This document shows positions 1-64,000 of a DNA stretch of 64,000 nucleotides, piece after piece. Within the stretch, counting starts at the first letter, position 1. Each line of letters starts with the position of its first letter. This DNA is from CBDBIG01 sp965205845 [NCBI: bacterium] (lineage in GTDB: Bacteria > SAR324): contig CBDBIG010000002.1 in assembly GCA_965205845.1 (NCBI GenBank), positions 186,001 to 250,000 of the forward strand. The letters run 5' to 3'. A program made the translations under genes and the position numbers. The notes below the pieces were generated by a model. The model was given only the letters and a program-made list of their open reading frames with translations, was not told the origin of the DNA and did not search any database.

Positions 1-11
1 TGCGCCCATGT

Positions 12-692
12 TTATCGCTCAGGGATATCGGCCACACGCCAGTGTTCTTTGTGCCAGGCCATTTCCCAAAATAGCAGTTCCCAGCGGCTGCTCGTTTGAA
101 AATGCTGCAACCAACGCCGCTTACGCCCAGGGCTGGCGTGCTGGGCTTGTTCTTCGAGGGCGTTGCGTAACCAAGCCCCATAGGCTTCAAATTCCGTAGA
201 GGCATACATGGCAATCCACTTGGCATAGCGCGTAGTGGGGGTGTTTTGGCTTTGCAGATGGCGTGCAAGGGTGTTGTAACCCCACTGGCAGGGGAGAACG
301 CTGGCAATGATGTCGCTCACATCACCACACAAGGCCACGTGGTGTAAATGGCCCGTGTAGCCGCTGGTGGTGGCACTCATTTGTACTTGCTCTAAGGCTT
401 GGGAAGCAATGCCAAATTCCTTGCAGTATGCGCGATGTAGATCCATTTCCCTTTGAAGGGTTTCGGAGCACAAGGTAGCAAAATAGGCCATTTGCTCGAG
501 TTGCTGGCACTTTACTACAGCACTGGCGAACACTTTGGCGTATTCCATTAAAAATACATAATCCTGCTCTAAATAAAAGCAAAAGCGTTCACTATCAAGG
601 GTTCCTTGACCTATGCCTTCTACAAAGGGGTGTTTTTTTTCCAATTCCCAAATGGGTGCCGAGGCCCTCCTTAAGGCATCGCAAAAGCCCAT
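12..692 (-). CDS. tenA: TenA-family thiaminase II / aminopyrimidine aminohydrolase
   Basis: A 226-residue protein of normal TenA length. TenA enzymes hydrolyse aminopyrimidine breakdown products of thiamin, so the pyrimidine can be salvaged by ThiD. The family's active-site pattern is visible: Asp44 in the FYLEQDYVFL block, Tyr112 in the GYTGHL block, the nucleophilic Cys135 in LPCQWGY, and the late Glu210 in FWEMAW. The ATG at 690-692 has an AAGGAG ribosome site about 10 bases upstream. It lies 25 bases after thiD on the same strand, so the two form a thiamin salvage pair. Family membership is secure. Which pyrimidine substrate it prefers cannot be read from sequence. Confidence 0.93.
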   Translation of the reverse strand: MGFCDALRRASAPIWELEKKHPFVEGIGQGTLDSERFCFYLEQDYVFLMEYAKVFASAVVKCQQLEQMAYFATLCSETLQREMDLHRAYCKEFGIASQALEQVQMSATTSGYTGHLHHVALCGDVSDIIASVLPCQWGYNTLARHLQSQNTPTTRYAKWIAMYASTEFEAYGAWLRNALEEQAQHASPGRKRRWLQHFQTSSRWELLFWEMAWHKEHWRVADIPER

Positions 693-717
693 AGTTTATA
701 TGCTCCTTTTTTGTTTG

Positions 718-1599
718 CTACGACCGATGGTGCCGATGGCCAGCGGGGGTTATCCGCGGGTGGTGGTGGTTTAAAAAACACGCTTTGCTCAAGCGTACGC
801 TGTGCCTTAAGCCTTGGTATACAAAAGCAATGGCCCGTTCCACGGCTTGGTGTAACGCCAGCCCTTGGCACAAATTGGCAGCAATGGCTGCGGAAAGCGT
901 GCAACCCGTACCGTGGACATTCACGCCTTTCACCCGTGGGTGGTCAAAACGCTGGCAGCCGGCTTGGGTAACCAGGCAATCCACAACCTGAGCGCCACCT
1001 TGCAAATGCCCACCTTTGAGCAGGACTGCCACACCGTAGCGGTCGTACAGCGCCTTGGCGCACGCTTCCAGGGTGGCCGGGGTGCTAATTTTGCGTCCGC
1101 TGAGCAAGGTGGCTTCGGCGGTGTTGGGGGTGATCACACTCGCAAGGGGAAAAACCCAGTTCACCAAGGCTTCGACCGCATCTTCGTCCAACAGGCGTGC
1201 TCCACTGGTCGACACCATCACAGGATCGACCACCAAATAAGGCAATCCTTTGCCTTGATTAGGCGGCGCGGCCACATTGCGATACGCTTCTACCACCGTT
1301 TGAATGGTGCTGGTGTTGCCCAACATGCCCGTTTTGGCCGCACCCACCTCAAAATAGTTGGAAATCGCCTCCATTTGCGCGTCAATCACGGCGGTGTCCA
1401 CCCCTTGAATGGCCAAAACACCCTCAGGATTTTGGGCGGTAATGGCACAAAGCACACTCACCCCAAACGCACCATGGGCAGCAAAGGTTTTTAAATCGGC
1501 TTGAATGCCCGCGCCACCACCGCTGTCCGAACCCGCAATGGTCATCACAACAGGTTGAACGGGCATGTGAAACTTGGTGGATACTGGGGTTTGAGACAT
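718..1599 (-). CDS. thiD: Hydroxymethylpyrimidine / phosphomethylpyrimidine kinase
   Basis: ThiD phosphorylates HMP and then HMP-P to give HMP-PP for thiamin synthesis. The N-terminal GSDSGGGAGIQADLKT substrate loop, the VVDPVM block, the LLKGGH block and the anion-hole motif GTGCTLSAAIAA (Cys about 233) are all present, giving a ribokinase-fold protein of 293 residues. The open frame runs upstream to 1683. I place the start at the ATG at 1597-1599 because the kinase fold begins just after it and an AGGTGG sequence lies 11 bases upstream; an ATG ten codons further in is also possible. The last 20 residues are His/Arg-rich and outside the normal fold. It is followed 25 bases later by tenA. Confidence 0.93.
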   Translation of the reverse strand: MSQTPVSTKFHMPVQPVVMTIAGSDSGGGAGIQADLKTFAAHGAFGVSVLCAITAQNPEGVLAIQGVDTAVIDAQMEAISNYFEVGAAKTGMLGNTSTIQTVVEAYRNVAAPPNQGKGLPYLVVDPVMVSTSGARLLDEDAVEALVNWVFPLASVITPNTAEATLLSGRKISTPATLEACAKALYDRYGVAVLLKGGHLQGGAQVVDCLVTQAGCQRFDHPRVKGVNVHGTGCTLSAAIAANLCQGLALHQAVERAIAFVYQGLRHSVRLSKACFLNHHHPRITPAGHRHHRS

Positions 1600-1668
1600 G
1601 GCTGATTGTGCCACCTGATTGATGGATCGAAAAAAGGTGAAACAAGGTGAAAATGAGGCAAGCAAGCA

Positions 1669-1685
1669 GCGTGACCTTGTCACGC
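1669..1685 (-). promoter_or_regulatory. Short perfect hairpin in the leader of thiD
   Basis: GCGTGAC and GTCACGC flank a 3-base loop about 70 bases upstream of the proposed thiD start. It could be a leader hairpin. I looked for the conserved CUGAGA and other core elements of a TPP riboswitch around it and did not find them, so no riboswitch is claimed. Role unknown. Confidence 0.25.
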
Positions 1686-1699
1686 ACCCCGTACGGCCC

Positions 1700-2071
1700 C
1701 TGGTTTATCTTACTTGAAGGAAGGTCTAACCTTTTGCACAAGATGCTTTATGCAAAAACGTCAAACAGCGCATCGAGCACCAGTTATGCCGCAGATGCAT
1801 CCCTTATTTGTTGGCTGGGATAAAATTACGGTAAAAGTCTGCCACCTTGTGGTTGCTATGCTTGGTGCCAAGCATTGCGCGTTTTGGTGTAATAAGCATC
1901 AGAAATTTTTCGGCAATAAGACAGGACACCTCCACCTATTGGCAAGGCACGATAAAAGTACATTCGGGCAAAAGGGGGAATTGCGGTTACCTTGGGTGAA
2001 AATAACGCAATGGGTGCAAACGAACACAGGCGCATGAGTACGATCATAAAATCACCTTAGTCTATCATTTG
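1700..2071. other. Intergenic, no gene seen
   Basis: About 370 bases between thiD and the end of clpX. Open frames here lack recognisable protein sequence and ribosome sites. The thiD promoter is expected somewhere in this stretch, but no convincing -35/-10 pair was identified. Confidence 0.5.
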
Positions 2072-3361
2072 CTATTCGTTGGCTCGCAGTTTGCGCTTTT
2101 TGACAACAGCGGCTTTTGGCTCTTTTTTTTCATGCTCCTCAAACACCAACAGTGGGCTGCTTTTTTGCTTTACCGTTTCCTCTGACACCACCACTTTGCG
2201 TAAATTTTCCAACGAGGGGACCTTGTACATTACATCAAGCATAAGACCCTCCATAATGGCACGTAAACCACGCGCCCCTGTGCTACAACGAATGGCGTCA
2301 CGCGAAATTTCACGCAAAGCCTCGAGGGAAATGTCCAGATCAACGCCTTCCATTTCAAACAGCTTATGGTATTGCTTAAGCAAAGCATTCTTGGGTTCTT
2401 GCAAAATGCGCAACAAATCGTCCTCTGCCAAGGCCCCCAAGGTTGCAATGACTGGAATACGGCCAATAAATTCTGGAATCAAGCCATATTTGAGGAGATC
2501 AGTGGGTTCTACTTGGTGAAGAAGTTGGCCTTTATCGTATTCTGAATGAACGGCTGGGTTGGCACCAAAACCAATGCTACGCTTGCCAATACGTTGATTG
2601 ATAATGTTGTCTAGCCCCACAAAGGCACCCCCACAAATAAACAGGATATTTGAGGTGTCCACCTGTAAAAATTCTTGCTGCGGGTGTTTACGCCCTCCTT
2701 GAGGAGGAATGTTGGCGGTAGTGCCCTCAATCATTTTCAAGAGTGCTTGCTGCACCCCTTCGCCCGATACATCGCGGGTAATGGAGATATTTTCGCTTTT
2801 GCGAGCAATTTTATCGATTTCATCAATGTATACAATGCCCTCTTCTGCACGCTCAATGTCGTAGTCGGCATTTTGCAGCAGTTTCAGAATAATGTTTTCA
2901 ACATCTTCACCCACATAACCAGCCTCGGTTAAGGTGGTTGCGTCTGCCATGGCAAAGGGCACATTAAGCAGTTTTGCAAGGGTTTGGGCAAGCAGTGTTT
3001 TACCTGTTCCGGTGGGACCAATGAGCAAGATATTGCTCTTTTGGAGTTCAACATCGCCCTGCACTTCGCTTCTACGAATACGCTTATAGTGATTGTACAC
3101 GGCAACGGCCAGCACTTTTTTAGCATGCTCTTGGCCTACCACATAAGAATCCAAAGTTTCTTTAATTTCATGAGGCTTCAGTAATTTTTCCTCTTGATCA
3201 CCATCTTGCTCTTTGCCCCATTCCTCCTCCATGATGTCGTTGCAGAGTTCAACGCACTCATTGCAGATATACACCGTTGGGCCCGCAATAATTTTTTTGA
3301 CATCATTTTGGGATTTACCGCAAAAAGAGCAGCGTAAAATATTCCCTTTTGACTTGCTCAT
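2072..3361 (-). CDS. clpX: ATP-dependent protease ATPase subunit ClpX
   Basis: A full-length ClpX of 429 residues, the AAA+ unfoldase that feeds tagged proteins to ClpP. The N-terminal C4 zinc finger (Cys11, Cys14, Cys33, Cys36), Walker A GPTGTGKT (115-122), the GYVG pore loop (148-151), Walker B IVYIDEID (176-183) and the sensor region EFIGRIP are all visible. The C-terminal tail is Lys-rich. In many proteobacteria clpX directly follows clpP. Here clpP is some 23 kb away, after the ribosomal protein cluster, so the two subunits are expressed from separate loci. Confidence 0.98.
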
Positions 3362-3645
3362 AGGTTCTCTTTATTGTGCACGCGCTCACGCGCGTTGGGA
3401 GTGAATAACAGGCCTTTAATGTGAAGAATTACATGCGAGGGTCAGTGTACATAAATGCAACATGCTTTGTCTATGCAAACCCACATGGGTAGGTGATTAG
3501 CATGGCCCTCGCCAGGGCAGCATAATTGAACAAGCGGCCAAGTGGCAAATATTAAGATCGCAGGTCGCACTTTAAAACCGCAGCGCATAGGCAATCGTAA
3601 CATAGACATTAAAAGTGCGTCCTGTGCTTGCCCCCAGCGTAATGT

Positions 3646-4418
3646 TTAAAAGTAATAACGCATCGAAAAACTGGGAAAATTACGCGTCGATAAATCGGTT
3701 GTTGCGTGCGAATCGATGGTTTGCACACCAAAGCCAATTTCCGCTGCAATGCCTAAATTGGGAACAGAAGTTAAAAAGAGTTCAACTCCCAAAAAAGCAC
3801 GGTAACGGATGCCATTCCCTACCACGGCAGGATTCGATGGTGTGATCTTCCACCCTAAGTGCTCCAACACTTACTCACATAGTATAGGTCGGCTAAGGGT
3901 TGACGATGAAACACAGTGCCATAGCGCAGATCGAGACTCAACACTTCGTATAAGGTACGGCCAGCATTGTCTGTGCTAAAAAAGCCTACTTGCAACTCCA
4001 AAAAATCCAGATCGCCAAAAAAACCTTTAAAGAAAGACCATCGGCTCCGTACTGCCTCGCTCCAGGGTTGTCTGTGTTAGGGCGAGATTGGTGATGATAG
4101 CCCAAGCCTATACGCCGACCGAGTACGCGCTTGGCGGGGTCAAATTCAATGCGCAACACCTCCTCGCGCGGAATGCGCAATACCCCCAAAACCACTGTTT
4201 GATTCAATCACTACACTGGTTTTGTCGATCTCTCGTATACTACCATGAATCGACTCACCGCTTTGCAACAGCAGCCCTTCTGCTTGCACTTGAGATGAGG
4301 TGAAAAAGGCATACAGCAGCACTTCGCAGAAAAAGGTACCTCTTGTATAACATCCATTTCTGGGTTGCTGCAACGCAGAACCGATGCGTGTGAACGGGGT
4401 TTTTGAGATGATAGGCAA
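3646..4418 (-). pseudogene. Outer-membrane beta-barrel protein, broken by three frameshifts
   Basis: Four successive reading-frame segments on the minus strand join into one sensible protein of about 255 residues. It begins with a signal-like hydrophobic stretch ending in QVQAEG. Next comes a short domain of the form GESIHGSIREIDKTSVVI...LRIPREEVLRIEF. A barrel with alternating strands follows, ending in FSMRYYF, the terminal Phe typical of outer-membrane proteins. Frame changes fall near 4207, at a 7-base T run near 4020 (read on the minus strand), and near 3870. Each break is a one- or two-base shift, so this is either recent decay or sequencing error. The family is common but of unknown function. 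The true start is uncertain. Confidence 0.75.
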
Positions 4419-4840
4419 TGATCATGGGGAATTGTTGGGTTAAAAATGGAACACAAGAGCAATTTGCACCCGCAAGAGAGGCTCACCGGCAGGGATGCAA
4501 AATTTTCGCCATCAACACCTTATTTGCTTTGAGACAACAAGAAGCAAACGCTGTGAGTGACAGAGCTTTTGGAAGAAAACGTCGCCAGTTTCCCAAAAAT
4601 ATGAGGTGTGCTTTACTTCATGGATGAAGAATAGGTTTTCATACGACGGTCGTGCACTTAAAGGTGCTTTAATGGGAATGGCGATTGCGCGATTTGTATC
4701 CAAAGTATCTGCTCCTCACAATGTCCAATTTGGATGAGGGGCTTTATTGAAGGGTTGCAAAACAAAAGTTTGCCCCCCTAAGCACATGGTTTTGCAAACG
4801 TGCGACGATTTTTGATGATTTTGAGGGAAGATTGGCTTAA
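4419..4840. other. Gene-poor stretch, possible further remnants
   Basis: No intact gene is supported. A minus-strand frame at about 4512-4703 reads somewhat like protein and lies upstream of the broken barrel gene, but it has no recognisable domain. The leader of the plus-strand HD protein occupies the right edge. Confidence 0.35.
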
Positions 4841-7654
4841 ATGGCAACAAAAGGGCGAGAAATGACGGGTTGGTGGAAATGGTTTGCAGTTTTTCGACAC
4901 CCTGTGCACAAGGCTTTTTTAGGGATTAACCGCCAGTTTTCTAAACGAGGCTTGGGGTCTTTAAGGCAATGGGGATTTGTGCTGGCCATGACGACAATCA
5001 TTACCATCATGATTACCCCTAGTTTAAACTTAGCACCCGTGCGTTATACTGAGGGTGATATTATTACGGAAACGATCATTTTAAACGATAATATCACCCT
5101 CGTCGATCAGCGTTCGACCGCACTTCGTAAAGCCCAAGCAATCAAAGAATTTTCTCCCGTGTACGATTATGAATCTCGCCTGTTAGAAAGCGTGCTCGAT
5201 CGTGTAAAAACAGCGTTTGCAGCGATGCGCCAAGTTCTTAGTCAACGGCGTAAGCAGAGCGAAGAGTACTTAGAAAAGGTGCGTAAAAACTCCCTTGATC
5301 AGGTAAAAGCACTTCATGAGATTCAAGCAGGAAGGAAGCGGAGCGAAGTTTTGCAAGCCGAGATTGAATGGCTCGTAGAGCAATTGGGTGAGGTAGAGAG
5401 CGGCGCTTTGTTGAACGATGTTCAAAAAAATGACAAAAAAAAATGGCTAGTAGACCTGCAAACCTTGAACACAATGAGGCGGGTAAGCCGCCAAGCCGCC
5501 AGCCTTTTAAGCAAACGGTTAATAGACCTGAAAGCGGAAGGAAGGCAATTGCTCAAACAAAAAACCCAAACCGATAGCAACCCCAGCAAAACCGAAACAC
5601 AAATGCATGAACGGTTTAATGCGCTGTTAGGGGACACGGTGAGCGAAGAGTATTTTCGTATCTTGCATCAAGGGCAATTCTCCCAATTGATTGAAGAGAA
5701 AATTATTGCTCTGCTTACGCCATTAAATATTTGGCACATTAGCAGTGCCCAAGCCCTCAAGCAAATGCCAAAGGTACTTCAATTACGCGATTTAAAAGAC
5801 GGTAAAACCCAACGTTGGGAGCGCTTGGATAAGGTGTTAAGTCTGGAGGGGGCAAAGGAAAAATTGCGCGAGTTGGGGGCGCAGATTGTACTTTCGGGTA
5901 GTGAGAAAGGGCAGCAAGAAGTGCTAGCGGGTTTCGCGCAAAACTTACTAAGACCTAACTTGGTTGAAAACAAAACCGTCACAAGGCAGCTGCAACAAAA
6001 GGCGGTGGGGGCACTGGCACCGGTATACTTTAAATTGCTTAAGGGAGAGGTGGTTGCCAAAGCTGGTCAAGCGGCTACTGCGCAGCAGGTAGAAATTATT
6101 CGCGCCTTGCGAGCCTACAACTTACAACACCCCAAATATCCGCAGATTTTAGGGGCATTCTTGCTGGTATTGGGCGTTATTTTACTATGCCATTGGATCA
6201 TTTTTCAACGTATTAAGGCGGCAGAGCAAGAGTTTTCGCAACAGGTATTGATGGGACTGTTGGTCTTGCTTCCCGTGTTAGTTGGGGAAGGCATGCTGCT
6301 CTTAATTCCAGGCTTAACCACGGTATATGAATTTATTTCACCTTTGGCGTACCACTACTTAATTCCGGTGGTGTTGACCTCGATGCTGGCCAGTTTGATG
6401 TTTCGTTTTGAGGTGGCCATTTTTTTAGGGCTCGCGGCGTCCCTTTTTGTGGGCGTGATGGTGGGCAATAGCTGGCCACATTTTGTCATGTCTTTAATGG
6501 GGTGCTTGGTGGCATCGCTGCCTCCTAAAAATCAGGTTAGTCGAGTTGCCTTGTTACGCCAAGGCATCCGGGTGGCAGGGGTTAATGGGGTGGTATGGTT
6601 GGTGCTGCACTTGGTGACCCAGCAAGAATTTAATGCTTCTGCCATGTATATTTTTGGCGCAAGCATCCTTAATGGCTTGCTGGCCGCCTTGCTGTGCACC
6701 CTCCTTTTGCCCGTGATTGAGAAATTGTTTGATATCACCACCGATTTTCGCTTGCTTGAGTTAGGCAACCTAAATCACCCCGCCTTAAAGGAGTTGGCTG
6801 TGCGTGCCCCTGGCACCTATCATCACAGTATTGTCGTGGGTAATTTAAGTGAGGCTGCAGCCGAAGGAATTGAAGCCAATCCGTTGTTGGTAAGGGTTGC
6901 TTCTTATTATCATGATTTGGGTAAAATGCTCTGCCCTGTGTACTTTGTTGAAAATCAGCACCGCCATAACTATCACGAAGATTTGCCCGCCCGTACCTCA
7001 GCGCACATTATTCTAAACCACGTGACAGATGGGATAGCGTTGGCGCGTAAATTTAAACTAGGGCGGGTGGTAACCAACATTATCGCGCAACATCATGGTG
7101 ATTCCCTGGTGCGCTATTTCTATCATCGTGCCCAAGAAGAGCTTGCTGGACAAGAGGATGTTGATAAAAACTTGTTTCGCTACCGCGGTCCACGCCCCCA
7201 AACTAAAGAAGCAGGCTTGGTGATGGTGGCTGATGTGACAGAGGCAGCCACCCGTAGTTTGCGTGAATTTTCGGCTGAAACGATTCGCCAACGGGTGCGA
7301 CAGCTCATTCAACGCGTTTACGCTGAAGAACAATTGGACAGCTCGGGGATGACACTCAATGACTTGAACTACATTGAAAAAACCTTCATCAAGATGCTGA
7401 TCAGTGTGCACCACCACCGCATTGAATACCCAGGACAAATCATCATGAACGCACCCGTTCAAGTGAATGTAACCGATATGACACAACACCATGCAGCCAG
7501 CCCTACCCAAGACAAAGCAAAAACCATCAACCCTGCCCCACCCATAACGGGGACAGACAAAACCCCGCTCATCATCGAAAAAGAGGGCAGCCCTCATCAA
7601 GAGGACGAAGCCCACCTTGAACTCGCACAAATAACAGAAAAAACGGTGAACTAA
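4841..7654 (+). CDS. 7TM-HD (PgpH/YqfF-like) membrane phosphohydrolase
   Basis: A 937-residue membrane protein of the 7TMR-HD family, whose Gram-positive members hydrolyse cyclic di-AMP. A first membrane segment (about residues 44-60) is followed by a long extracytoplasmic, partly coiled-coil region (about 70-420). Then come six or seven clustered membrane helices (about 435-630) and a cytoplasmic HD domain. The HD metal ligands appear as TYHHSIVVGNLSE (about 660) and YYHDLGKM (HD at about 690-691), with later QHHGDSLV and DVTEAATRS blocks. The Pro/Thr-rich tail after about 870 looks disordered. A second ATG at 4862 has the better-spaced AAGGG ribosome site and may be the true start. It is 2 bases upstream of ybeY. 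The nucleotide substrate is inferred from the family. Confidence 0.88.
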   Translation: MATKGREMTGWWKWFAVFRHPVHKAFLGINRQFSKRGLGSLRQWGFVLAMTTIITIMITPSLNLAPVRYTEGDIITETIILNDNITLVDQRSTALRKAQAIKEFSPVYDYESRLLESVLDRVKTAFAAMRQVLSQRRKQSEEYLEKVRKNSLDQVKALHEIQAGRKRSEVLQAEIEWLVEQLGEVESGALLNDVQKNDKKKWLVDLQTLNTMRRVSRQAASLLSKRLIDLKAEGRQLLKQKTQTDSNPSKTETQMHERFNALLGDTVSEEYFRILHQGQFSQLIEEKIIALLTPLNIWHISSAQALKQMPKVLQLRDLKDGKTQRWERLDKVLSLEGAKEKLRELGAQIVLSGSEKGQQEVLAGFAQNLLRPNLVENKTVTRQLQQKAVGALAPVYFKLLKGEVVAKAGQAATAQQVEIIRALRAYNLQHPKYPQILGAFLLVLGVILLCHWIIFQRIKAAEQEFSQQVLMGLLVLLPVLVGEGMLLLIPGLTTVYEFISPLAYHYLIPVVLTSMLASLMFRFEVAIFLGLAASLFVGVMVGNSWPHFVMSLMGCLVASLPPKNQVSRVALLRQGIRVAGVNGVVWLVLHLVTQQEFNASAMYIFGASILNGLLAALLCTLLLPVIEKLFDITTDFRLLELGNLNHPALKELAVRAPGTYHHSIVVGNLSEAAAEGIEANPLLVRVASYYHDLGKMLCPVYFVENQHRHNYHEDLPARTSAHIILNHVTDGIALARKFKLGRVVTNIIAQHHGDSLVRYFYHRAQEELAGQEDVDKNLFRYRGPRPQTKEAGLVMVADVTEAATRSLREFSAETIRQRVRQLIQRVYAEEQLDSSGMTLNDLNYIEKTFIKMLISVHHHRIEYPGQIIMNAPVQVNVTDMTQHHAASPTQDKAKTINPAPPITGTDKTPLIIEKEGSPHQEDEAHLELAQITEKTVN

Positions 7655-7656
7655 CC

Positions 7657-8187
7657 GTGTACATTTTAAACACTGCTACACATGATCCCATCTGTAGCAT
7701 AAAGGGCGATCTTGAAGTATGGCTACAGTCTGCCCAGGGATTTCCCGTAAAAGCAGCCCTTCAAAAAATAGAGACCGAGGCACTATGCCTTGCTGCGCAA
7801 GTATTTTTGAGGGCTTTGGGTGCTAAAAGGGGCCTGCTTTCGATATTACTGGGGGATAATGCGCTCTTGCGCCAACTTAATCGCCAGTACCGTGGAAAAG
7901 ATACACCTACCGATGTACTTTCATGGTCCTACTGGGAAGAGGGTTTGGATTCCCAGCAAGAATTTAAACCAGCCATTGGAGATATTGTGTTTTCGGTGGA
8001 GGTTGCTGGCCAGCAAGCCGTAGAAAACGGTTGGTCGTTGCAAACCGAGCTGCTTCGCTTATTGGCCCACGGGTGTGCGCATATTGCCGGGTGGAGCCAC
8101 AACACAGCTGCGAAAGACGCGAGCATGAAGCGACTAGAAAGCCAGATGCTTAGGCAAGTGGGCTTAAAAGGGATCTACCCCGTGTAA
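7657..8187 (+). CDS. ybeY: Endoribonuclease YbeY (rRNA maturation factor)
   Basis: A 176-residue zinc-dependent RNase used in 16S rRNA maturation and ribosome quality control. The three zinc histidines are visible in HGCAHIAGWSH. The usual motif ends in Asp-His, whereas here Ser precedes the last His, a substitution worth noting. The upstream block RGKDTPTDVLSW is the classic YbeY signature. It starts with GTG, two bases after the stop of the HD protein, so the two genes are co-translated. The N-terminal 45 residues are poorly conserved, as in other YbeY proteins. Confidence 0.93.
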   Translation: MYILNTATHDPICSIKGDLEVWLQSAQGFPVKAALQKIETEALCLAAQVFLRALGAKRGLLSILLGDNALLRQLNRQYRGKDTPTDVLSWSYWEEGLDSQQEFKPAIGDIVFSVEVAGQQAVENGWSLQTELLRLLAHGCAHIAGWSHNTAAKDASMKRLESQMLRQVGLKGIYPV

Positions 8188-8307
8188 AAACCACACCCAA
8201 CTCGGGCGGGTTTTAACCAACAACAACCTACAAGCCCCCCGGGTGAGGGCGGGTGCCCACGATACCGCAATCCGCAATCCCAGGGATTTGGCCCTTGCAT
8301 GATGGGC

Positions 8308-8328
8308 GGGAGTTTTTGGCCAACTCCC
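8308..8328. terminator. Hairpin between convergent ybeY and rpmA
   Basis: GGGAGTT and AACTCCC form a 7-bp stem with a 7-base loop, between the plus-strand ybeY-end and the minus-strand rpmA-end. There is no clear T tract on either side, so it is only a possible bidirectional terminator. Confidence 0.3.
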
Positions 8329-8336
8329 TGAGAAAA

Positions 8337-8627
8337 CTAATCGGCAGCAATCTCAGCGGGTATGCCTTCTTGCGGTGATGGCACAACCAAAATATTCTTG
8401 CGCCCACCACGACTGCGGCGAAACGCAACCACGCCATCGCACAAGGCAAACAAGGTATAATCTTTTCCTTGCCCCACATTTTTGCCCGCATGATACGTGC
8501 TGCCACGCTGACGCACCAAAATATTGCCGGCACGCACAACCTGCCCGCCAAAACGTTTCACGCCTAAGCGCTTTCCCACTGAATCGCGGCCGTTACGCGA
8601 ACTCCCGCCGGCTTTTTTTCGTGACAT
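8337..8627 (-). CDS. rpmA: 50S ribosomal protein L27
   Basis: A 96-residue L27, a protein at the peptidyl-transferase centre. The basic N-terminus [16 protein letters not shown] and the [16 protein letters not shown] and [16 protein letters not shown] blocks are diagnostic. The ATG at 8625-8627 sits 21 bases after the end of rplU, the universal pairing. No obgE follows; the next gene is convergent. Confidence 0.97.
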
Positions 8628-8648
8628 TGAATCAAACCTCTGTGTTGC

Positions 8649-9209
8649 CTATTTTTCTGTCTGGGCCGCGCTTGCTTTAGGCTTGGCCACAGCCTTCGCG
8701 GACGTTTCCTTGGGTTTGGCCACTGCCTTAGGTGATGCGCTCTTGGTGCTTGGTTTTGTTTCCACCTTGGGCTTTGCGGTTTTGCTACCCGTACTACCTC
8801 CAATCTTTGTACTTGAAGTTTTAGCATCAAACGCTGCCTTGGGGGCATCATCACTTTTTTTGGCAGCCTTGGTTGGCATTTCTGCCAAAACACCCTCCGC
8901 TTCAATGCGCTCAATGCGCAAAAGGGTGAGTTCTTGGCGGTGTCCACGAAGACGACGGTAGTCTTTGCGCCTGCGTTGCTTAAAAACGAGCACTTTTTTG
9001 CCACGGAACTGCCGCACCACAACCCCCTGCACCTTGGCATTTTTTACGTAAGGCTGACCAACGCGCACACTCTCCCCTTGAGGGTGCAGCAGCAAAACTT
9101 TATCGGTTTCAAAAGTATCGCCCTTCTCCTTGTGTAAATGATTAACCTCAATCATGCTGGAGGGTTTTACGGTATGTTGTTTGCCGCCTGCTTCAATTAC
9201 TGCGTACAT
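8649..9209 (-). CDS. rplU: 50S ribosomal protein L21 with long Ala/Lys/Pro-rich tail
   Basis: The first ~103 residues are a normal L21 (MYAVIEAGGKQ, GTVVRQFRGKKV-like block, KRRRKDYRRLRGHRQ). The protein continues for another ~80 residues of low-complexity Ala, Lys, Pro, Ser and Thr, including two KAVAKPK units near the end. L21 is usually just over 100 residues, so the tail almost doubles its size. The tail is in frame with no intervening stop and has the base composition of a repeat-grown extension. It is first in a two-gene operon with rpmA. Confidence 0.95.
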   Translation of the reverse strand: MYAVIEAGGKQHTVKPSSMIEVNHLHKEKGDTFETDKVLLLHPQGESVRVGQPYVKNAKVQGVVVRQFRGKKVLVFKQRRRKDYRRLRGHRQELTLLRIERIEAEGVLAEMPTKAAKKSDDAPKAAFDAKTSSTKIGGSTGSKTAKPKVETKPSTKSASPKAVAKPKETSAKAVAKPKASAAQTEK

Positions 9210-9542
9210 CGTTCTTGTAACCCGCTGATACCTATGTAAAAATGGATGAAGATGCCACGGGCGCGCACATTGCCGCAGCTTCCCTAAGGTTCTTAAAGCA
9301 ACAATGCTTCATGGAGAAATTTCAAATTTGGGTGCAACACAAACCTCAAGCATCAGCACCTTGATGCAACCCCCCATTGCACTGGAAGTCGACGGTATCT
9401 GTCAACTTTAAAATCATCTCTGATGCTTAAAAACCGGTGTAGACCTGTTTAATTGCTGGCAATCCATTGCGCTGTTAACATGCTTGTCACCACGCAACCT
9501 CGTGTTTTACCCTATCGCTAGATGGCTGTGGGCAAGGGCTGT

Positions 9543-9573
9543 TTGTTTAAAATGATTGTTAACGGCTTATAAT
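9543..9573 (+). promoter_or_regulatory. Candidate sigma70-type promoter upstream of the crotonase gene
   Basis: A perfect TATAAT lies at 9568-9573, with a TTGTTT-like -35 about 19 bases upstream. The proposed start codon is 46 bases downstream. Seen by eye only; spacing is slightly long. Confidence 0.4.
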
Positions 9574-9618
9574 GGGTGATACACCCGATAAACCTAAACT
9601 GGATACTTGGTAAAAACA

Positions 9619-10425
9619 ATGAGCGACCTTAGTTTTGAAGATATTTTGTATGAAAAAAATGATGGCGTTGCCACGGTTACCATGAATAGACCTAAGGTGA
9701 TGAATGCGTTTCGCCCCCAAACCATTGATGAAATGCTGCTTGCCTTTGAGAATGCGTGGCAAGATGAAAATATTGGTGTGGTGGTGTTAACGGGGGCCAA
9801 AGGCAATTTTTGTACGGGCGGTGACCAAAAAATTCGCGGCGACGGCGGTTATGTCGATGCCCGCAATGAAGCCTCGCGCTTGCATGTGAGACACTTGCAC
9901 CGTATGATTCGCGAAATACCCAAACCTGTGGTAGCTGCGGTCGATGGCTGGTGTGTGGGAGGTGGGCATGTGTTGCACTTGTTATGCGACTTAACATTGG
10001 CTTCTGAACGCGCCAAGTTTGGCCAAACTGGTCCTAAAGTGGGCAGTTTTGATGCGGGTTTTGGTACGGTGCTTATGGCCCGAATTGTGGGCGAGAAAAA
10101 AGCGCGTGAAATTTGGTATTTATGCGATGTTTATTCGGCCAAAGAAGCGTGTGACATGGGATTGATTAACAAAGCGGTTCCTGTAGGGCAACTGGCAACA
10201 GAGGTCCGGACATGGTGCGATAAAATGCTGGCCAAAAGTCCAACAGCCTTACGCTTTCTCAAAGCTTCCTTTAACACCGATACCGATTACGTGTATGGCC
10301 TCCAGGCCGTGGCCCATGGGGCAACCCACTTATTTTATGGCACTGAGGAAGCCAAAGAGGGGCGCGAAGCATGGAAAGCGCGGCGCACCCCAGATTTTTC
10401 GCGTTTTCGTAAGCACCCATGGTAA
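9619..10425 (+). CDS. menB: MenB/BadI-type crotonase (probable naphthoyl-CoA synthase)
   Basis: A 268-residue crotonase-fold enzyme. The FCTGGDQKIRGDGGY loop, the GGGHVLHLLCDLTLAS oxyanion region and FGQTGPKVGSFDAGFG closely resemble MenB, which closes the second ring in menaquinone synthesis. The end DFSRFRKHPW also matches the MenB style. However, N-terminal SFEDILYE and GEKKAREIWYLC are shared with BadI, a ring-cleaving hydrolase of benzoate degradation, so the choice is not certain. I prefer the ATG at 9619 over the in-frame TTG at 9607. It stands alone, with no other menaquinone or benzoate gene in the window. Confidence 0.75.
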   Translation: MSDLSFEDILYEKNDGVATVTMNRPKVMNAFRPQTIDEMLLAFENAWQDENIGVVVLTGAKGNFCTGGDQKIRGDGGYVDARNEASRLHVRHLHRMIREIPKPVVAAVDGWCVGGGHVLHLLCDLTLASERAKFGQTGPKVGSFDAGFGTVLMARIVGEKKAREIWYLCDVYSAKEACDMGLINKAVPVGQLATEVRTWCDKMLAKSPTALRFLKASFNTDTDYVYGLQAVAHGATHLFYGTEEAKEGREAWKARRTPDFSRFRKHPW

Positions 10426-10722
10426 GCACTCGATTTCAACGTAAATCTCACGCACAAAGCCGTATGCCACCCAGCAATTGGACAGGGGCCAAGCAACCCC
10501 GCACCGCTGTCTTGTTAAAGCATGCGTTTTCTTAAGATCTCGGCAAAGGGCACGGTTTGGACCATCAAGGCCTTTATCCGCTTTTATCCCCATGCCTGTT
10601 CGATGCCCCTTGTAGGCCAAGGGCATCTTTCAAAAAAGCCACAGGCAAGAGGCCATTGGGCAAAACACCGCCCTTTTTGCTTCTGCCTTGTAAGGCCCAC
10701 AACCCCTTTTACAGGCCTCGGG
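10426..10722. other. Intergenic, no gene seen
   Basis: About 300 bases between the crotonase and the convergent RCC1 gene. No gene, repeat or strong terminator was recognised. Confidence 0.5.
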
Positions 10723-13476
10723 TCAGTTAGGAAGGTTGACCTTTTTAGGTATGTTAGAGCGTGCAGCATTCTCCATTCCCAGTTGTCCCCCGCTGTTATC
10801 TCCCCAACAATACACTGCTCCCTGGGCCGTCATGACGCAGGTATGGCGTTTCCCCGAAGAAATGCCAACGATTTGGTCTAAAATCTTCACGCAGGTGGGT
10901 TTTGCGCCATCAGAAAATCTACTGCCATTTGGGTTCTGATCATCTATGCATATATGTCGGTTCTTCGTCACACGACTAGAAATAAGAATGGCTTGCTCTG
11001 AAATCTCTATTTCAACAGGAAACGCATGCGTAACACTTGCAGATTGAGTCCCAAAGCCCTGTCTACGCCCCCAGCACGCAACTCGACCGCTTTCTAACAC
11101 GGCACAGCTGTGTGATTCGCCCGTTGAAACGGCAATCGCCGCCTCCCCTAGGTCTATCTTATTGGGGGTATAAACCCTAACAGGGTTTTCCTGACTAACT
11201 TGAAATGAAGAATTATCACCCCAGCAATAGACATCGCCATTTACTAGGACAGCGCAAGTGTGCTGGTAGCGACTCGCCAAACCCACTGCTAACGAATTAT
11301 CGCCCCAGCAATAGACATCGTTATTTGCTTGTACAGAGCAGGCGGGCTTGAAGCGACTCGTCAAATCCACTGTTTTGGTTGGGGTGCCAAAGCGGATGGT
11401 TCGCACCGCGATTGAAACAGTTCCAGCAGGCGGGCCTAGCTGGCCTCTTGCATTGTCACCCCAGCATTTAACCAAACCAGAAGACAGCAACACACAGCTG
11501 TGATCAGACCCAACAGCAACACTCACCGCCTTTTCACCTACACCCAAATCGATCGCCCGAGGGATGAGAACGTCCATGGGTTGGCCGGCCGTTGCGCCCG
11601 CTTCGCCATAATCGTTTTTTCCCCAGCATCGAAGATCACCGCCAGCTAACACGGCGCAGGTATGATTCGCCCCAGCAAAACTTCTCACCTTGTCTGTGCT
11701 CCCAAGCACATTGGTGTTCCAAGGGACAGGGTGTTTGGCATTACCGTCAGTCTCAGCCACATAGTGACGTACTCCTCCCTCTGGAAATGTAAGATAATCG
11801 ACCCCCAGTTGCCCTCTATCATTTTGTCCCCAGCATTGGCTTTTGCCATTGTCTAAAATAGCGCAGGTATGCCGATGCCCACCCACTACAGAAACAACCC
11901 TAACCCCTTGAGGAACATTGCTCAGCTGAGTTTCACGCCCTGGGGTATAGCGATAGCGATGGTCTGCAATTTTTCTTGAAGATTCATAGACAGGGCCGAC
12001 GTCAGCGCTGGTAATCTTCCCATCACCACTTAAATCGCCTTGGCCCAATTGCCCATGATCATTCCGACCCCAGCAATACAATTTGCCGTTGGTCAACAGG
12101 GCACAGGTATGGTTCAAACCCGTGTGCAAAGGGTTTAACACACTGGGTATCTCGCGCACCTGAACGCCCAATTGCCCGCGATCATCCCAACCCCAGCAAT
12201 AACTGCGTCCAGCGTCCAAAATAGCACACGCATGGCCTTCACCTGCCGTGATGGATTTGGCAACACTCCCGCTCGGCAGTTCAACGAACCCAGGGCTACC
12301 GTCCACATAATATTGGGAGGTGTCGCGCCCCAGTTGCTCGCGGTGGTTCGCCCCCCAGCACCCTACTCGGCCATCGGTCCGTAACACACACACAAAATCT
12401 TTGCCCGCAGCAATTTTGTTGGCACCACTGGCAACAATCGTATTGGTTTGTGCGTCATCAACATCGGCCGTAGCATTCCCTAACACCTTCAGATGATTCC
12501 GCCCCCAGCAAGCGGCAGAACCCCCCTGAAATATTCCACAGGTAAAATGATGTCCCGCGGCAACTTCCGTTAATCCAGCGGGAAACAGTGCACTCGAATG
12601 ATTCGCATCCAAAATCCGTGGGATGGCGGCGTTGCCTATCCCCAGCTCGCCATAGTGGTTGCGCCCCCAGCATCGGGTGATGGCTGGCAATGTGCCACTA
12701 TTGACAATGGCGCAGGTAACATGGGTGCCCAAAGCGACTTTTTCAACATTGGATAACACCCTTCTTGGGGCGAGTTGGTCGTCTAAGCTACCCAAACCCA
12801 ACGCACCCGCACTACCGCGTCCCCAGCAATACAAATCATTATCAATCATAATCGCGCAGGCATGTTCATCCCCCGCTGCAACTGAAGAAATAATAAAGTT
12901 ATGAGGAAGCACTCTTTGGGGCGTACGTCGATCACTGGTGTCCCCTAAGCCCAGTTGGCCTCGGGAATTTGAACCCCAGCAATACAAACTCGCATCATCA
13001 AGCACGGCGCACGTAAAATCTTTCCCCGTAGATACAAAGGTTGCCGTTCTATTCCTTGGCAGGTTCGCCGCAACATTACCTGAATGGACCAAGGTATCCC
13101 CCACCCCCAGTTGCCCTCTTGTATTCCTGCCCCAGCAACGCAGCACACCAGTATCCAAAATCCCGCAGGTATGCTTGCCAGCAGCACTTAGTTGCTTGTA
13201 GACATAGGTCGTACCACCCACTGCCAAATGGCCTAAACGCGTGTTGAGCAAAGCGGTCGGTTTCCGCCCTGCTTCACCTGCAATACTCCCTCTCAACGAG
13301 AAAGGTGCTTGGGGACTAGGAGGTGGTGGCGCAATGACCGCAGGCGGCGCAGTGGTTGAAAAATCACCTGCATCAGAGGACGTGGCGCTCTGACCACCGC
13401 CATCGGTGCAACCAACCAGCGCAATTAGCACCAGCGTGAGAATAAAACTCACATAACCCGCTTTTAGATTAAACAT
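10723..13476 (-). CDS. Large RCC1-repeat lipoprotein
   Basis: A 917-residue predicted lipoprotein. The N-terminus has a hydrophobic signal ending in the lipobox LVGC, followed by a short Gly/Ser/Pro-rich linker. The rest is a chain of RCC1-like repeats of the form HTCAxL..G...CWGxNxxGQLG. I count 15 CWG motifs, enough for about two seven-bladed propellers. Most blades carry a Cys pair (HTC and CWG), suggesting disulfides and an exported location. I chose the ATG at 13474-13476, which directly precedes the signal sequence and follows GAGGGAA; the open frame extends to 13548. No catalytic motif is visible. Function unknown; a surface-binding role is a guess from the fold. A related fragment lies at 57.7-58.0 kb. 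Confidence 0.87.
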   Translation of the reverse strand: MFNLKAGYVSFILTLVLIALVGCTDGGGQSATSSDAGDFSTTAPPAVIAPPPPSPQAPFSLRGSIAGEAGRKPTALLNTRLGHLAVGGTTYVYKQLSAAGKHTCGILDTGVLRCWGRNTRGQLGVGDTLVHSGNVAANLPRNRTATFVSTGKDFTCAVLDDASLYCWGSNSRGQLGLGDTSDRRTPQRVLPHNFIISSVAAGDEHACAIMIDNDLYCWGRGSAGALGLGSLDDQLAPRRVLSNVEKVALGTHVTCAIVNSGTLPAITRCWGRNHYGELGIGNAAIPRILDANHSSALFPAGLTEVAAGHHFTCGIFQGGSAACWGRNHLKVLGNATADVDDAQTNTIVASGANKIAAGKDFVCVLRTDGRVGCWGANHREQLGRDTSQYYVDGSPGFVELPSGSVAKSITAGEGHACAILDAGRSYCWGWDDRGQLGVQVREIPSVLNPLHTGLNHTCALLTNGKLYCWGRNDHGQLGQGDLSGDGKITSADVGPVYESSRKIADHRYRYTPGRETQLSNVPQGVRVVSVVGGHRHTCAILDNGKSQCWGQNDRGQLGVDYLTFPEGGVRHYVAETDGNAKHPVPWNTNVLGSTDKVRSFAGANHTCAVLAGGDLRCWGKNDYGEAGATAGQPMDVLIPRAIDLGVGEKAVSVAVGSDHSCVLLSSGLVKCWGDNARGQLGPPAGTVSIAVRTIRFGTPTKTVDLTSRFKPACSVQANNDVYCWGDNSLAVGLASRYQHTCAVLVNGDVYCWGDNSSFQVSQENPVRVYTPNKIDLGEAAIAVSTGESHSCAVLESGRVACWGRRQGFGTQSASVTHAFPVEIEISEQAILISSRVTKNRHICIDDQNPNGSRFSDGAKPTCVKILDQIVGISSGKRHTCVMTAQGAVYCWGDNSGGQLGMENAARSNIPKKVNLPN

Positions 13477-13683
13477 TTCCCTCGATTCTCCCTTGCTAGA
13501 TTGCTTGCACGGACAACAACCCGTGCAGGCGTACGCCATAGGAAACACGCCTTAAAAGTATGTAGTGACTAATGTCCACAAGTCACAGCGTAGCGTATTT
13601 CCTACCGCAACGGAAGACCATTTCACCAAATCCGAGGCGGGCCAAGTCATTTCATGCTTAAAATCAATGCTATACGTTAAAAT

Positions 13684-14124
13684 TCATGGGCTGTCCTTGT
13701 GCTTTGTTGCAGACGTTGAAAGGGCGTATTTAGCAAAAACCTCTGCCCCTGTCATGTTGTGTGTAGGGTTGACAAACTGATAATACCCAGGCTTTTCATC
13801 AATGAATACCTGCTGCTTAAACACCACTTCATCTGTGATACGAAATAAACCAATTGGCATCATATAACGCCCTTTACGCTTTATCCTGTAAAATAGATGG
13901 CTCCCACATGCGATGCAAAAACCGCGCTCTGCCCATTGGGATGATGCAAATACCCGAATATTCTCCTCACCCGCAAAAACCACCGCTTTCCCGCAGTCCA
14001 ATGCCAACAGCGGACCTCCTGCCCATTTTCGGCACATGTTGCAATGGCAAGCATTGAGGCTTTTGCTCATGGCATCTACCTTTATTTTAACTGCACCACA
14101 AAGGCATGTACCTTGCGCTGTCAT
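13684..14124 (-). CDS. GFA / CENP-V domain zinc protein
   Basis: A 146-residue protein of the glutathione-dependent formaldehyde-activating (GFA) superfamily. The zinc-binding cysteines appear as CLC (7, 9), CHCNMC (26, 28, 31) and FCIACGSH further on, the standard order. Most family members have no proven activity, and formaldehyde handling is not shown here. The open frame extends upstream to 14235, but the ATG at 14122-14124 is preceded by GGAAG five bases away and begins right at the domain (MTAQGTCLCGAV). It stands alone on the minus strand. Confidence 0.85.
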   Translation of the reverse strand: MTAQGTCLCGAVKIKVDAMSKSLNACHCNMCRKWAGGPLLALDCGKAVVFAGEENIRVFASSQWAERGFCIACGSHLFYRIKRKGRYMMPIGLFRITDEVVFKQQVFIDEKPGYYQFVNPTHNMTGAEVFAKYALSTSATKHKDSP

Positions 14125-15128
14125 CTTTTCTTCCACTGTTTGTCCCCCCAATCCTAAAATGTGCGTGTGCACCCCCATCGATTGCAGGTGCGGATGCAGC
14201 TTTTCCTCAAAAACCGCCTCATCGGGTTTGCGCAAAACTGCAGCGTGCCTCTGGCTACTCTACCAGCCATCACCCATTATGAACCCCTTTATGCCCATCA
14301 AGCATCCCACGGAAAAAATGCCCCGCGCAGGTTTTGCAGCCCCTATTATTCCCTAACCAACAACTTAATCGTACCTCTTGGTTGGACTTACCCCATGCAG
14401 GGGTGGCAGGTTGGGCACGCACCGATTCTGGCACCACCCCTTCCAATGCCCTTAGCTTCAGCTGTTGGTATCTGGACTGAAAGTATTGCGAATCCTAATC
14501 GCTTGTTTACTTGCTTCCTTATTGGGTTTACTACCTGTCCAAGTTGGGTGCTTTCCACGTCCATGAGCGAGTACTACCCCTAATCATCCTCGCCACTCAA
14601 ATACGCTGAGTTTTGTTTAATGTTGAAATTTCTCACAACACACCCTTAACTTATTAAAGCGACGACTAGTATGAACAATACTCGTTTCATGTTTGTCTCC
14701 TACCAGTCTTTAACTGTATCCTTGCCGTCAAGCATTACAATTTCAACACCCCTGCCAAACAAGCAGCCTCGCAAAGGAGGCAAGCGATTGACGGCAACGT
14801 CAAAACGCAAAAAATATGCCGTTCAAGATTAACACCAAAGCAACCAGTCGCACGCCATGTGACCGAAAGTGTCAAAGTATGTGTCCCTTTAACAATTCAT
14901 AGTTTTTAGGGGGCGAAAACCATCGCTAGTTCAACAGGGCCGTCCAACACGGAATTTCGACCCGTTACGGCGTGCTCGTCCCTGCACGCCGCCATTTGGC
15001 AAGACACCACCTCGCATCCACGGGCCAAGGCAAACACCCTGCGGCGCGAAACGCCCAACGCCTGCCCAACAGCCAAGGATGGCGTGGACGGAAAACAGCT
15101 TCGATCCTGAAAAAAAATTGCGCCTAAA
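14125..15128. other. 1-kb gene-poor region
   Basis: No frame in this kilobase reads as a recognisable protein on either strand. Open frames at 14161-14583 (+) and 14906-15214 (-) look like chance or shadows of neighbours. It separates the GFA gene from sdhB and may be eroded coding DNA. Confidence 0.5.
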
Positions 15129-15890
15129 TCAATGTACCTGAGAGCGCTGATCGGCTTTTTTTCCCCGCACCGCCCGCCAAAGCCAAGCAACAGGATCGTA
15201 AAAAGCACCCGCAACCCGCTCTTTTAAGGGAATAATCCCATTGTCGGTAATTTTAATGTTCTCAGGGCAGACCTCGGTGCAACATTTGGTGATATTGCAA
15301 TAGCCAATTCCAAAGGCGTCTTTTAGTTCCTTAAGGCGATTTTCGGTATCCAAAGGATGCATTACCAGGTTGGCTACCCGAATGAGGAAGCGCGGGCCAA
15401 TAAAATCTTTGCGTTGTTGATCACGCGTAACGTGGCAGACATCTTGGCACAAATAGCATTCAATGCACTTACGAAACTCTTGGATGCGATTCACATCGTT
15501 TTGCATCATGCGATACTTACCGTCAGCATCACGTGGTCGCGGTTTAAAGGGCCGAATGCGCTTATTTACCGTGTAGTTAAAACTGACATCGGTTACCAAA
15601 TCTTTCACCAATGGAAAGCGACGCATGGGCTCGATGGTAACAGGCTTGTTTAAAGGCAAGGTGTCCAAACGGGTCATGCACATTAAACGTGGCTTTCCGT
15701 TGACTTCCGCGCTACACGAGCCGCACTTGCCTGCCTTGCAATTCCAGCGCACTGCCATATCGTTGGCTTGTTCTGCTTGAATGCGGTGGATGGCATCGAG
15801 TACCACCATACCGCTTTCAACATCAATTTTATAAGGCTTCAAAGTGCCAGCAGCATCGCTCCCGCGGTATACATAAAATTCTACTTCCAA
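15129..15890 (-). CDS. sdhB: Succinate dehydrogenase / fumarate reductase iron-sulfur subunit
   Basis: A 253-residue SdhB that carries electrons from the flavoprotein to the membrane subunit. The [2Fe-2S] ligands are in CKAGKCGSC plus a later Cys. The C-terminal clusters are in CIECYLCQDVC ([4Fe-4S]) and CNITKCCTEVCPENI ([3Fe-4S] and last ligands). There is no in-frame ATG before the fold starts, so the TTG at 15888-15890 (protein begins MEVEFYVYRG) with an AGGTAGGG-like site upstream is the likely start. It is the last gene of sdhC-sdhA-sdhB. The gap to sdhA holds a duplicated copy of its own 5' end. Confidence 0.94.
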   Translation of the reverse strand: MEVEFYVYRGSDAAGTLKPYKIDVESGMVVLDAIHRIQAEQANDMAVRWNCKAGKCGSCSAEVNGKPRLMCMTRLDTLPLNKPVTIEPMRRFPLVKDLVTDVSFNYTVNKRIRPFKPRPRDADGKYRMMQNDVNRIQEFRKCIECYLCQDVCHVTRDQQRKDFIGPRFLIRVANLVMHPLDTENRLKELKDAFGIGYCNITKCCTEVCPENIKITDNGIIPLKERVAGAFYDPVAWLWRAVRGKKADQRSQVH

Positions 15891-16198
15891 AGGAATACCC
15901 TACCTATGTAAAAACGTAATGGGTGTGAAGCGATAAAAGCGTTGGGTGGCCGTATCAATTTCATAAGGCTTGCAAAGCGTTGGGTGTCCGTATCAATTTC
16001 ATAAGGCTTGCAAAGCGTTGGGTGTCCGTATCAATTTCATAAGGCTTGCAAAGCGTTGGGTGTCCGTATCAATTTTATAAGGCTTCAAAGTGCCAGCAGC
16101 ATCGCTCCCGCGGTATACATAAAATTCTACTTCCAAAGGAATACCCTACCTATGTAAAAACGTAATGGGTGTGAAGCGATAAAAGCGTTGGGTGGCCG
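15822..16198. repeat. 131-bp direct repeat flanking three 38-bp tandem units
   Basis: The segment 15822-15952 (start of sdhB plus its leader) recurs at 16068-16198 with no differences that I could see. Between the copies, a 38-bp unit starting TATCAATTTCATAAGG repeats three times (15953, 15991, 16029), and its start blends into the second long copy. The 38-bp unit mixes sdhB codons with leader sequence, so the array grew from local duplications of the sdhA-sdhB junction. Confidence 0.95.
15999..16136 (-). pseudogene. Truncated duplicate of the sdhB 5' end (45-codon mini-ORF)
   Basis: The copy of the sdhB start nearest sdhA keeps the same TTG start and ribosome site. It encodes the first 23 SdhB residues, then runs into the 38-bp repeats and stops after 45 codons. 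It lacks all iron-sulfur ligands and cannot make a functional subunit. If translated, it sits between sdhA and the real sdhB in the same transcript and could affect sdhB translation. Confidence 0.7.
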
Positions 16199-16206
16199 GT
16201 TACAAT

Positions 16207-17991
16207 TTATGTGAGTAATTCTTGTAAATCGCTCCGCATGGGTGGTCGTTTTTCGTGCTTCCATGCCATTTTGGCACCTTTTTTATGCACAATCGTGTTC
16301 ACCTTTTGCATCTCATCGGTCGAGTCTGGGTAATCATCGCGCGTGTGCCCACCTCGGCTTTCATCGCGGTGCAAGGCAGAGACAGTAATGGCCTCAGACA
16401 CAGTAATTAAATTGCGCAAATCCAAGGCATAATTCCAGCCTGGGTTGTAGTAGCGATTGCCTTCTACTTTGACATTTCCCGCTCGCCGGCTCAATTTTTG
16501 CAGCGATTTAAGTCCCTTTTCCATATCCACCTTGGTTCGCACAATGCCGCTCGAAAACTCCATGCTGTGTTGTAGGTCTTGCAAAATCGTGTAGGGGTTT
16601 TCTTTGCCTTTATCATCAAAGGGCTTTAGAGCAACGCGCTCAATTTCTTTCACTTGGTCGGGGTTGACCCCAGGCAAGGTTTGCATATCTTTGGCGTAAG
16701 CCGCTGCGTGCGATCCCGAACGCCTTCCAAACACCAACAAGTCCGTCAGCGAGTTGCCACCCAAGCGGTTAGCACCGTGCAAACCGCCCGCCACCTCGCC
16801 CGCGGCAAACAACCCAGGCACCCGCGTCATGGTGGTTTCGGGGTTCACGCGCACGCCACCCATTACATAATGGCAGGTAGGCCCTACCTCCATGGGGGTG
16901 GTGGTGATATCAAGACCCGCCAATTGTAAAAACTGATGGTGCATGCTGGGCAGCTTGCGCTTAATGTATTCTGCAGGGCGATTGCTGGCGATGTCCAAAA
17001 AAGCACCGCCATGGGGCGACCCACGTCCGGCGAGGTTTTCCGAGCGGATAGACTTGGCCACCACATCACGGGTTAGGAGCTCCGGCGCACGATTGGCACT
17101 GGGATCCCCTGCCAGCCAACGCAGTGCTTCGGCCTCATCTTTGGCCGTTTCAAGCTTATAGGTTTCGGGAATGTAGTCAAACATGAAGCGTTTATCGAGG
17201 TTATTGCGTAGCATTCCGCCTTCTCCGCGCACCCCTTCCGTTACCAAAATACCGCGCACACTGGGAGGCCAAATCATGCCTGTGGGATGAAACTGTACAA
17301 ACTCCATATCAATGAGTTCAGCACCCGCACGATAGGCCAAGGCGTGCCCATCCCCCGTGCACTCCCAAGAGTTACTGGTAACCTTAAAGCATTTACCCAA
17401 TCCTCCCGTGGAGAGTACCACGGATTTGGCACGAAACGTGACAAACTTGCCACTTTCCCGCCAATAGGCAAGGGCTCCTGCCACCCTATCTCCATCCATC
17501 AGCAAGTCGACCACGGTACATTCCATATACACCTCAATGCCTTGGTGTACTCCATGGTTTTGCAAGGTGCGAATCATCTCTAAGCCCGTGCGGTCCCCCA
17601 CATGGGCAAGGCGCGGGTAACGATGCCCGCCAAAGTTACGCTGGTTGATGAGGCCATCTTTGGTGCGGTCAAACACGGCTCCCCATTCTTCCAATTCATC
17701 AATGCGGTCTGGGGCTTCTTTGACAAATGTTTCAACCATTCGCCAGTCGTTCAGCATCTTCCCCCCACGCATGGTGTCTCTATAGTGAGTCTGCCAACTG
17801 TCACGGGCATCGGCGTTACGCAACGCACCCGCCATGCCACCCTCAGCCATTACAGTGTGCGCCTTGCCTAACAAGGATTTACACACAAGCCCCACCGAAA
17901 CACCCTCAGCAGAAGCCTCAATGGCTGCGCGCAAACCCGCACCACCCGCACCAATCACCAAAACATCGTGCTCATAGATTTTATGTTCCAC
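16207..17991 (-). CDS. sdhA: Succinate dehydrogenase / fumarate reductase flavoprotein subunit
   Basis: A 594-residue flavoprotein that oxidises succinate. The FAD-binding GAGGAGLRAAIEA motif, the KAHTVMAEGG block with the His expected to hold FAD covalently, HPTGM, GVRGEGGML and RLGGNSLTDLLVFGR are all visible. The order sdhC-sdhA-sdhB, with only one large cytochrome subunit and no sdhD, resembles the Sdh type of actinobacteria and several deep-branching groups rather than the E. coli type. It starts two bases after sdhC ends. Confidence 0.96.
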   Translation of the reverse strand: MEHKIYEHDVLVIGAGGAGLRAAIEASAEGVSVGLVCKSLLGKAHTVMAEGGMAGALRNADARDSWQTHYRDTMRGGKMLNDWRMVETFVKEAPDRIDELEEWGAVFDRTKDGLINQRNFGGHRYPRLAHVGDRTGLEMIRTLQNHGVHQGIEVYMECTVVDLLMDGDRVAGALAYWRESGKFVTFRAKSVVLSTGGLGKCFKVTSNSWECTGDGHALAYRAGAELIDMEFVQFHPTGMIWPPSVRGILVTEGVRGEGGMLRNNLDKRFMFDYIPETYKLETAKDEAEALRWLAGDPSANRAPELLTRDVVAKSIRSENLAGRGSPHGGAFLDIASNRPAEYIKRKLPSMHHQFLQLAGLDITTTPMEVGPTCHYVMGGVRVNPETTMTRVPGLFAAGEVAGGLHGANRLGGNSLTDLLVFGRRSGSHAAAYAKDMQTLPGVNPDQVKEIERVALKPFDDKGKENPYTILQDLQHSMEFSSGIVRTKVDMEKGLKSLQKLSRRAGNVKVEGNRYYNPGWNYALDLRNLITVSEAITVSALHRDESRGGHTRDDYPDSTDEMQKVNTIVHKKGAKMAWKHEKRPPMRSDLQELLT

Positions 17992-17993
17992 TG

Positions 17994-18743
17994 CTAAAAA
18001 ATCCTTATATCTTGAATAACGCCCATTGAAACAAGCCGTATATAAGCATCAGTAAAACCAACCCAAAACAAACTTACCCATGCCCACTGCATATGCCATC
18101 GGTTGAATTTAGAAACAAAATTCCACATGCCATGACGTGCCTTGCCAAATTTAACGCACGAATAGCAGTCGACATTCCCTCCCACCAAATGGCGCAAAGA
18201 GTTGCAGCCAAAGGTAAAAAAACCCAAAAATACGGCGTTAAGCGTGAGGACAATCGAACCCACCCCTACATGAAAACCATCTTCAAACAAAAAGGAAATC
18301 GCAGCATCGTAAGAAAGAATAACGATAAAAGCCAAGGCCAAGTACAAAAAATAGCGGTGTAGATTTTGTACAACCAGTAAAAATCGTTCGCCTTTATAGT
18401 TTTGCGGCCTCCCCGCCACGGCGCACCCAGGGGGGGTCATAAACAACGCACGGTAATAGGCTTTGCGATAATAATAGCAAGTCGCACGAAAGCCAGCAGG
18501 GGCCCACAAAATAAGAAATGCAGGCGAAAATGGGAACCAGCTGAGCTCAATCAAAGGAGAGTAAAACGGAGAAAGGTAAGGACCCCATTGGTAATGGTCC
18601 CCTTGATAGGCGGCCCATGTTGAGTATACCACAAAGGACAGCAGTCCAAAGGCGGTGAGGAAAGGGCCAACCCACCACATGTCCTTGCGTTTGGTATGCA
18701 AAAACCCAAACGCGGAGGGGAGTTGCTGGGGAATTTCAGTCAT
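17994..18743 (-). CDS. sdhC: Succinate dehydrogenase membrane cytochrome b subunit
   Basis: A 249-residue membrane protein with five or six hydrophobic segments and several His residues in or near them (for example NLHRYFLY and SLRHLVGG) that could bind heme. A Cys-rich turn, GCNSLRHLVGGNVDCYSC, sits between helices. Size and position make it the single membrane anchor of an sdhCAB operon that passes electrons to quinone. Heme number and ligands are inferred. It leads the operon; no promoter was identified. Confidence 0.88.
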   Translation of the reverse strand: MTEIPQQLPSAFGFLHTKRKDMWWVGPFLTAFGLLSFVVYSTWAAYQGDHYQWGPYLSPFYSPLIELSWFPFSPAFLILWAPAGFRATCYYYRKAYYRALFMTPPGCAVAGRPQNYKGERFLLVVQNLHRYFLYLALAFIVILSYDAAISFLFEDGFHVGVGSIVLTLNAVFLGFFTFGCNSLRHLVGGNVDCYSCVKFGKARHGMWNFVSKFNRWHMQWAWVSLFWVGFTDAYIRLVSMGVIQDIRIF

Positions 18744-19352
18744 GGGGTCCTCACTTATTCAAATAATAGCGCAATCCGAAATGGCGGAAATTTGCAAGGG
18801 TTATCCGTTGATATTCCACTGGCATTGATGCGCCAAAACAGGGGATCGACTTTCACAAAGCCGGCACATACACATAGTATAACGGCAAAAGGTCTGCATG
18901 CGCTACTGATGCACAGGCCACCAAAATGACACCCAAGGGCACGGCGTGCCACTGCCATCAAAAACCATCGTTTTGCTTCTTGCAAGCAGGTACAAGCCCA
19001 ATTTTGCATAAACCCTAAGGCCTATCACCGTCATAGTTCTAGCAGATATACCCCATGTGGTCAAACGAACCAGCTCGTTTTTACGCTGCCACCTCCTTAT
19101 GACGGGCACACGCTTACATCTTGGCGGTCAGATACCCATAGCCAACGCATCCATAACACGCCAACAAAGGCGGCTGCGATGGTGTGCGTTTTTTTGTTGC
19201 GCTCCCTATAGGCATTGCTATCTATCACTATCTGCGGCACATCGCATGCCAATCAACCCGAAACCAATACGTTCTTTAAAAACACATCGAGCGGACCCAC
19301 ACCAAGGTGGGCAAAGGGCCTCAACGCAAAAAACCCATCCAAATGTTTCTCG
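18744..19352. other. 600-bp intergenic, no gene seen
   Basis: Lies between the sdhC start and the glcF stop. Open frames on both strands are short and without recognisable sequence. The sdh promoter should be at its left end. Confidence 0.5.
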
Positions 19353-20636
19353 CTACAACAGCGGGTTTCTGCCTCCATTAGCCCATTCCAATAACTCGGC
19401 TGTGTGCACAACGGGGCGTTTAGAATACAACCCTATTTGCTGGATGCAACCGATGTTGGCAGAAGCAATGATCTCACAACCGGTTTCATCAATGGCATCG
19501 GCTTTGTCACGCCCCAACTGGGTGGCCATATGGGGCTGCAACAAACTATAGGTTCCCGCACTTCCGCAGCATAAATGCCCATTGGGAATGCTAATGGGGG
19601 TAAAACCCGCTTGGGTTAGCACTTGCAAAGGTGCTTCGACCACTTTTTGTCCATGCCCCAACGAACAGGGGCTATGCCAAGCCACTTTGACGGGGTTTTT
19701 GCGGGGCAGTTTGGCAGGAGAACCCCCCAAGGCCAATACGGCCTCGTGAAAATCACGGGCAAGGGCCGCTACTTTGCTGGCTTTTTGGGCGTGGCCGGGT
19801 TGGTCGTGCATAATCTCGCCATAGTCTTTTACCACCTCACAGCAGCCCGAGGCAGTGTATACCACCATGTCCAACCCTCCTTTTTCGAGCTCATTCCAGT
19901 ATACCTCCACATTGCGTTGAACGAGTGGGCTGGCCACATGCTCTTGCCCCATGTGATGCACAATAGCACCACAACATCCTGTGGGTGCCAGCACCACCTC
20001 GCAGCCTAGGCGCTGAAAAACCTTAATGGCAGCATCGTTAATTTGCGGGGCAATCACACGCTGGGCACAGCCCGTGTGTAAGGCAATGCGTGCCTTTGTT
20101 TTGCCCGGGGGACGGTGTACGGGCTGGCGTTGCAAGCGTGATGCTTTGGGCAAGCGCCAGGGGGTTTGTTGAAGCATGCTCTTAAGGCGACCACCCACAA
20201 AGGGCGTCAACAAGCGACCCAAGGCCCCCAAGCGCATGGCCAGGCGAAAGCGCTTGGGGTAAGGCAGCAGGCGTGCCAGCATGTTGCGCTGCAACCTCTC
20301 GAGCATCCTGCGGTTCCCCGATTGATGGATTTGCTTGCGCACAGGGTCAATTAAATGACGATAGCGCACGCCACTGGGACAGGTGGTCTCGCAAGCCAAG
20401 CATGAAAGGCAGTGGTCAAGATGGGTCCGCAAGCGTGCGGTGACATCGAGGCGTCCCTCGAGCAGTGCTTTCATCAAATAAATTCGTCCTCGAGGGCCCT
20501 CCATTTCATCACCTGTTAGTTGATAGGTGGGGCAGGTGGCGTTGCAAAACCCACAATGTACGCACGAAGTCAGTGCTTTGTGAGCCAATTGGCCTTCGAG
20601 GCTTTGCAAAAAAGCAGGAGAGAGTTTGGCGAGCAT
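19353..20636 (-). CDS. glcF: Glycolate oxidase iron-sulfur subunit GlcF
   Basis: A 427-residue protein with two N-terminal [4Fe-4S] motifs (CVHCGFCNATCPTYQ and CLSCLACETTCPSG). Two CCG domains follow, with GCCGAIVHH and LCCGSAGTYSLLQ motifs. GlcF takes electrons from the GlcD/GlcE flavoproteins when glycolate is oxidised to glyoxylate. glcE lies upstream on the same strand, but a broken restriction-modification cassette of about 1.8 kb separates them. glcD is not in the window. The ATG at 20634-20636 gives the expected N-terminus. Confidence 0.94.
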   Translation of the reverse strand: MLAKLSPAFLQSLEGQLAHKALTSCVHCGFCNATCPTYQLTGDEMEGPRGRIYLMKALLEGRLDVTARLRTHLDHCLSCLACETTCPSGVRYRHLIDPVRKQIHQSGNRRMLERLQRNMLARLLPYPKRFRLAMRLGALGRLLTPFVGGRLKSMLQQTPWRLPKASRLQRQPVHRPPGKTKARIALHTGCAQRVIAPQINDAAIKVFQRLGCEVVLAPTGCCGAIVHHMGQEHVASPLVQRNVEVYWNELEKGGLDMVVYTASGCCEVVKDYGEIMHDQPGHAQKASKVAALARDFHEAVLALGGSPAKLPRKNPVKVAWHSPCSLGHGQKVVEAPLQVLTQAGFTPISIPNGHLCCGSAGTYSLLQPHMATQLGRDKADAIDETGCEIIASANIGCIQQIGLYSKRPVVHTAELLEWANGGRNPLL

Positions 20637-20666
20637 GGGTTGGGTTACGCTTCTTTTGCAGTGGGT

Positions 20667-21190
20667 TTATGTTGAAGAGGGTGACGTATCGATTTTTTGG
20701 TAAGCGTGCTTGATGGCTGTTAGCAGGTTTCTACCGGTGGTTTCATGGGGTGTAAATGCTTGAATGTTATCTTGTTTAACATGCAATTGACCCTCCCCCA
20801 CATTGCCCCTGCGCTGCCCCCTAGAGTAATACAGGTTTTGTTCAACTTCTCTTGCGTTAAGAACCCAGTAGCGAATAGTATCTCGCCAGACAGCAACCCA
20901 CACTAAACACATCGCAGCAAGCAGGCTTAATCTGTTGAAAATTCATCCAAAAAGGGCGCTTAGAATCAGAGGATAGCGCTTTCACATACAAGTGGTTCAT
21001 CCGATTCCTTATCAACTGCCCTTGAGGCTTTAACCTCAATTCTCATCCCTTCAAGCCAAAAATCGTACTGCCCGGCATAATCTGGGTCATCATTTTTGTT
21101 TGGCTTTTTTAACTCTGGCACTAACCCTTTTAAATGCCCTTGAGCCCAGGCTTCCCCAAACTTTCTTGGGGCACTGATTTCTAAAGACAT
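20667..21190 (-). pseudogene. PD-(D/E)XK-type restriction endonuclease, frameshifted
   Basis: Three overlapping minus-strand frames join into one protein of about 170 residues. It contains YDFWLEGMRIEVKASRA, a good match to the D...(E)xK catalytic core of type II restriction enzymes. The block KRPFWMNFQQIKPACCDVF and a region ending GQLHVKQDNI follow. Frame changes occur near 20970-21030 and 20880-20910. With a methyltransferase upstream on the same strand, this is the nuclease half of a restriction-modification system that no longer encodes an intact enzyme. Its stop lies 30 bases before glcF. Confidence 0.72.
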
Positions 21191-21384
21191 ACAAAAAACA
21201 GGTTTCTCTCAATGTATGAATCTCTGAGGTGGTAGTCGTTATCCAGGGAGATTTTCCCCTCGCCTAACAAAACCGAAATCATATACTCGCACTCGTTGCA
21301 ATGGGTAGATAGACACATGGGATGATATACGCTCCATAAACGAATCCCCGTCCTCAAGTTCGCGAATACGCCGCACCAATCCAT
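21181..21384 (-). CDS. Small unknown protein in the decayed R-M cassette
   Basis: A 67-residue frame with an excellent ribosome site (GGAGGTG, 7 bases before the ATG at 21382-21384). Its stop overlaps the ATG of the endonuclease frame by 10 bases, suggesting translational coupling. It contains three Cys (one in CNECEY) but no domain I recognise. It may be an accessory protein, or the N-terminal part of the endonuclease cut off by a further frameshift. Confidence 0.5.
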   Translation of the reverse strand: MDWCGVFANLRTGIRLWSVYHPMCLSTHCNECEYMISVLLGEGKISLDNDYHLRDSYIERNLFFVCL

Positions 21385-21465
21385 TTTTCAACACCTCCAT
21401 TCATATCACCCTTCATGTTAAAGGTGAAACAGGTTTTGTGCCTCCTTTTCAAAAGGGTTGGTATT

Positions 21466-22361
21466 CTACCAACCCAGCCTGCTTGTGTTTCTGTAATTGT
21501 TCAGCCTTCTCAACATGATTTTACAGTAAATAGGATCCGTATCTACAACATAACAGCGTCTGTTTAAACTTTCTGCTGCAATCAGCAGTGGTGCCAGAAT
21601 GGCCAAAAAAATCAAGCACCAACCCACCTTCTAAAGAGCTGGCCGCGAGGATTCTTTCAATGGCTTTGAGCGGCTTTTGGGCATAGCATCCGCTCACGTT
21701 TTCTTGCATGCGATAAAACACTTGCTGGATATAGACCCAAACATTTCCAGGTCGAATGTTTGGAGATTTGCTTCGGCCTAAGTTTTCCGTTTGCCGACCA
21801 TTAATCTCCTTGTAGTATCCGCGAAGAATTTTGGGAATGTCCGTGTACTGGACGTGGAACTCTGGCCGTCCTTTCACGTAAAAGAGACATTCATGGTGGA
21901 CAGCCATCCAGTTTTTGGGCGTGCCGTAACCACGTTGGTTGCGCATCGTAATCAACGAGCGAGAGGTAAACTCCTTAAAATCGCACATCAACAGCATGAA
22001 ATCAGGCAAAGGTTGAAAGCCATTTTTTTTGATCTGCCCCTAACCAAACATACAATGAAGCATTTTGTTTGAGCGCAGATGCGGTGATGGCGACCCACTG
22101 CTTACACCAAGACACAAAGTCGGCGAGTTCTTTTACTCCAAATGCTACGTGATTGTAAGGGGGATCATGAATCGCCAAATCCGCTTGTTCTCCATTCATC
22201 AAAGAGGTGATCCACGTGTGGTCAGTCGCATCACCGCAGGCTATTTTGTGCCCTAAGAGAGGGTCCTCCCATATTTCCCCTGTCTGGAAACGGCAATAAG
22301 GCAGCAATTGACGCCTTATCTCATCGTGTTTGTCTAAGGCTGGCAGGGGGTCGTTTTTCAT
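21466..22361 (-). pseudogene. DNA N4/N6-methyltransferase, two frameshifts
   Basis: The first segment (from the ATG at 22359-22361) has ACGDATD and the catalytic HDPPYN motif. The second has a VLDFFGHSGTT SAM-binding motif, in the order of a beta-class methyltransferase. The first break is at an 8-base A run at about 22023-22030; with seven As the frame would read on. The second is just after SGTT near 21570, where a shift restores AAESLNRRCYVVDTDP and runs to a stop at 21466. In the intact state the protein would have about 298 residues. It is the modification partner of the broken nuclease downstream. Confidence 0.8.
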
Positions 22362-22438
22362 GATTCAAATATAAAGCCTTTGAAAGTGGGTTAAGGTAAA
22401 TAGCAAAATGGCGATGTGAAGCGTAAATGAAAAATAAA

Positions 22439-23653
22439 TTAAAACTCTGGGTGTAGGCGATGCGGATTTAAAATGGCATTGGGGTCAAAAGCGGCTTTAA
22501 TCCTCTGGTTTAAAGCCCGTTTAACCCCTTGAAGGGGGGTGCATGGCGTGGGTTCTTCGGGAAAAGGTTCTTGCGCATCCCCGCTACCGTTTTGTACGCA
22601 CATGGCCCACCCCTCTAGTTTGCTTACCATGGGGTGTATTTTTGCTCCTGTAACCCTGGCTGGGAGCAAGGCCCACACCAAGGAACCGCCCCAATCAAAA
22701 GCAAGGCGTTTGGCTTGCTGTGCCTCGAGCTGGGTGGCCAAGGTTTGCGCTTGGCTGCTTGGCAATGAGATGCGCCACAAACGCTCATGGGCTTGGGGGC
22801 GCATAAAGGGAACCTCGCGCATGGCTTGCCATACCAGCGATGAAGCTTCTTGATCGAGGGGCTGCAGGCTGCAACGGTGAAGGTGTTTCATTTCGCCCAT
22901 CAAGCTCCGAATCATGAGAGAGGGTCCTTCTAAACGAATCAGTACACGCCGTTCGTGGTTGGGCAAATTTTGCTCTAACCCTTGAGGGGCAGGGCAATTT
23001 GGCTCAAGGCAGGCAAGGGCGCTAAAGCCTTCGGTGCGCAGGTTGGCTTGGCGTAACAAGGCAAGGGCCTGGCTGCGTTCAAGCCCTGTAGATACAAAGG
23101 TACACTGGGTTTGAGGACGGGGCAGTACTTTTAAGCACACCTCGCTCATGGCCACCAATGCGCCGTAAGAGCCGCACATCAGTTTGGACAAATCGTAACC
23201 CGTTACGTTTTTAACCACCCGCCCGCCACCGTGCAAAATTTCACCGCGGCCACTCACACCCTCAAAACCCAGCAAATGATCGCGTACTGCCCCTGCAAAA
23301 GGGCGCCTTGGTCCTGAAAGATTGCAGGCAATGATACCGCCTATCGTGCTCCCATCCATCCAGTAAGGGGGCTCAAAGGCCAGCATTTGCCCTTTTTCTG
23401 CAAGCAGCGATTCCACGTCGCTGAGCAACATCCCAGGCTGGACCACCAAAACCAGCTCTTCGGGTTCATAACTTACCACCTGATTGAAATTGCCAAGGTG
23501 AAGGGTGTTAGATGGGGTTTGGGTTAGGGGTGCCATGCGCCCCCACTGGGCCTTACTGCCCGAACCCGTGAGAGAGAGGGTTTGGTTTTGCACCAAGGTT
23601 TCCAGCACGCATGCTTGCAGCTCTTTCACGGTTTGGGGGTTGAAGCTCGGCAT
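22439..23653 (-). CDS. glcE: Glycolate oxidase FAD-binding subunit GlcE
   Basis: A 404-residue FAD-linked oxidase-type protein. The PP-loop FAD-binding region (DGSTIGGIIACNLSGPRR) and GGGRVVKNVTGYDLSKLMCGSYGAL are typical of GlcE. It forms the glycolate oxidase complex with GlcD and GlcF. It is followed on the same strand not by glcF but by the decayed R-M cassette. The length is slightly above the usual 350-400 residues. Confidence 0.92.
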   Translation of the reverse strand: MPSFNPQTVKELQACVLETLVQNQTLSLTGSGSKAQWGRMAPLTQTPSNTLHLGNFNQVVSYEPEELVLVVQPGMLLSDVESLLAEKGQMLAFEPPYWMDGSTIGGIIACNLSGPRRPFAGAVRDHLLGFEGVSGRGEILHGGGRVVKNVTGYDLSKLMCGSYGALVAMSEVCLKVLPRPQTQCTFVSTGLERSQALALLRQANLRTEGFSALACLEPNCPAPQGLEQNLPNHERRVLIRLEGPSLMIRSLMGEMKHLHRCSLQPLDQEASSLVWQAMREVPFMRPQAHERLWRISLPSSQAQTLATQLEAQQAKRLAFDWGGSLVWALLPARVTGAKIHPMVSKLEGWAMCVQNGSGDAQEPFPEEPTPCTPLQGVKRALNQRIKAAFDPNAILNPHRLHPEF

Positions 23654-23765
23654 AATGAATACTTTGGCAAATGGTTATGGTGAGGTGGGCATTGGTTGGC
23701 TAAAGTTGAGGATGGAAGCTTATAGCAAGAAGATGGTTTTGCGGTATTTTTGTGCTTGCGCTAGG

Positions 23766-25157
23766 CTAGGGGGTTTTTGAAAACTTGTCGGGCACGAAAT
23801 TCTTTTTTCTTCGTCCATTTTGTTTGGGTTTGTGACGCCACACACTCCCAATTATTTTTTGCAAACCTTCGACCGCACCGCCAATCAAAGGCTCCAAGGT
23901 TCTTAAATCACGGGGAGACACCCAGCGTGCATCAGCAACCTCGTAGGGGTTAAGAGACCAAGGGCCGCACGCTTCAATTTCAACCCATACCAATACAAAA
24001 TGCCCGCTATGACTCGTGGTGGCACCCAACACATGCAACGGTGTGCCTGTTAAACCAACCTCTTCTTGCAGTTCGCGCACTGCGCCCTCCCCCGAACTTT
24101 CGCCTGCATCCAGTTCACCCCCTGGCAAACCCCATAGCCCAGGAGCACGCACATGCTGACTGCGTTTAATAAACAACACGTGTTCACCTTGGCGCACCAA
24201 AGCCAGCGCACCCTTGGGTTTATGAAATTGCTTGCGCAAGCGATAGGGCTTATTGTTTCCTACGGGGAGTTGCTGTAAAAATTGATGGCGCTTAATCACG
24301 CGCTCCCTATCATAGATACCATTGGATTCAAACAATTCAGGAAGTTCAGGCAATTCAAAGTGCTCGAAACCACCATTTTGAATGGCATGTTCAAGGCTTT
24401 CTTCAATTTGGCGGATCGCTTTGTACGCTCGCTGGGTCTGCTCGGGGGTAAATTTGTTACGCTTTGAGGAAGAAGCTTTGCGCAACAGGCGGGTGAAGGA
24501 GCATACATGGTTGAAGTAGTCAATTTCGTCCATGCGAAAGTCCTTTAAAATGTCTTCATTCCATTGGGCTTGAATGTCGAGCAGGCTACGCACATCTTGA
24601 TGCAAATATCCCATAATGCGTGAGGGAATGATTTTTGTGCTGTCTTTGTTTTCAATGAGAGCGGTCAGCATATAACTTACCTGGCGTGAGGTAACGCTCT
24701 CCTTACGCTCAATCCCAAAAAGGATTTCAAGGCGTTTTAAGGATATGTTATCTCTGAATGTCGACTGGTAAAACATCCGCTTTAAATCGAGATGGGGCAT
24801 GCTTAAGGGGCGTGCGTGTTCCAAACTAATGCCATAGTGTTCCACGCGGTTTCTTAGCCAAAGGAGGTCGTTGTCGGCACCCGCAAAGGTGAGCAAACAT
24901 GCTTTGGGTTGGATGCTTTGAAATTTTGCAAGGCTGCTCAGTGTCCAACGCACCAAGGCTTCTTCTTCCTCGCGGTTGGCAATGCTGCCAATGGCCCCCA
25001 CAATCGACTTTGTCGTGGGATCGTAGCGTTCAAGCCCTACCATGCAAATGACGGGAGCCTTGTTGCGGAATGAGTTGGCCATTTCAAGGTCAAGAGCCAT
25101 CCATTGCCCACTTAAGTCGGATCGTTGTACGGCTTGGTTTAATTTTTTGATGTCCAT
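23766..25157 (-). CDS. YprB-like DEDD exonuclease fused to a Nudix hydrolase
   Basis: A 463-residue two-domain protein. The N-terminal half has the RNase H-like exonuclease pattern ALDLE (Asp23, Glu25), LLTFAGADND, HLDLKRMF, SLKRLEILFGIER and YLHQD (the Y-x3-D of DEDDy enzymes), like the YprB family. A helical linker follows. From about residue 310 there is a Nudix domain, with the box GELDAGESSGEGAVRELQEEVG matching the Nudix consensus. The Nudix part looks like the MutT/NUDT1 type that cleans or decaps nucleotides. I start at the ATG at 25155-25157; a GTG four codons upstream is possible. The fusion is not one I recognise. No partner genes adjoin it. Confidence 0.85.
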   Translation of the reverse strand: MDIKKLNQAVQRSDLSGQWMALDLEMANSFRNKAPVICMVGLERYDPTTKSIVGAIGSIANREEEEALVRWTLSSLAKFQSIQPKACLLTFAGADNDLLWLRNRVEHYGISLEHARPLSMPHLDLKRMFYQSTFRDNISLKRLEILFGIERKESVTSRQVSYMLTALIENKDSTKIIPSRIMGYLHQDVRSLLDIQAQWNEDILKDFRMDEIDYFNHVCSFTRLLRKASSSKRNKFTPEQTQRAYKAIRQIEESLEHAIQNGGFEHFELPELPELFESNGIYDRERVIKRHQFLQQLPVGNNKPYRLRKQFHKPKGALALVRQGEHVLFIKRSQHVRAPGLWGLPGGELDAGESSGEGAVRELQEEVGLTGTPLHVLGATTSHSGHFVLVWVEIEACGPWSLNPYEVADARWVSPRDLRTLEPLIGGAVEGLQKIIGSVWRHKPKQNGRRKKNFVPDKFSKTP

Positions 25158-25472
25158 GTAGCAAGCCACTGTCTGCCGTTTTTAAAACCCACGGGTATCC
25201 TAACCCGTGGTAACTTTGCCAAAAGTATCCGCTTAAGTCCTCTGCAAAACATCGAGGGATAAGCAAATACACATTACCATGCTCTTTCTACCTCATGATG
25301 TCCCCAACTGGCAAAGCCTTGCAAAAAGAACGAGGCAACGTAAGATGAGGGTATTTTTTTACAAAATGAGGATTGCGTGCGTAATGGGTACTTTTAGCAT
25401 GCCAGCGTGGCTTGCAAGCCCATGACCTTAACTGGGTAAACCCAATGTAAATCAAGTTTAAACAAGGAATTT
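25158..25472. other. Divergent intergenic region
   Basis: About 315 bases between two divergently transcribed genes, so both promoters should be here. No gene or clear promoter motif was picked out. Confidence 0.4.
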
Positions 25473-26345
25473 TTGTGGATGAATGCCCAACCCACCCCCT
25501 ACGTTCAAGAAATATCCGAAGCCAATTTTCAAGACGATGTGCTCCAGCGTTCCACCCAAACCCCTGTGGTGGTCGATTTTTGGGCACCTTGGTGTGGCCC
25601 TTGTCAGGTCATTGGCCCTGTGTTGGAAAAATTGGCCGCAGAATACGACGGGCGGTTTTATCTTGCAAAGGTTAATGTGGAGGAAAACCAACAACTGGCT
25701 GCCATGATGCAAATTCAAAGCATTCCAGCGATTAAACTGTTTAAGGGTGGAGAACTGGTAGATGAGTTTATGGGAGCCTTGCCCGAGGCCGATGTCCGCC
25801 GCTTTTTAAACCAACACCTGCCTTCCTTAGCGGATGTCGGCGCAGAGGATGCTTTAGACCTTTGGATAGAAGGAAAAAAAACCGAAGCAGTAGCAATATT
25901 TGAGAGCGTTTTGGAAGAAGATGCACAAAACCCCGCCGCCTTAATCGGCATGGCTTTGCATGCCTTTGATGGAGGAGATTTGGAGAAGGCAAAAGATACA
26001 GCCAGTTTGGTGAACGAAGTGGCTTTGGAAAAACGAGCCCAACACCCACAGCTTGAGCGGATGCTCAACATGCTTAAAGCACAAATTGAATTACATGCAA
26101 TTGTGAACGAAGCCAATCCCAGTCATGAAGCGCTTGACAAAATCTATCGTCAAGCATGTACCAATGCGCTGGCTGGCGACTTTGACGCAGCCTTGGAAGC
26201 TTTGTTAAACATGGTAAAAAGCAACCGCACGTTCCGTAAAGATGGTGCACGGCGCATGATGGTAACCATGTTTGGCATGATGCCACCCCAAGATCCGCGT
26301 ATTTACGCTTGGCGTGGCAAACTTTCTAGTGTGCTATTTCGTTAG
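25473..26345 (+). CDS. cnoX: Thioredoxin-TPR protein, CnoX/YbbN-like
   Basis: A 290-residue protein with an N-terminal thioredoxin domain (WAPWCGPC active site at about residues 38-45, cis-Pro in IPAIKLFKGG). A C-terminal helical region follows, with TPR-like repeats such as AVAIFESVLEEDAQNPAALIG. In E. coli CnoX works with GroEL as a chaperone-redoxin. There the active site is SxxC, while here the full CGPC suggests real disulfide reductase ability, as in other bacterial CnoX proteins. Both domains are intact and the length is typical. Confidence 0.88.
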   Translation: MWMNAQPTPYVQEISEANFQDDVLQRSTQTPVVVDFWAPWCGPCQVIGPVLEKLAAEYDGRFYLAKVNVEENQQLAAMMQIQSIPAIKLFKGGELVDEFMGALPEADVRRFLNQHLPSLADVGAEDALDLWIEGKKTEAVAIFESVLEEDAQNPAALIGMALHAFDGGDLEKAKDTASLVNEVALEKRAQHPQLERMLNMLKAQIELHAIVNEANPSHEALDKIYRQACTNALAGDFDAALEALLNMVKSNRTFRKDGARRMMVTMFGMMPPQDPRIYAWRGKLSSVLFR

Positions 26346-26363
26346 GGGATTGATCGTGCTCGC

Positions 26364-26830
26364 ATGCAAACAACCCTTAAAAACCGCAGCATTTTCTGCC
26401 GTGACAACCTTGAGGTTCTGCGAGGGATCAACAGCGAGAGCGTGGATTTAATCTACCTTGCCCCCCCCCTTTAACAAGAAAAAAAACCTTTCATGCCCCC
26501 ATTGGAAGCACGGCCGCAGGGGCAAGCTTTAAAGACATTTGGGAGATGGCCGACACCAAGGACGAATGGCATGGTCAGCTGGCCGAAGCACACCCCGAGC
26601 TCTATCAATTTTTGGACGGGGTAAGTGCCCTAGGCGACAAAAGCAACAAGTATTATCTGATTTACCTGGCCGTGCGCTTGGCTGAACGGACGAGCGCAAG
26701 CCATACGTACTGCGAAAAAATATGGTGGGGCGGGGTGCAGTTTTTTGAATGGCGTCCAAGCACAACGGGCTTATTCGGATACAAGGAGGGGATTTTTCGC
26801 TACCCCCATTCGCCAACCCATCGATTACGC
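26364..26830 (+). pseudogene. Remnant of a second site-specific DNA methyltransferase
   Basis: From the ATG at 26364 the frame reads NRSIFCRDNLEVLRGI then SESVDLIYLAPPF, matching the start of a DPPFN-type DNA methyltransferase with Asp changed to Ala. Two one-base shifts follow, at a 9-base C run (26461-26469) and an 8-base A run (26479-26486). After the shifts it continues APIGSTAAGASFKDIWEMAD and then YYLIYLAVRLAE, also typical of the family. After about 26690 the similarity is lost, although frames to 26830 still look protein-like (RKPYVLRKNMVGRGAVF). So this is a truncated, dead gene. It is not a copy of the methyltransferase at 21.5-22.4 kb. Confidence 0.7.
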
Positions 26831-26832
26831 CC

Positions 26833-27432
26833 CTATTGGGGGAGATCTGCTTTGGAGTGAATAATGGCATCCACCAAACCATAGTCCAAGGCTTCCTCCG
26901 CGGTCATCCAATGATCGCGATCAATGTCCCTAATTATATCTTCTTTCTTGCGTCCAGTATATTCAGCATACAACTTCACAATGCGCTCACGCTCAAGCAA
27001 CATCTCTCTGGCCTGAATTTCCAATTCGACCGCACGCCCTTGGTAGCCCATCAGCAGGGGTTGATGAATAAGAAAACGTGCATGGGGCAGACAAAAACGC
27101 CTGCCTTTGGTAGCGGCCAAGGCAATCACAGAACCCATGCTTGCTGCCAAGCCCACCACCAAGGTAGAAACGGGAGCACCAATAAACTGCATCGCATCAA
27201 AAATGGCAAAGCCAGAGTATACCTCACCCCCGGGGGAGTTAATGAGCATGGTAATGGGCTTGTTAGAATCAGCATGGTCAAGCAAAATGAGCTGTTGCAA
27301 TGTTTTGCGTACCAAATCTCCATCCACTGCACCCGATACAATGAGCATGCGCGAGGATAAAAGCCGCGAAAGCATGCCACTTTCTTCGGCGGCGGTGTCT
27401 TCAGATTTTTTCCCCTGCTCCATGGTTGGCAA
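26833..27432 (-). CDS. clpP: ATP-dependent Clp protease proteolytic subunit
   Basis: A 199-residue ClpP serine peptidase. The catalytic Ser lies in GLAASMGSVIA, the His in FLIHQPL, and the Asp in DIDRDHWM, with the INSPGGEVYSG oxyanion block upstream. A TTG at 27430-27432 has AAGGA six bases upstream and is likely the start; an ATG three codons later is the alternative. It follows rplL, where most bacteria have rpoB. A terminator lies between rplL and clpP, so it probably has its own promoter in the 27433-27538 gap. Its partner clpX is at 2.1-3.4 kb. Confidence 0.96.
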   Translation of the reverse strand: MPTMEQGKKSEDTAAEESGMLSRLLSSRMLIVSGAVDGDLVRKTLQQLILLDHADSNKPITMLINSPGGEVYSGFAIFDAMQFIGAPVSTLVVGLAASMGSVIALAATKGRRFCLPHARFLIHQPLLMGYQGRAVELEIQAREMLLERERIVKLYAEYTGRKKEDIIRDIDRDHWMTAEEALDYGLVDAIIHSKADLPQ

Positions 27433-27537
27433 TTCTCATCCTTTCTCAGCACCTTGTCCATCATGTCAAAACACCCTCCCGTTGTACAAAAAGGGGCAAG
27501 AAATAGGAGTGTTGATGGTTGTAATAAATGGGTTTAT

Positions 27538-27575
27538 TGCAAAAAAATAAAGGGGTGCCATCTCCCATCACCCCC
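27538..27575 (-). terminator. Rho-independent terminator after rplL
   Basis: Read on the minus strand, GGGGTG pairs with CACCCC (27552-27557 and 27569-27574). It is followed at once by a T-rich run (TTTATTTTTTT). It starts a few bases after the rplL stop and should end the secE-to-rplL transcript before clpP. Confidence 0.8.
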
Positions 27576-27580
27576 TAGCA

Positions 27581-27964
27581 CTACTTCACCTCTACTTTCG
27601 CCCCTACGGCTTCTAATTTCTTTTTAATTTCTTCTGCTTCTTCTTTGGCAATCCCTTCTTTAATATTGTTGGGTGCGCCTTCTACAAAGTCTTTGGCTTC
27701 TTTTAAGCCCAACCCCGTAAGGGCACGCACTTCTTTAATCACGTGAATTTTTTTATCGCCTACAACGGCCAGTACCACGGTAAACTCCGTTTTTTCACCG
27801 CCTGCTGCCTCACCACCATCGCCCGCCACCACCGCTGCCGGTGCTGCCATCGAGGCTGCACTCACCCCAAATTTTTCTTCAAGATCTTTCACCAAATCAG
27901 AGAGTTCCAATACGGACATATTAGAAATAAATTCAATTACTTGGTCTTTGGATACATCTGCCAT
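27581..27964 (-). CDS. rplL: 50S ribosomal protein L7/L12
   Basis: A 127-residue stalk protein that recruits translation GTPases. The N-terminal dimerisation helix region, the Ala/Gly-rich hinge ([15 protein letters not shown]) and the C-terminal domain with EFTVVL...[25 protein letters not shown] are complete. The open frame extends to 27997. The ATG at 27962-27964 (MADVSKDQ) has an AAGGAA site upstream and fits the family length. Confidence 0.97.
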
Positions 27965-28061
27965 TGTTGTTTGTTTCCTTATTTGCTTATCAAACAAAAA
28001 GCGATTCTATGTTTGAGTTCAGTGTTTAAAAAATGGTTCCACGATTCACACATCGTCATTC

Positions 28062-28592
28062 TTATGCCGACTTTTTCTCTTGCACGGCAGCCAATACGCG
28101 CACCAAACGTGCAGGGGCATCACTTAATGCCGCTACCAGTTGGGTTTGTGGTGCCCTCATCAAGCCAAGCAATTTTGCCAGTAATTCTTCGCGAGAAGGC
28201 AGTTTACTCAGCGCATCCATTTGCTGTGCATCTAGCAAGGTGCTTTCCCCTTTGGAGACCAGCACCGCTGCAATAAACCTTATCTTTTCTTCTTTGTCTT
28301 TCATAAAAGAGGCAAAATTTTTGGCGACACCCACAGGATCTGCCCCATAAATCAAGGTGCGTTGCTCTTTTAAGTGTTCTGCCAATGCTTGAAAGGAGGT
28401 ATGTTCAATGGCGCGTTTGCTTAAGCGGTTGTGCAATACCCGCACTTTGGCGTTGACGGTGTTCATGCTTTTACGCAAGAGCGTCGTCTGTGCCACACTC
28501 ACGCCTGTGGCATGAAAGAGCACGCCGACAGCGGCCTGCTCAAACACCTCGCGCATTTGCACGATCAGTTCTTCTTTTTGTGTACGTTTCAT
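28062..28592 (-). CDS. rplJ: 50S ribosomal protein L10
   Basis: A 176-residue L10, which anchors L7/L12 dimers to the ribosome. VLHNRLSKRAIEH-type RNA-binding sequence, YGADPVGVAKNFASFMKD and the C-terminal helix for L7/L12 (ending VLAAVQEKKSA) are present. It is the first gene after an unusually long 638-base gap following rplA, where a leader that L10 itself can bind would be expected. Confidence 0.96.
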   Translation of the reverse strand: MKRTQKEELIVQMREVFEQAAVGVLFHATGVSVAQTTLLRKSMNTVNAKVRVLHNRLSKRAIEHTSFQALAEHLKEQRTLIYGADPVGVAKNFASFMKDKEEKIRFIAAVLVSKGESTLLDAQQMDALSKLPSREELLAKLLGLMRAPQTQLVAALSDAPARLVRVLAAVQEKKSA

Positions 28593-29230
28593 AAACGGTT
28601 TTATGTTTTAAAGGGTTGGTGAATCACTACTACGGCGTTATCGGTTATCGCAGCATGTTTGGCTGCCACGGTTGAATATTACCGCCAAGGCTTGCCCGCA
28701 ACACAGCACGTTCATTGGCTATACTGCGCATCTGAGCAAGGCACAAAAATGCCCTTTACCAAAGGCGTGTGCCTATCCGTGTGTGTTTGTCACAAAATAA
28801 AGGCGTTCGAAAAGGCGGGCGCCTCTCAACGAGAAGCACTAACTTGGGAGGGAGACCACATGATTGCAATCCATTTCCTATTAAAACCCTTTTCAAGGCA
28901 GTCCACCGAGCAAGCCATGCTTATCACGGTCACTCACTTACCAAAAAATAGACAACAAAGCCTTTTTTTCCCAGCATACGCTAAGGGCTGTATTTTTGAT
29001 GTACAGCACAAAAAGGCCTCATTTTGATGCAAGTAATGTTTCCGTCTCAAGCAGGGTTTTTGTGTTTAAGCTCCAAAGGCATCACGATGCCTGCAAAAGA
29101 GCCCCGACTGTCTACGACTTGATGATTAAGCAAAGCAAATCAACATGCTTGTACGTGATTACAATAGGCAAATAGCTTTCATGAACAACATCTGCGAAAC
29201 CCTCACAACTAGCACTGAATGGGTTCATTT
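28593..29230. other. Long rplA-rplJ spacer, probable rplJ leader
   Basis: No protein gene is supported in these 638 bases. On the minus strand it is the 5' leader of rplJL, a position where many bacteria have an L10-binding autoregulatory RNA. Short dyads are visible, for example AGGCAT/ATGCCT at 29077-29092 and GCTGTA/TACAGC at about 28987-29007. I cannot fold the whole leader by eye, so the regulatory role is inferred from position. Confidence 0.4.
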
Positions 29231-29917
29231 TTAAGTTAGAGCTGTGGGTTCAAGCGCAATTCCTGGGCCCATGGTGGAACTCAAGGCGATTTTTTGCATA
29301 TAAACCCCCTTTGCCGAGGCGGGGCGCAAGCGTTTTACCACTTCCACCACGGCAAGGATATTTTCTTTTAGTTTGGATTCATCAAAGGAGGCACGCCCGA
29401 CGGGAGCGTGCAACACTCCCGCCTTATCCACGCGAAATTCCACTTGCCCTTTTTTAATGTTCCCAATCGCCTTGCCCACCTCGGTGGTAACACTACCCGT
29501 GCGTGGGTTTGGCATCAGGCCTCGCGGGCCAAGTACCTTCCCCACCTTACTGACCATAGCCATCATATCGGGTGTGGCCACGACGCGATCAAACTCGAGC
29601 CAGCCTGCTTGAATTTTGGCAATCATGTCTTCCGCACCCACATCGTCGGCACCTGCTTGTTTGGCTTCGGCTGTTTTTTCACCTTTCACCAGGGCAAGAA
29701 CACGCACGGGCTTGCCAACCCCATGGGGCAAATCGACCACCCCGCGCACCAACTGCTCCGCTTTGCGTGGGTCAACCCCCAGATTAAACGCAATATCGAC
29801 GCTCTCGTCAAATTTGGCAGAAGCGGTCTTCTTCACCACCTGCACCGCTTCACCCAAATTGGTAGGTTTTTTTTCCAACAATTCTTTCCATGCCCGCTCT
29901 CGCCTTGTTTTTTTCAT
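29231..29917 (-). CDS. rplA: 50S ribosomal protein L1
   Basis: A 228-residue L1, the stalk protein near the E site and an autoregulator of its operon in E. coli. [33 protein letters not shown] sequence and the following [17 protein letters not shown] block are diagnostic. The ATG is at 29915-29917. The gap from rplK is 219 bases rather than the usual few bases. Confidence 0.97.
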
Positions 29918-30095
29918 AACTGGCCTTGTTCGACAAATATCCTCATAATCTGTAATCGTGTTTCTTTACGCATGGGTTTTAGAACGATGCGCTCTCACTC
30001 AAAATCCACACGCGTATGCTCAATACAAGCGCCCTTCACGCTACGGGGAATTTGTAGCCAAAGCCGTTGGCCGCAAAAAACACCCAAAGATCACC

Positions 30096-30113
30096 CCCCT
30101 TTCATTAAAGGGG
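30096..30113 (-). terminator. Hairpin in the rplK-rplA gap
   Basis: CCCCTTT and AAAGGGG form a perfect 7-bp stem with a 4-base loop, about 25 bases after the rplK stop. A T-rich stretch (GTGTTTTTTGC) follows only some 15-20 bases later, so it may be an inefficient terminator, an RNA-stability element or an L1 control site. Confidence 0.35.
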
Positions 30114-30136
30114 CAATGGCTTTAAGCAAAAGGAAT

Positions 30137-30559
30137 TTACTCAACCAAATCAACCCCCATACTCTTGGCCGTTCCCGCCACAATTTCCATGGCTGCCTCC
30201 ACATTGTAGCAGTTTAAATCGGGCATTTTTACCTCTGCAATCCCACGCAATTGCGATTTGGTGAGCTTACCAACCTTATCCCGATTAGGCTTGGCGGAAC
30301 CCTTTGCAAGGTCTAATTCTTTACGAATCAGTACCGCCGCAGGGGGTGTTTTGGTAATGAATGTAAACGAACGATCTGCGTATACCGTAATGACAACGGG
30401 AATAATAAGACCCTTCTCTCCTTGGGTTTTGGCATTAAAACCCTTGCAAAATTCCATAATGTTTATCCCGCGCTGCCCCAGCGCCGGTCCAATCGGCGGG
30501 GAGGGGGTGGCTTCCCCCGCTGGAATTTGAAGTTTAATATAACCGCTTATTTTCTTCAC
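30137..30559 (-). CDS. rplK: 50S ribosomal protein L11
   Basis: A 140-residue L11 of the GTPase-associated centre. The N-terminus [23 protein letters not shown], the [11 protein letters not shown] block and [12 protein letters not shown] are diagnostic. It follows nusG in the standard order, with 123 bases between. Confidence 0.98.
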
Positions 30560-30682
30560 AAAATACCTTCTTAATAATTCCCAATTCTAAAACCACCTGC
30601 CCTACGGGCAGCAGAGCATAGCATTCCAAACAAGCACCGATACAAGGTCCCACTTCGGGCGTTCATCCATGGCTGTCATTAT

Positions 30683-31408
30683 CTAGTTTTCTGTTTGAGC
30701 GCGCACCTGGGTGAAGCCCAATTCAACGGGTGTATTGCGCCCTAAAATGCTGATCATTACCCGCAATTTAGCCTTTTCGGTATTTACCTCATCAACGAGC
30801 CCGCTAAAATTAGCAAAAGGTCCCTCAACCACGGTTACCCGTTGCCCCACTTCAAACTCCTCTTTAATGGATGCCTGGCGAACTCCCTCGCTAATTTGGT
30901 TGCGAATACTGTTCAGTTCTTCTTCACCCAGCGGTTTGGGTTTGCCGTCTTTACCCCCAATAAAACCCGATACACGGGGGATATTCATCAGAAAATGCCA
31001 TAAATGGTCGTTGATATCCATTTTGATCAGCACATAACCCGGAAAATAAATAACGTGGGTGTTGCGCTTACGCCCATTTTTTACCCGAACCACACTTTCC
31101 CCAGGCACAAACACCTCTTCTACTTTCTCGGCCAATTCAGGATGTAAAGGCAAGTGGTCTTCAATTAACTGCTTTACCCGCTTCTCAAACCCTGAATAGG
31201 CTTGCATAATGTACCATTTTGCATTTTCAACCGTCGGCCGTGGCTGCTCTTCGGGGAGAGCACTTGCATCGGCAACTGCCTTTGGGGGTGCGAGTGTGGA
31301 CGAACGGGGCTCTTCCTTGCGCACTTCCTCAACCTTGGCATCAAAAGCTGCACTTAAACCAACCAACTGGCTCCTGCTCTCTGGGTTATTCTGTGCGTTT
31401 TTGCTCAT
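30683..31408 (-). CDS. nusG: Transcription factor NusG with N-terminal extension
   Basis: A 241-residue NusG that binds RNA polymerase and couples it to Rho or ribosomes. The NGN domain begins at about residue 64 (KWYIMQAYSGFEKRV). It contains VYFPGYVLIKM-like sequence and ends before the KOW domain (FEVGQRVTVVEGPFANFSGLVDEVN). The ~62 residues before the NGN domain are charged, Pro/Ala-rich and absent from ordinary NusG proteins of about 180 residues. No better internal start is obvious. It lies between secE and rplK as usual. Confidence 0.95.
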   Translation of the reverse strand: MSKNAQNNPESRSQLVGLSAAFDAKVEEVRKEEPRSSTLAPPKAVADASALPEEQPRPTVENAKWYIMQAYSGFEKRVKQLIEDHLPLHPELAEKVEEVFVPGESVVRVKNGRKRNTHVIYFPGYVLIKMDINDHLWHFLMNIPRVSGFIGGKDGKPKPLGEEELNSIRNQISEGVRQASIKEEFEVGQRVTVVEGPFANFSGLVDEVNTEKAKLRVMISILGRNTPVELGFTQVRAQTEN

Positions 31409-31500
31409 GGGCTATATCACTGTTTTATCTGAAGAAAGCGGTCTACAATCGGGTGTGGTTCTTTGGTTAGATTCCTACTGGCATCTCAAATTGTGCTTGG

Positions 31501-31689
31501 CTAACCACGAATGATGTGTTTCACGGTTTCAGAAAGGCCCAAGTCAACCACTCCCAAATACACCACAAATACCAAGGTAATCACCATAACAATAACAGTA
31601 AACTGCGTTGTGGCTTGGCGGGTAGGCCAAGAAACACGCCTAAACTCTGTAACAGTGTCTCTAAAAAAACCCCTTAAACGATTAAACAT
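31501..31689 (-). CDS. secE: Preprotein translocase subunit SecE
   Basis: A 62-residue SecE with an amphipathic helix (RGFFRDTVTEFRRVSWPTRQ) and one membrane segment. FRRVSWPTRQ is the family signature. SecE stabilises SecY in the translocon. It heads the secE-nusG-rplKAJL run. Neither tuf nor a tRNA-Trp gene is seen upstream, unlike the common arrangement. Confidence 0.96.
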   Translation of the reverse strand: MFNRLRGFFRDTVTEFRRVSWPTRQATTQFTVIVMVITLVFVVYLGVVDLGLSETVKHIIRG

Positions 31690-31841
31690 GGCTTTTTAGC
31701 ACTCCCTCTTAATCTCAAAAAATTTCCCGTTAGAAAGCACCCCACCAATCCTTCATTATGTAAAAATTCTACTTGCAAGCGCAAGCCTCTTTTATCAATT
31801 ATTTTGCCTTCCACAAATGTTTCAGGTTGTATTGCATCCAT
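31674..31841 (-). CDS. Small unknown ORF overlapping the secE start
   Basis: A short frame whose stop overlaps the first codons of secE. From the ATG at 31839-31841 it gives 55 residues including EGKIIDKRGLRLQVEF and VGCFLTGNFLRLR. These look like beta strands and could belong to a small OB-like protein, but I do not recognise a family. No good ribosome site precedes any start, and an in-frame ATG exists further upstream to 31922. It may be a relic. Confidence 0.3.
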   Translation of the reverse strand: MDAIQPETFVEGKIIDKRGLRLQVEFLHNEGLVGCFLTGNFLRLRGSAKKPCLIV

Positions 31842-31996
31842 TGATGAAACGTTTCCGATGTCAGGGGGCATGGTCCACGCTTTGAAGCAAAACACGTTTA
31901 GCCCCGGCACACACGCCACCAAGGCGGCGATCCTAAAAAACCGATAACTGTAGCCTTGGATGTAGTGTGTTTTTGCGCATCCGGGTAAAGCACCCT

Positions 31997-33331
31997 CTAA
32001 GCTTCTAAGCGTGCTTTGTGAAGATCTACGCTACATAAAAGCAATGCCCCAAGTACAAAAAATAGGTTTAAACTTAGAATGGCCAGTTTGGCATCTGCGC
32101 TGAGAAGCAACAACTGACCGTATATCAAAGGCCCAAAAATGCTTGAGAATTTGCCACTTAAAGCAAACAACGAAAAATGGGTGGCACTGCGCTGTTTGGG
32201 TGTAAAACTGGCGTACATGGCACGGCTTAACGATTGAATACCCCCTAAAACCAAACCCACCAACGCAGCAAGGATGTAAAAGCCTTGCAGTGTTGTGACC
32301 ACTTGAGCCATTAAAGTGGCTATGCTAAACAGGACAATGGTCCCCAACAGTGCCGCTTTGGCGCCATAGTGCGCAGCGAATCGGCTGCACAGCAAGGTAC
32401 CGGGGGCAGCAATAAACTGAATCATCACAATAACAGGGATGAGTTCTTTTAAGCTTACCAGCTGGGTTTTTTCCGCATTCAGGTAAATGTGCTGTAAAGC
32501 ATAGGGGGTGGTATTGGCAATTAGGGTCGCCACACCATCGTTATACAGCAAAAAAGCCAGTAAAAACCGTGCTGTGTGCGGGCTTTTGCGCAAACGCAAC
32601 AAACCCTGCCAAATTGAGGGCAGCAAGGGGCTGCTGGTGGGTGGAAGTGTGGGCAGACCCACAATACAAAAAATGCCTAATAACCCCCACCACAATCCCA
32701 CCAGCCAGAAGGTGTGGCGAATATCGCCTTGCGGGGGCACAAACAAAACCAATGCGATGAGCAACACCAAGACCCCACCCACATACCCAGAGGCATAGCC
32801 CCAGCCTGAAAGGCGGTCTTGCTCCTCCGGGCGGGGGCACAATATGGGCAAGAAGGCATTGTATTGCACGTTGCCTCCTTCGTAGCCCACATTGGCTAAA
32901 AAAATAAAACAGCCTACCCACAACCAAGACCAAAATCCTATCCCCAACAATATGGTCAATAAGGCACCACCCACGCAATGCGCTAGCAAGATGCGCTTAT
33001 GCCATGCCTGGGAATCAGCCAAAGCGCTAAAAATAAGCACCAAAAATACTGCGAGCAATGCGGAAATACCCACAAAAAATGACCAGGCCGTTTGAGCAGT
33101 GAGCAAAAAATCGGCCACACGTAAAGCAGGCGCACCGCCATGGATGAGATCTCCTGCTTGGGCTTGCGCATTAAACGTTGCCACAAAATAAGCGGGGCCG
33201 ATGACGGTAATCATGCTTAGCACAAAGGCACTGTTGGCGCAGTCGTACAAAATCCAACGAAGGCGTGCTTTGGTCAAAAAGCCTGCCGCTTTGGGCTTTC
33301 GTTTGCCTCGTTTCAATGCTGTTTTTGCCAT
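31997..33331 (-). CDS. UMF1/Atg22-like MFS transporter
   Basis: A 444-residue membrane protein with about 12 hydrophobic segments. The N-terminal RWILYDCANSAFVLSMITVIGPAYF block is the mark of the UMF1 family (MFS proteins related to the yeast vacuolar effluxer Atg22). The substrate in bacteria is not known. I choose the ATG at 33329-33331, which has GGAGG ten bases upstream. The open frame continues to 33466 only because a copy of the lptF 3' end precedes it. It is the last gene in the skp-fabZ-lptF run. Confidence 0.87.
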   Translation of the reverse strand: MAKTALKRGKRKPKAAGFLTKARLRWILYDCANSAFVLSMITVIGPAYFVATFNAQAQAGDLIHGGAPALRVADFLLTAQTAWSFFVGISALLAVFLVLIFSALADSQAWHKRILLAHCVGGALLTILLGIGFWSWLWVGCFIFLANVGYEGGNVQYNAFLPILCPRPEEQDRLSGWGYASGYVGGVLVLLIALVLFVPPQGDIRHTFWLVGLWWGLLGIFCIVGLPTLPPTSSPLLPSIWQGLLRLRKSPHTARFLLAFLLYNDGVATLIANTTPYALQHIYLNAEKTQLVSLKELIPVIVMIQFIAAPGTLLCSRFAAHYGAKAALLGTIVLFSIATLMAQVVTTLQGFYILAALVGLVLGGIQSLSRAMYASFTPKQRSATHFSLFALSGKFSSIFGPLIYGQLLLLSADAKLAILSLNLFFVLGALLLCSVDLHKARLEA

Positions 33332-33670
33332 TGTTTTAAAGCCTCCGCCCTGGTTTTGCAAGTGAATGCGCAAAAACCCGTAGCACACAATTAAGAATCC
33401 AAGGGATATGCAGCAGTGTGGTATGGGCCTGCTTGTATACAACCAAATCTTTAAAGCCTGCCCCAACGAAGGCGTACCTTGGTCAAAAGCCTGCCGCTTT
33501 GGGCTTTCGTTTGCCTCGTTTCAATGCTGTTTTTGCCATTGTTTTAAAGCCTCCGCCCTGGTTTTGCAAGTGAATGCGCAAAAACCCGTAGCACACAATA
33601 AGAATCCAAGGGATATGCAGCAGTGTGGTATGGGCCTGCTTGTATACAACCAAATCTTTAAAGCCTGCCC
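33256..33670. repeat. ~207-bp tandem duplication at the lptF / UMF1 junction
   Basis: About 207 bases covering the end of lptF and the start of the UMF1 gene occur twice in tandem (about 33256-33462 and 33463-33670). The copies are nearly identical. Differences seen include A5 versus A4 near 33280/33485, one extra T (AATTAAG versus AATAAG), and a few bases near the copy edges. The copy next to the transporter keeps what looks like the ancestral arrangement: an lptF stop just before the transporter ATG. Confidence 0.93.
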
Positions 33671-34697
33671 AGGAAATGTAGTAAAATAAAATGAGCGTAA
33701 GTGCGCGTGCTGCTGTCGTTCCACGGTGTGCCCGTGAGTCTGTAATGGCCATGGGGACAGACACGAGGGCAAAAGCAATGCATGAGAGAGGCACGATAAT
33801 GCGGATGTTGAGCGTTACAAGGGAGGATAGGTACTTTTTTTTGTCTTTGGCGATGATATCGGCAATCAATTCTTTTGTGGTTTCCCCCACTTGGTCACTT
33901 AATTTTAATTCACTTGCAAGGGGTTTGGTTAACCGCCTATGCGATTGCTGGAAGGTGATGTTATCGATGATGCTAAGGCGCGGACCTAAAAAAACCATGT
34001 GCCCATTTTTGAGATCAATGTTTATCTCTTGGTTCGGCAGAGGGTTGACATAGGCTTGGTGGGCATATAGGACCAAGGCAGGGTTTAGTCCTTGCCTTTT
34101 GACAGCCATGGCTCCATCGCTTTGGGGTTTTGTTTGGGGGTCTAATGGCTGGTTTAATACGCGTGGCAAATTGCGATCAATCATGAGCAAATCTTCTGCT
34201 TGGCCATTGTTATTCAGGGTGCTGGTGTAAAAAATAAAGTGAGGATGGTTAAAATTGAGTTGGTTAGGCTTTAGAAGTTGCTGAATGCCACGTTGCAGAA
34301 TTTTGGATCGGAGCAGGTTAAAATCGCGATTGGCCGCAGGTTGAATCCATAGGCTAATTGTTGCGCCAAATAAGGCGATGATACCGCCAAAAATCAAAAA
34401 CGGGGTTACGTATTTCCAAACCGTAATTCCACAAGATCGCCATGCGCTGTACTCATTGTCAGCACTTTGGCGCGTGACCACGATAAAGGTGGTGATGATG
34501 ATAGCAAATGGCAAGGTGGTCGCAACGATTTTAGGCAGCGAGTACACCAAAAGCCAGAAAATATCTTCGGAAGACAAAATGCCCGAAACGGTCTGGCTGG
34601 AGAGCTTGCGCATCAAGCCCAACAACAATGCCCCAAGGCCGACTGTCAGACCGCCAAAAAAAGCGGGAATAATCTCTAAAAAAATACTGCGATACAT
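33483..34697 (-). CDS. lptF: LPS export permease LptF/LptG family
   Basis: A 404-residue YjgP/YjgQ-type permease, part of the ABC complex that extracts lipopolysaccharide from the inner membrane. Membrane helices lie at both ends with a large periplasmic domain between. The N-terminus has FLEIIPAFFGGLTVGLGALLLGL; near the C-terminus FALVSVPMAITDSRAHRG is typical. The last ~43 residues are abnormal. A one-base deletion in the duplicated junction moves the frame after HIPWIL into sequence that includes the transporter's first codons (MAKTALKRG). The intact ancestral end appears to survive in the neighbouring repeat copy. Confidence 0.9.
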   Translation of the reverse strand: MYRSIFLEIIPAFFGGLTVGLGALLLGLMRKLSSQTVSGILSSEDIFWLLVYSLPKIVATTLPFAIIITTFIVVTRQSADNEYSAWRSCGITVWKYVTPFLIFGGIIALFGATISLWIQPAANRDFNLLRSKILQRGIQQLLKPNQLNFNHPHFIFYTSTLNNNGQAEDLLMIDRNLPRVLNQPLDPQTKPQSDGAMAVKRQGLNPALVLYAHQAYVNPLPNQEINIDLKNGHMVFLGPRLSIIDNITFQQSHRRLTKPLASELKLSDQVGETTKELIADIIAKDKKKYLSSLVTLNIRIIVPLSCIAFALVSVPMAITDSRAHRGTTAARALTLILFYYISWAGFKDLVVYKQAHTTLLHIPWILIVCYGFLRIHLQNQGGGFKTMAKTALKRGKRKPKAAGF

Positions 34698-34743
34698 AGT
34701 GTTCTAACGCAGCTTGTCTACAAAAAGCGAGGGGGGAGGTGGT

Positions 34744-35205
34744 CTACTTGAGGTTGATAATACCTGTCATGAGAATGGCATCTGCTACCAGTTTGCCATC
34801 CACTGTGGCACGACATTTCCACGTTATCACGTTAAATTTTTTCTGTTTGAGGCGTACCTCTAAAACGAGCTGATCCCCTGGAAGTACGGGACGACGAAAG
34901 TGCTGTTTATTCGCGCTTAGCAAGCCATAAATCTTCGATTCGTTATCGGCATTCGAGGAGTAAATCCAACAAAATCCCGCCGTTTGTGCAAATGCTTCAA
35001 CAATCAACACCCCCGGCATGATGGGGTAATGCGGGAAATGACCTTCAAAAAACGGCTCATTCCCGCTGATATTTTTTACCGCTTTGCAATACACATAGTC
35101 CTCCATTTCCAAAACGCGGTCAATCATCAAAAACGGATAGCGATGGGGGAGATATTTTTTGATCTCATGAAGACCAAAGCTTCGAATTTGCGTATCAGGA
35201 TCCAA
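34744..35205 (-). CDS. fabZ: (3R)-hydroxymyristoyl-ACP dehydratase FabZ
   Basis: A 153-residue hot-dog fold dehydratase of fatty-acid and lipid A supply. LPHRYPFLMIDRV with the catalytic His and GHFPHYPIMPGVLIVEAFAQTAG with the catalytic Glu are complete. The frame begins with TTG at 35203-35205, the only start that keeps the usual N-terminus. In most proteobacteria it sits between lpxD and lpxA; here it is between skp and lptF and no lpx gene adjoins. Confidence 0.96.
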   Translation of the reverse strand: MDPDTQIRSFGLHEIKKYLPHRYPFLMIDRVLEMEDYVYCKAVKNISGNEPFFEGHFPHYPIMPGVLIVEAFAQTAGFCWIYSSNADNESKIYGLLSANKQHFRRPVLPGDQLVLEVRLKQKKFNVITWKCRATVDGKLVADAILMTGIINLK

Positions 35206-35266
35206 ATTTTTTTAAAGTCCTATTCTAAGGGTTAGCGGGGTATCGGCGGAGAGCTGTTGTCAAGGA

Positions 35267-35836
35267 TTATTTTCGACTTTGAGAGAGGCTGTCGTGCTCT
35301 TTAATCAGGGCGTTGGTGACGTCAATAAAATCGTTTTTAATGTACAAAATCGCCTGTGCGGCACCCTTTTCGAGCACAACATCCAGCTTCTCGCGGGCGG
35401 CAATTTTTCTCACCACTTGGCGGAGCTCAATATAGAGGGCTTCGGTTAGTTTGCGTTCTTGGCGCTGTAAGGAGGCTTGCGCTTTTTGTGCTTCTTGTTG
35501 CAGATCTTGGCGCTGTTTGCGCAAATCCCCTTCTTTACGCTTGCGTGCCGCTGCTTTAAGCACAATGTTTTGCTGTAATAGCTTAATTTGTTGGGATAAC
35601 TGAAGCTCTTTTGCTTTGAGATGTTTCGTCTTCTCTGCTTGTGATGCAAGCAGTACTTTTTTCGAGCGGCGTCCAGCAGTGGTACGGTTAATGGCCGCGT
35701 TTAGGTCCACCACCCCAATGCGCAGCGTCGATACCTTTTGAGCGGAGGCAGTTTGAGGTAATAGCACTGCAGCCTCTAAAACCAACATGGCAAAAATGCA
35801 CAGCACATGACTTAAAAACTGCGAAACATGCTTCAT
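35267..35836 (-). CDS. skp: Periplasmic chaperone Skp / OmpH family
   Basis: A 189-residue secreted protein. The signal peptide ends near TASAQ. A short beta segment (LRIGVVDLNAAINRTTAGRR) follows, then a long charged coiled coil (about residues 60-145), then a C-terminal segment (VVLEKGAAQAILYI) returning to the body. This is the jellyfish-like Skp layout, which holds unfolded outer-membrane proteins. The ATG at 35834-35836 is preferred over an upstream TTG. It heads the fabZ-lptF-transporter run. Confidence 0.88.
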   Translation of the reverse strand: MKHVSQFLSHVLCIFAMLVLEAAVLLPQTASAQKVSTLRIGVVDLNAAINRTTAGRRSKKVLLASQAEKTKHLKAKELQLSQQIKLLQQNIVLKAAARKRKEGDLRKQRQDLQQEAQKAQASLQRQERKLTEALYIELRQVVRKIAAREKLDVVLEKGAAQAILYIKNDFIDVTNALIKEHDSLSQSRK

Positions 35837-37100
35837 AACGTTCAATACTTATTTCAATCGTGGTGGATAGTGAGCAAATCGACGAAGAACTTGTATTTTT
35901 AAACACGCCTAAAATAACGCCAATCAAAAGGAATATCAACCGATTAAATCACCCAACCTGCGACAAAAGCGGTCGATACAACAAAGAGCATGCCGCGCTT
36001 TTTGAAAAAAAAGAAACCCTAGCCGACACCCTACGGATAAAGTCCCCAGCGGTCACCATTAAAGGCAAACTTAAGGGGGTAACTCGCCTGAGGTCGCCAT
36101 GCGGCGTCGATTTAACAGCAGCCCACCACGCCCAAGGCTTGCACCCATCCATAAGGTTGTGGGATAGAAAATGCCGCCGTCGCCGTCAAGCTTCCCCCTT
36201 CTGCCAAGGGGGTAGGATGCACCTTAATAGGGGTTTTCAGTTTGGGCTATCTTGCGCTATCTCAGCCAGCACCTTAGCCCCTAACCCCTAGCGCCTGCTA
36301 CGCCATCCAAGGCCACCTGCCTGCCCGCATGACGTTATCGTCTATAAGCCTTTGAGGCAGTCCGCCAGAGGAATCCGATGTTCGCGCCATTTTTGCGTCT
36401 GCCCGTAGGTCGTTTTGCGATGGGGGCGTCGCGAGCATTGGGGGATGTTTTGCCAAGGTGCTTATAACCTCTCAGTTCACCTACCTTTGCCTCGAGCGCA
36501 GCACAAAATACCCTCCACCCTTGGGGGCAGGGAATAGGTCTCGCTAAAAAGCATCCCCTGGGAGCAGCACTAGCCCAACCCATGGCTAAATGCGTAGGGC
36601 TTTGGGTTGCATTATCCCCTTAAACATCCCTTTTGTGCGCCCTTTTTGTTTGCTCTGAGCGGGCAACATGGCGCACTGGGGTGCAATCATGACGCTCAAG
36701 GTCATCAGCTTTTGTTTTAAGCAGGGAAATAGGGCTTCAAAGATTGCGACTTCGTTTTTGCGATGGAGGCGGGGATTGATACCAACCTTAATGGCTAACC
36801 TTGGGTGGAGGAGGAACTTAAACTTAAGATATCCGGACTGCCAGCGTGCCTTGGCGGCGGGCAAAGACACCCCAAAAGCAGCTAGGCAAAAGGCAGACCA
36901 TTGCTCCTATCAACAAAGGGGAAGCCTCTCCCCCTTACCAAGTGCTTTGTCCCAAAGGCAACCTTTGGGAGCACACGCTTTTTAAAAGCATGTCTTTCGC
37001 TTTGATCTTCAAACCAAAGTGTACATCCAACGGACACCGTGGGCTCTTTTGTGCCTTGGTGCAATCCCATCTGTTATGTAGTTCAAAAGGTTTTTTTGTT
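35837..37100. other. 1.26-kb gene-poor region
   Basis: No real gene is supported. Frames such as 35860-36291 (+) read as translated spacer, without ribosome sites or domains. A 7-bp perfect hairpin (CCCCCTT/AAGGGGG, 36194-36212) is present. The stretch ends at the phage-type gene whose ATG is at 37101. Confidence 0.5.
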
Positions 37101-39299
37101 ATGGCAAGCCAATTACAACAGCAAAACACATTTTCTGCAGGCGAACTGTCCCCCAAACTCTATGAACGCAGTGGTCTGGAGGTATATTCTCAAGGTGCAG
37201 CCAAAATCGAAAACCTTATGGTTCTGCCTCAAGGAGGAATTACACGCAGACCCTCGACCCATTATGTAACCACCCTAACAGGCCATTTTCGTATTTTTCC
37301 CTTTGTATTTGGCGGAGACGATGCGCTGGTATTTGCCTTTGGCGAAAAAAGACTCCGCTTTTTTATCAACGGCAAAGCGCTGCGTGGGTATACCTCACAA
37401 GGTGTACAATGGAGCACGTTCAATTTTGATGACACCGACACTACCAGCCATGTTTATGAGCTAAAAACCCCCTACTCTTGGGAGGATGTAAAAACACTCA
37501 CCTTGGCCCAATTGGGTGATGTTGTGTACGTAGCCAGCAAAACCCACCCTATGTATAAAATGTTGCGTGTGGCTGCGCGCACCGACCCTCAAGCCTACCA
37601 ATGGCAAATGGGCCCCGTGCAATTTGTTGATGGCCCTTATAAAGAGATCAACCCAAACGTGAGACACCGCGTACAAGTACGCCAAGTAACACCAGAAATA
37701 TACCTCCCCCTTCCCGTCAGCACTACCCCCGCTGATACCTCACCCCCCGTCCCACCTCTATTTTCTTCCTTGATATTTCAAGGTTGGAAGGTAAATAGCT
37801 CCGAGCTCAATACACAAATGCTTTTACTTAGCGGGTTCGGTTTGTTCGACAATCTAGAGGGCGATCCTTTGGTGGCCCATCATTTTTTGGTTCCAACCAG
37901 ACCCACCCATGCCTTGCACAGCATTTTGATGCGGGTTGAATTAAGTGGAACTTGGCACTGGTTTAGGTTGGTTTACAAAACCTCCTCTTTTGGGACCTCA
38001 TGGCGTATTGTGCAAGGAGGCAAGGAGGCCATTCCATTTTTTTCACTTACTCCCGAATGGCGCTTGGGTGCGCTCCATGGCATCCATGGTCGGCCTGCTT
38101 TGGTTGCATTTTTTCAGCAACGCCTATGCTTATCAGGCGTGAGGCGTTACCCACTTACCGTATGGCAGTCGGTGGTGGGAGATTTTGAGTGCTTTTCACC
38201 TTCGCTCCCAAACGGGGTAGTGCAAGACATCCATGCCAAAAATTATACCTTAGCAGCCTCTCGCATTGGGCATACTTTGTGGATGCGTGCTCACTTGGAT
38301 AGTCTGTTCATTGGTGTTGAGCATGCGGTGTATCAAATTAAGCCAGAACCGCCGATCGCTGCAAATGAGATTAGCGTCCCCACTGTAAACCAGGTCTCCC
38401 ACCTGCCTTGTGAAGCCGTTGAACCCGTTACCACGGGGCAGTCGTTGTTTTTTGTGCAAGGTGGTGGGCGCCAAGTTCGTGTACTGCAGCAGGGCCCGCA
38501 AGGACAGGTTGGCGAAGCGAGAGATGCGACCATTTTGGCAGAACACCTCTTTCAAGATACCAAAATCACCTCAATGGCATGGGCTGAAAGGCCTTATTCC
38601 GCCCTTTTTTGTGTGCTCGAAAACGGCGTGTTGCTCAACATGGCCTACAGTGCCAATGAGCGCACCTTGGCATGGTCGCGCCATACCCTAGGTGGTGATG
38701 GCAAAGTCGAAGATTTATGTATTATTCCCATCAAAAACAACGATCAAGTATGGCTGATCGTACGCCGAGGAGAAGGCGATCAAGCCAGGCGCACCTTAGA
38801 ATATTTTGATCCAGACACCTCATTTCATGCAGATTCGCTCACCCAACGCGCAGCAGTCAATGGGGTGGTTAGCGGGCTTGAACGCTTTAATCAACAAACG
38901 GTGGTGGTCTTGGCCAATGGCAGTGAACTGGGGTGTACCCAAGTTGCCAACGGGCAGCTAACCTTTGCCCCACCTTACACGGGTAACGTGTGGGTGGGAT
39001 TGCCCATTACCAGTGAAGTGCAAACCCTACCGCTCTCGCGCACACAAGCCAAAGGGCTGCTACAACGCGTTCATCATGCCAACTTGCTGATTAACAATGC
39101 AAAAGGCAGCATTGCCTATGGCACAAACCCGCAACAGTTAGACCAAATCAACCTGGCAGACACGGCCATTTTTAATGGCAAAAAACGCCTTGCCTTGCGC
39201 GGTGGGCATGCAGCAGGCGCACAAGTCACCTTGCGTTTAACGGGTACAAAACCTTTCACCCTGCTGGGCCTTGGGCTAGAATACAGCGCACACGGTTAG
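37101..39299 (+). CDS. Phage tail/stabilisation-type structural protein, solitary
   Basis: A 732-residue protein. The N-terminus NTFSAGELSPKLYERSGLEVYSQG and ENLMVLPQGGITRRPSTHYV is the clear signature of a phage structural family annotated as stabilisation or tail tubular/nozzle proteins (like T7 gp12). The rest is beta-rich with no other motif I recognise. The open frame runs back to 36846. I start at 37101, where the family sequence begins and an AAAAGG lies 10 bases upstream. No capsid, portal, terminase or integrase lies within the window, so the gene stands alone between skp and a peroxiredoxin. It is intact, which is notable beside so many broken genes. Confidence 0.82.
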   Translation: MASQLQQQNTFSAGELSPKLYERSGLEVYSQGAAKIENLMVLPQGGITRRPSTHYVTTLTGHFRIFPFVFGGDDALVFAFGEKRLRFFINGKALRGYTSQGVQWSTFNFDDTDTTSHVYELKTPYSWEDVKTLTLAQLGDVVYVASKTHPMYKMLRVAARTDPQAYQWQMGPVQFVDGPYKEINPNVRHRVQVRQVTPEIYLPLPVSTTPADTSPPVPPLFSSLIFQGWKVNSSELNTQMLLLSGFGLFDNLEGDPLVAHHFLVPTRPTHALHSILMRVELSGTWHWFRLVYKTSSFGTSWRIVQGGKEAIPFFSLTPEWRLGALHGIHGRPALVAFFQQRLCLSGVRRYPLTVWQSVVGDFECFSPSLPNGVVQDIHAKNYTLAASRIGHTLWMRAHLDSLFIGVEHAVYQIKPEPPIAANEISVPTVNQVSHLPCEAVEPVTTGQSLFFVQGGGRQVRVLQQGPQGQVGEARDATILAEHLFQDTKITSMAWAERPYSALFCVLENGVLLNMAYSANERTLAWSRHTLGGDGKVEDLCIIPIKNNDQVWLIVRRGEGDQARRTLEYFDPDTSFHADSLTQRAAVNGVVSGLERFNQQTVVVLANGSELGCTQVANGQLTFAPPYTGNVWVGLPITSEVQTLPLSRTQAKGLLQRVHHANLLINNAKGSIAYGTNPQQLDQINLADTAIFNGKKRLALRGGHAAGAQVTLRLTGTKPFTLLGLGLEYSAHG

Positions 39300-39719
39300 C
39301 CATGTGTGCTAAAAGGCACCTGCTTTTCGGCTTACGCTTGGTCTTGTGTAATATCAGGCCAGAGTGTAATAATTCTTCATCGCAACAAAAACCCACGCCG
39401 TTTTTTGACGCTCTCTACCGTTGCTATGCCCCAATTTTCAAAAAATAACCCCCAAACGTCCTGAGCCCTACACCGTATTTTTTTTCATCTCTTCTTGTTT
39501 TGCCAGCCATTTTGGATTGCCCGACCTTGCTACTTAATTTATGGGTAAGCGGGGTTAAATTGCCGAGGGCGTTCAATGCACCCTCGCGGGTTTCGAGTAG
39601 CCTGCTCCCCATTCACCCCGCCCCAACTTGCTTTTTTTTTCATTTTTTAGGCGTTACGTGCTCCAAGTTGATGGTCAACTTAACGCCCGCAACCGCGTGC
39701 TTGCCCGAGCAGCTTCTTT
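39300..39719. other. Intergenic, no gene seen
   Basis: About 420 bases between the phage-type gene and the end of the peroxiredoxin gene. No integrase, attachment-site repeat or tRNA was recognised at this edge of the phage-type gene. Confidence 0.5.
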
Positions 39720-40388
39720 CTATCTCGCTGCAGGTGGCTGTTTTACAGTACGCAAATAAGGCTTTACGGTGTTCCACCCAGCTGGAAACAACTTCTTGGC
39801 TTCCTCATCTTTGACAGCAGGTACAATAATCACATCCTCACCTTGCTGCCAGTTGGCTGGAGTAGCAACCTTGTGCTTTGCTGTCAGCTGCAGTGAGTCA
39901 ATGACCCGCAAGAGCTCATGAAAATTACGCCCTGTTGCCATGGGGTAAGTGAGCGTAAGTTTGACGCGTTTGTCCGGACCAATCACAAATACAGAGCGCA
40001 CGGTTTGGTTATCGACAGCCGTTCTTCCTTGCGATTGCGCTGTTAAATCAACAGGCAGCATGTTGTAGAGTTTAGAAACATGGAGATCTGTGTCTGCAAT
40101 GATAGGGTATTTGGGGCGATTGCCCGTTACCTCCTCAATATCTGCCAGCCAATTGGTATGTTCTGTCAAGCCGTCGACACTCAAGCCAATAATCTTGGTG
40201 TTTCTTTTGGAAAATTCGGGTTCTAATTTAGCCAACAAGCCCAGTTCTGTGGTGCACACTGGGGTAAAATCTTTGGGATGCGAGAACAAAACAACCCAGC
40301 TGCCTTCGATCCACCTATGAAACTGAATGTCGCCAGCGGTGGTTTGTGCTTTAAAATCGGGTACGATTGTGTGAATAGGAAGAGACAT
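39720..40388 (-). CDS. 1-Cys peroxiredoxin (Prx6 type)
   Basis: A 222-residue peroxiredoxin that reduces peroxides. The peroxidatic Cys45 is in HPKDFTPVCTTELG, and no second Cys occurs, so it is the 1-Cys class. The C-terminal part (GEDVIIVPAVKDEEAKKLFP) is the Prx6 dimer extension. The start at 40386-40388 has an AAAGG site seven bases upstream; the open frame extends further. Single gene on the minus strand. Confidence 0.94.
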   Translation of the reverse strand: MSLPIHTIVPDFKAQTTAGDIQFHRWIEGSWVVLFSHPKDFTPVCTTELGLLAKLEPEFSKRNTKIIGLSVDGLTEHTNWLADIEEVTGNRPKYPIIADTDLHVSKLYNMLPVDLTAQSQGRTAVDNQTVRSVFVIGPDKRVKLTLTYPMATGRNFHELLRVIDSLQLTAKHKVATPANWQQGEDVIIVPAVKDEEAKKLFPAGWNTVKPYLRTVKQPPAAR

Positions 40389-40846
40389 GAGCGTGCCTTT
40401 ACAAAATAAAAAGGGTGTTAGCTTAGAAAGTCTTAAGGGCATGGTTGTAAACTGCCAACCACCGCCTCGGACTATGCTGCCTCACTTTGGCAAAGATAGG
40501 CAATACTCACTAGGGCGTTCTGTCTGATGTATCATAGAACACTGTGACAGCGTTTCTCACATCACCAGTCTTTCCACTTGTCTGGATAGGCTGTTGTTTG
40601 AGGATGATGGAACCCGCTGGGAGTTTTGGCCCCAATCGTTTGAACACTCGAAAAACCAACTGCATACCCTCCTTCGCAATTGCCCCTTCAAGGTTTGCCA
40701 ACCCACACACCCCTGACAGGAGGGATCTTAACTTATAAGGAGGAATTTATAATAACGTAACAGGTCCCGCAAAACGTGCCGTGACAAGCGTATTCCCACG
40801 AAAAACGAACCTATTAAGCATAAGGCAGGGGTAAAAATGGAGCATA
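40389..40846. other. Intergenic with an unresolved minus-strand frame
   Basis: A minus-strand frame at 40510-40710 (GTG start, about 66 codons) reads protein-like (QLVFRVFKRLGPKLPAGS) but matches no family I know and has no well-placed ribosome site. It may be a remnant. Otherwise nothing seen. Confidence 0.3.
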
Positions 40847-41119
40847 TTAAAAGCGATATTTTATGCCACACCCCCCTTTAGGGTAAGCCCACTGCACAGC
40901 ATCGCGCGCACAATGCAACAAACACGCCCCGCACTCGACACAACCCGCATAGTAGTATTCAATGCCTTGTTGGGGGTGTGGGGTGAAGCATTTTGCAGGA
41001 CAAAACTGCAGGCAAGGGTGCGGTTTGCAATCGCGACATTTTTCTCCGTCTACCACAATGTGTGCGGTTTCATCCACCTTGTACTGTAGGCTCATTAAAC
41101 GTTCTGCAATGGCAGTCAT
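40847..41119 (-). CDS. fixX: Ferredoxin-like protein FixX
   Basis: A 90-residue ferredoxin-like protein. Cysteines in CRDCKPHPCLQFCPAKC and CVECGACLLHC, plus the C-terminal YPKGGCGIKYRF, are the FixX signature. FixX is the iron-sulfur partner of the FixC/ETF-quinone oxidoreductase, which passes electrons from acyl-CoA dehydrogenases to quinone. The fixABC genes are not in this window. It could serve the isovaleryl-CoA dehydrogenase encoded at 48-49 kb, an inference from pathway logic only. Confidence 0.9.
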   Translation of the reverse strand: MTAIAERLMSLQYKVDETAHIVVDGEKCRDCKPHPCLQFCPAKCFTPHPQQGIEYYYAGCVECGACLLHCARDAVQWAYPKGGCGIKYRF

Positions 41120-41477
41120 GGTCGTGCTTTTATCGCGTCAAACTAACGGGTGAGTTACGGAAGATTTTTTGGTAAGTTGGTCGCCTGTTACAATGCTGTA
41201 ATGAAGCCGTTTTCCAAAATAAGCAAGATTTAAGACTTGCCATATGGCTGTTTGTGTTCCATGCTCTTAACTGTAGCAGGGCTAGCATAAAAATGTACAA
41301 ACTCCCAATCACAGCCAATTCTTTAGAGGGTATCATGGGTGGATGAATGTGCGTAGAGTGCGGGTGCACCGGCCGTTCGTATGCTTGATAAGGGGTACAC
41401 ATGGGCGATAATGTAGCTTTTGTGCACGCTATTTTTGAAAAACCCATTGTTTGTTTGCAAGGTTATCATAACGCAAA
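41120..41477. other. Divergent intergenic region
   Basis: Some 358 bases between fixX (minus) and pdxS (plus). Promoters for both are expected; no gene seen. Confidence 0.4.
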
Positions 41478-42386
41478 ATGAGTAAGCAAAGTTTAAGCAC
41501 CAACGGCACTGAAGAGATAAGGCGTGTTCAAATAGGCCTCGCCGAGATGTTAAAGGGCGGGGTTATTATGGATGTGGTCAATGCAGAGCAGGCCAAAGTG
41601 GCAGAAAAGGCAGGGGCCTGTGCGGTGATGGCCTTGGAGCGCGTACCTGCCGATATTCGCCGTGATGGCGGTGTAGCGCGGATGTCAGATCCTGCAATGA
41701 TTGAAGAAATTATGGGGGTGGTGAGCATTCCCGTGATGGCAAAGTGCCGCATTGGTCATTTTGCAGAAGCGCAGATTTTGCAGGCTTTAGGCGTTGATTT
41801 TATTGACGAGAGCGAGGTATTAACCCCTGCCGACGAGGCAAACCATGTGAACAAACATGCGTTTAAAACGCCTTTTGTCTGCGGCGCCACCAACCTGGGC
41901 GAAGCACTAAGACGGATTGGCGAGGGCGCGGTGATGATTCGCACCAAAGGCGAAGCGGGAACAGGGGATGTGATTGAAGCCGTGCGTCACCTGCGCAGCA
42001 TTTTAGGCGACATGGCAGTGATTCACCAAATGAGTGAGATGGAATTGATGGCCAAGGCCAAAACCATGGGGGCTCCTTACGAACTGGTGTGCTATGTACA
42101 TCAAAACGGCTGTCTACCCACCCCCATGTTCACCGCGGGTGGGGTCGCCACTCCTGCAGATGCTGCATTGCTCATGCAAATTGGTGCGCAGTCCGTGTTT
42201 GTGGGTTCGGGTGTTTTTAAATCAGAGGACCCCGCACGCCGTGCCGCGGCCATCGTGAGGGCGGTGTCTTTTTATCAACAACCCAAAGAGCTGCTTAGCG
42301 CATCGAAAGGCTTGGGCATGCCTATGTCGGGGATGTCAGTTTCTTCTCTAAGCGCCCCTGAAAAATTAGCAGGCCGCGGTTGGTAA
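41478..42386 (+). CDS. pdxS: Pyridoxal 5'-phosphate synthase subunit PdxS
   Basis: A 302-residue PLP synthase that makes vitamin B6 from ribose 5-phosphate, glyceraldehyde 3-phosphate and ammonia. [14 protein letters not shown] with the catalytic Asp, [12 protein letters not shown] with the first catalytic Lys, and [11 protein letters not shown] with the second are present. It is followed by pdxT, which provides ammonia. This is the DXP-independent route, not the pdxA/pdxJ route usual in gammaproteobacteria. Confidence 0.98.
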
Positions 42387-42512
42387 CATTATGGCTACCT
42401 CATATAAGGTGCTTATTTTTGTAGCGTGTTGCCTACTTCCATGACGCAGTGCCCGGCTTATATGTGTCCAAAGGGTAGGCAAAACAAAAGGCTTGGAAGA
42501 TTTAAAAATGTT

Positions 42513-43091
42513 ATGCACATAGGGATACTGGCTTTGCAAGGTGCGGTTCAACACCACCTCCAAAAATTTAAGGAACTTGATGTCAATGCCAGTTATGTTC
42601 GCACGGCCGCCGAGATGGCACCTTGCGATGGCTTGGTACTCCCAGGGGGCGAAAGTACCACCATGCTCTTGCTAATGGAGCACTATGGGCTGGTTGAACC
42701 CATTCAGCAATTTGCCAAAACCCGTTCGTTGTGGGGTGTGTGTGCGGGCATGATTTTGATGGCCGAGCAGGTAAAAAAGCTCAACCAAGCCAGTTTAAAG
42801 GTTTTCCCTATCCATGTGGTGCGCAATGCTTATGGCCGCCAAGACAAAAGTTTTGTAGGCAAAACCCAACTGCATATTCCTAATGCACCCTCAGTGGAGC
42901 AAGAGCTGGTGTTTATTCGTTCACCTAAAATCACTTTTTATGATGCAGCCGTAAACCCGATAGCTCGCTGGAATGGGGATGTTATCGCAGCCAATTACCA
43001 ACACCATTTGGTGTGTAGTTTTCACCCCGAACTGGCAGCGGGGAATACTTTACATTTACACTTTTTACGCCTTTGCAAAGGGCGGCATTAG
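42513..43091 (+). CDS. pdxT: Pyridoxal 5'-phosphate synthase glutaminase PdxT
   Basis: A 192-residue class I glutaminase. LPGGESTT, WGVCAGM with the nucleophilic Cys, and SFHPEL with the His-Glu of the triad are visible. It hydrolyses glutamine and channels ammonia to PdxS. The frame is open from 42426, but the protein begins at the ATG at 42513 (MHIGILALQGAVQHH), as in other PdxT. About 126 bases after pdxS; an operon is likely. Confidence 0.95.
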   Translation: MHIGILALQGAVQHHLQKFKELDVNASYVRTAAEMAPCDGLVLPGGESTTMLLLMEHYGLVEPIQQFAKTRSLWGVCAGMILMAEQVKKLNQASLKVFPIHVVRNAYGRQDKSFVGKTQLHIPNAPSVEQELVFIRSPKITFYDAAVNPIARWNGDVIAANYQHHLVCSFHPELAAGNTLHLHFLRLCKGRH

Positions 43092-43160
43092 GTCGCTTGT
43101 AGCCTCAGGCTTCCCTATTTTTATTTTTTAGTTTTGATACGTAACTTTGCATGGCTGTTT

Positions 43161-43193
43161 AGGCCCTTGGTCTATCTTACTTTTAAAGGGCCT
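43161..43193 (+). terminator. Hairpin downstream of pdxT
   Basis: AGGCCCTT and AAGGGCCT make a perfect 8-bp stem with a 17-base loop, 70 bases after pdxT. No T tract follows directly, so it may be a weak terminator or a 3'-end stabiliser. Confidence 0.35.
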
Positions 43194-43487
43194 GAGAGGA
43201 TCTTTAAGTTTATTCTTCATCATTTTTGCCGTTTTCTAAGTGAAATATTTCCGTATGTACAAAGGCATTTGGTTAAACGATGCTGGAGGGGCTTTTTTGC
43301 TGAAAAATAGTGCTAAAAAAACGTTTGATGCTGCTAAGTACGGTGGTAGACACCCATGGATAGGAGGTGTTTTTCTGCTTTAAGCGCGATGGACAGTTCT
43401 TCATCCCCACCACGCGGCCTGTGTGTCATGCTTATTTAAATTATACAACTCTATACTTATTTTTAATCTCATAAAAAAGGTACCTCA
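43194..43487. other. Spacer upstream of egtD
   Basis: AT-rich just before egtD, with several possible -10 elements (for example TTATAC). No gene seen. Confidence 0.3.
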
Positions 43488-44531
43488 ATGGCTAAGCTGT
43501 CTGCCATGCGCAAAATGGAACGTGTTCAACCAAGTGAAAGAATGTTGCTTGACACCCTCCCTCAACCTGATTACACCCACGCGTTTGCAGAAGCGGTGCG
43601 ATTGGGGCTGAACAAGCCCGTAAAGTCTATTCCACCAAAGTTTTTTTATGACGAAACGGGTTCCCGCCTGTTTGAAGAGATTACCAATACCACAGAATAT
43701 TACGTGACCCATATCGAGGAAGCGTTAATAAAGCGTGAAGCGGTGGAAATTGTTTTGCGAACCCAAAGAAATGCGCAAGATGAAATGCTTAGTTTGGTGG
43801 AATTAGGAAGTGGTAGTTCACGCAAAACGCGCCCCTTGATTAAGGCTATGTTAGACCATCAGCCCAGTTTGGTTTATCGCCCAATCGATATCTCCCCTAC
43901 CATCGTACAAGGTTTTGGGAAAAAATTGCTTGATGCCCACCCAACCTTGCGTATTCGTGCTCTTATTTGCGACTATCACCATGCCATGGCCACTTTGCGC
44001 AATGAAGAAGCAACGCCCAAGGTTTTTATGTTTTTAGGCTCGAGTTTAGGCAATTATGACCGTCAAGAGGCTTTGCACTTGCTATGTGTGATTGCAGAGA
44101 CAATGGGCCCAAAAGATAGCCTATTGCTTGGGTTAGACCTGAAAAAAAATGCTGCTGTACTGCATGCCGCTTACAACGATTCCCAGGGGGCCACTGCGTC
44201 ATTTAATCTCAATTTGCTAAGCCGCATGAACGGAGAATTGGGTGCGCATTTTGATTTGAACTTATTTGCCCATAATGCCTTTTACAACCCTCAACAAGGG
44301 CGCGTTGAAATGCATTTGGAAAGCTTGGTTGATCAAATTACCTACATTGAATCCTTGAAGGAATCGTACAACTTTCGCAAAGGTGAGCGCATCCACACCG
44401 AAAATTCCTATAAATTTGACAGAGCCTTGCTGGAAGAAATGTGCGATACGGCAGGTTTGCGCCTTGAGACCATGTGGACTGATGACAAAGATTGGTTTAG
44501 TTTGAACTTTATTTCGAAGCATGGTGCCTGA
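43488..44531 (+). CDS. egtD: L-histidine N-alpha-methyltransferase EgtD-like
   Basis: A 347-residue SAM enzyme of the EgtD family, which trimethylates histidine to hercynine, the first step to ergothioneine. PPKFFYDETGSRLFEEITN-type N-terminal sequence, LVELGSGSSRKTRPLI (SAM site), MFLGSSLGNYDR and GERIHTENSYKF are the family marks. No egtB or other ergothioneine gene adjoins it, so the product could be hercynine, ergothioneine or a relative. The length is slightly above the 320 residues of mycobacterial EgtD. Confidence 0.88.
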   Translation: MAKLSAMRKMERVQPSERMLLDTLPQPDYTHAFAEAVRLGLNKPVKSIPPKFFYDETGSRLFEEITNTTEYYVTHIEEALIKREAVEIVLRTQRNAQDEMLSLVELGSGSSRKTRPLIKAMLDHQPSLVYRPIDISPTIVQGFGKKLLDAHPTLRIRALICDYHHAMATLRNEEATPKVFMFLGSSLGNYDRQEALHLLCVIAETMGPKDSLLLGLDLKKNAAVLHAAYNDSQGATASFNLNLLSRMNGELGAHFDLNLFAHNAFYNPQQGRVEMHLESLVDQITYIESLKESYNFRKGERIHTENSYKFDRALLEEMCDTAGLRLETMWTDDKDWFSLNFISKHGA

Positions 44532-44561
44532 ACCTCCTCTTTTTTTTAATCTCACCCCCGC

Positions 44562-44677
44562 TTTTATTGCCTATTACTTAGGTTACATGGTAACTGGCTG
44601 TGCCAGGCGGGTTGACTGATTTTATTGCCTATTACTTAGGTTACATGGTAACTGGCTGTGCCAGGCGGGTTGACTGA
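44562..44677. repeat. 58-bp perfect tandem duplication
   Basis: The 58-bp unit beginning TTTTATTGCCTATTACTTAG occurs at 44562-44619 and again at 44620-44677 without visible differences. It contains an imperfect dyad around GTTACATGGTAAC. It lies between egtD and the barrel gene, so it may alter the leader of the latter. Confidence 0.95.
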
Positions 44678-44894
44678 TGCGTGTGTTGTGTCGCGCTGGC
44701 GGCACTGCTGTGAGCGTGCTTTGCCCTCTCATTTGTGATAGCACGGATAAAAGAAGGGATGGTTTTGCACGTACCTGTTCCTGGCGAAATGTGTTAGCCT
44801 CAGCATATTTGACGGAAGCCCGTTTTATATGGTACGCGCCGCCCTGCATTAAGCGTTATGAGTTCCCTTTTCACATAGGCATAGCAATTGGACG

Positions 44895-46175
44895 ATGCTG
44901 AATAGTTTAAACAAGGCCCAAAACTGCCTACTGAGGGTAGGCTGCACAACAGCTAGCACATTGGGGGTGCTGGTTAGCGTACTGATGATGCTGTTTAGCC
45001 TCGACCAAACGGCGTATGCACAAAAAAGCGTTGTTTGCTCAACCTCACTTTCGATTTGTAATTTACAGGGCTATCAAATGCAAGATTTGCGCGCCTTAGG
45101 CATGGGCAATGCCTATGGCCCTGTTGCGCGTGGTGAAGGGGCTTTGCGCTATAACCCTGCAGGCCTTGCCCAACAGCCAAAGGATTTAAAAGCCGAGATT
45201 AACTTGGGCATTAGGGGCACGCAGTTCGATTTTTTAACAGACACACAAAAAACGTTAAAAAGTGATAATCCCACGGTCCTAAGCGATTTTTTGGAGACGT
45301 ACAATGACACACAACAATCCTATGGCGTTGAGGTGATTGGTGACATTGTTTGGAACCGTGGGAAAAGCGGTTTTGGTTTGGGCATCCTCTCGCTAAAATC
45401 GCTTCAGTTCGAGTTTAACTTTCTTGATACTGGAAATGATGGATTTACCCCCTTGACCGATCGGTTGGTTTTTAGTCGAGCCAAGTTAGAGTTGCCCATT
45501 GTTGGTGTTGGTGTTGGTTTATTTGAGCGTGCTTTGCTGGTGGGCATTGCCTATAAAAATATTGCCTTTGAAACCAAGACTTACTCTGCGACCTATACAC
45601 AGTATGTCGTAGCAAAAGATTTAAGCCTAGACAGCGTGGCAACGACGACGCGCTACGAAGGCAATGCCCTCGACTTTGGCGTGCTATGGCGTGTGAATCA
45701 GCGCTTACTGCGCCCTGTTATCAGCGTTTCAGGGCAAAATATCAACACACCTACCTTAACCCAAACCCAGGGCATTCCTGAGAAACTCACCGTATTACCT
45801 GCCTATAACGTGGGGATTTCTTTGTCGCCCGTGATAGGCGTGTTTCACTTTTTGCTCAGTGCCGAAATGCATGACATCAGCGGTGAGGTTAAAAGACCGC
45901 GCTCACCTACCGATCGTAGTTTGGTAAAACGCAGCGTCAAGCAGCGGATGCATTATGGGGCGGAATTGGGCATTGTTGAGCTGGCGACGGGTGATTTTTT
46001 GCTGGCCTTGCGCGCAGGCGCGAATCAAGGCAATGCCACCATGGGGGCGGAACTTAACTTGTTTCATATACTGCGTGTAAGCTATACCAAATGGAGCGAA
46101 GACGTAGGGCATGCCGAAACAAAAGATTTGCGGGAATATGAGGCCGTATTCGTTTCGCTAGGTGCTGGCTTTTAA
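44895..46175 (+). CDS. FadL/PorV-like outer-membrane beta-barrel protein
   Basis: A 426-residue outer-membrane protein. The signal peptide ends near QTAYAQ. A conserved N-terminal plug follows (LRALGMGNAYGPVARGEGALRYNPAGLA) of the kind in FadL, PorV and related barrels, then alternating amphipathic strands to a terminal aromatic (LGAGF). FadL-type proteins import hydrophobic compounds. The substrate cannot be read here, though the neighbouring nitrile hydratase genes are on the same strand. Intact, unlike the two other barrel genes in the window. Confidence 0.85.
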   Translation: MLNSLNKAQNCLLRVGCTTASTLGVLVSVLMMLFSLDQTAYAQKSVVCSTSLSICNLQGYQMQDLRALGMGNAYGPVARGEGALRYNPAGLAQQPKDLKAEINLGIRGTQFDFLTDTQKTLKSDNPTVLSDFLETYNDTQQSYGVEVIGDIVWNRGKSGFGLGILSLKSLQFEFNFLDTGNDGFTPLTDRLVFSRAKLELPIVGVGVGLFERALLVGIAYKNIAFETKTYSATYTQYVVAKDLSLDSVATTTRYEGNALDFGVLWRVNQRLLRPVISVSGQNINTPTLTQTQGIPEKLTVLPAYNVGISLSPVIGVFHFLLSAEMHDISGEVKRPRSPTDRSLVKRSVKQRMHYGAELGIVELATGDFLLALRAGANQGNATMGAELNLFHILRVSYTKWSEDVGHAETKDLREYEAVFVSLGAGF

Positions 46176-46303
46176 ACCCTTCGCGTGCATATACTATGCA
46201 ACACCGTGGTGGTGTCGGGGCATTTTTTTTACGTCTATTCGTCTAAGCATTCCCTTTTTCTAAAACCCGTTTTACAAGCCAGTACCAAAGAATAGCCCCT
46301 GCG

Positions 46304-46927
46304 ATGTCCGATACCCACGACCATGATAATCACCATAGCCATCTTCCCGCCGACCCCGAGCTTCGGGTGAAGGCATTGGAGACGTTGCTCGTTGAGAAAG
46401 GGCTCATTGACCCCGCTGCCATTGATGTAATTATTGAAACCTACCAGCACAAAGTGGGCCCACGAAACGGTGCTGCAGTGGTGGCAAAAGCGTGGTGCGA
46501 TGCCCAATTTAAGGCGCACTTACTACAAAATGGCGATGCAGCGGTTTCCGAAATGGGCTTTGGAGGCAGGCAGGGCGAGCACATTGTGGTGGTAGAAAAC
46601 ACGCCAAGCGTGCACCACATGGTCGTTTGCACCTTGTGCAGTTGCTATCCATGGCCCTTGTTGGGCGTGCCTCCTGCCTGGTATAAATCGGATGCCTACA
46701 GGGCCAGAGCCGTGCGCGATCCAAGGGGTGTTCTCCTCGAATTTGGCGTGCACATCCCAAAATCGACTGAGATTCGTGTTTTGGATTCTACGGCCGAGAT
46801 CCGCTATTTGGTATTGCCACAACGTCCTGCTGGGAGCGAAAACCTTTCTCAAAACCAGTTGGCTCCTTTGGTAACGCGCAATGCCATGATTGGCACTGGT
46901 GTGGTGGAAATGCCTGCCACACCTTAA
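46304..46927 (+). CDS. nthA: Nitrile hydratase alpha subunit, cobalt type
   Basis: A 207-residue metal-binding subunit that, with the beta subunit, hydrates nitriles to amides. The claw motif VCTLCSCY has Thr between the first two Cys, as in cobalt enzymes; iron enzymes have Ser there. Conserved Arg-containing sequence [16 protein letters not shown] follows. The N-terminus is His-rich ([10 protein letters not shown]), possibly useful in metal handling. It is followed by beta subunit and accessory genes in the usual order. Confidence 0.94.
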
Positions 46928-47003
46928 AATCAACTTGCCTTCCCCTTTTTAAACTTAAAAGCAGATTCGTTTTCCACCCCTAACCATAGCGAGGATTTGC
47001 CAT

Positions 47004-47687
47004 TTGAGCCGGATTCATGACATGGGAGGCATGCATGGTTTTGGTGCTATTCCCTTCTTAGAAGATAACGAAAAAGCGTTGTTTCACCATGCATGGGAAG
47101 CACGTGCCCTCGCCATTACCGTAGCAGTAGGTGGGCTGGGACAATGGAACCTCGACATGTCACGCCATTCGCGTGAGCGCTTACCCGCCCAGGACTATTT
47201 GCAGTTTGGCTATTATGAGCGATGGTTGGCTGCCTTGACCAATTTGCTGGTTGAGCACCAACTTCTTAACCCAGAAGAGCTCCGCACGGGATGCGCTCAA
47301 AGGGAGAAAAATCCCAAGATCATTCCCCTTATGGGCGAGCGTGTCTGCGCTGCACTGGCAAAGGGAGGACCTACCAATCGCCGCATTCGCCAAAAGCCAC
47401 GCTATACAGTGGGCAGTCAGGTAAGAACCCACAGCCATTCGCCAAACCAAAGTGTGGTGGGTGGGCACACACGTTTGCCGCGCTATGCCATGGGATGTCA
47501 GGGGACAATCATCCGTTGCCATGGTCCCCACGTGCTCCCAGACAAAAATGCCCATGGACTGGGCGAAGCACCCGAGCATCTTTATACCGTACAGTTTACT
47601 ACCCAAGCCCTTTGGGGTAAGCAGTGCACAGAAAAAAACACCTTTCATCTCGATTTGTGGGAGTCCTATTTTGAGCCAGTCAAATAA
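47004..47687 (+). CDS. nthB: Nitrile hydratase beta subunit
   Basis: A 227-residue beta subunit. The N-terminus MSRIHDMGGMHGFG is the family signature. It starts at a TTG at 47004-47006 with GAGGA about eight bases upstream. The C-terminal SH3-like barrel (RYAMGCQGTIIRCHGPHVLPD and a later HLYTVQFTTQALWG) is complete. It forms the alpha-beta heterodimer with NthA. Its end overlaps the accessory gene start by 17 bases. Confidence 0.93.
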   Translation: MSRIHDMGGMHGFGAIPFLEDNEKALFHHAWEARALAITVAVGGLGQWNLDMSRHSRERLPAQDYLQFGYYERWLAALTNLLVEHQLLNPEELRTGCAQREKNPKIIPLMGERVCAALAKGGPTNRRIRQKPRYTVGSQVRTHSHSPNQSVVGGHTRLPRYAMGCQGTIIRCHGPHVLPDKNAHGLGEAPEHLYTVQFTTQALWGKQCTEKNTFHLDLWESYFEPVK

Positions 47688-48042
47688 CCCCCTTGCATTG
47701 CCTCCCGAATCCAAAGATGCTCCGCCTTTTAACGCGCCTTGGCACGCGCAACTTTTTGCAATCACAGTGCATCTATCACAAAAAGGGCATTTTGATTGGA
47801 GCGAATGGACACGGCATTTTGCTACTACCTTGGCTAAAACAGATCGCAGCCAAGGTGCTTTAGATGGTGATGGTGACTATTTTTGTGTATGGTTGCAAGC
47901 ATTAGAAACGTTTGCCATTCAGCGCGGTTTTACATTGACCAAAGACCTTTTGCGCGTGCACAGTGCATGGAAAAGTGCCTATTTAAACACCCCCCATGGC
48001 AAACCGGTCCATTTGGGGGCTGCCAGCAAACGCTCCCTATAG
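47671..48042 (+). CDS. Nitrile hydratase accessory (cobalt-insertion/activator) protein
   Basis: A 123-residue protein related to the N-terminal part of nitrile hydratase beta subunits ([25 protein letters not shown] and [12 protein letters not shown]). This is the small activator (P14K/NhlE type) that helps cobalt enter the alpha subunit by subunit swapping. The start is a TTG at 47671 with GGGAG seven bases upstream, overlapping the end of nthB. An open frame extends further back but in the shadow of nthB. Order alpha-beta-activator matches known cobalt-type clusters. Confidence 0.87.
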
Positions 48043-48107
48043 GGATACCTAAACATGTTCTCCAAACCACCCCCTTAACTTTAAGGCTGTACGAGAGTAC
48101 CTTTGCC

Positions 48108-49271
48108 ATGTTTAAAACCAACATGAATTTTTATTTTAACGAGGAAGTCGAAGCGGTCCGCCAGACGGTGCGTCAATGGGCCCAAGAAAACCTTGCCCCA
48201 CGGGCAGCAGAAATCGATACGTCGAACACCTTTGCCACAGACCTATGGCCTCAACTTGGCAGCCTTGGCCTACTGGGGATTACCGCCGATGACGCCTATG
48301 GAGGCTCGGGGATGGGGTATTTAACCCACGTGGTGGCCATGGAAGAAATCTCCCGTGCATCTGCTGCAATTGGCCTTTCTTATGGGGCACATTCGAACCT
48401 GTGCGTAAACCAAATTAATCGCCACGGCAACCCGGAGCAAAAGGCCAAATACCTCCCAAAACTCTGCTCTGGTGAGCATGTGGGTGCTTTGGCCATGTCT
48501 GAAACTCAATCAGGGTCCGATGTGATTTCGATGCAACTCAAGGCCCAAAAGCACGTTGATGGGTATGTGCTTAACGGCAGCAAAATGTGGATTACGAATG
48601 GGCCTGATGCACAAACCTTGGTGGTGTATGCCAAAACCAACCCCAGTGCTGCCGAGCGTGGGATTACGGCATTTATTATTGAAAAAAGTTTCGAGGGTTT
48701 TTCTACAGGGGAAAAATTAGACAAACTGGGCATGCGCGGTTCTAACACGTGCGAGTTGCTCTTTGAAAATTGTATGGTACCTGCAAAAAACGTTTTGGGC
48801 GCAGAAAATGGCGGGGTGCATGTGCTTATGTCAGGCTTGGACTATGAGCGGGTGGTTTTGGCGGGTGGCCCACTGGGCATTATGCAAGCTTGCATGGATG
48901 AAGTCGTTCCTTACGTGCATCAGCGCAAGCAGTTTGGCAAAGCGATTGGTGAGTTTCAGTTGATGCAAGGCAAACTGGCCGATATGTACACCACCATGAA
49001 TGCATGCAAGGCCTACGCGTATAGTGTGGCAGCAGCCTGCGATCGAGGACAAACCACCCGGAAAGATTCTGCAGGATGTATTCTATATGCCTCAGAAAAA
49101 GCCACCCAAATGGCCTTGGATGCCATTCAAACCCTAGGCGGCAATGGCTATATTAACACGTACAACACAGGGCGTTTGCTCCGCGATGCCAAGTTGTATG
49201 AGATTGGTGCGGGCACCTCCGAAATTCGCCGCATGCTAATTGGGCGTGAACTGTTTAAGGAAACCCATTAG
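48108..49271 (+). CDS. ivd: Isovaleryl-CoA dehydrogenase
   Basis: A 387-residue acyl-CoA dehydrogenase that oxidises isovaleryl-CoA in leucine breakdown. The FAD and substrate regions [23 protein letters not shown] and the C-terminal [35 protein letters not shown] block are complete. The catalytic Glu is in [13 protein letters not shown], the position used by isovaleryl-CoA dehydrogenases. The frame is open from 47883, but the ATG at 48108 fits the family. Its stop abuts mccB with no gap. Electrons would go through ETF. Confidence 0.93.
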
Positions 49272-50879
49272 ATGGGTGTATTACACTCACACATTTCACC
49301 ACAAAGCACCGCCTACCAAACCAACCTTGCGGCCATGCAAAAGGAGCTTGCCACGGTTGAACAAGCCCTTGCCCACGCCCATCACGGAGGAAGCGAAGGT
49401 GCAAGGCAACGCCACCTTGCAAGGGGAAAAATGTTGCCGCGCCAGCGGATTACGCGCTTGCTCGATGCGGGTTCCCCCTTTTTGGAAATAGGAGCCAGTG
49501 CAGCCCATGGCATGTATAATGGGCAAAGCCCTGGTGCAGGCATTATCGTAGGCATTGGACGGGTGTGTGGGCAAGAAGTGATGGTGGTGTGCAACGATGC
49601 CACCGTGAAAGGCGGCACCTACTACCCCATCACGGTAAAAAAGCATCTGCGCGGGCAAGAGATTGCCCAGCAAAACCATTTGCCTTGCTTATACTTGGTC
49701 GATTCGGGGGGGGCTAACCTGCCAAACCAAGACGAGGTGTTTCCAGATCGTGAGCACTTTGGGCGCATTTTTTACAATCAAGCCAATATGTCGGCTAAGG
49801 GGATTGCACAAATTGCGGTGGTGATGGGTTTGTGCACTGCAGGGGGGGCGTATGTGCCTGCCATGTCCGATGAGGCCATTATTGTCAAAGCGCAAGGGAG
49901 CATTTTTTTGGCAGGCCCCCCCTTGGTTAAAGCCGCTACGGGGGAGGTTGTTTCCGCAGAGGATCTGGGCGGTGCGGAGGTTCACACCCGCCTTTCAGGC
50001 GTGGCTGATTACTTTGCCCAAAATGACGCCCATGCCCTTGAACTTGCCCGAGGCGTGGTGGCGGGGCTGAATCGGAGCAAAACCAATCCGCTTTGCACCC
50101 AAGCACCAGAAGAACCCCGTTACAACCCCGAGGAAGTACTGGGGATTGTGCCTGCTGATTCGCGTACACCTTACGATGTACGCGAGATTCTCGCACGCAT
50201 TTTGGATGCTTCGCGCTTAGAAGAATTTAAGCAACGCTATGGTAACACCTTGGTGTGTGGCTTTGCCCATGTGTATGGAATGCCCGTTGGTATTGTTGCC
50301 AACAATGGGGTACTCTTTTCACAAAGTGCCCAAAAAGGAGCACACTTTATCCAAATTTGCTCCCAACGGGGGATTCCCCTTGTGTTTATTCAAAACATTA
50401 CGGGCTTTATGGTAGGTCAAAAATATGAGCACGAGGGCATTGCCAAGCATGGTGCTAAGTTGGTTACGGCCGTTGCCACCAGTCAGGTTCCCAAAATTAC
50501 CCTGCTCATTGGGAGCTCTTTCGGGGCAGGTAATTATGGTATGTGCGGGCGAGCTTACTCCCCACGGTTTTTGTGGACTTGGCCCAACAGCCGTATTTCG
50601 GTGATGGGCGGCGCGCAAGCGGCCAATGTATTAGCCACCTTGCAGCGCGATGGCATGGCGCGTCAAGGTAAGGTGTGGAGTGAGACCGAAGAACAAGCTT
50701 TTAAACAGCCTATTAGCCAAAAATTTAGCCACCAAAGCCACCCGTTGTATGCCAGTGCACGCCTTTGGGACGATGGCATCATCCACCCCGCCAAGACGCG
50801 CGAAATTTTAGGGCTATCCCTGGCCACCACCTTGAATGCCAGCAGTCAGCCCACCCAGTTTGGTATTTTTCGTATGTAG
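49272..50879 (+). CDS. mccB: Methylcrotonyl-CoA carboxylase carboxyltransferase subunit
   Basis: A 535-residue beta subunit that transfers CO2 from biotin to 3-methylcrotonyl-Co[38 protein letters not shown] and [20 protein letters not shown] blocks are those of MCC rather than propionyl-CoA carboxylase. The neighbouring isovaleryl-CoA dehydrogenase and methylglutaconyl-CoA hydratase agree. The start ATG follows the ivd stop directly. Confidence 0.95.
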
Positions 50880-50987
50880 CCCTCCCCATTAGCGTACCTG
50901 CGGATGCTCAGCCATCGCGCCTTATCGAGCAAGCGAATAAACAAAATGCCCTCCGCAAAAACACTCTCCAAAGATTCCTCTGGCTTC

Positions 50988-53018
50988 ATGTTTACAAAAA
51001 TTCTCATTGCCAATCGCGGTGAAATCGCCTGCCGCGTGATGGCCACTGCTAAGCGCTTGGGGATCCAAACCGTCGCTGTGTATTCCCAAAGCGACGCCAA
51101 AGCCCGCCATGTGATGCTGGCCGATGAAGCCTATTGCCTAGGCCCACCCCCGGCACAAGCGAGTTACCTGAACCAAGAGAAGATCATTGCCATTGCCCGG
51201 CATACAAAAGCCCAAGCCATTCACCCTGGCTATGGGTTTTTATCTGAAAATCCCCATTTTGCCCGCGCAGTTGAACAGGCGGGATTATGCTTCATTGGCC
51301 CAAGTGCCAAAACCATTGAGCAAATGGGCTTAAAAGACGCCGCCAAAGCCCTGATGGAAAAAAACGGGATACCCGTGGTAAGGGGCTATCACGGTGGCAA
51401 GCAGCAAGGCGATTTTTTGAAGGCCCAAGCGCAAGCCATTGGCTACCCCGTGCTGATTAAAGCCCGTGCAGGCGGGGGTGGCAAAGGCATGCGCAAGGTA
51501 GAAAATTCTGCACAATTTGCGGCGGCTTTGGCCAGTGCACAACGCGAAGCCTTGTCCAGTTTTGGGGATGCCCATGTGTTGATTGAAAAATACATTAGCA
51601 GCCCACGGCATATTGAAGTGCAAATTTTTGGCGATTCCCATGGGCGCATGGTGCATTTGTTCGAGCGTGATTGCTCCGTGCAACGCAGGCACCAAAAGGT
51701 GATTGAAGAGGCCCCCGCCCCTGATATGGGGGGTGCCATGCGCGAAGCGATGGGAAATGCTGCCATCAAAGCAGCGCAAGCGATTGGCTATTGTGGGGCT
51801 GGTACAGTCGAATTTATTGCCGATGCCAGCAACGGCTTAAGCCCAGAGCGTTTTTATTTTATGGAGATGAACACGCGCCTCCAAGTTGAGCATCCCATTA
51901 CCGAATGCATTAGCCAGCAAGACCTGGTGGAATGGCAGTTGCGGGTGGCTTGGGGGGAACCCTTACCCCTAACCCAGCAACAACTCACCATACAAGGCTG
52001 GGCGTTTGAGGCGCGTATTTATGCAGAAGATCCTCAAAAGGATTTTCTTCCCGCCAGCGGTCCACTGACCCATGCACAGTTTCCTAGCGCACCCGTACGG
52101 GTTGAAAGTGGTGTCCGCCAAGGGGATACCATTACCCCTTTTTATGACCCCCTCATTGCCAAACTGGTGGTACATGCCAACACCAGAAAAGCCGCCTTGG
52201 CTCAAATGCGCCAAGCCTTGGCCCATACGCAACTGGTGGGTGTGCGTACCAACCTCGCCTTTTTGCAAGGTATTTTTAACCACCCTTCATTCATCCAAGG
52301 GGGGGTCGATACAGGCTTTATTGCACACCATAAGCAAGCCTTGTTCAGCCAAGCGGCACCACCCAAAGAAGCCCTGGCCTTGGCTGCTTTAAGCACCCTT
52401 GGTTTAACCCAAGCCGTTGACCCCAGCAGCCCGTGGAGCGCTTTACGCAATTGGCATGGCTGGCAACCCGCCCAGCATCATGTGTCTTTGATGCACCAGC
52501 AGCAAACCATGGCCGTGTGTTTGGTAGCCAAAGGGCGCAAGCACTACCACGTTGAATATGACCAGCAGCCTTTCTCCTTGGACCTTCATGCTTTAACCCA
52601 TGATGCAGCAGGCCTCGAAAGCGTGGTGATGGAGATTGAAGGACGGTGTTTCCAGGCCAAAAGCCTCAAGCATGGGGATACGGTGATGGTCTGGTTTGAT
52701 ACACAGAGTTTTACCTTTGTAATCCCTCCACTGCTAACAAGTGAGGCAAAGGACGATGTTGCAAGCAATACCATCCATGCTCCCATTAGTGGAATGGTTA
52801 AAATGGTGACTGTGAAAGAGAAAGCCGCCGTAAACCAAGGCGATGCGCTCATTATGGTGGAAGCCATGAAAATGGAGCATACTCTCAATGCTCCTCGAGA
52901 CGGGGTGGTGGAAAGTTTGAACGTTGCCATTGGGAGCCATGTACAAGAAGGCGATGTGCTGCTCACCCTTGGAGCACAAAAGCCAACCACCACACCCAAC
53001 CCCCCGCACAATAGGTAG
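50988..53018 (+). CDS. mccA: Methylcrotonyl-CoA carboxylase biotin-containing subunit
   Basis: A 676-residue alpha subunit. It has a biotin carboxylase domain (FTKILIANRGEIACRVM at the start, the ATP-grasp Gly-rich loop KARAGGGGKGMRKVE, EMNTRLQVEHPITE), a middle BT-like region and a C-terminal biotin-carrier domain. The biotinyl Lys is in VEAMKMEHTL (about residue 628). It carboxylates biotin with ATP and bicarbonate for MccB. The open frame begins at 50904; the ATG at 50988 gives the standard N-terminus, although no strong ribosome site precedes it. Confidence 0.95.
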   Translation: MFTKILIANRGEIACRVMATAKRLGIQTVAVYSQSDAKARHVMLADEAYCLGPPPAQASYLNQEKIIAIARHTKAQAIHPGYGFLSENPHFARAVEQAGLCFIGPSAKTIEQMGLKDAAKALMEKNGIPVVRGYHGGKQQGDFLKAQAQAIGYPVLIKARAGGGGKGMRKVENSAQFAAALASAQREALSSFGDAHVLIEKYISSPRHIEVQIFGDSHGRMVHLFERDCSVQRRHQKVIEEAPAPDMGGAMREAMGNAAIKAAQAIGYCGAGTVEFIADASNGLSPERFYFMEMNTRLQVEHPITECISQQDLVEWQLRVAWGEPLPLTQQQLTIQGWAFEARIYAEDPQKDFLPASGPLTHAQFPSAPVRVESGVRQGDTITPFYDPLIAKLVVHANTRKAALAQMRQALAHTQLVGVRTNLAFLQGIFNHPSFIQGGVDTGFIAHHKQALFSQAAPPKEALALAALSTLGLTQAVDPSSPWSALRNWHGWQPAQHHVSLMHQQQTMAVCLVAKGRKHYHVEYDQQPFSLDLHALTHDAAGLESVVMEIEGRCFQAKSLKHGDTVMVWFDTQSFTFVIPPLLTSEAKDDVASNTIHAPISGMVKMVTVKEKAAVNQGDALIMVEAMKMEHTLNAPRDGVVESLNVAIGSHVQEGDVLLTLGAQKPTTTPNPPHNR

Positions 53019-53163
53019 CGGAGGTTTGTAACGCGTCTTTTCCGACCCATCGCCATCTCTTTTTGGTGGACAGCGAACCCAGTACTTTTACGAGGCGGTG
53101 CTCCACAACTGGCATCACAATGCTCTTGACACCAAAAGCGCACCACGAAAAACCTTTTAATCG

Positions 53164-53973
53164 ATGAAAGCGCAAGAAAACATGCCCTACCAAACCCTAG
53201 ACCTCCACTGTGATAGCCAAGGGATTGCCACCCTTACCTTGGATCGACCTCAAAAACACAATGCCCTTTCAGCAAAGATGATCGCAGAACTGAGCCACGC
53301 CACCCAAACCCTTGCCAAGGATGAGGGTGTGCGTTGTGTGGTGTTAAGCGCAAAAGGCGAAAGTTTTTGCGCTGGGGCTGATTTGGGCTGGATGAAAGAA
53401 CAGTTTACGGCCAGCCGTCAGCAACGGATAGCTGAGGCACGTACACTAGCGCAACTTCTCCACACACTGAACACCTTGCCAAAGCCACTGATCGCTCGCA
53501 TTCAAGGCGCGGCCTATGGCGGTGGTGTCGGCATTGTATCTGTATGCGATGTAGCCATTGCCAGCGAAGGGAGCCAGTTTGCTTTTACAGAAACCCGCTT
53601 AGGCTTGATTCCAGCCATTATTGGTCCCTATGTACTGGCCAAAATGGGTTTGGGCTGTGCGAGGCGTGTGTTTATGTCAGCACGTTTGTTTAATGCCCAA
53701 GAGGCGTGCAATCTTGGACTGGTGGCGCAAGTGGTACATGCCAGCAAGCTCGATGCCGCGGTATTGGCAGAGGTAAAACCTTACCGTGCCACTGCACCCA
53801 GGGCCGTGTCCAAGGCCAAAGCATTTGCCCACGCTTTGGCACCCTCGATCAGCCCAGAAACCATTGAAGCTAGCATTGAACAATTGGCAGATATATGGGA
53901 GCAGCCTGAAGCCCATGAAGGCGTGACTGCTTTTTTTGAGCGGCGCAAACCCCACTGGCATCAAGAAACGTGA
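53164..53973 (+). CDS. liuC: Methylglutaconyl-CoA hydratase (crotonase family)
   Basis: A 269-residue crotonase. FCAGADLGWMKEQ and GAAYGGGVGIVSVCDVAIAS form the oxyanion hole, and the catalytic acidic region is TETRLGLIPAIIGPYV. The GADLGWMK block plus the position after mccA point to 3-methylglutaconyl-CoA hydratase, the step before HMG-CoA lyase. No HMG-CoA lyase gene follows. The first ATG is used; a second ATG six codons later is possible. Confidence 0.88.
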   Translation: MKAQENMPYQTLDLHCDSQGIATLTLDRPQKHNALSAKMIAELSHATQTLAKDEGVRCVVLSAKGESFCAGADLGWMKEQFTASRQQRIAEARTLAQLLHTLNTLPKPLIARIQGAAYGGGVGIVSVCDVAIASEGSQFAFTETRLGLIPAIIGPYVLAKMGLGCARRVFMSARLFNAQEACNLGLVAQVVHASKLDAAVLAEVKPYRATAPRAVSKAKAFAHALAPSISPETIEASIEQLADIWEQPEAHEGVTAFFERRKPHWHQET

Positions 53974-54620
53974 GCAACGCAAACACCCTTCTATGGGCAC
54001 ATTTGCCTTCGGCAAGGTCGCATAAACAGGTTTCGCTGTTTTTGCAGGCACGTAGGATAAGCATCTGCTTGTATCCCCTAAGAAGCATCATCAATCCTTC
54101 ATTGAAGCGTTTCATTTGGCTATAGGTAATGCACGTTGTAAAAGCTTTTTAAAGGTATCATCAATGATGATAACGCTTTCATTAAGGCAATCCATACTGC
54201 TAGGGGTTCTTTTAGCCTGGGGTGCCCTTTGTCAGGAATAAACCACCGGTGATGTGTGTGTAATCTTCGACCTTCATCTGGTGAAATGGGGTTTAATCTT
54301 TTCAGTTCACCAAGAACCCCCTGGTGCTAAGCGTTGCTACACAAAATCATTGCGTGTAATGGCCGATAACCCTCGGTCGTTTCACGCCGCTTGGAAATTT
54401 GCATCCTCATCAAGCGATAAATCTGTTCATAAAATTCAATGGGAAATGTCTTTGTCCATCGCTGTAACGCTTTGGCCAAGGAATTGTTCGAGGGTTTTAG
54501 CAAGGTGTAAACGTTCACCTGCTGTGCCACTTTTGTTCACATGGCGTGCGAATCGCCATTCAATGCCCGCAAACCCGCGTGGTAACCACAAAAAACCATC
54601 ATTTTTCCAGTTGCAAAGCA
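53974..54620. other. Gene-poor region after the leucine cluster
   Basis: No gene supported on either strand. HMG-CoA lyase, which would complete the pathway, is not here even in fragments that I could recognise. Confidence 0.45.
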
Positions 54621-54878
54621 TGTGTCTCGGCACAGCCACCTTTGTAGGGTGCAGTTGTGTCAAAAATCTCGCTATATCCCGTTATTTCAATGCGGTGGTA
54701 AAGCATGGGGATGGGCACACACGCTATATCCCGCTATATTCCACAATTTCCTTGTAGTGTAAAACCGTGTGTCTCGGCGCAGCCATCTTTGTGGGGTGCA
54801 GCTGTATCAAAAATCTCGGTAAATCCTGCTATATCCCGGAAGCTTTCTGGTGGTGGCAAAGCATGGGAACGGGGACAC
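54621..54878. repeat. Diverged tandem duplication, about 100-110 bp
   Basis: The segment 54621-54720 (TGTGTCTCGG...GGGCACAC) recurs at 54768-54878 with many substitutions and a few small indels. The shared core includes CAGCCA, GGGTGCAG, CAAAAATCTCG and AAAGCATGGG. Both contain CTATATCCC words, also found once more between the copies. Divergence shows this duplication is older than the others in the window. Function unknown. Confidence 0.8.
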
Positions 54879-54923
54879 TTTGTTCCATGTTGCTTAAGGT
54901 TGTAGTATGTGTGTGGTAAACAC

Positions 54924-56219
54924 CTAGCGAGTCACGCGTTGAATCGAGGCACCTAGTTGATTTAAGCGGGTATCGATGTTTTGATAGCCACGATCGATTT
55001 GGGCAATATTTTGAATGGTACTTTGCCCTTGGGCAGCGAGGGATGCAATGAGCAATGCCATGCCTGCACGAATATCAGGGGTATTGATGTGTGCACCATG
55101 AAGCACCACAGGACCATTGATGAGTGCGCGGTGGGGGTCACACAACACAACGCGTGCACCCATCGCAATGAGCCTATCCACCCAAAAAAGACGGTTTTCG
55201 AACATTTTTTCAAAAATCATCACTTGTCCATGGCATTGGGTGGCGGTAACCAGAAAAATGCTCGACAAATCTGATGGTAAAGCAGGCCAAGGGGCACTAT
55301 CAAGGCGTGGGGTAACCCCGCCATAGTCATTGGCAATCACCATGTCCTGCCCAGCGGGTATGCGCAAACTATCGTTTGCTTCTCCCTCGGTTTTGACACC
55401 AAGGCGACGGAAAGCCAAGCGCATCATATGCAATTGCTTTAAGCCTGCGTGTTCAATAAGCAGTTCGCTTCGTGTCGCAGCAGCCAAAGCAATGAAAGAG
55501 CCTACTTCAATGTGATCAGGCCCCAACCTATGCTCACAGCCCCCAAGGGCATCGACCCCTTGGATGCACAGGCGGTTTGAGCCTACCCCCGCAATTTGAG
55601 CCCCCATGGTTTGCAGCATCCTGCACAATCCTTGCACGTGAGGTTCGCAAGCCGCATTTTCAATCACACTCTCCCCTTTGGCCAATACGGCTGCCAAAAT
55701 AGCACTTTCGGTACCCGTTACCGAAGCCTCATCCAAAAAAATTGAACTCCCTTGAAATCGGTTATTATGTAGCGAGAATTGCAGCATGCGATGAGAGATT
55801 TGTTGCCAGCGCGCGTTAAATTTCTCAAGAGCGTTCAAGTGTACATCCAAACGCCTCCACCCAATGCGGTCGCCTCCTGGGGTGGCCAGCACCACCGATC
55901 CCATCCGGATTAGTAAAGGTGCGGCCAACAAGATAGAACCCCGGATACGGCGCGCAATTTCATCATCAGGGCGTGTTCGCAAATCCCCCTTGGCATGCAA
56001 GCGCAACGTGTTTGCAGCAGGCCTTTCAACTGTTACCCCTAGCCCCTCAATCAGGGTAACCATGTCGCGAATATCGTCAATGCGGGGTACGTTATGGAGC
56101 GTTATGGGTTTGTCGGTTAACAAAGCTGCTGCCAAAGCAGGCAGGGCTTCATTTTTATTCCCTGCGGGGGAAATGCTACCTTGTAACCGCCTATCACCTT
56201 CAACCACAAACCGTTCCAT
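54924..56219 (-). CDS. murA: UDP-GlcNAc 1-carboxyvinyltransferase MurA, Asp at the catalytic Cys site
   Basis: A 431-residue enzyme for the first committed step of peptidoglycan synthesis. The N-terminal AGNKNEALPALAAALL (Lys22/Asn23), RIRGSILLAAPLL, the loop region and the end IDRGYQNIDTRLNQLGA are all MurA. Where E. coli has Cys115 in GGCxIGxR, this protein has Asp117 in GGDRIGWR; the following Arg and RLDVHL align well. MurA with Asp at this site is known in mycobacteria and chlamydiae, is active and resists fosfomycin. The start is the ATG at 56217-56219, after AAGGTGG; the frame is open to 56324. Confidence 0.95.
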   Translation of the reverse strand: MERFVVEGDRRLQGSISPAGNKNEALPALAAALLTDKPITLHNVPRIDDIRDMVTLIEGLGVTVERPAANTLRLHAKGDLRTRPDDEIARRIRGSILLAAPLLIRMGSVVLATPGGDRIGWRRLDVHLNALEKFNARWQQISHRMLQFSLHNNRFQGSSIFLDEASVTGTESAILAAVLAKGESVIENAACEPHVQGLCRMLQTMGAQIAGVGSNRLCIQGVDALGGCEHRLGPDHIEVGSFIALAAATRSELLIEHAGLKQLHMMRLAFRRLGVKTEGEANDSLRIPAGQDMVIANDYGGVTPRLDSAPWPALPSDLSSIFLVTATQCHGQVMIFEKMFENRLFWVDRLIAMGARVVLCDPHRALINGPVVLHGAHINTPDIRAGMALLIASLAAQGQSTIQNIAQIDRGYQNIDTRLNQLGASIQRVTR

Positions 56220-56380
56220 AAATCCACCTTCACATAAAAATATCCAATCGGCGCCCATCATACGCTGGGTCACTCTAAATTTAAAGGCAAAGGTTTTCAG
56301 TACTTTTTTGGTACGTGCGTACACGCCCTTAGGTCAATGGGGAATGGTTTGTCAAATTTTGACGGTGCACTTGCGTGCAA

Positions 56381-57118
56381 TTACCGGCACGAATCCCCTT
56401 TGTGTGTGCTCGCAAATTCTTCTATAAACCCTTTGAGCTGTGGTGTTTTAAGGGTGCGTAAGGGAGAGGCGTTGAAGCTTGGCTGGCTTTGTCCAAAAGT
56501 GCGCATTTGCGCTTCGGTTACCTTAAAAAAAGTGTTGAAATTTTGGCGCGTAACCGCAAAGTGTAGGGGGGTGTTTTTAAACGTGTAATCTAAGCACACG
56601 TGTTCAAAATCGCGACCATAAAACATGCCGTACAACACACCAATGCTTATGTTGGCAATGTCTTGGCGACTCTTCAAAAAGCCATCGTTGGCATAAAATG
56701 TTAAAGCAATGCCACGGCCGTTGATCTGATAATTTTTCAGCAAAGTCCCCAGAGCGCCGCCCTCTAACTTTGCCAGATAGGCATCTAAGGAAGGGGGGCT
56801 TTTAGGCTTAAATCTCTTGCCGCTGGCTTGATTTTTTTGTCTTTGTACTCCCAATTCCGCAGGAGACATGGTGTTGGTAATCGCCACAATGGGGTCTTCT
56901 GCCAAGCCTGTGAGTTTTACAAACACAATCAAACCAAGCCAGATTCCCCACCCTGTACGCGCCGTTACCGAGTATGGTTTCCACCATAGCAACAGGTAAA
57001 ACACAGGCGCAAAGAGCAACAACAACCCAAACCAAAAGCCAATGCGCTCTTGAGGGCGATTTCGATAAGATTTCCATTTTTCGCCCAACGTTTTGGGTGC
57101 GTCTGGTGCGTTAGGCAC
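56381..57118 (-). CDS. Unknown membrane-anchored protein
   Basis: A 245-residue protein that I do not recognise. Two hydrophobic segments lie near the N-terminus (about residues 27-45 and 55-72). A soluble C-terminal domain of about 170 residues is rich in Phe, Tyr and Lys. Residues 70-95 are charged and probably flexible. No catalytic motif. It is upstream of murA on the same strand with a 160-base gap; a role in envelope biology is only a guess from that. Confidence 0.65.
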   Translation of the reverse strand: MPNAPDAPKTLGEKWKSYRNRPQERIGFWFGLLLLFAPVFYLLLWWKPYSVTARTGWGIWLGLIVFVKLTGLAEDPIVAITNTMSPAELGVQRQKNQASGKRFKPKSPPSLDAYLAKLEGGALGTLLKNYQINGRGIALTFYANDGFLKSRQDIANISIGVLYGMFYGRDFEHVCLDYTFKNTPLHFAVTRQNFNTFFKVTEAQMRTFGQSQPSFNASPLRTLKTPQLKGFIEEFASTHKGDSCR

Positions 57119-57691
57119 TGGTTTTATGAACTCCTCCCCCTTTGTATTTTTTTACTACCCACGCAACCCCACCCCAAATGCATCGTGGTTTTGGCTTTTG
57201 TACATGCACATCACGGCATTTGCTTCGAAAAAACGCGCGCGGCGGCTTGCCTGCCGAAATTTTAGTATCCTTCTTAAACCGAGCAAGCCCCTCCCTAATA
57301 ATACCATTGTAAACGTGCACCTGCTTTGCGGCTTTGCTTCCCTTGCTTTATCACTACCCTTTCCGCGTGGCGTTTGTAAATGCGCATCCCCGCTGTGCTT
57401 CAATTGCTTCTAGATTAGGGGTTTTCAAATTGCTCTCTAAGGCGTTCTGCCACGTTTTTGTGGTGATCGGGCTTGGATGCTGAGCAAAAAACCACCCTTT
57501 AAGCCAGGGAATGTGCCTGCCAGTGAGGCAAAATCGGCCTCTTCCCACCCCCTTGACTGTGAGCGTAGGAGGCGGCGTTATTAAGAGCTTTTCTCCTCTC
57601 CCTTCTTGCCTATTCAAGCGGGCCAGGAAACTTTAAAAAAGGAGCCCTTGCCAGGGTCTCTCCTGAGCCGTCGCCGTAAACGGGGTTGTCG
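57119..57691. other. Gene-poor region
   Basis: About 570 bases without a supportable gene. Open frames on both strands (for example 57354-57617 minus) look like spacer. Confidence 0.45.
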
Positions 57692-58006
57692 TTACCAAAG
57701 CCCGGACTCGAGGAGCTTGCCATTGCCCACTTGGCCTTTGTTGTTTTCCCTCCAGCAATACACAGTGGTTGCCTCACCAACCGCGGCACAGGTGTGAGTT
57801 TGGCTTGAAGATGCGATGCGGACATCGTTTAAAAAGCCCGTTCCACTGGGGGGCCATACCTTGCCAGGCGGTACTGGCGGCGGCATCACCAAAACCCCGC
57901 CTTGCATCACCCTTTGATCCCCTCGACCCAAATACCCGCCGCTTGTGCGTGTGTAAGTTTCGCCAGTACCCCAGGTTACCATGGTGCCATCTTGCATTAG
58001 CACCAC
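57692..58006 (-). pseudogene. Fragment of an RCC1-repeat protein
   Basis: About 100 residues with RCC1-type features: VLMQDGTMVTWG at the start, THTCAAV, then VYCWRENNKGQVGNG. These match the repeat unit of the large lipoprotein at 10.7-13.5 kb. There is no signal peptide, and the frame stops after less than two blades. Sequence just beyond the stop, in other frames, still looks repeat-like. This is the remnant of a second RCC1 gene, next to the larA-family gene. Confidence 0.65.
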
Positions 58007-58055
58007 CCCGCCCCTGATATAGCGGGCGGCAAGGGCTTATTTTGAAGCCCGTTCC

Positions 58056-59360
58056 TCAGATTACGTAAGGAATGACATAAGGCCCTTCTGGAATAACGGC
58101 AATGTGGTTGTTTGTGGATTGGGCAAAACATCTGGCAATCGTTTGTTCAAGGTTTGCGGCCTCATGGGTGCCAGTAAGGGCCATGTGCTCCTTAGAGAGG
58201 CGAGGCGCATGCAACCACACCTTGCCAATGCCCATGGGTTTAAGCTGCATTTCGGTCTGCCATTCGTCAATTTCGGCAAATTGAAGCCCCTTCACACGCG
58301 CTAAAAATGCTGTGGGTCCCTGCTCCAAAAGGCGTTTTTGGGAAGCCACAAATTCGTCCGACCCCAATCCTTCTGCGCATTCTGCAGCCATAATCAAGTT
58401 GCCTCCTGTGGCCAAAGCCCCCATGGCCCCCACCATCCCCTTAATGCTCTGATAATAAGTTTGGTCTAAAGGGGCACCCGCAGCGCAGGTAAGTACTGTA
58501 GCAAAGCGCTCCTCAATGGGAATTTCCATGGCTTTGCGCACCACTTCCACCGCCTGTAAATGGCTTTGAACAATTTCACCAAAATTCACAAAAGAGAGTT
58601 GACGCTCCTCGTCAATCACGGCATTCACCGCATAGGCTTCCCCAAGCATGGTCACAATTTCCAACTGGTCTTCATGCAAGGGGTTGCCTTGCAAAATGCC
58701 GTTGGCGCATTGGGGATGCTCCATGTAGCGCGCACTATGAAACGCGGTAATGGTTTTGCGATGGGCAATACCCGGGGCAATCACCTTGCGCCCACCCGAA
58801 TAACCCGCCATCAAATGAGGCTCAACCAGGCCCGTGACAATGCGCAAATCGGCCTGTACAAAACGGCGGTCAAGCAGCACAGGGGCTCCGCGCGAGGTAT
58901 TGCCTAAGGCAATATGCTCTTCATCGTTGCGCGCATCATGATTCTCGACCCGCACCGTTTGCAGCACCCAATCATCCCCAATCAGGGCTTTTTTTTCAGC
59001 ACCTTCGTTGGGGCGGTGGAGGCCTGTTGCCACCAAAACACAAATGTTTTTGGCTTCCATACCAGCAGCCATGAGGGTCCGAATAAGCGGAGGTAAAATA
59101 AGGGCATTGGGTACAGGACGGGTTACATCACACATTAAAATGCACGCACGCTGTTTGCCCTTGGCCAGGTCTGCCAGTGGTTTTGCTTCCACGGGATTTT
59201 GCAAGGCATTGACCACAGCGGCATGCGGGTTTGACAAAATGGGCATGGGGGGCTTACGTACAAACGTTGGCTCCGCTTCCGCAGGCAGTCGCACGGTAAT
59301 GACACCTTTGCCGTAACGCAAAGTACATGATACGCTCCTCGCGGGAGTGGAGTACGGCAT
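58056..59360 (-). CDS. larA: LarA-family nickel-pincer racemase/epimerase
   Basis: A 434-residue LarA-type protein. In lactate racemase the nickel-pincer nucleotide is tethered to Lys184 with nearby His108, His174 and His200. The same spacing is present here as His115 (ATGLHRP), His182 and Lys192 (EPHLMAGYSGGRK) and His208 (TAFHSARY). DVTRP earlier supplies the conserved Arg. The substrate may be lactate or another 2-hydroxy acid; LarA homologues vary. The cofactor-building larB, larC and larE are not in the window. The ATG at 59358-59360 follows GAGG by six bases. Confidence 0.87.
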   Translation of the reverse strand: MPYSTPARSVSCTLRYGKGVITVRLPAEAEPTFVRKPPMPILSNPHAAVVNALQNPVEAKPLADLAKGKQRACILMCDVTRPVPNALILPPLIRTLMAAGMEAKNICVLVATGLHRPNEGAEKKALIGDDWVLQTVRVENHDARNDEEHIALGNTSRGAPVLLDRRFVQADLRIVTGLVEPHLMAGYSGGRKVIAPGIAHRKTITAFHSARYMEHPQCANGILQGNPLHEDQLEIVTMLGEAYAVNAVIDEERQLSFVNFGEIVQSHLQAVEVVRKAMEIPIEERFATVLTCAAGAPLDQTYYQSIKGMVGAMGALATGGNLIMAAECAEGLGSDEFVASQKRLLEQGPTAFLARVKGLQFAEIDEWQTEMQLKPMGIGKVWLHAPRLSKEHMALTGTHEAANLEQTIARCFAQSTNNHIAVIPEGPYVIPYVI

Positions 59361-59782
59361 GGTTTTCCTCGTTTTTAAGGATGAAGGTTTCAAAAAGGGT
59401 GCCCGTCAAGGCATCGGCCAAAAAAAAACGCCCTGGGTGCAGGCTACACTCGAACACGTTGCGTTGGCAATGTCCCATCGGCTTTCATGGTGCATCCTCA
59501 TTGCTCTGGCTACCTTGACAAGAATATGGCCAAAGGCAAAATAACCACACACCTACAGGGTTTGCGCTAGGTATTTACCCGAGAGCACTGTGGTGTTGCG
59601 CCAGACTGAATGCGTGCATGTAGATGCTGCTCCTTTGCCCGCATTGCCCTGGTTCTTAAGAGCCGTTTGTGCTTTTGTTTTTATGAGCATGATGGGTCCA
59701 ACTCGGGAACGGCGCATTGTTTTTGATGATACCTGTGCGTAGGCCTTTGTTGATTGAGATATTATTACAGAAAACCGAAACT
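59361..59782. other. Intergenic, no gene seen
   Basis: Divergent spacer between larA and the methyltransferase. No gene seen on either strand; promoters are expected but not assigned. Confidence 0.4.
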
Positions 59783-60643
59783 ATGATGGATTTTACGCAG
59801 TACACAACCGACATTTGGAAGGAGGTTAAGGCAAGTTCCACCAACGTTCCACATTGGCTGATACAAGAAACGCTCGAAGAGGCTGAATTTGGTTACGAAG
59901 CCTTAAAGGAAGATTTGCTCAAGGCAAAGGGCCAGCCTATTTTAGAATTGGGCGGTGGGCCTATGATGCTCGCCACTTTTTTGGCTATCAACGACTGGAA
60001 TATAACCTCCGTTGAACCCAGACAACCGGGGTTTACCATGTATGCACGCGTTCGCAAAATTACGGAAAAAGTGCTTCAACAACAGCGTAAAAAAATGGCT
60101 GTTCTTAATGGCCATGCAGAAACCGTGACCCTTGAGCAAAATACCTATGGGTATGCCTATTGCGTCAATGTGATGGAGCATGTGGAGCACCCGAGTGCAT
60201 TTTTGCAAGCCGTGCAAGCAGCGTTGAAACCAAAGGGTTGCCTTCGTGCTTTGGCAGCCAACTATACGTTTCCTTACGATACGCATTTTGGGATCCCCAT
60301 TATTTTTACCAAGCAACTTACCCACAAGGTGTTTCGCCGTAAAACACAAGCCATCGAGACCATCCGCAACGAACCTCATTTATGGGATTCTATTTTTTTT
60401 ATTACCCCGCGCAAAGTGGGCACATGGTGCAAAGCTCTTGATATGCCTTTGCATTTTAGCGCAAACGGGTTTTCTACCTTGTTGCGTACACTGCTGTCTA
60501 AGCCTCAGTTTTCTCAGCGCCACCCTATCTTGTCCCCCGTGTTTCGAGTGCTTTTGCGCTTAGGCCTGCTGCGGGTGGTGCGTTTTTTACCTGCTACGCT
60601 TAACCCCTACATGGATTTTACTGCCCAAAAGCGCGCACGATAG
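59783..60643 (+). CDS. Class I SAM-dependent methyltransferase, unknown substrate
   Basis: A 286-residue protein. The SAM-binding motif I is ILELGGGPMML, with acidic SVEPRQPG as motif II and CVNVMEHVEHPSAFLQA as the motif IV region, typical of small-molecule methyltransferases. The C-terminal third has a hydrophobic Arg-rich helix (VFRVLLRLGLLRVV) that may contact membrane or substrate. The ATG at 59783 is chosen; an open frame extends to 59717 without a better ribosome site. No informative neighbour. Confidence 0.75.
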   Translation: MMDFTQYTTDIWKEVKASSTNVPHWLIQETLEEAEFGYEALKEDLLKAKGQPILELGGGPMMLATFLAINDWNITSVEPRQPGFTMYARVRKITEKVLQQQRKKMAVLNGHAETVTLEQNTYGYAYCVNVMEHVEHPSAFLQAVQAALKPKGCLRALAANYTFPYDTHFGIPIIFTKQLTHKVFRRKTQAIETIRNEPHLWDSIFFITPRKVGTWCKALDMPLHFSANGFSTLLRTLLSKPQFSQRHPILSPVFRVLLRLGLLRVVRFLPATLNPYMDFTAQKRAR

Positions 60644-61585
60644 CAAAGGATTGGACAAAACCGAGGTCTGGAATTAAAGGCTTGTGTGCCCGTTCCCATG
60701 CTTTTACACTGCCCGTGTTTTTGGGTGCCTTATCGCTGAGCCACATGCGGCCATAGTTCACAGCAATTCTCAAAAACGCTTTTTGCCACAATGTGCTTAA
60801 AACACGGATAAAACGTGGAACAACCTGACCCCAGCATTCACATCTGCCTTAGTTGCCCCTTGGAATTTTGCCTTGAGGAAGCAGCAGCCCCAAAGGGCAC
60901 CCACTCATCTGCTGCCCTGCCCTTCGATTGTCAGCGAGGCCAAGATTGCTGCACGCAATAAAGCACCGGCGAGGTTTTTGTGGCAAAGCCATTTCACCGT
61001 AAAAAACACGGCGCCAAAGAAAACGGAAATTTAAAGGGGAGGCAAGGCTGAGCATCAATGATGCGTCTGATTGCCAGCCAGAAAAACCAAACGAAGCGAG
61101 GTTACAGATGCCAGTTATTTAGGCGTTGCCACCATGGGTACCAGAGTCCTCTTTACGCACCCATTTGCTCTGGTCGCATTCCCACCCAGTTTTCAAGGCA
61201 CAAACTAGCCGATGATGGCACTTGATCTTGGGGCTGGTCAAGGCGCAGTAACGCCCAACGCCAAAGACCAATATTCTAAAAAGCCCAACGCCAAAGACCA
61301 ATATTCTAAAAAGCCTCGAGTTAATCGCCTTGTTTCCGAAAGGTCCCAAAATACAGGGGATCGACGGGCGCAGCTGGGTGCTCAAGCACGCCCTTTGTGA
61401 CTAAAAACCGTTTTGAGCACATCTCCAAACTTTCCCTTGACTGGAACCACGGTGTTGAAGCCGGGAAAAGCTTACGCCAAGATCCGGCTGCAGGTTGGAT
61501 TGTGGAAATGCAAGCGCGTAAGAACGGCCTTTGGGGGGCATTAGATTGAAAGTGCCACTGGAGACGGTGGAGCGTGTGGTACGCC
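60644..61585. other. Gene-poor region with a 30-bp tandem repeat
   Basis: About 940 bases between the methyltransferase and the broken barrel gene. No gene is supported. A 30-bp unit starting GCCCAACGCCAAAGACC is repeated exactly at 61253-61282 and 61283-61312. Confidence 0.5.
61253..61312. repeat. 30-bp perfect tandem duplication
   Basis: Two exact adjacent copies of a 30-bp unit. The period is ten codons, but no coding frame is supported there. Confidence 0.93.
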
Positions 61586-62487
61586 TTAGCAAAAATGCCA
61601 AACCAGTTGAATAAAGTTAAACTCAATTGAATCAAAATAAATTTTGTCTTTGGTCTTGGGGTGGACAACATAAAGATCGGGTGTGTAGCGCAAGGCCGCA
61701 CGTAAACTATAAGAGGCATTTTTATTTGGGCGAATATCCCAACCAAATAGCAGGCCCAAGCTTTTTGTGCGGCGTTGGGTACTTGCAATGTGTTGCCCAT
61801 TATCCGTTTCGCGTACGCGAAGGGTTTCTGCCCCGAAGGTAGGGCCAATAAAAGGTACAAACCCGTGATAGTTCGCAAAAAATTTAACCGCTTCCAATGC
61901 GTTCACGTTGCGCTGTGCGCTAAAACTTGTCGCGTAAGCCTCATGCTGGGTTTTGATATTGCGGGAGGCCACCTGAATAACCGCGTCGAGCTCGCCTAAA
62001 TAGGCCCCTATGGTGTACTCAGAAAATACCGAAGGGGGTTTTTGCTCAAGGTAAGGGCGGTCAGCGCCAGCCCTAGCCATACCGAAGAACGCGGCAGGCG
62101 AACCTGGGCAAACCGTGTGCGTGAAATGGGGTATGTCACCCACTCCTTAGAGGATCGAAAACGCATGTAACCAAGCCTGATGGGAAGGGCCACATAAATG
62201 TCTGCATGCCCCCAAAAATGCAACCCCCCAGTGACCAAACGCCCCAAGGTGGGGGCAGAAAGGCTGCTCATTTTTCCACTTGCCTCGAGAGTGGCGATAT
62301 CGCCAAGGTGCCCCAGCGCATCGATGCCTACATAGGATTGGGCAAAGGTGTGAGAGGTTTTGGCTTGCAGGTAGGGAAGGTCTTGGGCAAGGCCAAAAAA
62401 AGGACGCAGCAACACGAGGACAAAAACCACACCAACCCACAGGCTTGCTGGGTAATCAGCACCCGCGCTTTTTAAAAAGAGGCGCAT
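61586..62487 (-). pseudogene. Second outer-membrane barrel protein, one frameshift
   Basis: The first frame (ATG at 62485-62487) gives a signal peptide ending near FFGLAQ, then barrel-like strands to LALTALTLSK. At an A5C5 run near 62037-62046 the frame shifts. The second frame continues with SVFSEYTIGAYLGELDAVIQ and further strands to VWHFC at 61586. Together they make about 300 residues of an outer-membrane barrel type that I do not recognise by name. One base lost or two gained would restore it, so sequencing error is possible. It lies just downstream of glnA on the same strand. Confidence 0.72.
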
Positions 62488-62561
62488 TCAACCCCTCCCC
62501 CCTTGAGGCCTTGCGCGCAAGAGGGTGGTAAAGGTTGCGCCGTGAGCAGTGTTTTTGCTGC

Positions 62562-63968
62562 CTAGACATCAAAATACAAGGCAAACTCGTGGGGGGAAGG
62601 TCGACTGTCAATCTCGTTAATTTCGGCTTCGATTTTATAGTCGCACCAGTATTCTAGTACATCAGATGTAAACACATCACCTTTAAGCAAAAATTGATTG
62701 TCTGCTTTGAGCTCATCAATAGCCTCACGCAAGGTGGAAGGCATCTTGGCAACCTTGGCCAGTTCTTCAGGTGCCAGTCCATAAATATCTTTTTCTAATG
62801 GTTCGCCCGGGTGGATTTTGTTTTGAATCCCATCGAGGCCTGCCATGAGCATGGCTGAAAAAGCAAGGTAGGGATTGCTGGTTGAATCGGGGACGCGAAA
62901 TTCGATGCGCCGTGCTTGAGGGGTTTCAACCACGGGAATACGCACGGCCGCAGAGCGATTGCGGTTTGAGTATGCCAGGTTAATAGGGGCCTCAAACCCA
63001 GGCATTAAGCGGCGGTAGGAGTTGGTAGAGGGGTTGGTAAAGGCCGCCAAAGCACGGGCGTGCTCTAAAATTCCACCAATATAAAACAGGGCATTTTCAC
63101 TCAACCCTGCATACTGGTCGCCTGCAAACAAGGGTTTTCCGCCTTTCCACAAGCTTTGGTGCGTATGCATCCCGTTGCCGTTGTCACCAAATATAGGCTT
63201 GGGCATAAAGGTGGCGGTTTTGCCATGTTGTTTGGCGATATTTTTAACAATATACTTGTACCAACAAAGGTTATCGGCGGTGTTTAACAAGGTGTCGAAT
63301 TTAAAGTTAATTTCATGCTGGGCAGGGGCAACCTCATGGTGCGAACGCTCGACGCTGATTCCCATCTTTTCGAGGGTCACCACCATTTCGTTGCGCAGGT
63401 CTTGCATGTGGTCCACAGGCTTTACAGGAAAATAACCCCCTCCTTGGCGCACGCGATAGCCCATATTTCCGCCCTCTTCTCCCGTTCCCCAGGGGGCTTC
63501 TGCCGAGTCTAAATGGTAGTAACCCGCTCCTGCATGGGTGTCGTACGCCACGCTGTCAAAAATGAAAAACTCCGACTCAGGGCCAAAATAGGCCGTATCG
63601 GCAATGCCCGTCGATTGCAGGTATGTTATGGCTTTTTTGCCAAGGTTGCGTGGGTCGCGTGAGTAGCGCTCACCCGTGACGGGGTCTTTAATATCGCAAA
63701 TAAGCGATAAGGTGGGACGCTCAAAAAAAGGATCCACTTTGGCAGTAGCAGGATCGGGCACCACGTACATGTCGCTTACATCAATGGTTTGCCACGCACG
63801 AATGCTTGAACCATCGAAGGCAAGGCCATCTTCAAAGCAAGCTTCGTCTAGGTTATGCGAGGTGATTTGAAAGTGATTCCAGGTTCCCACAAAATCGATA
63901 AATTTCAAATCAACAAACTCAATGCGTTGATCTTTGACCATTTGGATAATATCGTTTACAGAAGCCAT
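62562..63968 (-). CDS. glnA: Glutamine synthetase type I
   Basis: A 468-residue GSI that makes glutamine from glutamate and ammonia. [57 protein letters not shown] and [22 protein letters not shown] include the metal, glutamate and ATP sites. The adenylylation Tyr is at about 396 in [10 protein letters not shown], where NLYDLPPEE is common, so control by GlnE-type adenylylation is plausible. The ATG at 63966-63968 has AAGGA upstream; an in-frame ATG six codons before lacks a ribosome site. Confidence 0.97.
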
Positions 63969-64000
63969 GGGAGCGTTTTCCTTCATAAGGGTGTGAAAGG

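What the first reader, a model, noticed from the sequence alone, without database searches (positions are those of the whole stretch)
23766..25157. DEDD exonuclease fused to a Nudix hydrolase
An N-terminal YprB-like 3'-5' exonuclease with all expected acidic residues and a Y-x3-D motif is joined by a helical linker to a C-terminal domain with a perfect Nudix box. Such a fusion could trim nucleic acid and then hydrolyse the released damaged nucleotide, or decap RNA and then degrade it. I do not recognise it as a characterised architecture.
Basis: partly seen in the sequence, partly recalled or inferred. Interest (0 to 1): 0.6.

Follow-up and report, generated by a model that had tools for sequence, protein, structure and literature searches.

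The report
Exonuclease–Nudix fusion enzyme in SAR324
A single bacterial protein joins a DNA-trimming type of exonuclease to a nucleotide-cleaning (Nudix) enzyme, and it is kept with both active sites intact in one branch of the marine SAR324 bacteria, which hints at a two-in-one genome-care enzyme whose activities have not been measured as far as I could find.

Summary
The ORF at 23766-25157 (- strand, 463 aa) has an N-terminal RNase_H_2 DEDDy exonuclease domain and a C-terminal Nudix domain with a perfect Nudix box. It is no artefact: 10 of 52 SAR324 genomes carry full-length, single-frame orthologues, 38-42% identical to it. Twelve checked active-site positions are invariant in all 11 proteins. 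In a ClpX tree the window and the 8 fusion genomes that could be placed form one clade (96/90), with none of 38 other SAR324 genomes inside; the tree needs one change, a gain or a gain-and-loss at the base. No full-length relative turned up in the samples searched outside SAR324. The exonuclease half has a family-B polymerase proofreading fold (Z 17.0) and is nearest by profile to MrfB-like exonucleases, but the fusion genomes lack the MrfA helicase (0 of 10). The Nudix half is MutT/NudG-like, below all curated cut-offs. Best reading: a bifunctional 3'-5' exonuclease/(d)NTP pyrophosphatase for nucleotide fidelity; activities and substrates are inferred. A new architecture of two known enzyme kinds.

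The parts
23766..25157 (-). DEDDy exonuclease-Nudix fusion gene, 463 aa plus stop
24561..25109 (-). exonuclease domain (residues 17-199), RNase_H_2 / family-B polymerase proofreading exonuclease fold
   Evidence: PF13482, 37-199; 5mdn, Z 17.2 and 17.0, model residues 17/18-199
25083..25091 (-). Exo I motif D23-L-E25
   Evidence: D and E invariant in 11 of 11; on strand 19-27 of the model
24867..24869 (-). Exo II aspartate D97
   Evidence: invariant in 11 of 11; in helix 93-108
24786..24788 (-). D124 of a DLK/DLR motif shared with MrfB-like proteins
   Evidence: invariant in 11 of 11; aligned with IDLR of SAR324 MrfB-like proteins
24594..24608 (-). Exo III motif Y184-x3-D188 (DEDDy type)
   Evidence: invariant in 11 of 11; in helix 179-198
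24225..24560 (-). helical linker, residues 200-311, the least conserved of the three parts
   Evidence: helices; 6 of 112 columns invariant, against 43 of 183 in the exonuclease part and 38 of 130 in the Nudix part
23835..24224 (-). Nudix domain, residues 312-441
   Evidence: PF00293, 315-420; 3ees BdRppH, Z 16.3, 312-441
24051..24119 (-). Nudix box, residues 347-369
   Evidence: sequence; G347, E353, R361, E362, E365, E366 invariant in 11 of 11
25473..26345 (+). divergent neighbour: thioredoxin-TPR gene (CnoX/YbbN-like, name recalled)
   Evidence: PF00085 + TPR_20; head-to-head with the fusion gene in 8 of 10 orthologue loci

Best explanation
It is a bifunctional housekeeping enzyme of one SAR324 clade. 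The N-terminal half is a metal-dependent DEDDy 3'-5' exonuclease related to MrfB/YprB, most likely acting on DNA 3' ends and releasing 5'-NMPs. The C-terminal half is a MutT/NudG-like Nudix pyrophosphatase that most likely cleaves damaged or non-canonical (d)NTPs to monophosphates. The two halves would work on different substrates toward the same end: keeping bad nucleotides out of the pool and removing them (or damaged 3' ends) from the polymer. Shown: one gene, both domains, intact active-site residues, predicted folds, and conservation in one clade on the ClpX tree. Inferred: catalytic activity, DNA rather than RNA as polymer, (d)NTP rather than capped RNA as Nudix substrate, and functional coupling.
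For: Fusion in 10 of 52 SAR324 genomes, each as one frame. Active-site positions invariant in 11 of 11 at 38-60% pairwise identity, and dN below dS in the six closest pairs. Exonuclease half: Z 17.0, 162 residues, 2.8 A to 5mdn, and the 50 rows shown are all family-B polymerases (archaeal, viral, Pol II, alpha, epsilon); MrfB is a 3'-5' DNA exonuclease whose own nearest folds include archaeal PolB exonucleases (PMC11194089, passages); hhalign to SAR324 MrfB-like proteins 92% probability, E=5.1e-7. Nudix half: the commonest curated matches are PRK08999, Nud_hyd_Dein and PRK10546 (NudG, name recalled) with 11 of 11 members each, and MutT with 9 of 11, against at most 7 of 11 for any one RppH model; the best PDB sequence match of the window protein alone is a MutT (4v14, E=1.5e-8). 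In 5 of 10 fusion genomes the best MutT-model match in the genome is the fusion's own Nudix domain. Neighbours that I could name are housekeeping genes.
Against: No assay was found. With the family profile the best PDB match of the Nudix half is an RNA pyrophosphohydrolase, BdRppH (E=3.7e-11), which also ties with MutT enzymes by fold. MutT and NudG scores are far below the curated cut-offs: 34.7 against 148 and 36.1 against 156 bits. MutT over the cut-off is rare throughout SAR324 (1 of 52), so the fusion does not visibly replace it. A yprB null of B. subtilis showed no mutator phenotype (PMC5627055, passages). I recognised no replication or repair gene next to it.
Confidence: 0.5

Rival explanations
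1. An RNA-decay enzyme: the Nudix half removes 5' pyrophosphate or a nucleotide cap (RppH/NudC-like) and the DEDDy half degrades RNA or short oligoribonucleotides from the 3' end (NrnC/RNase D-like).
For: Top PDB match of the family profile is BdRppH; fold tie with BdRppH, Z 16.2-16.3; one RppH-type NCBIfam model matches 7 of 11 members. DEDDy exoribonucleases exist (NrnC/RNase D, PMC11194089 passages).
Against: MutT/NudG-type models score better on the window protein and match more members. The 50 fold rows shown for the exonuclease half are all family-B polymerases, the profile link is to MrfB-like proteins, and exosome component 10 and Rrp6 appear only at E 0.76-0.95.
Confidence: 0.25
2. 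One half is a binding or regulatory module: the Nudix domain senses a nucleotide or alarmone and controls the exonuclease (or the reverse), so that only one half is a working enzyme in the cell.
For: Some Nudix-clan domains serve in protein interaction and regulation (PMC5389931, abstract start, passage). The two domains sit in one chain on a poorly conserved linker.
Against: Active-site residues of both halves are invariant in 11 of 11, which a pure sensor would not need.
Confidence: 0.15
3. A free-standing MrfB-type mitomycin-repair exonuclease with an unrelated Nudix passenger.
For: Profile similarity to MrfB-like proteins.
Against: No MrfA-type helicase domain (PF09369) in the 10 fusion genomes, while 6 of 52 SAR324 genomes have it, each beside a strong RNase_H_2 match. 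No TPR match in the 11 proteins. The Nudix part is at least as conserved as the exonuclease part.
Confidence: 0.08

Closest known systems
MrfB/YprB (COG3359, RNase_H_2) mitomycin C repair exonuclease of B. subtilis
   Same: RNase_H_2 domain, DEDD catalytic set, family-B polymerase-like exonuclease fold; hhalign 92% to SAR324 MrfB-like proteins
   Different: Tyr in place of His258 (the SAR324 MrfB-like proteins aligned also have Tyr); no TPR match; Nudix domain instead; no MrfA-type helicase domain found in the fusion genomes
Family-B DNA polymerase proofreading exonuclease domain
   Same: Fold (Z 17.0 to 5mdn) and DEDDy residues
   Different: No polymerase domain among the Pfam matches; exonuclease joined to Nudix
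MutT / NudG / PRK08999 Nudix hydrolases
   Same: Nudix fold and box; among the most frequent curated matches
   Different: The window protein is below their curated cut-offs; fused to an exonuclease
BdRppH RNA pyrophosphohydrolase
   Same: Nudix fold, Z 16.3, 21% identity
   Different: Chains of 131-153 residues without an exonuclease; RppH equivalog models far below the cut-off (25.9 against 139 bits)
DUF429-NUDIX proteins (RNase H-like superfamily, clade D)
   Same: Another RNase H-like fold protein that sometimes co-occurs with a Nudix domain (PMC3985635, passage)
   Different: Different clade of the superfamily; in the passages I read, the 3'-5' exonuclease families are not listed with Nudix

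Membership tests
RNase_H_2 (PF13482) DEDD exonucleases | Score above the curated Pfam cut-off | tested here: met
   41.5 against 22 bits for the window protein; 11 of 11 members match at E<=0.1
RNase_H_2 (PF13482) DEDD exonucleases | D-x-E, D, D plus Tyr or His activator | tested here: met
   D23, E25, D97, Y184, D188 invariant in 11 of 11
RNase_H_2 (PF13482) DEDD exonucleases | 3'-5' exonuclease activity | not testable with these tools
   needs purified protein
MrfB/YprB | DEDDh (His four residues before the last Asp) | tested here: not met
   Tyr184 in 11 of 11; B. subtilis MrfB has His258/Asp262. SAR324 MrfB-like proteins have Tyr too, so this feature may not define the wider family
MrfB/YprB | C-terminal TPR domain | tested here: not met
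   no TPR family among the Pfam matches of 11 members at E<=0.1; the linker is helical
MrfB/YprB | partner MrfA helicase in the genome | tested here: not met
   PF09369 in 0 of 10 fusion genomes and 6 of 52 SAR324 genomes overall; the genomes may be incomplete and the window's own genome is not held
Nudix hydrolases | Nudix box G-x5-E-x7-R-E-U-x-E-E-x-G-U and Nudix fold | tested here: met
MutT (TIGR00586 / PRK10776) | Score above the curated cut-off | tested here: not met
   30.7 against 97.9 and 34.7 against 148 bits
RppH (PRK00714) | Score above the curated cut-off | tested here: not met
   best 25.9 against 139 bits
Anti-phage defence system component | Match to a defence model covering the architecture, or a defence neighbourhood | tested here: inconclusive
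   only the Nudix part matches one PADLOC candidate model, PDC-S07, E=2.4e-12; the neighbours I named are housekeeping, but only ten proteins, chosen by me, were scanned with Pfam

The most novel reading that the evidence does not exclude
SAR324 has evolved one polypeptide that unites the two arms of nucleotide fidelity, sanitation of the dNTP pool (MutT-like) and exonucleolytic removal from DNA 3' ends (proofreading-like), as a fixed housekeeping enzyme of a whole clade, possibly tied to oxidative stress through the divergently transcribed thioredoxin-TPR gene.
Probability: 0.35. Interest if true: 0.65.

Novelty: new variant of a known kind. Interest (0 to 1): 0.42.

Why it matters
Pool sanitation and proofreading are normally done by separate proteins. 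A clade-wide natural fusion of a MrfB/PolB-type exonuclease with a MutT-like Nudix domain would suggest that the two steps benefit from being tethered, and gives a compact protein in which that can be tested. It also adds a domain context to the sparsely characterised RNase_H_2 exonucleases.

Tried and rejected
Sequencing error joining two genes: rejected, because 10 orthologues are each a single frame.

Exonuclease-only or split forms in SAR324: searched with the exonuclease-half alignment A2; the same 10 of 52 genomes ring and all are fusions.

Wider spread with the exonuclease half: 0 of 398 genomes in the phylum of G058, an Alphaproteobacteria MAG; 2 of 296 in the phylum of G056, a Bacteroidetes MAG, weak and partial; 1 of 299 in the phylum of G057, a Clostridiales MAG, weak and partial. 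L160 and L162 were read: their ORFs of 233 and 395 aa show no Nudix box by eye. L161 was not inspected. Of 383 relatives of G002, the same 10 plus 4 partial matches that I did not inspect. The sets may overlap, and only the 6 to 8 best first-look candidates of a genome were scored, so weak relatives may be missed. One search warns that an empty answer shows nothing without a control, and the ten known genomes found again, are that control. Six single genomes of other phyla searched with the whole-protein alignment gave Nudix-region matches only. No phylum-wide set was searched for Desulfobacterota, Myxococcota or Archaea, so the fusion may exist there.

The single-protein scan of genome contigs found nothing although orthologue-bearing genomes are in that collection (G002 and G003 come from it), so it missed known relatives and counts for nothing; the viral-contig scan with the exonuclease half used similar patterns and counts for little. 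The family alignment in viral contigs: 53 stretches matched a pattern, none confirmed. Plasmids: 29 records, none with 80% coverage; the 20 rows listed match only the Nudix part. Phages: no match to the exonuclease half. Early attempts to name the organism by phage and viral searches led nowhere.

PF10108-type (DNA_pol_B_exo2) origin of the exonuclease half: Pfam gives weak matches in 7 of 11 members, but profile comparison with six SAR324 proteins that I take to be of that type (not run against Pfam) gave 0.6% probability, against 92% for MrfB-like ones.

Defence role: one Nudix-only PADLOC candidate hit and no defence gene recognised nearby, so not pursued. MutT replacement: only 1 of 52 genomes passes the MutT cut-off, so its absence from the fusion clade says little.

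ClpX tree limits: 48 of 52 genomes had a match at E<=1e-60; I left out G006 (split over two contigs) and G030 (truncated); G009, G018, G019 and G024 had none. So 8 of 10 fusion genomes and 38 of 42 others are in the tree. The window has a long branch (0.4), the three outgroups are ClpX genes from viral contigs, and the fusion clade comes out as sister to all other SAR324 (that sister group has only 86/57 support), so a gain before the split with one loss is as possible as a later gain.

MrfB's crystal structure is not among the 50 rows shown; that is no test of kinship.

Papers: 8 searches; only the listed top rows were seen where more papers matched, and read RNase_H_2 as RNaseH2. Passages only were read of PMC5389931, PMC3985635, PMC5627055 and PMC12458937 (a preprint); abstract, outline and passages of PMC11194089. 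SAR324 with Nudix: no paper.

Full report
What is there. Pfam finds RNase_H_2 at residues 37-199 (E=1.8e-10) and NUDIX at 315-420 (E=8.2e-19), both above their curated cut-offs.

Where it comes from. No genome is held for the window. A scan with the neighbouring ClpP gave as best matches, at 50-61% identity, MAGs titled SAR324, Lambdaproteobacteria, Deltaproteobacteria or Proteobacteria. G002 (titled Deltaproteobacteria) lies in one phylum with G001, G003, G004 and G005, all four titled SAR324; I therefore call that phylum SAR324, since the search itself names no phylum. Two loci from fusion-bearing genomes (L031, L057) share the window's order rplA-rplJ-rplL-clpP.

Orthologues. Among 52 genomes of that phylum held here, 10 have a full-length match; 47 of 52 have some match, and the rows listed other than those ten cover only the region from about residue 276 on, that is the Nudix half. 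The exonuclease-half alignment finds the same 10 of 52. Each of the 10 is one open frame through the junction; the stops that one search reports inside 5 of the matches lie past the C-terminus. They are 38-42% identical to the window protein and 43-60% to each other. D23, E25, D97, D124, Y184, D188, G347, E353, R361, E362, E365 and E366 are invariant in 11 of 11; 6 of 112 linker columns are invariant against 43 of 183 in the exonuclease part and 38 of 130 in the Nudix part; dN is below dS in the six closest pairs, although dS is above 1 and therefore rough. Both active sites are thus probably under selection.

One clade. A ClpX tree of 46 SAR324 genomes, the window and 3 outgroups places the window with the 8 fusion genomes that could be included in a single clade (support 96/90); none of the 38 other SAR324 genomes falls inside, and the label needs one change (0 of 500 shuffles as low). 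Since that clade is sister to the rest, the one change may be a gain in it, or an older gain followed by a loss in the sister group. Two fusion genomes, G006 and G009, could not be placed. No full-length relative turned up in the samples outside SAR324, but phyla close to SAR324 were sampled only through the 383-genome 'relatives' set.

The exonuclease half. AlphaFold2 gives pLDDT 90.6 for residues 1-299 and 85.0, pTM 0.78, for the whole protein. The order of strands and helices is that given for DEDD exonucleases in PMC11194089 (passage), with D23/E25 on the first core strand, D97 in helix 93-108 and Y184/D188 in helix 179-198. The nearest solved folds are family-B DNA polymerases, over their exonuclease region (5mdn, Z 17.0, 2.8 A over 162 residues). 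By profile the half is closer to SAR324 MrfB-like proteins (92%, E=5.1e-7) than to six SAR324 proteins that I take to be of the PF10108 type (0.6%). MrfB of B. subtilis is a Mg-dependent 3'-5' DNA exonuclease whose closest folds include archaeal family-B polymerase exonucleases; it is DEDDh, carries a C-terminal TPR domain, and is thought to work with the helicase MrfA (PMC11194089, abstract and passages; yprAB = mrfAB in the preprint PMC12458937, passages). A yprB null of B. subtilis showed no mutator phenotype (PMC5627055, passages), which speaks against a simple proofreading role for that relative. The fusion protein has Tyr instead of His, no TPR match, and its genomes show no MrfA-type helicase domain (0 of 10), whereas 6 of 52 SAR324 genomes, all lacking the fusion, have one beside a strong RNase_H_2 match. 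It is a relative of MrfB, not an MrfB.

The Nudix half. Its fold matches a Nitrosomonas Nudix hydrolase (3cng, Z 16.8), BdRppH (Z 16.3), MutT2 (Z 16.1) and MutT1 (Z 15.9) about equally. Among curated models, PRK08999, Nud_hyd_Dein and PRK10546 match 11 of 11 members, MutT 9 of 11, and the best RppH model 7 of 11; none reaches its cut-off in the window protein. By sequence in the PDB the window protein alone is nearest a MutT (4v14), the family profile nearest BdRppH. In 5 of 10 fusion genomes (G002, G003, G006, G007, G012) the best MutT-model match in the genome is the fusion itself. The substrate cannot be told from this; (d)NTP sanitation is my best guess.

Neighbourhood. The thioredoxin-TPR gene (PF00085 plus TPR_20) lies head-to-head with the fusion gene in 8 of 10 orthologue loci; L168 lacks it and L172 ends near the gene, so it cannot be judged there. 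Other recurring neighbours are cysS-like, AlaX-like (weak PF07973 match in L167) and GlcE-like genes (the cysS name is by my reading of the sequence, the GlcE name by my reading plus PF01565). This looks like a housekeeping setting; I saw no mobile or defence gene directly beside the fusion, although not every neighbour was identified, and a broken DNA methylase lies beyond glcE in the window.

Mechanism. Parallel action on pool and polymer is more plausible. DNA rather than RNA is inferred from the polymerase-like and MrfB-like relationship; the RNA rival (RppH-like plus 3'-5' decay) stays open at about one in four.

Known or new. Among the papers listed by seven searches that bear on it, none was seen to describe this architecture. 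A superfamily survey lists COG3359 (MrfB-type) domains with TPRs and a different RNase H-like family (DUF429) with Nudix, but in the passages I read not this pairing (PMC3985635). I rate it a new variant of known kinds, of moderate interest because a clade-wide fusion with intact active sites is testable at once.

Noticed in passing
window 21521-22361 (-): A DNA methylase gene (PF01555, E=1e-13 for the 162-aa piece; the 119-aa piece has no Pfam match) appears split over two reading frames and lies between the glcE-like and glcF-like genes; it looks like a decayed insertion.
   Followed up: partly
window 26833-29917 (-): rplA-rplJ-rplL is followed by clpP, not rpoB; the same order occurs in L031 and L057 (both from fusion-bearing genomes), while 17 of 19 SAR324-type clpP loci examined show no rplL in the fetched DNA, some of them cut short.
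   Followed up: partly
window 10723-13548 (-) and 57692-58006 (-): A 941-aa protein made largely of RCC1 repeats and, by eye only, a second RCC1-like fragment.
   Followed up: partly
window 46304-47687 (+): Nitrile hydratase alpha and beta subunits.
   Followed up: no
G043, G044, G045, G046, G047, G048: A separate SAR324 group has a MrfA-type helicase domain beside a strong RNase_H_2 match in 6 of the 6 genomes with PF09369; the MrfB-like proteins aligned (five of these six genomes and two others) have Tyr-x3-Asp, not His-x3-Asp.
   Followed up: partly
G006:C146:4590-5267: A ClpX fragment 89% identical to window ClpX residues 1-225, although that genome's fusion protein is only 39% identical to the window's. 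Other genomes' ClpX figures are over the full length, so not like for like.
   Followed up: no
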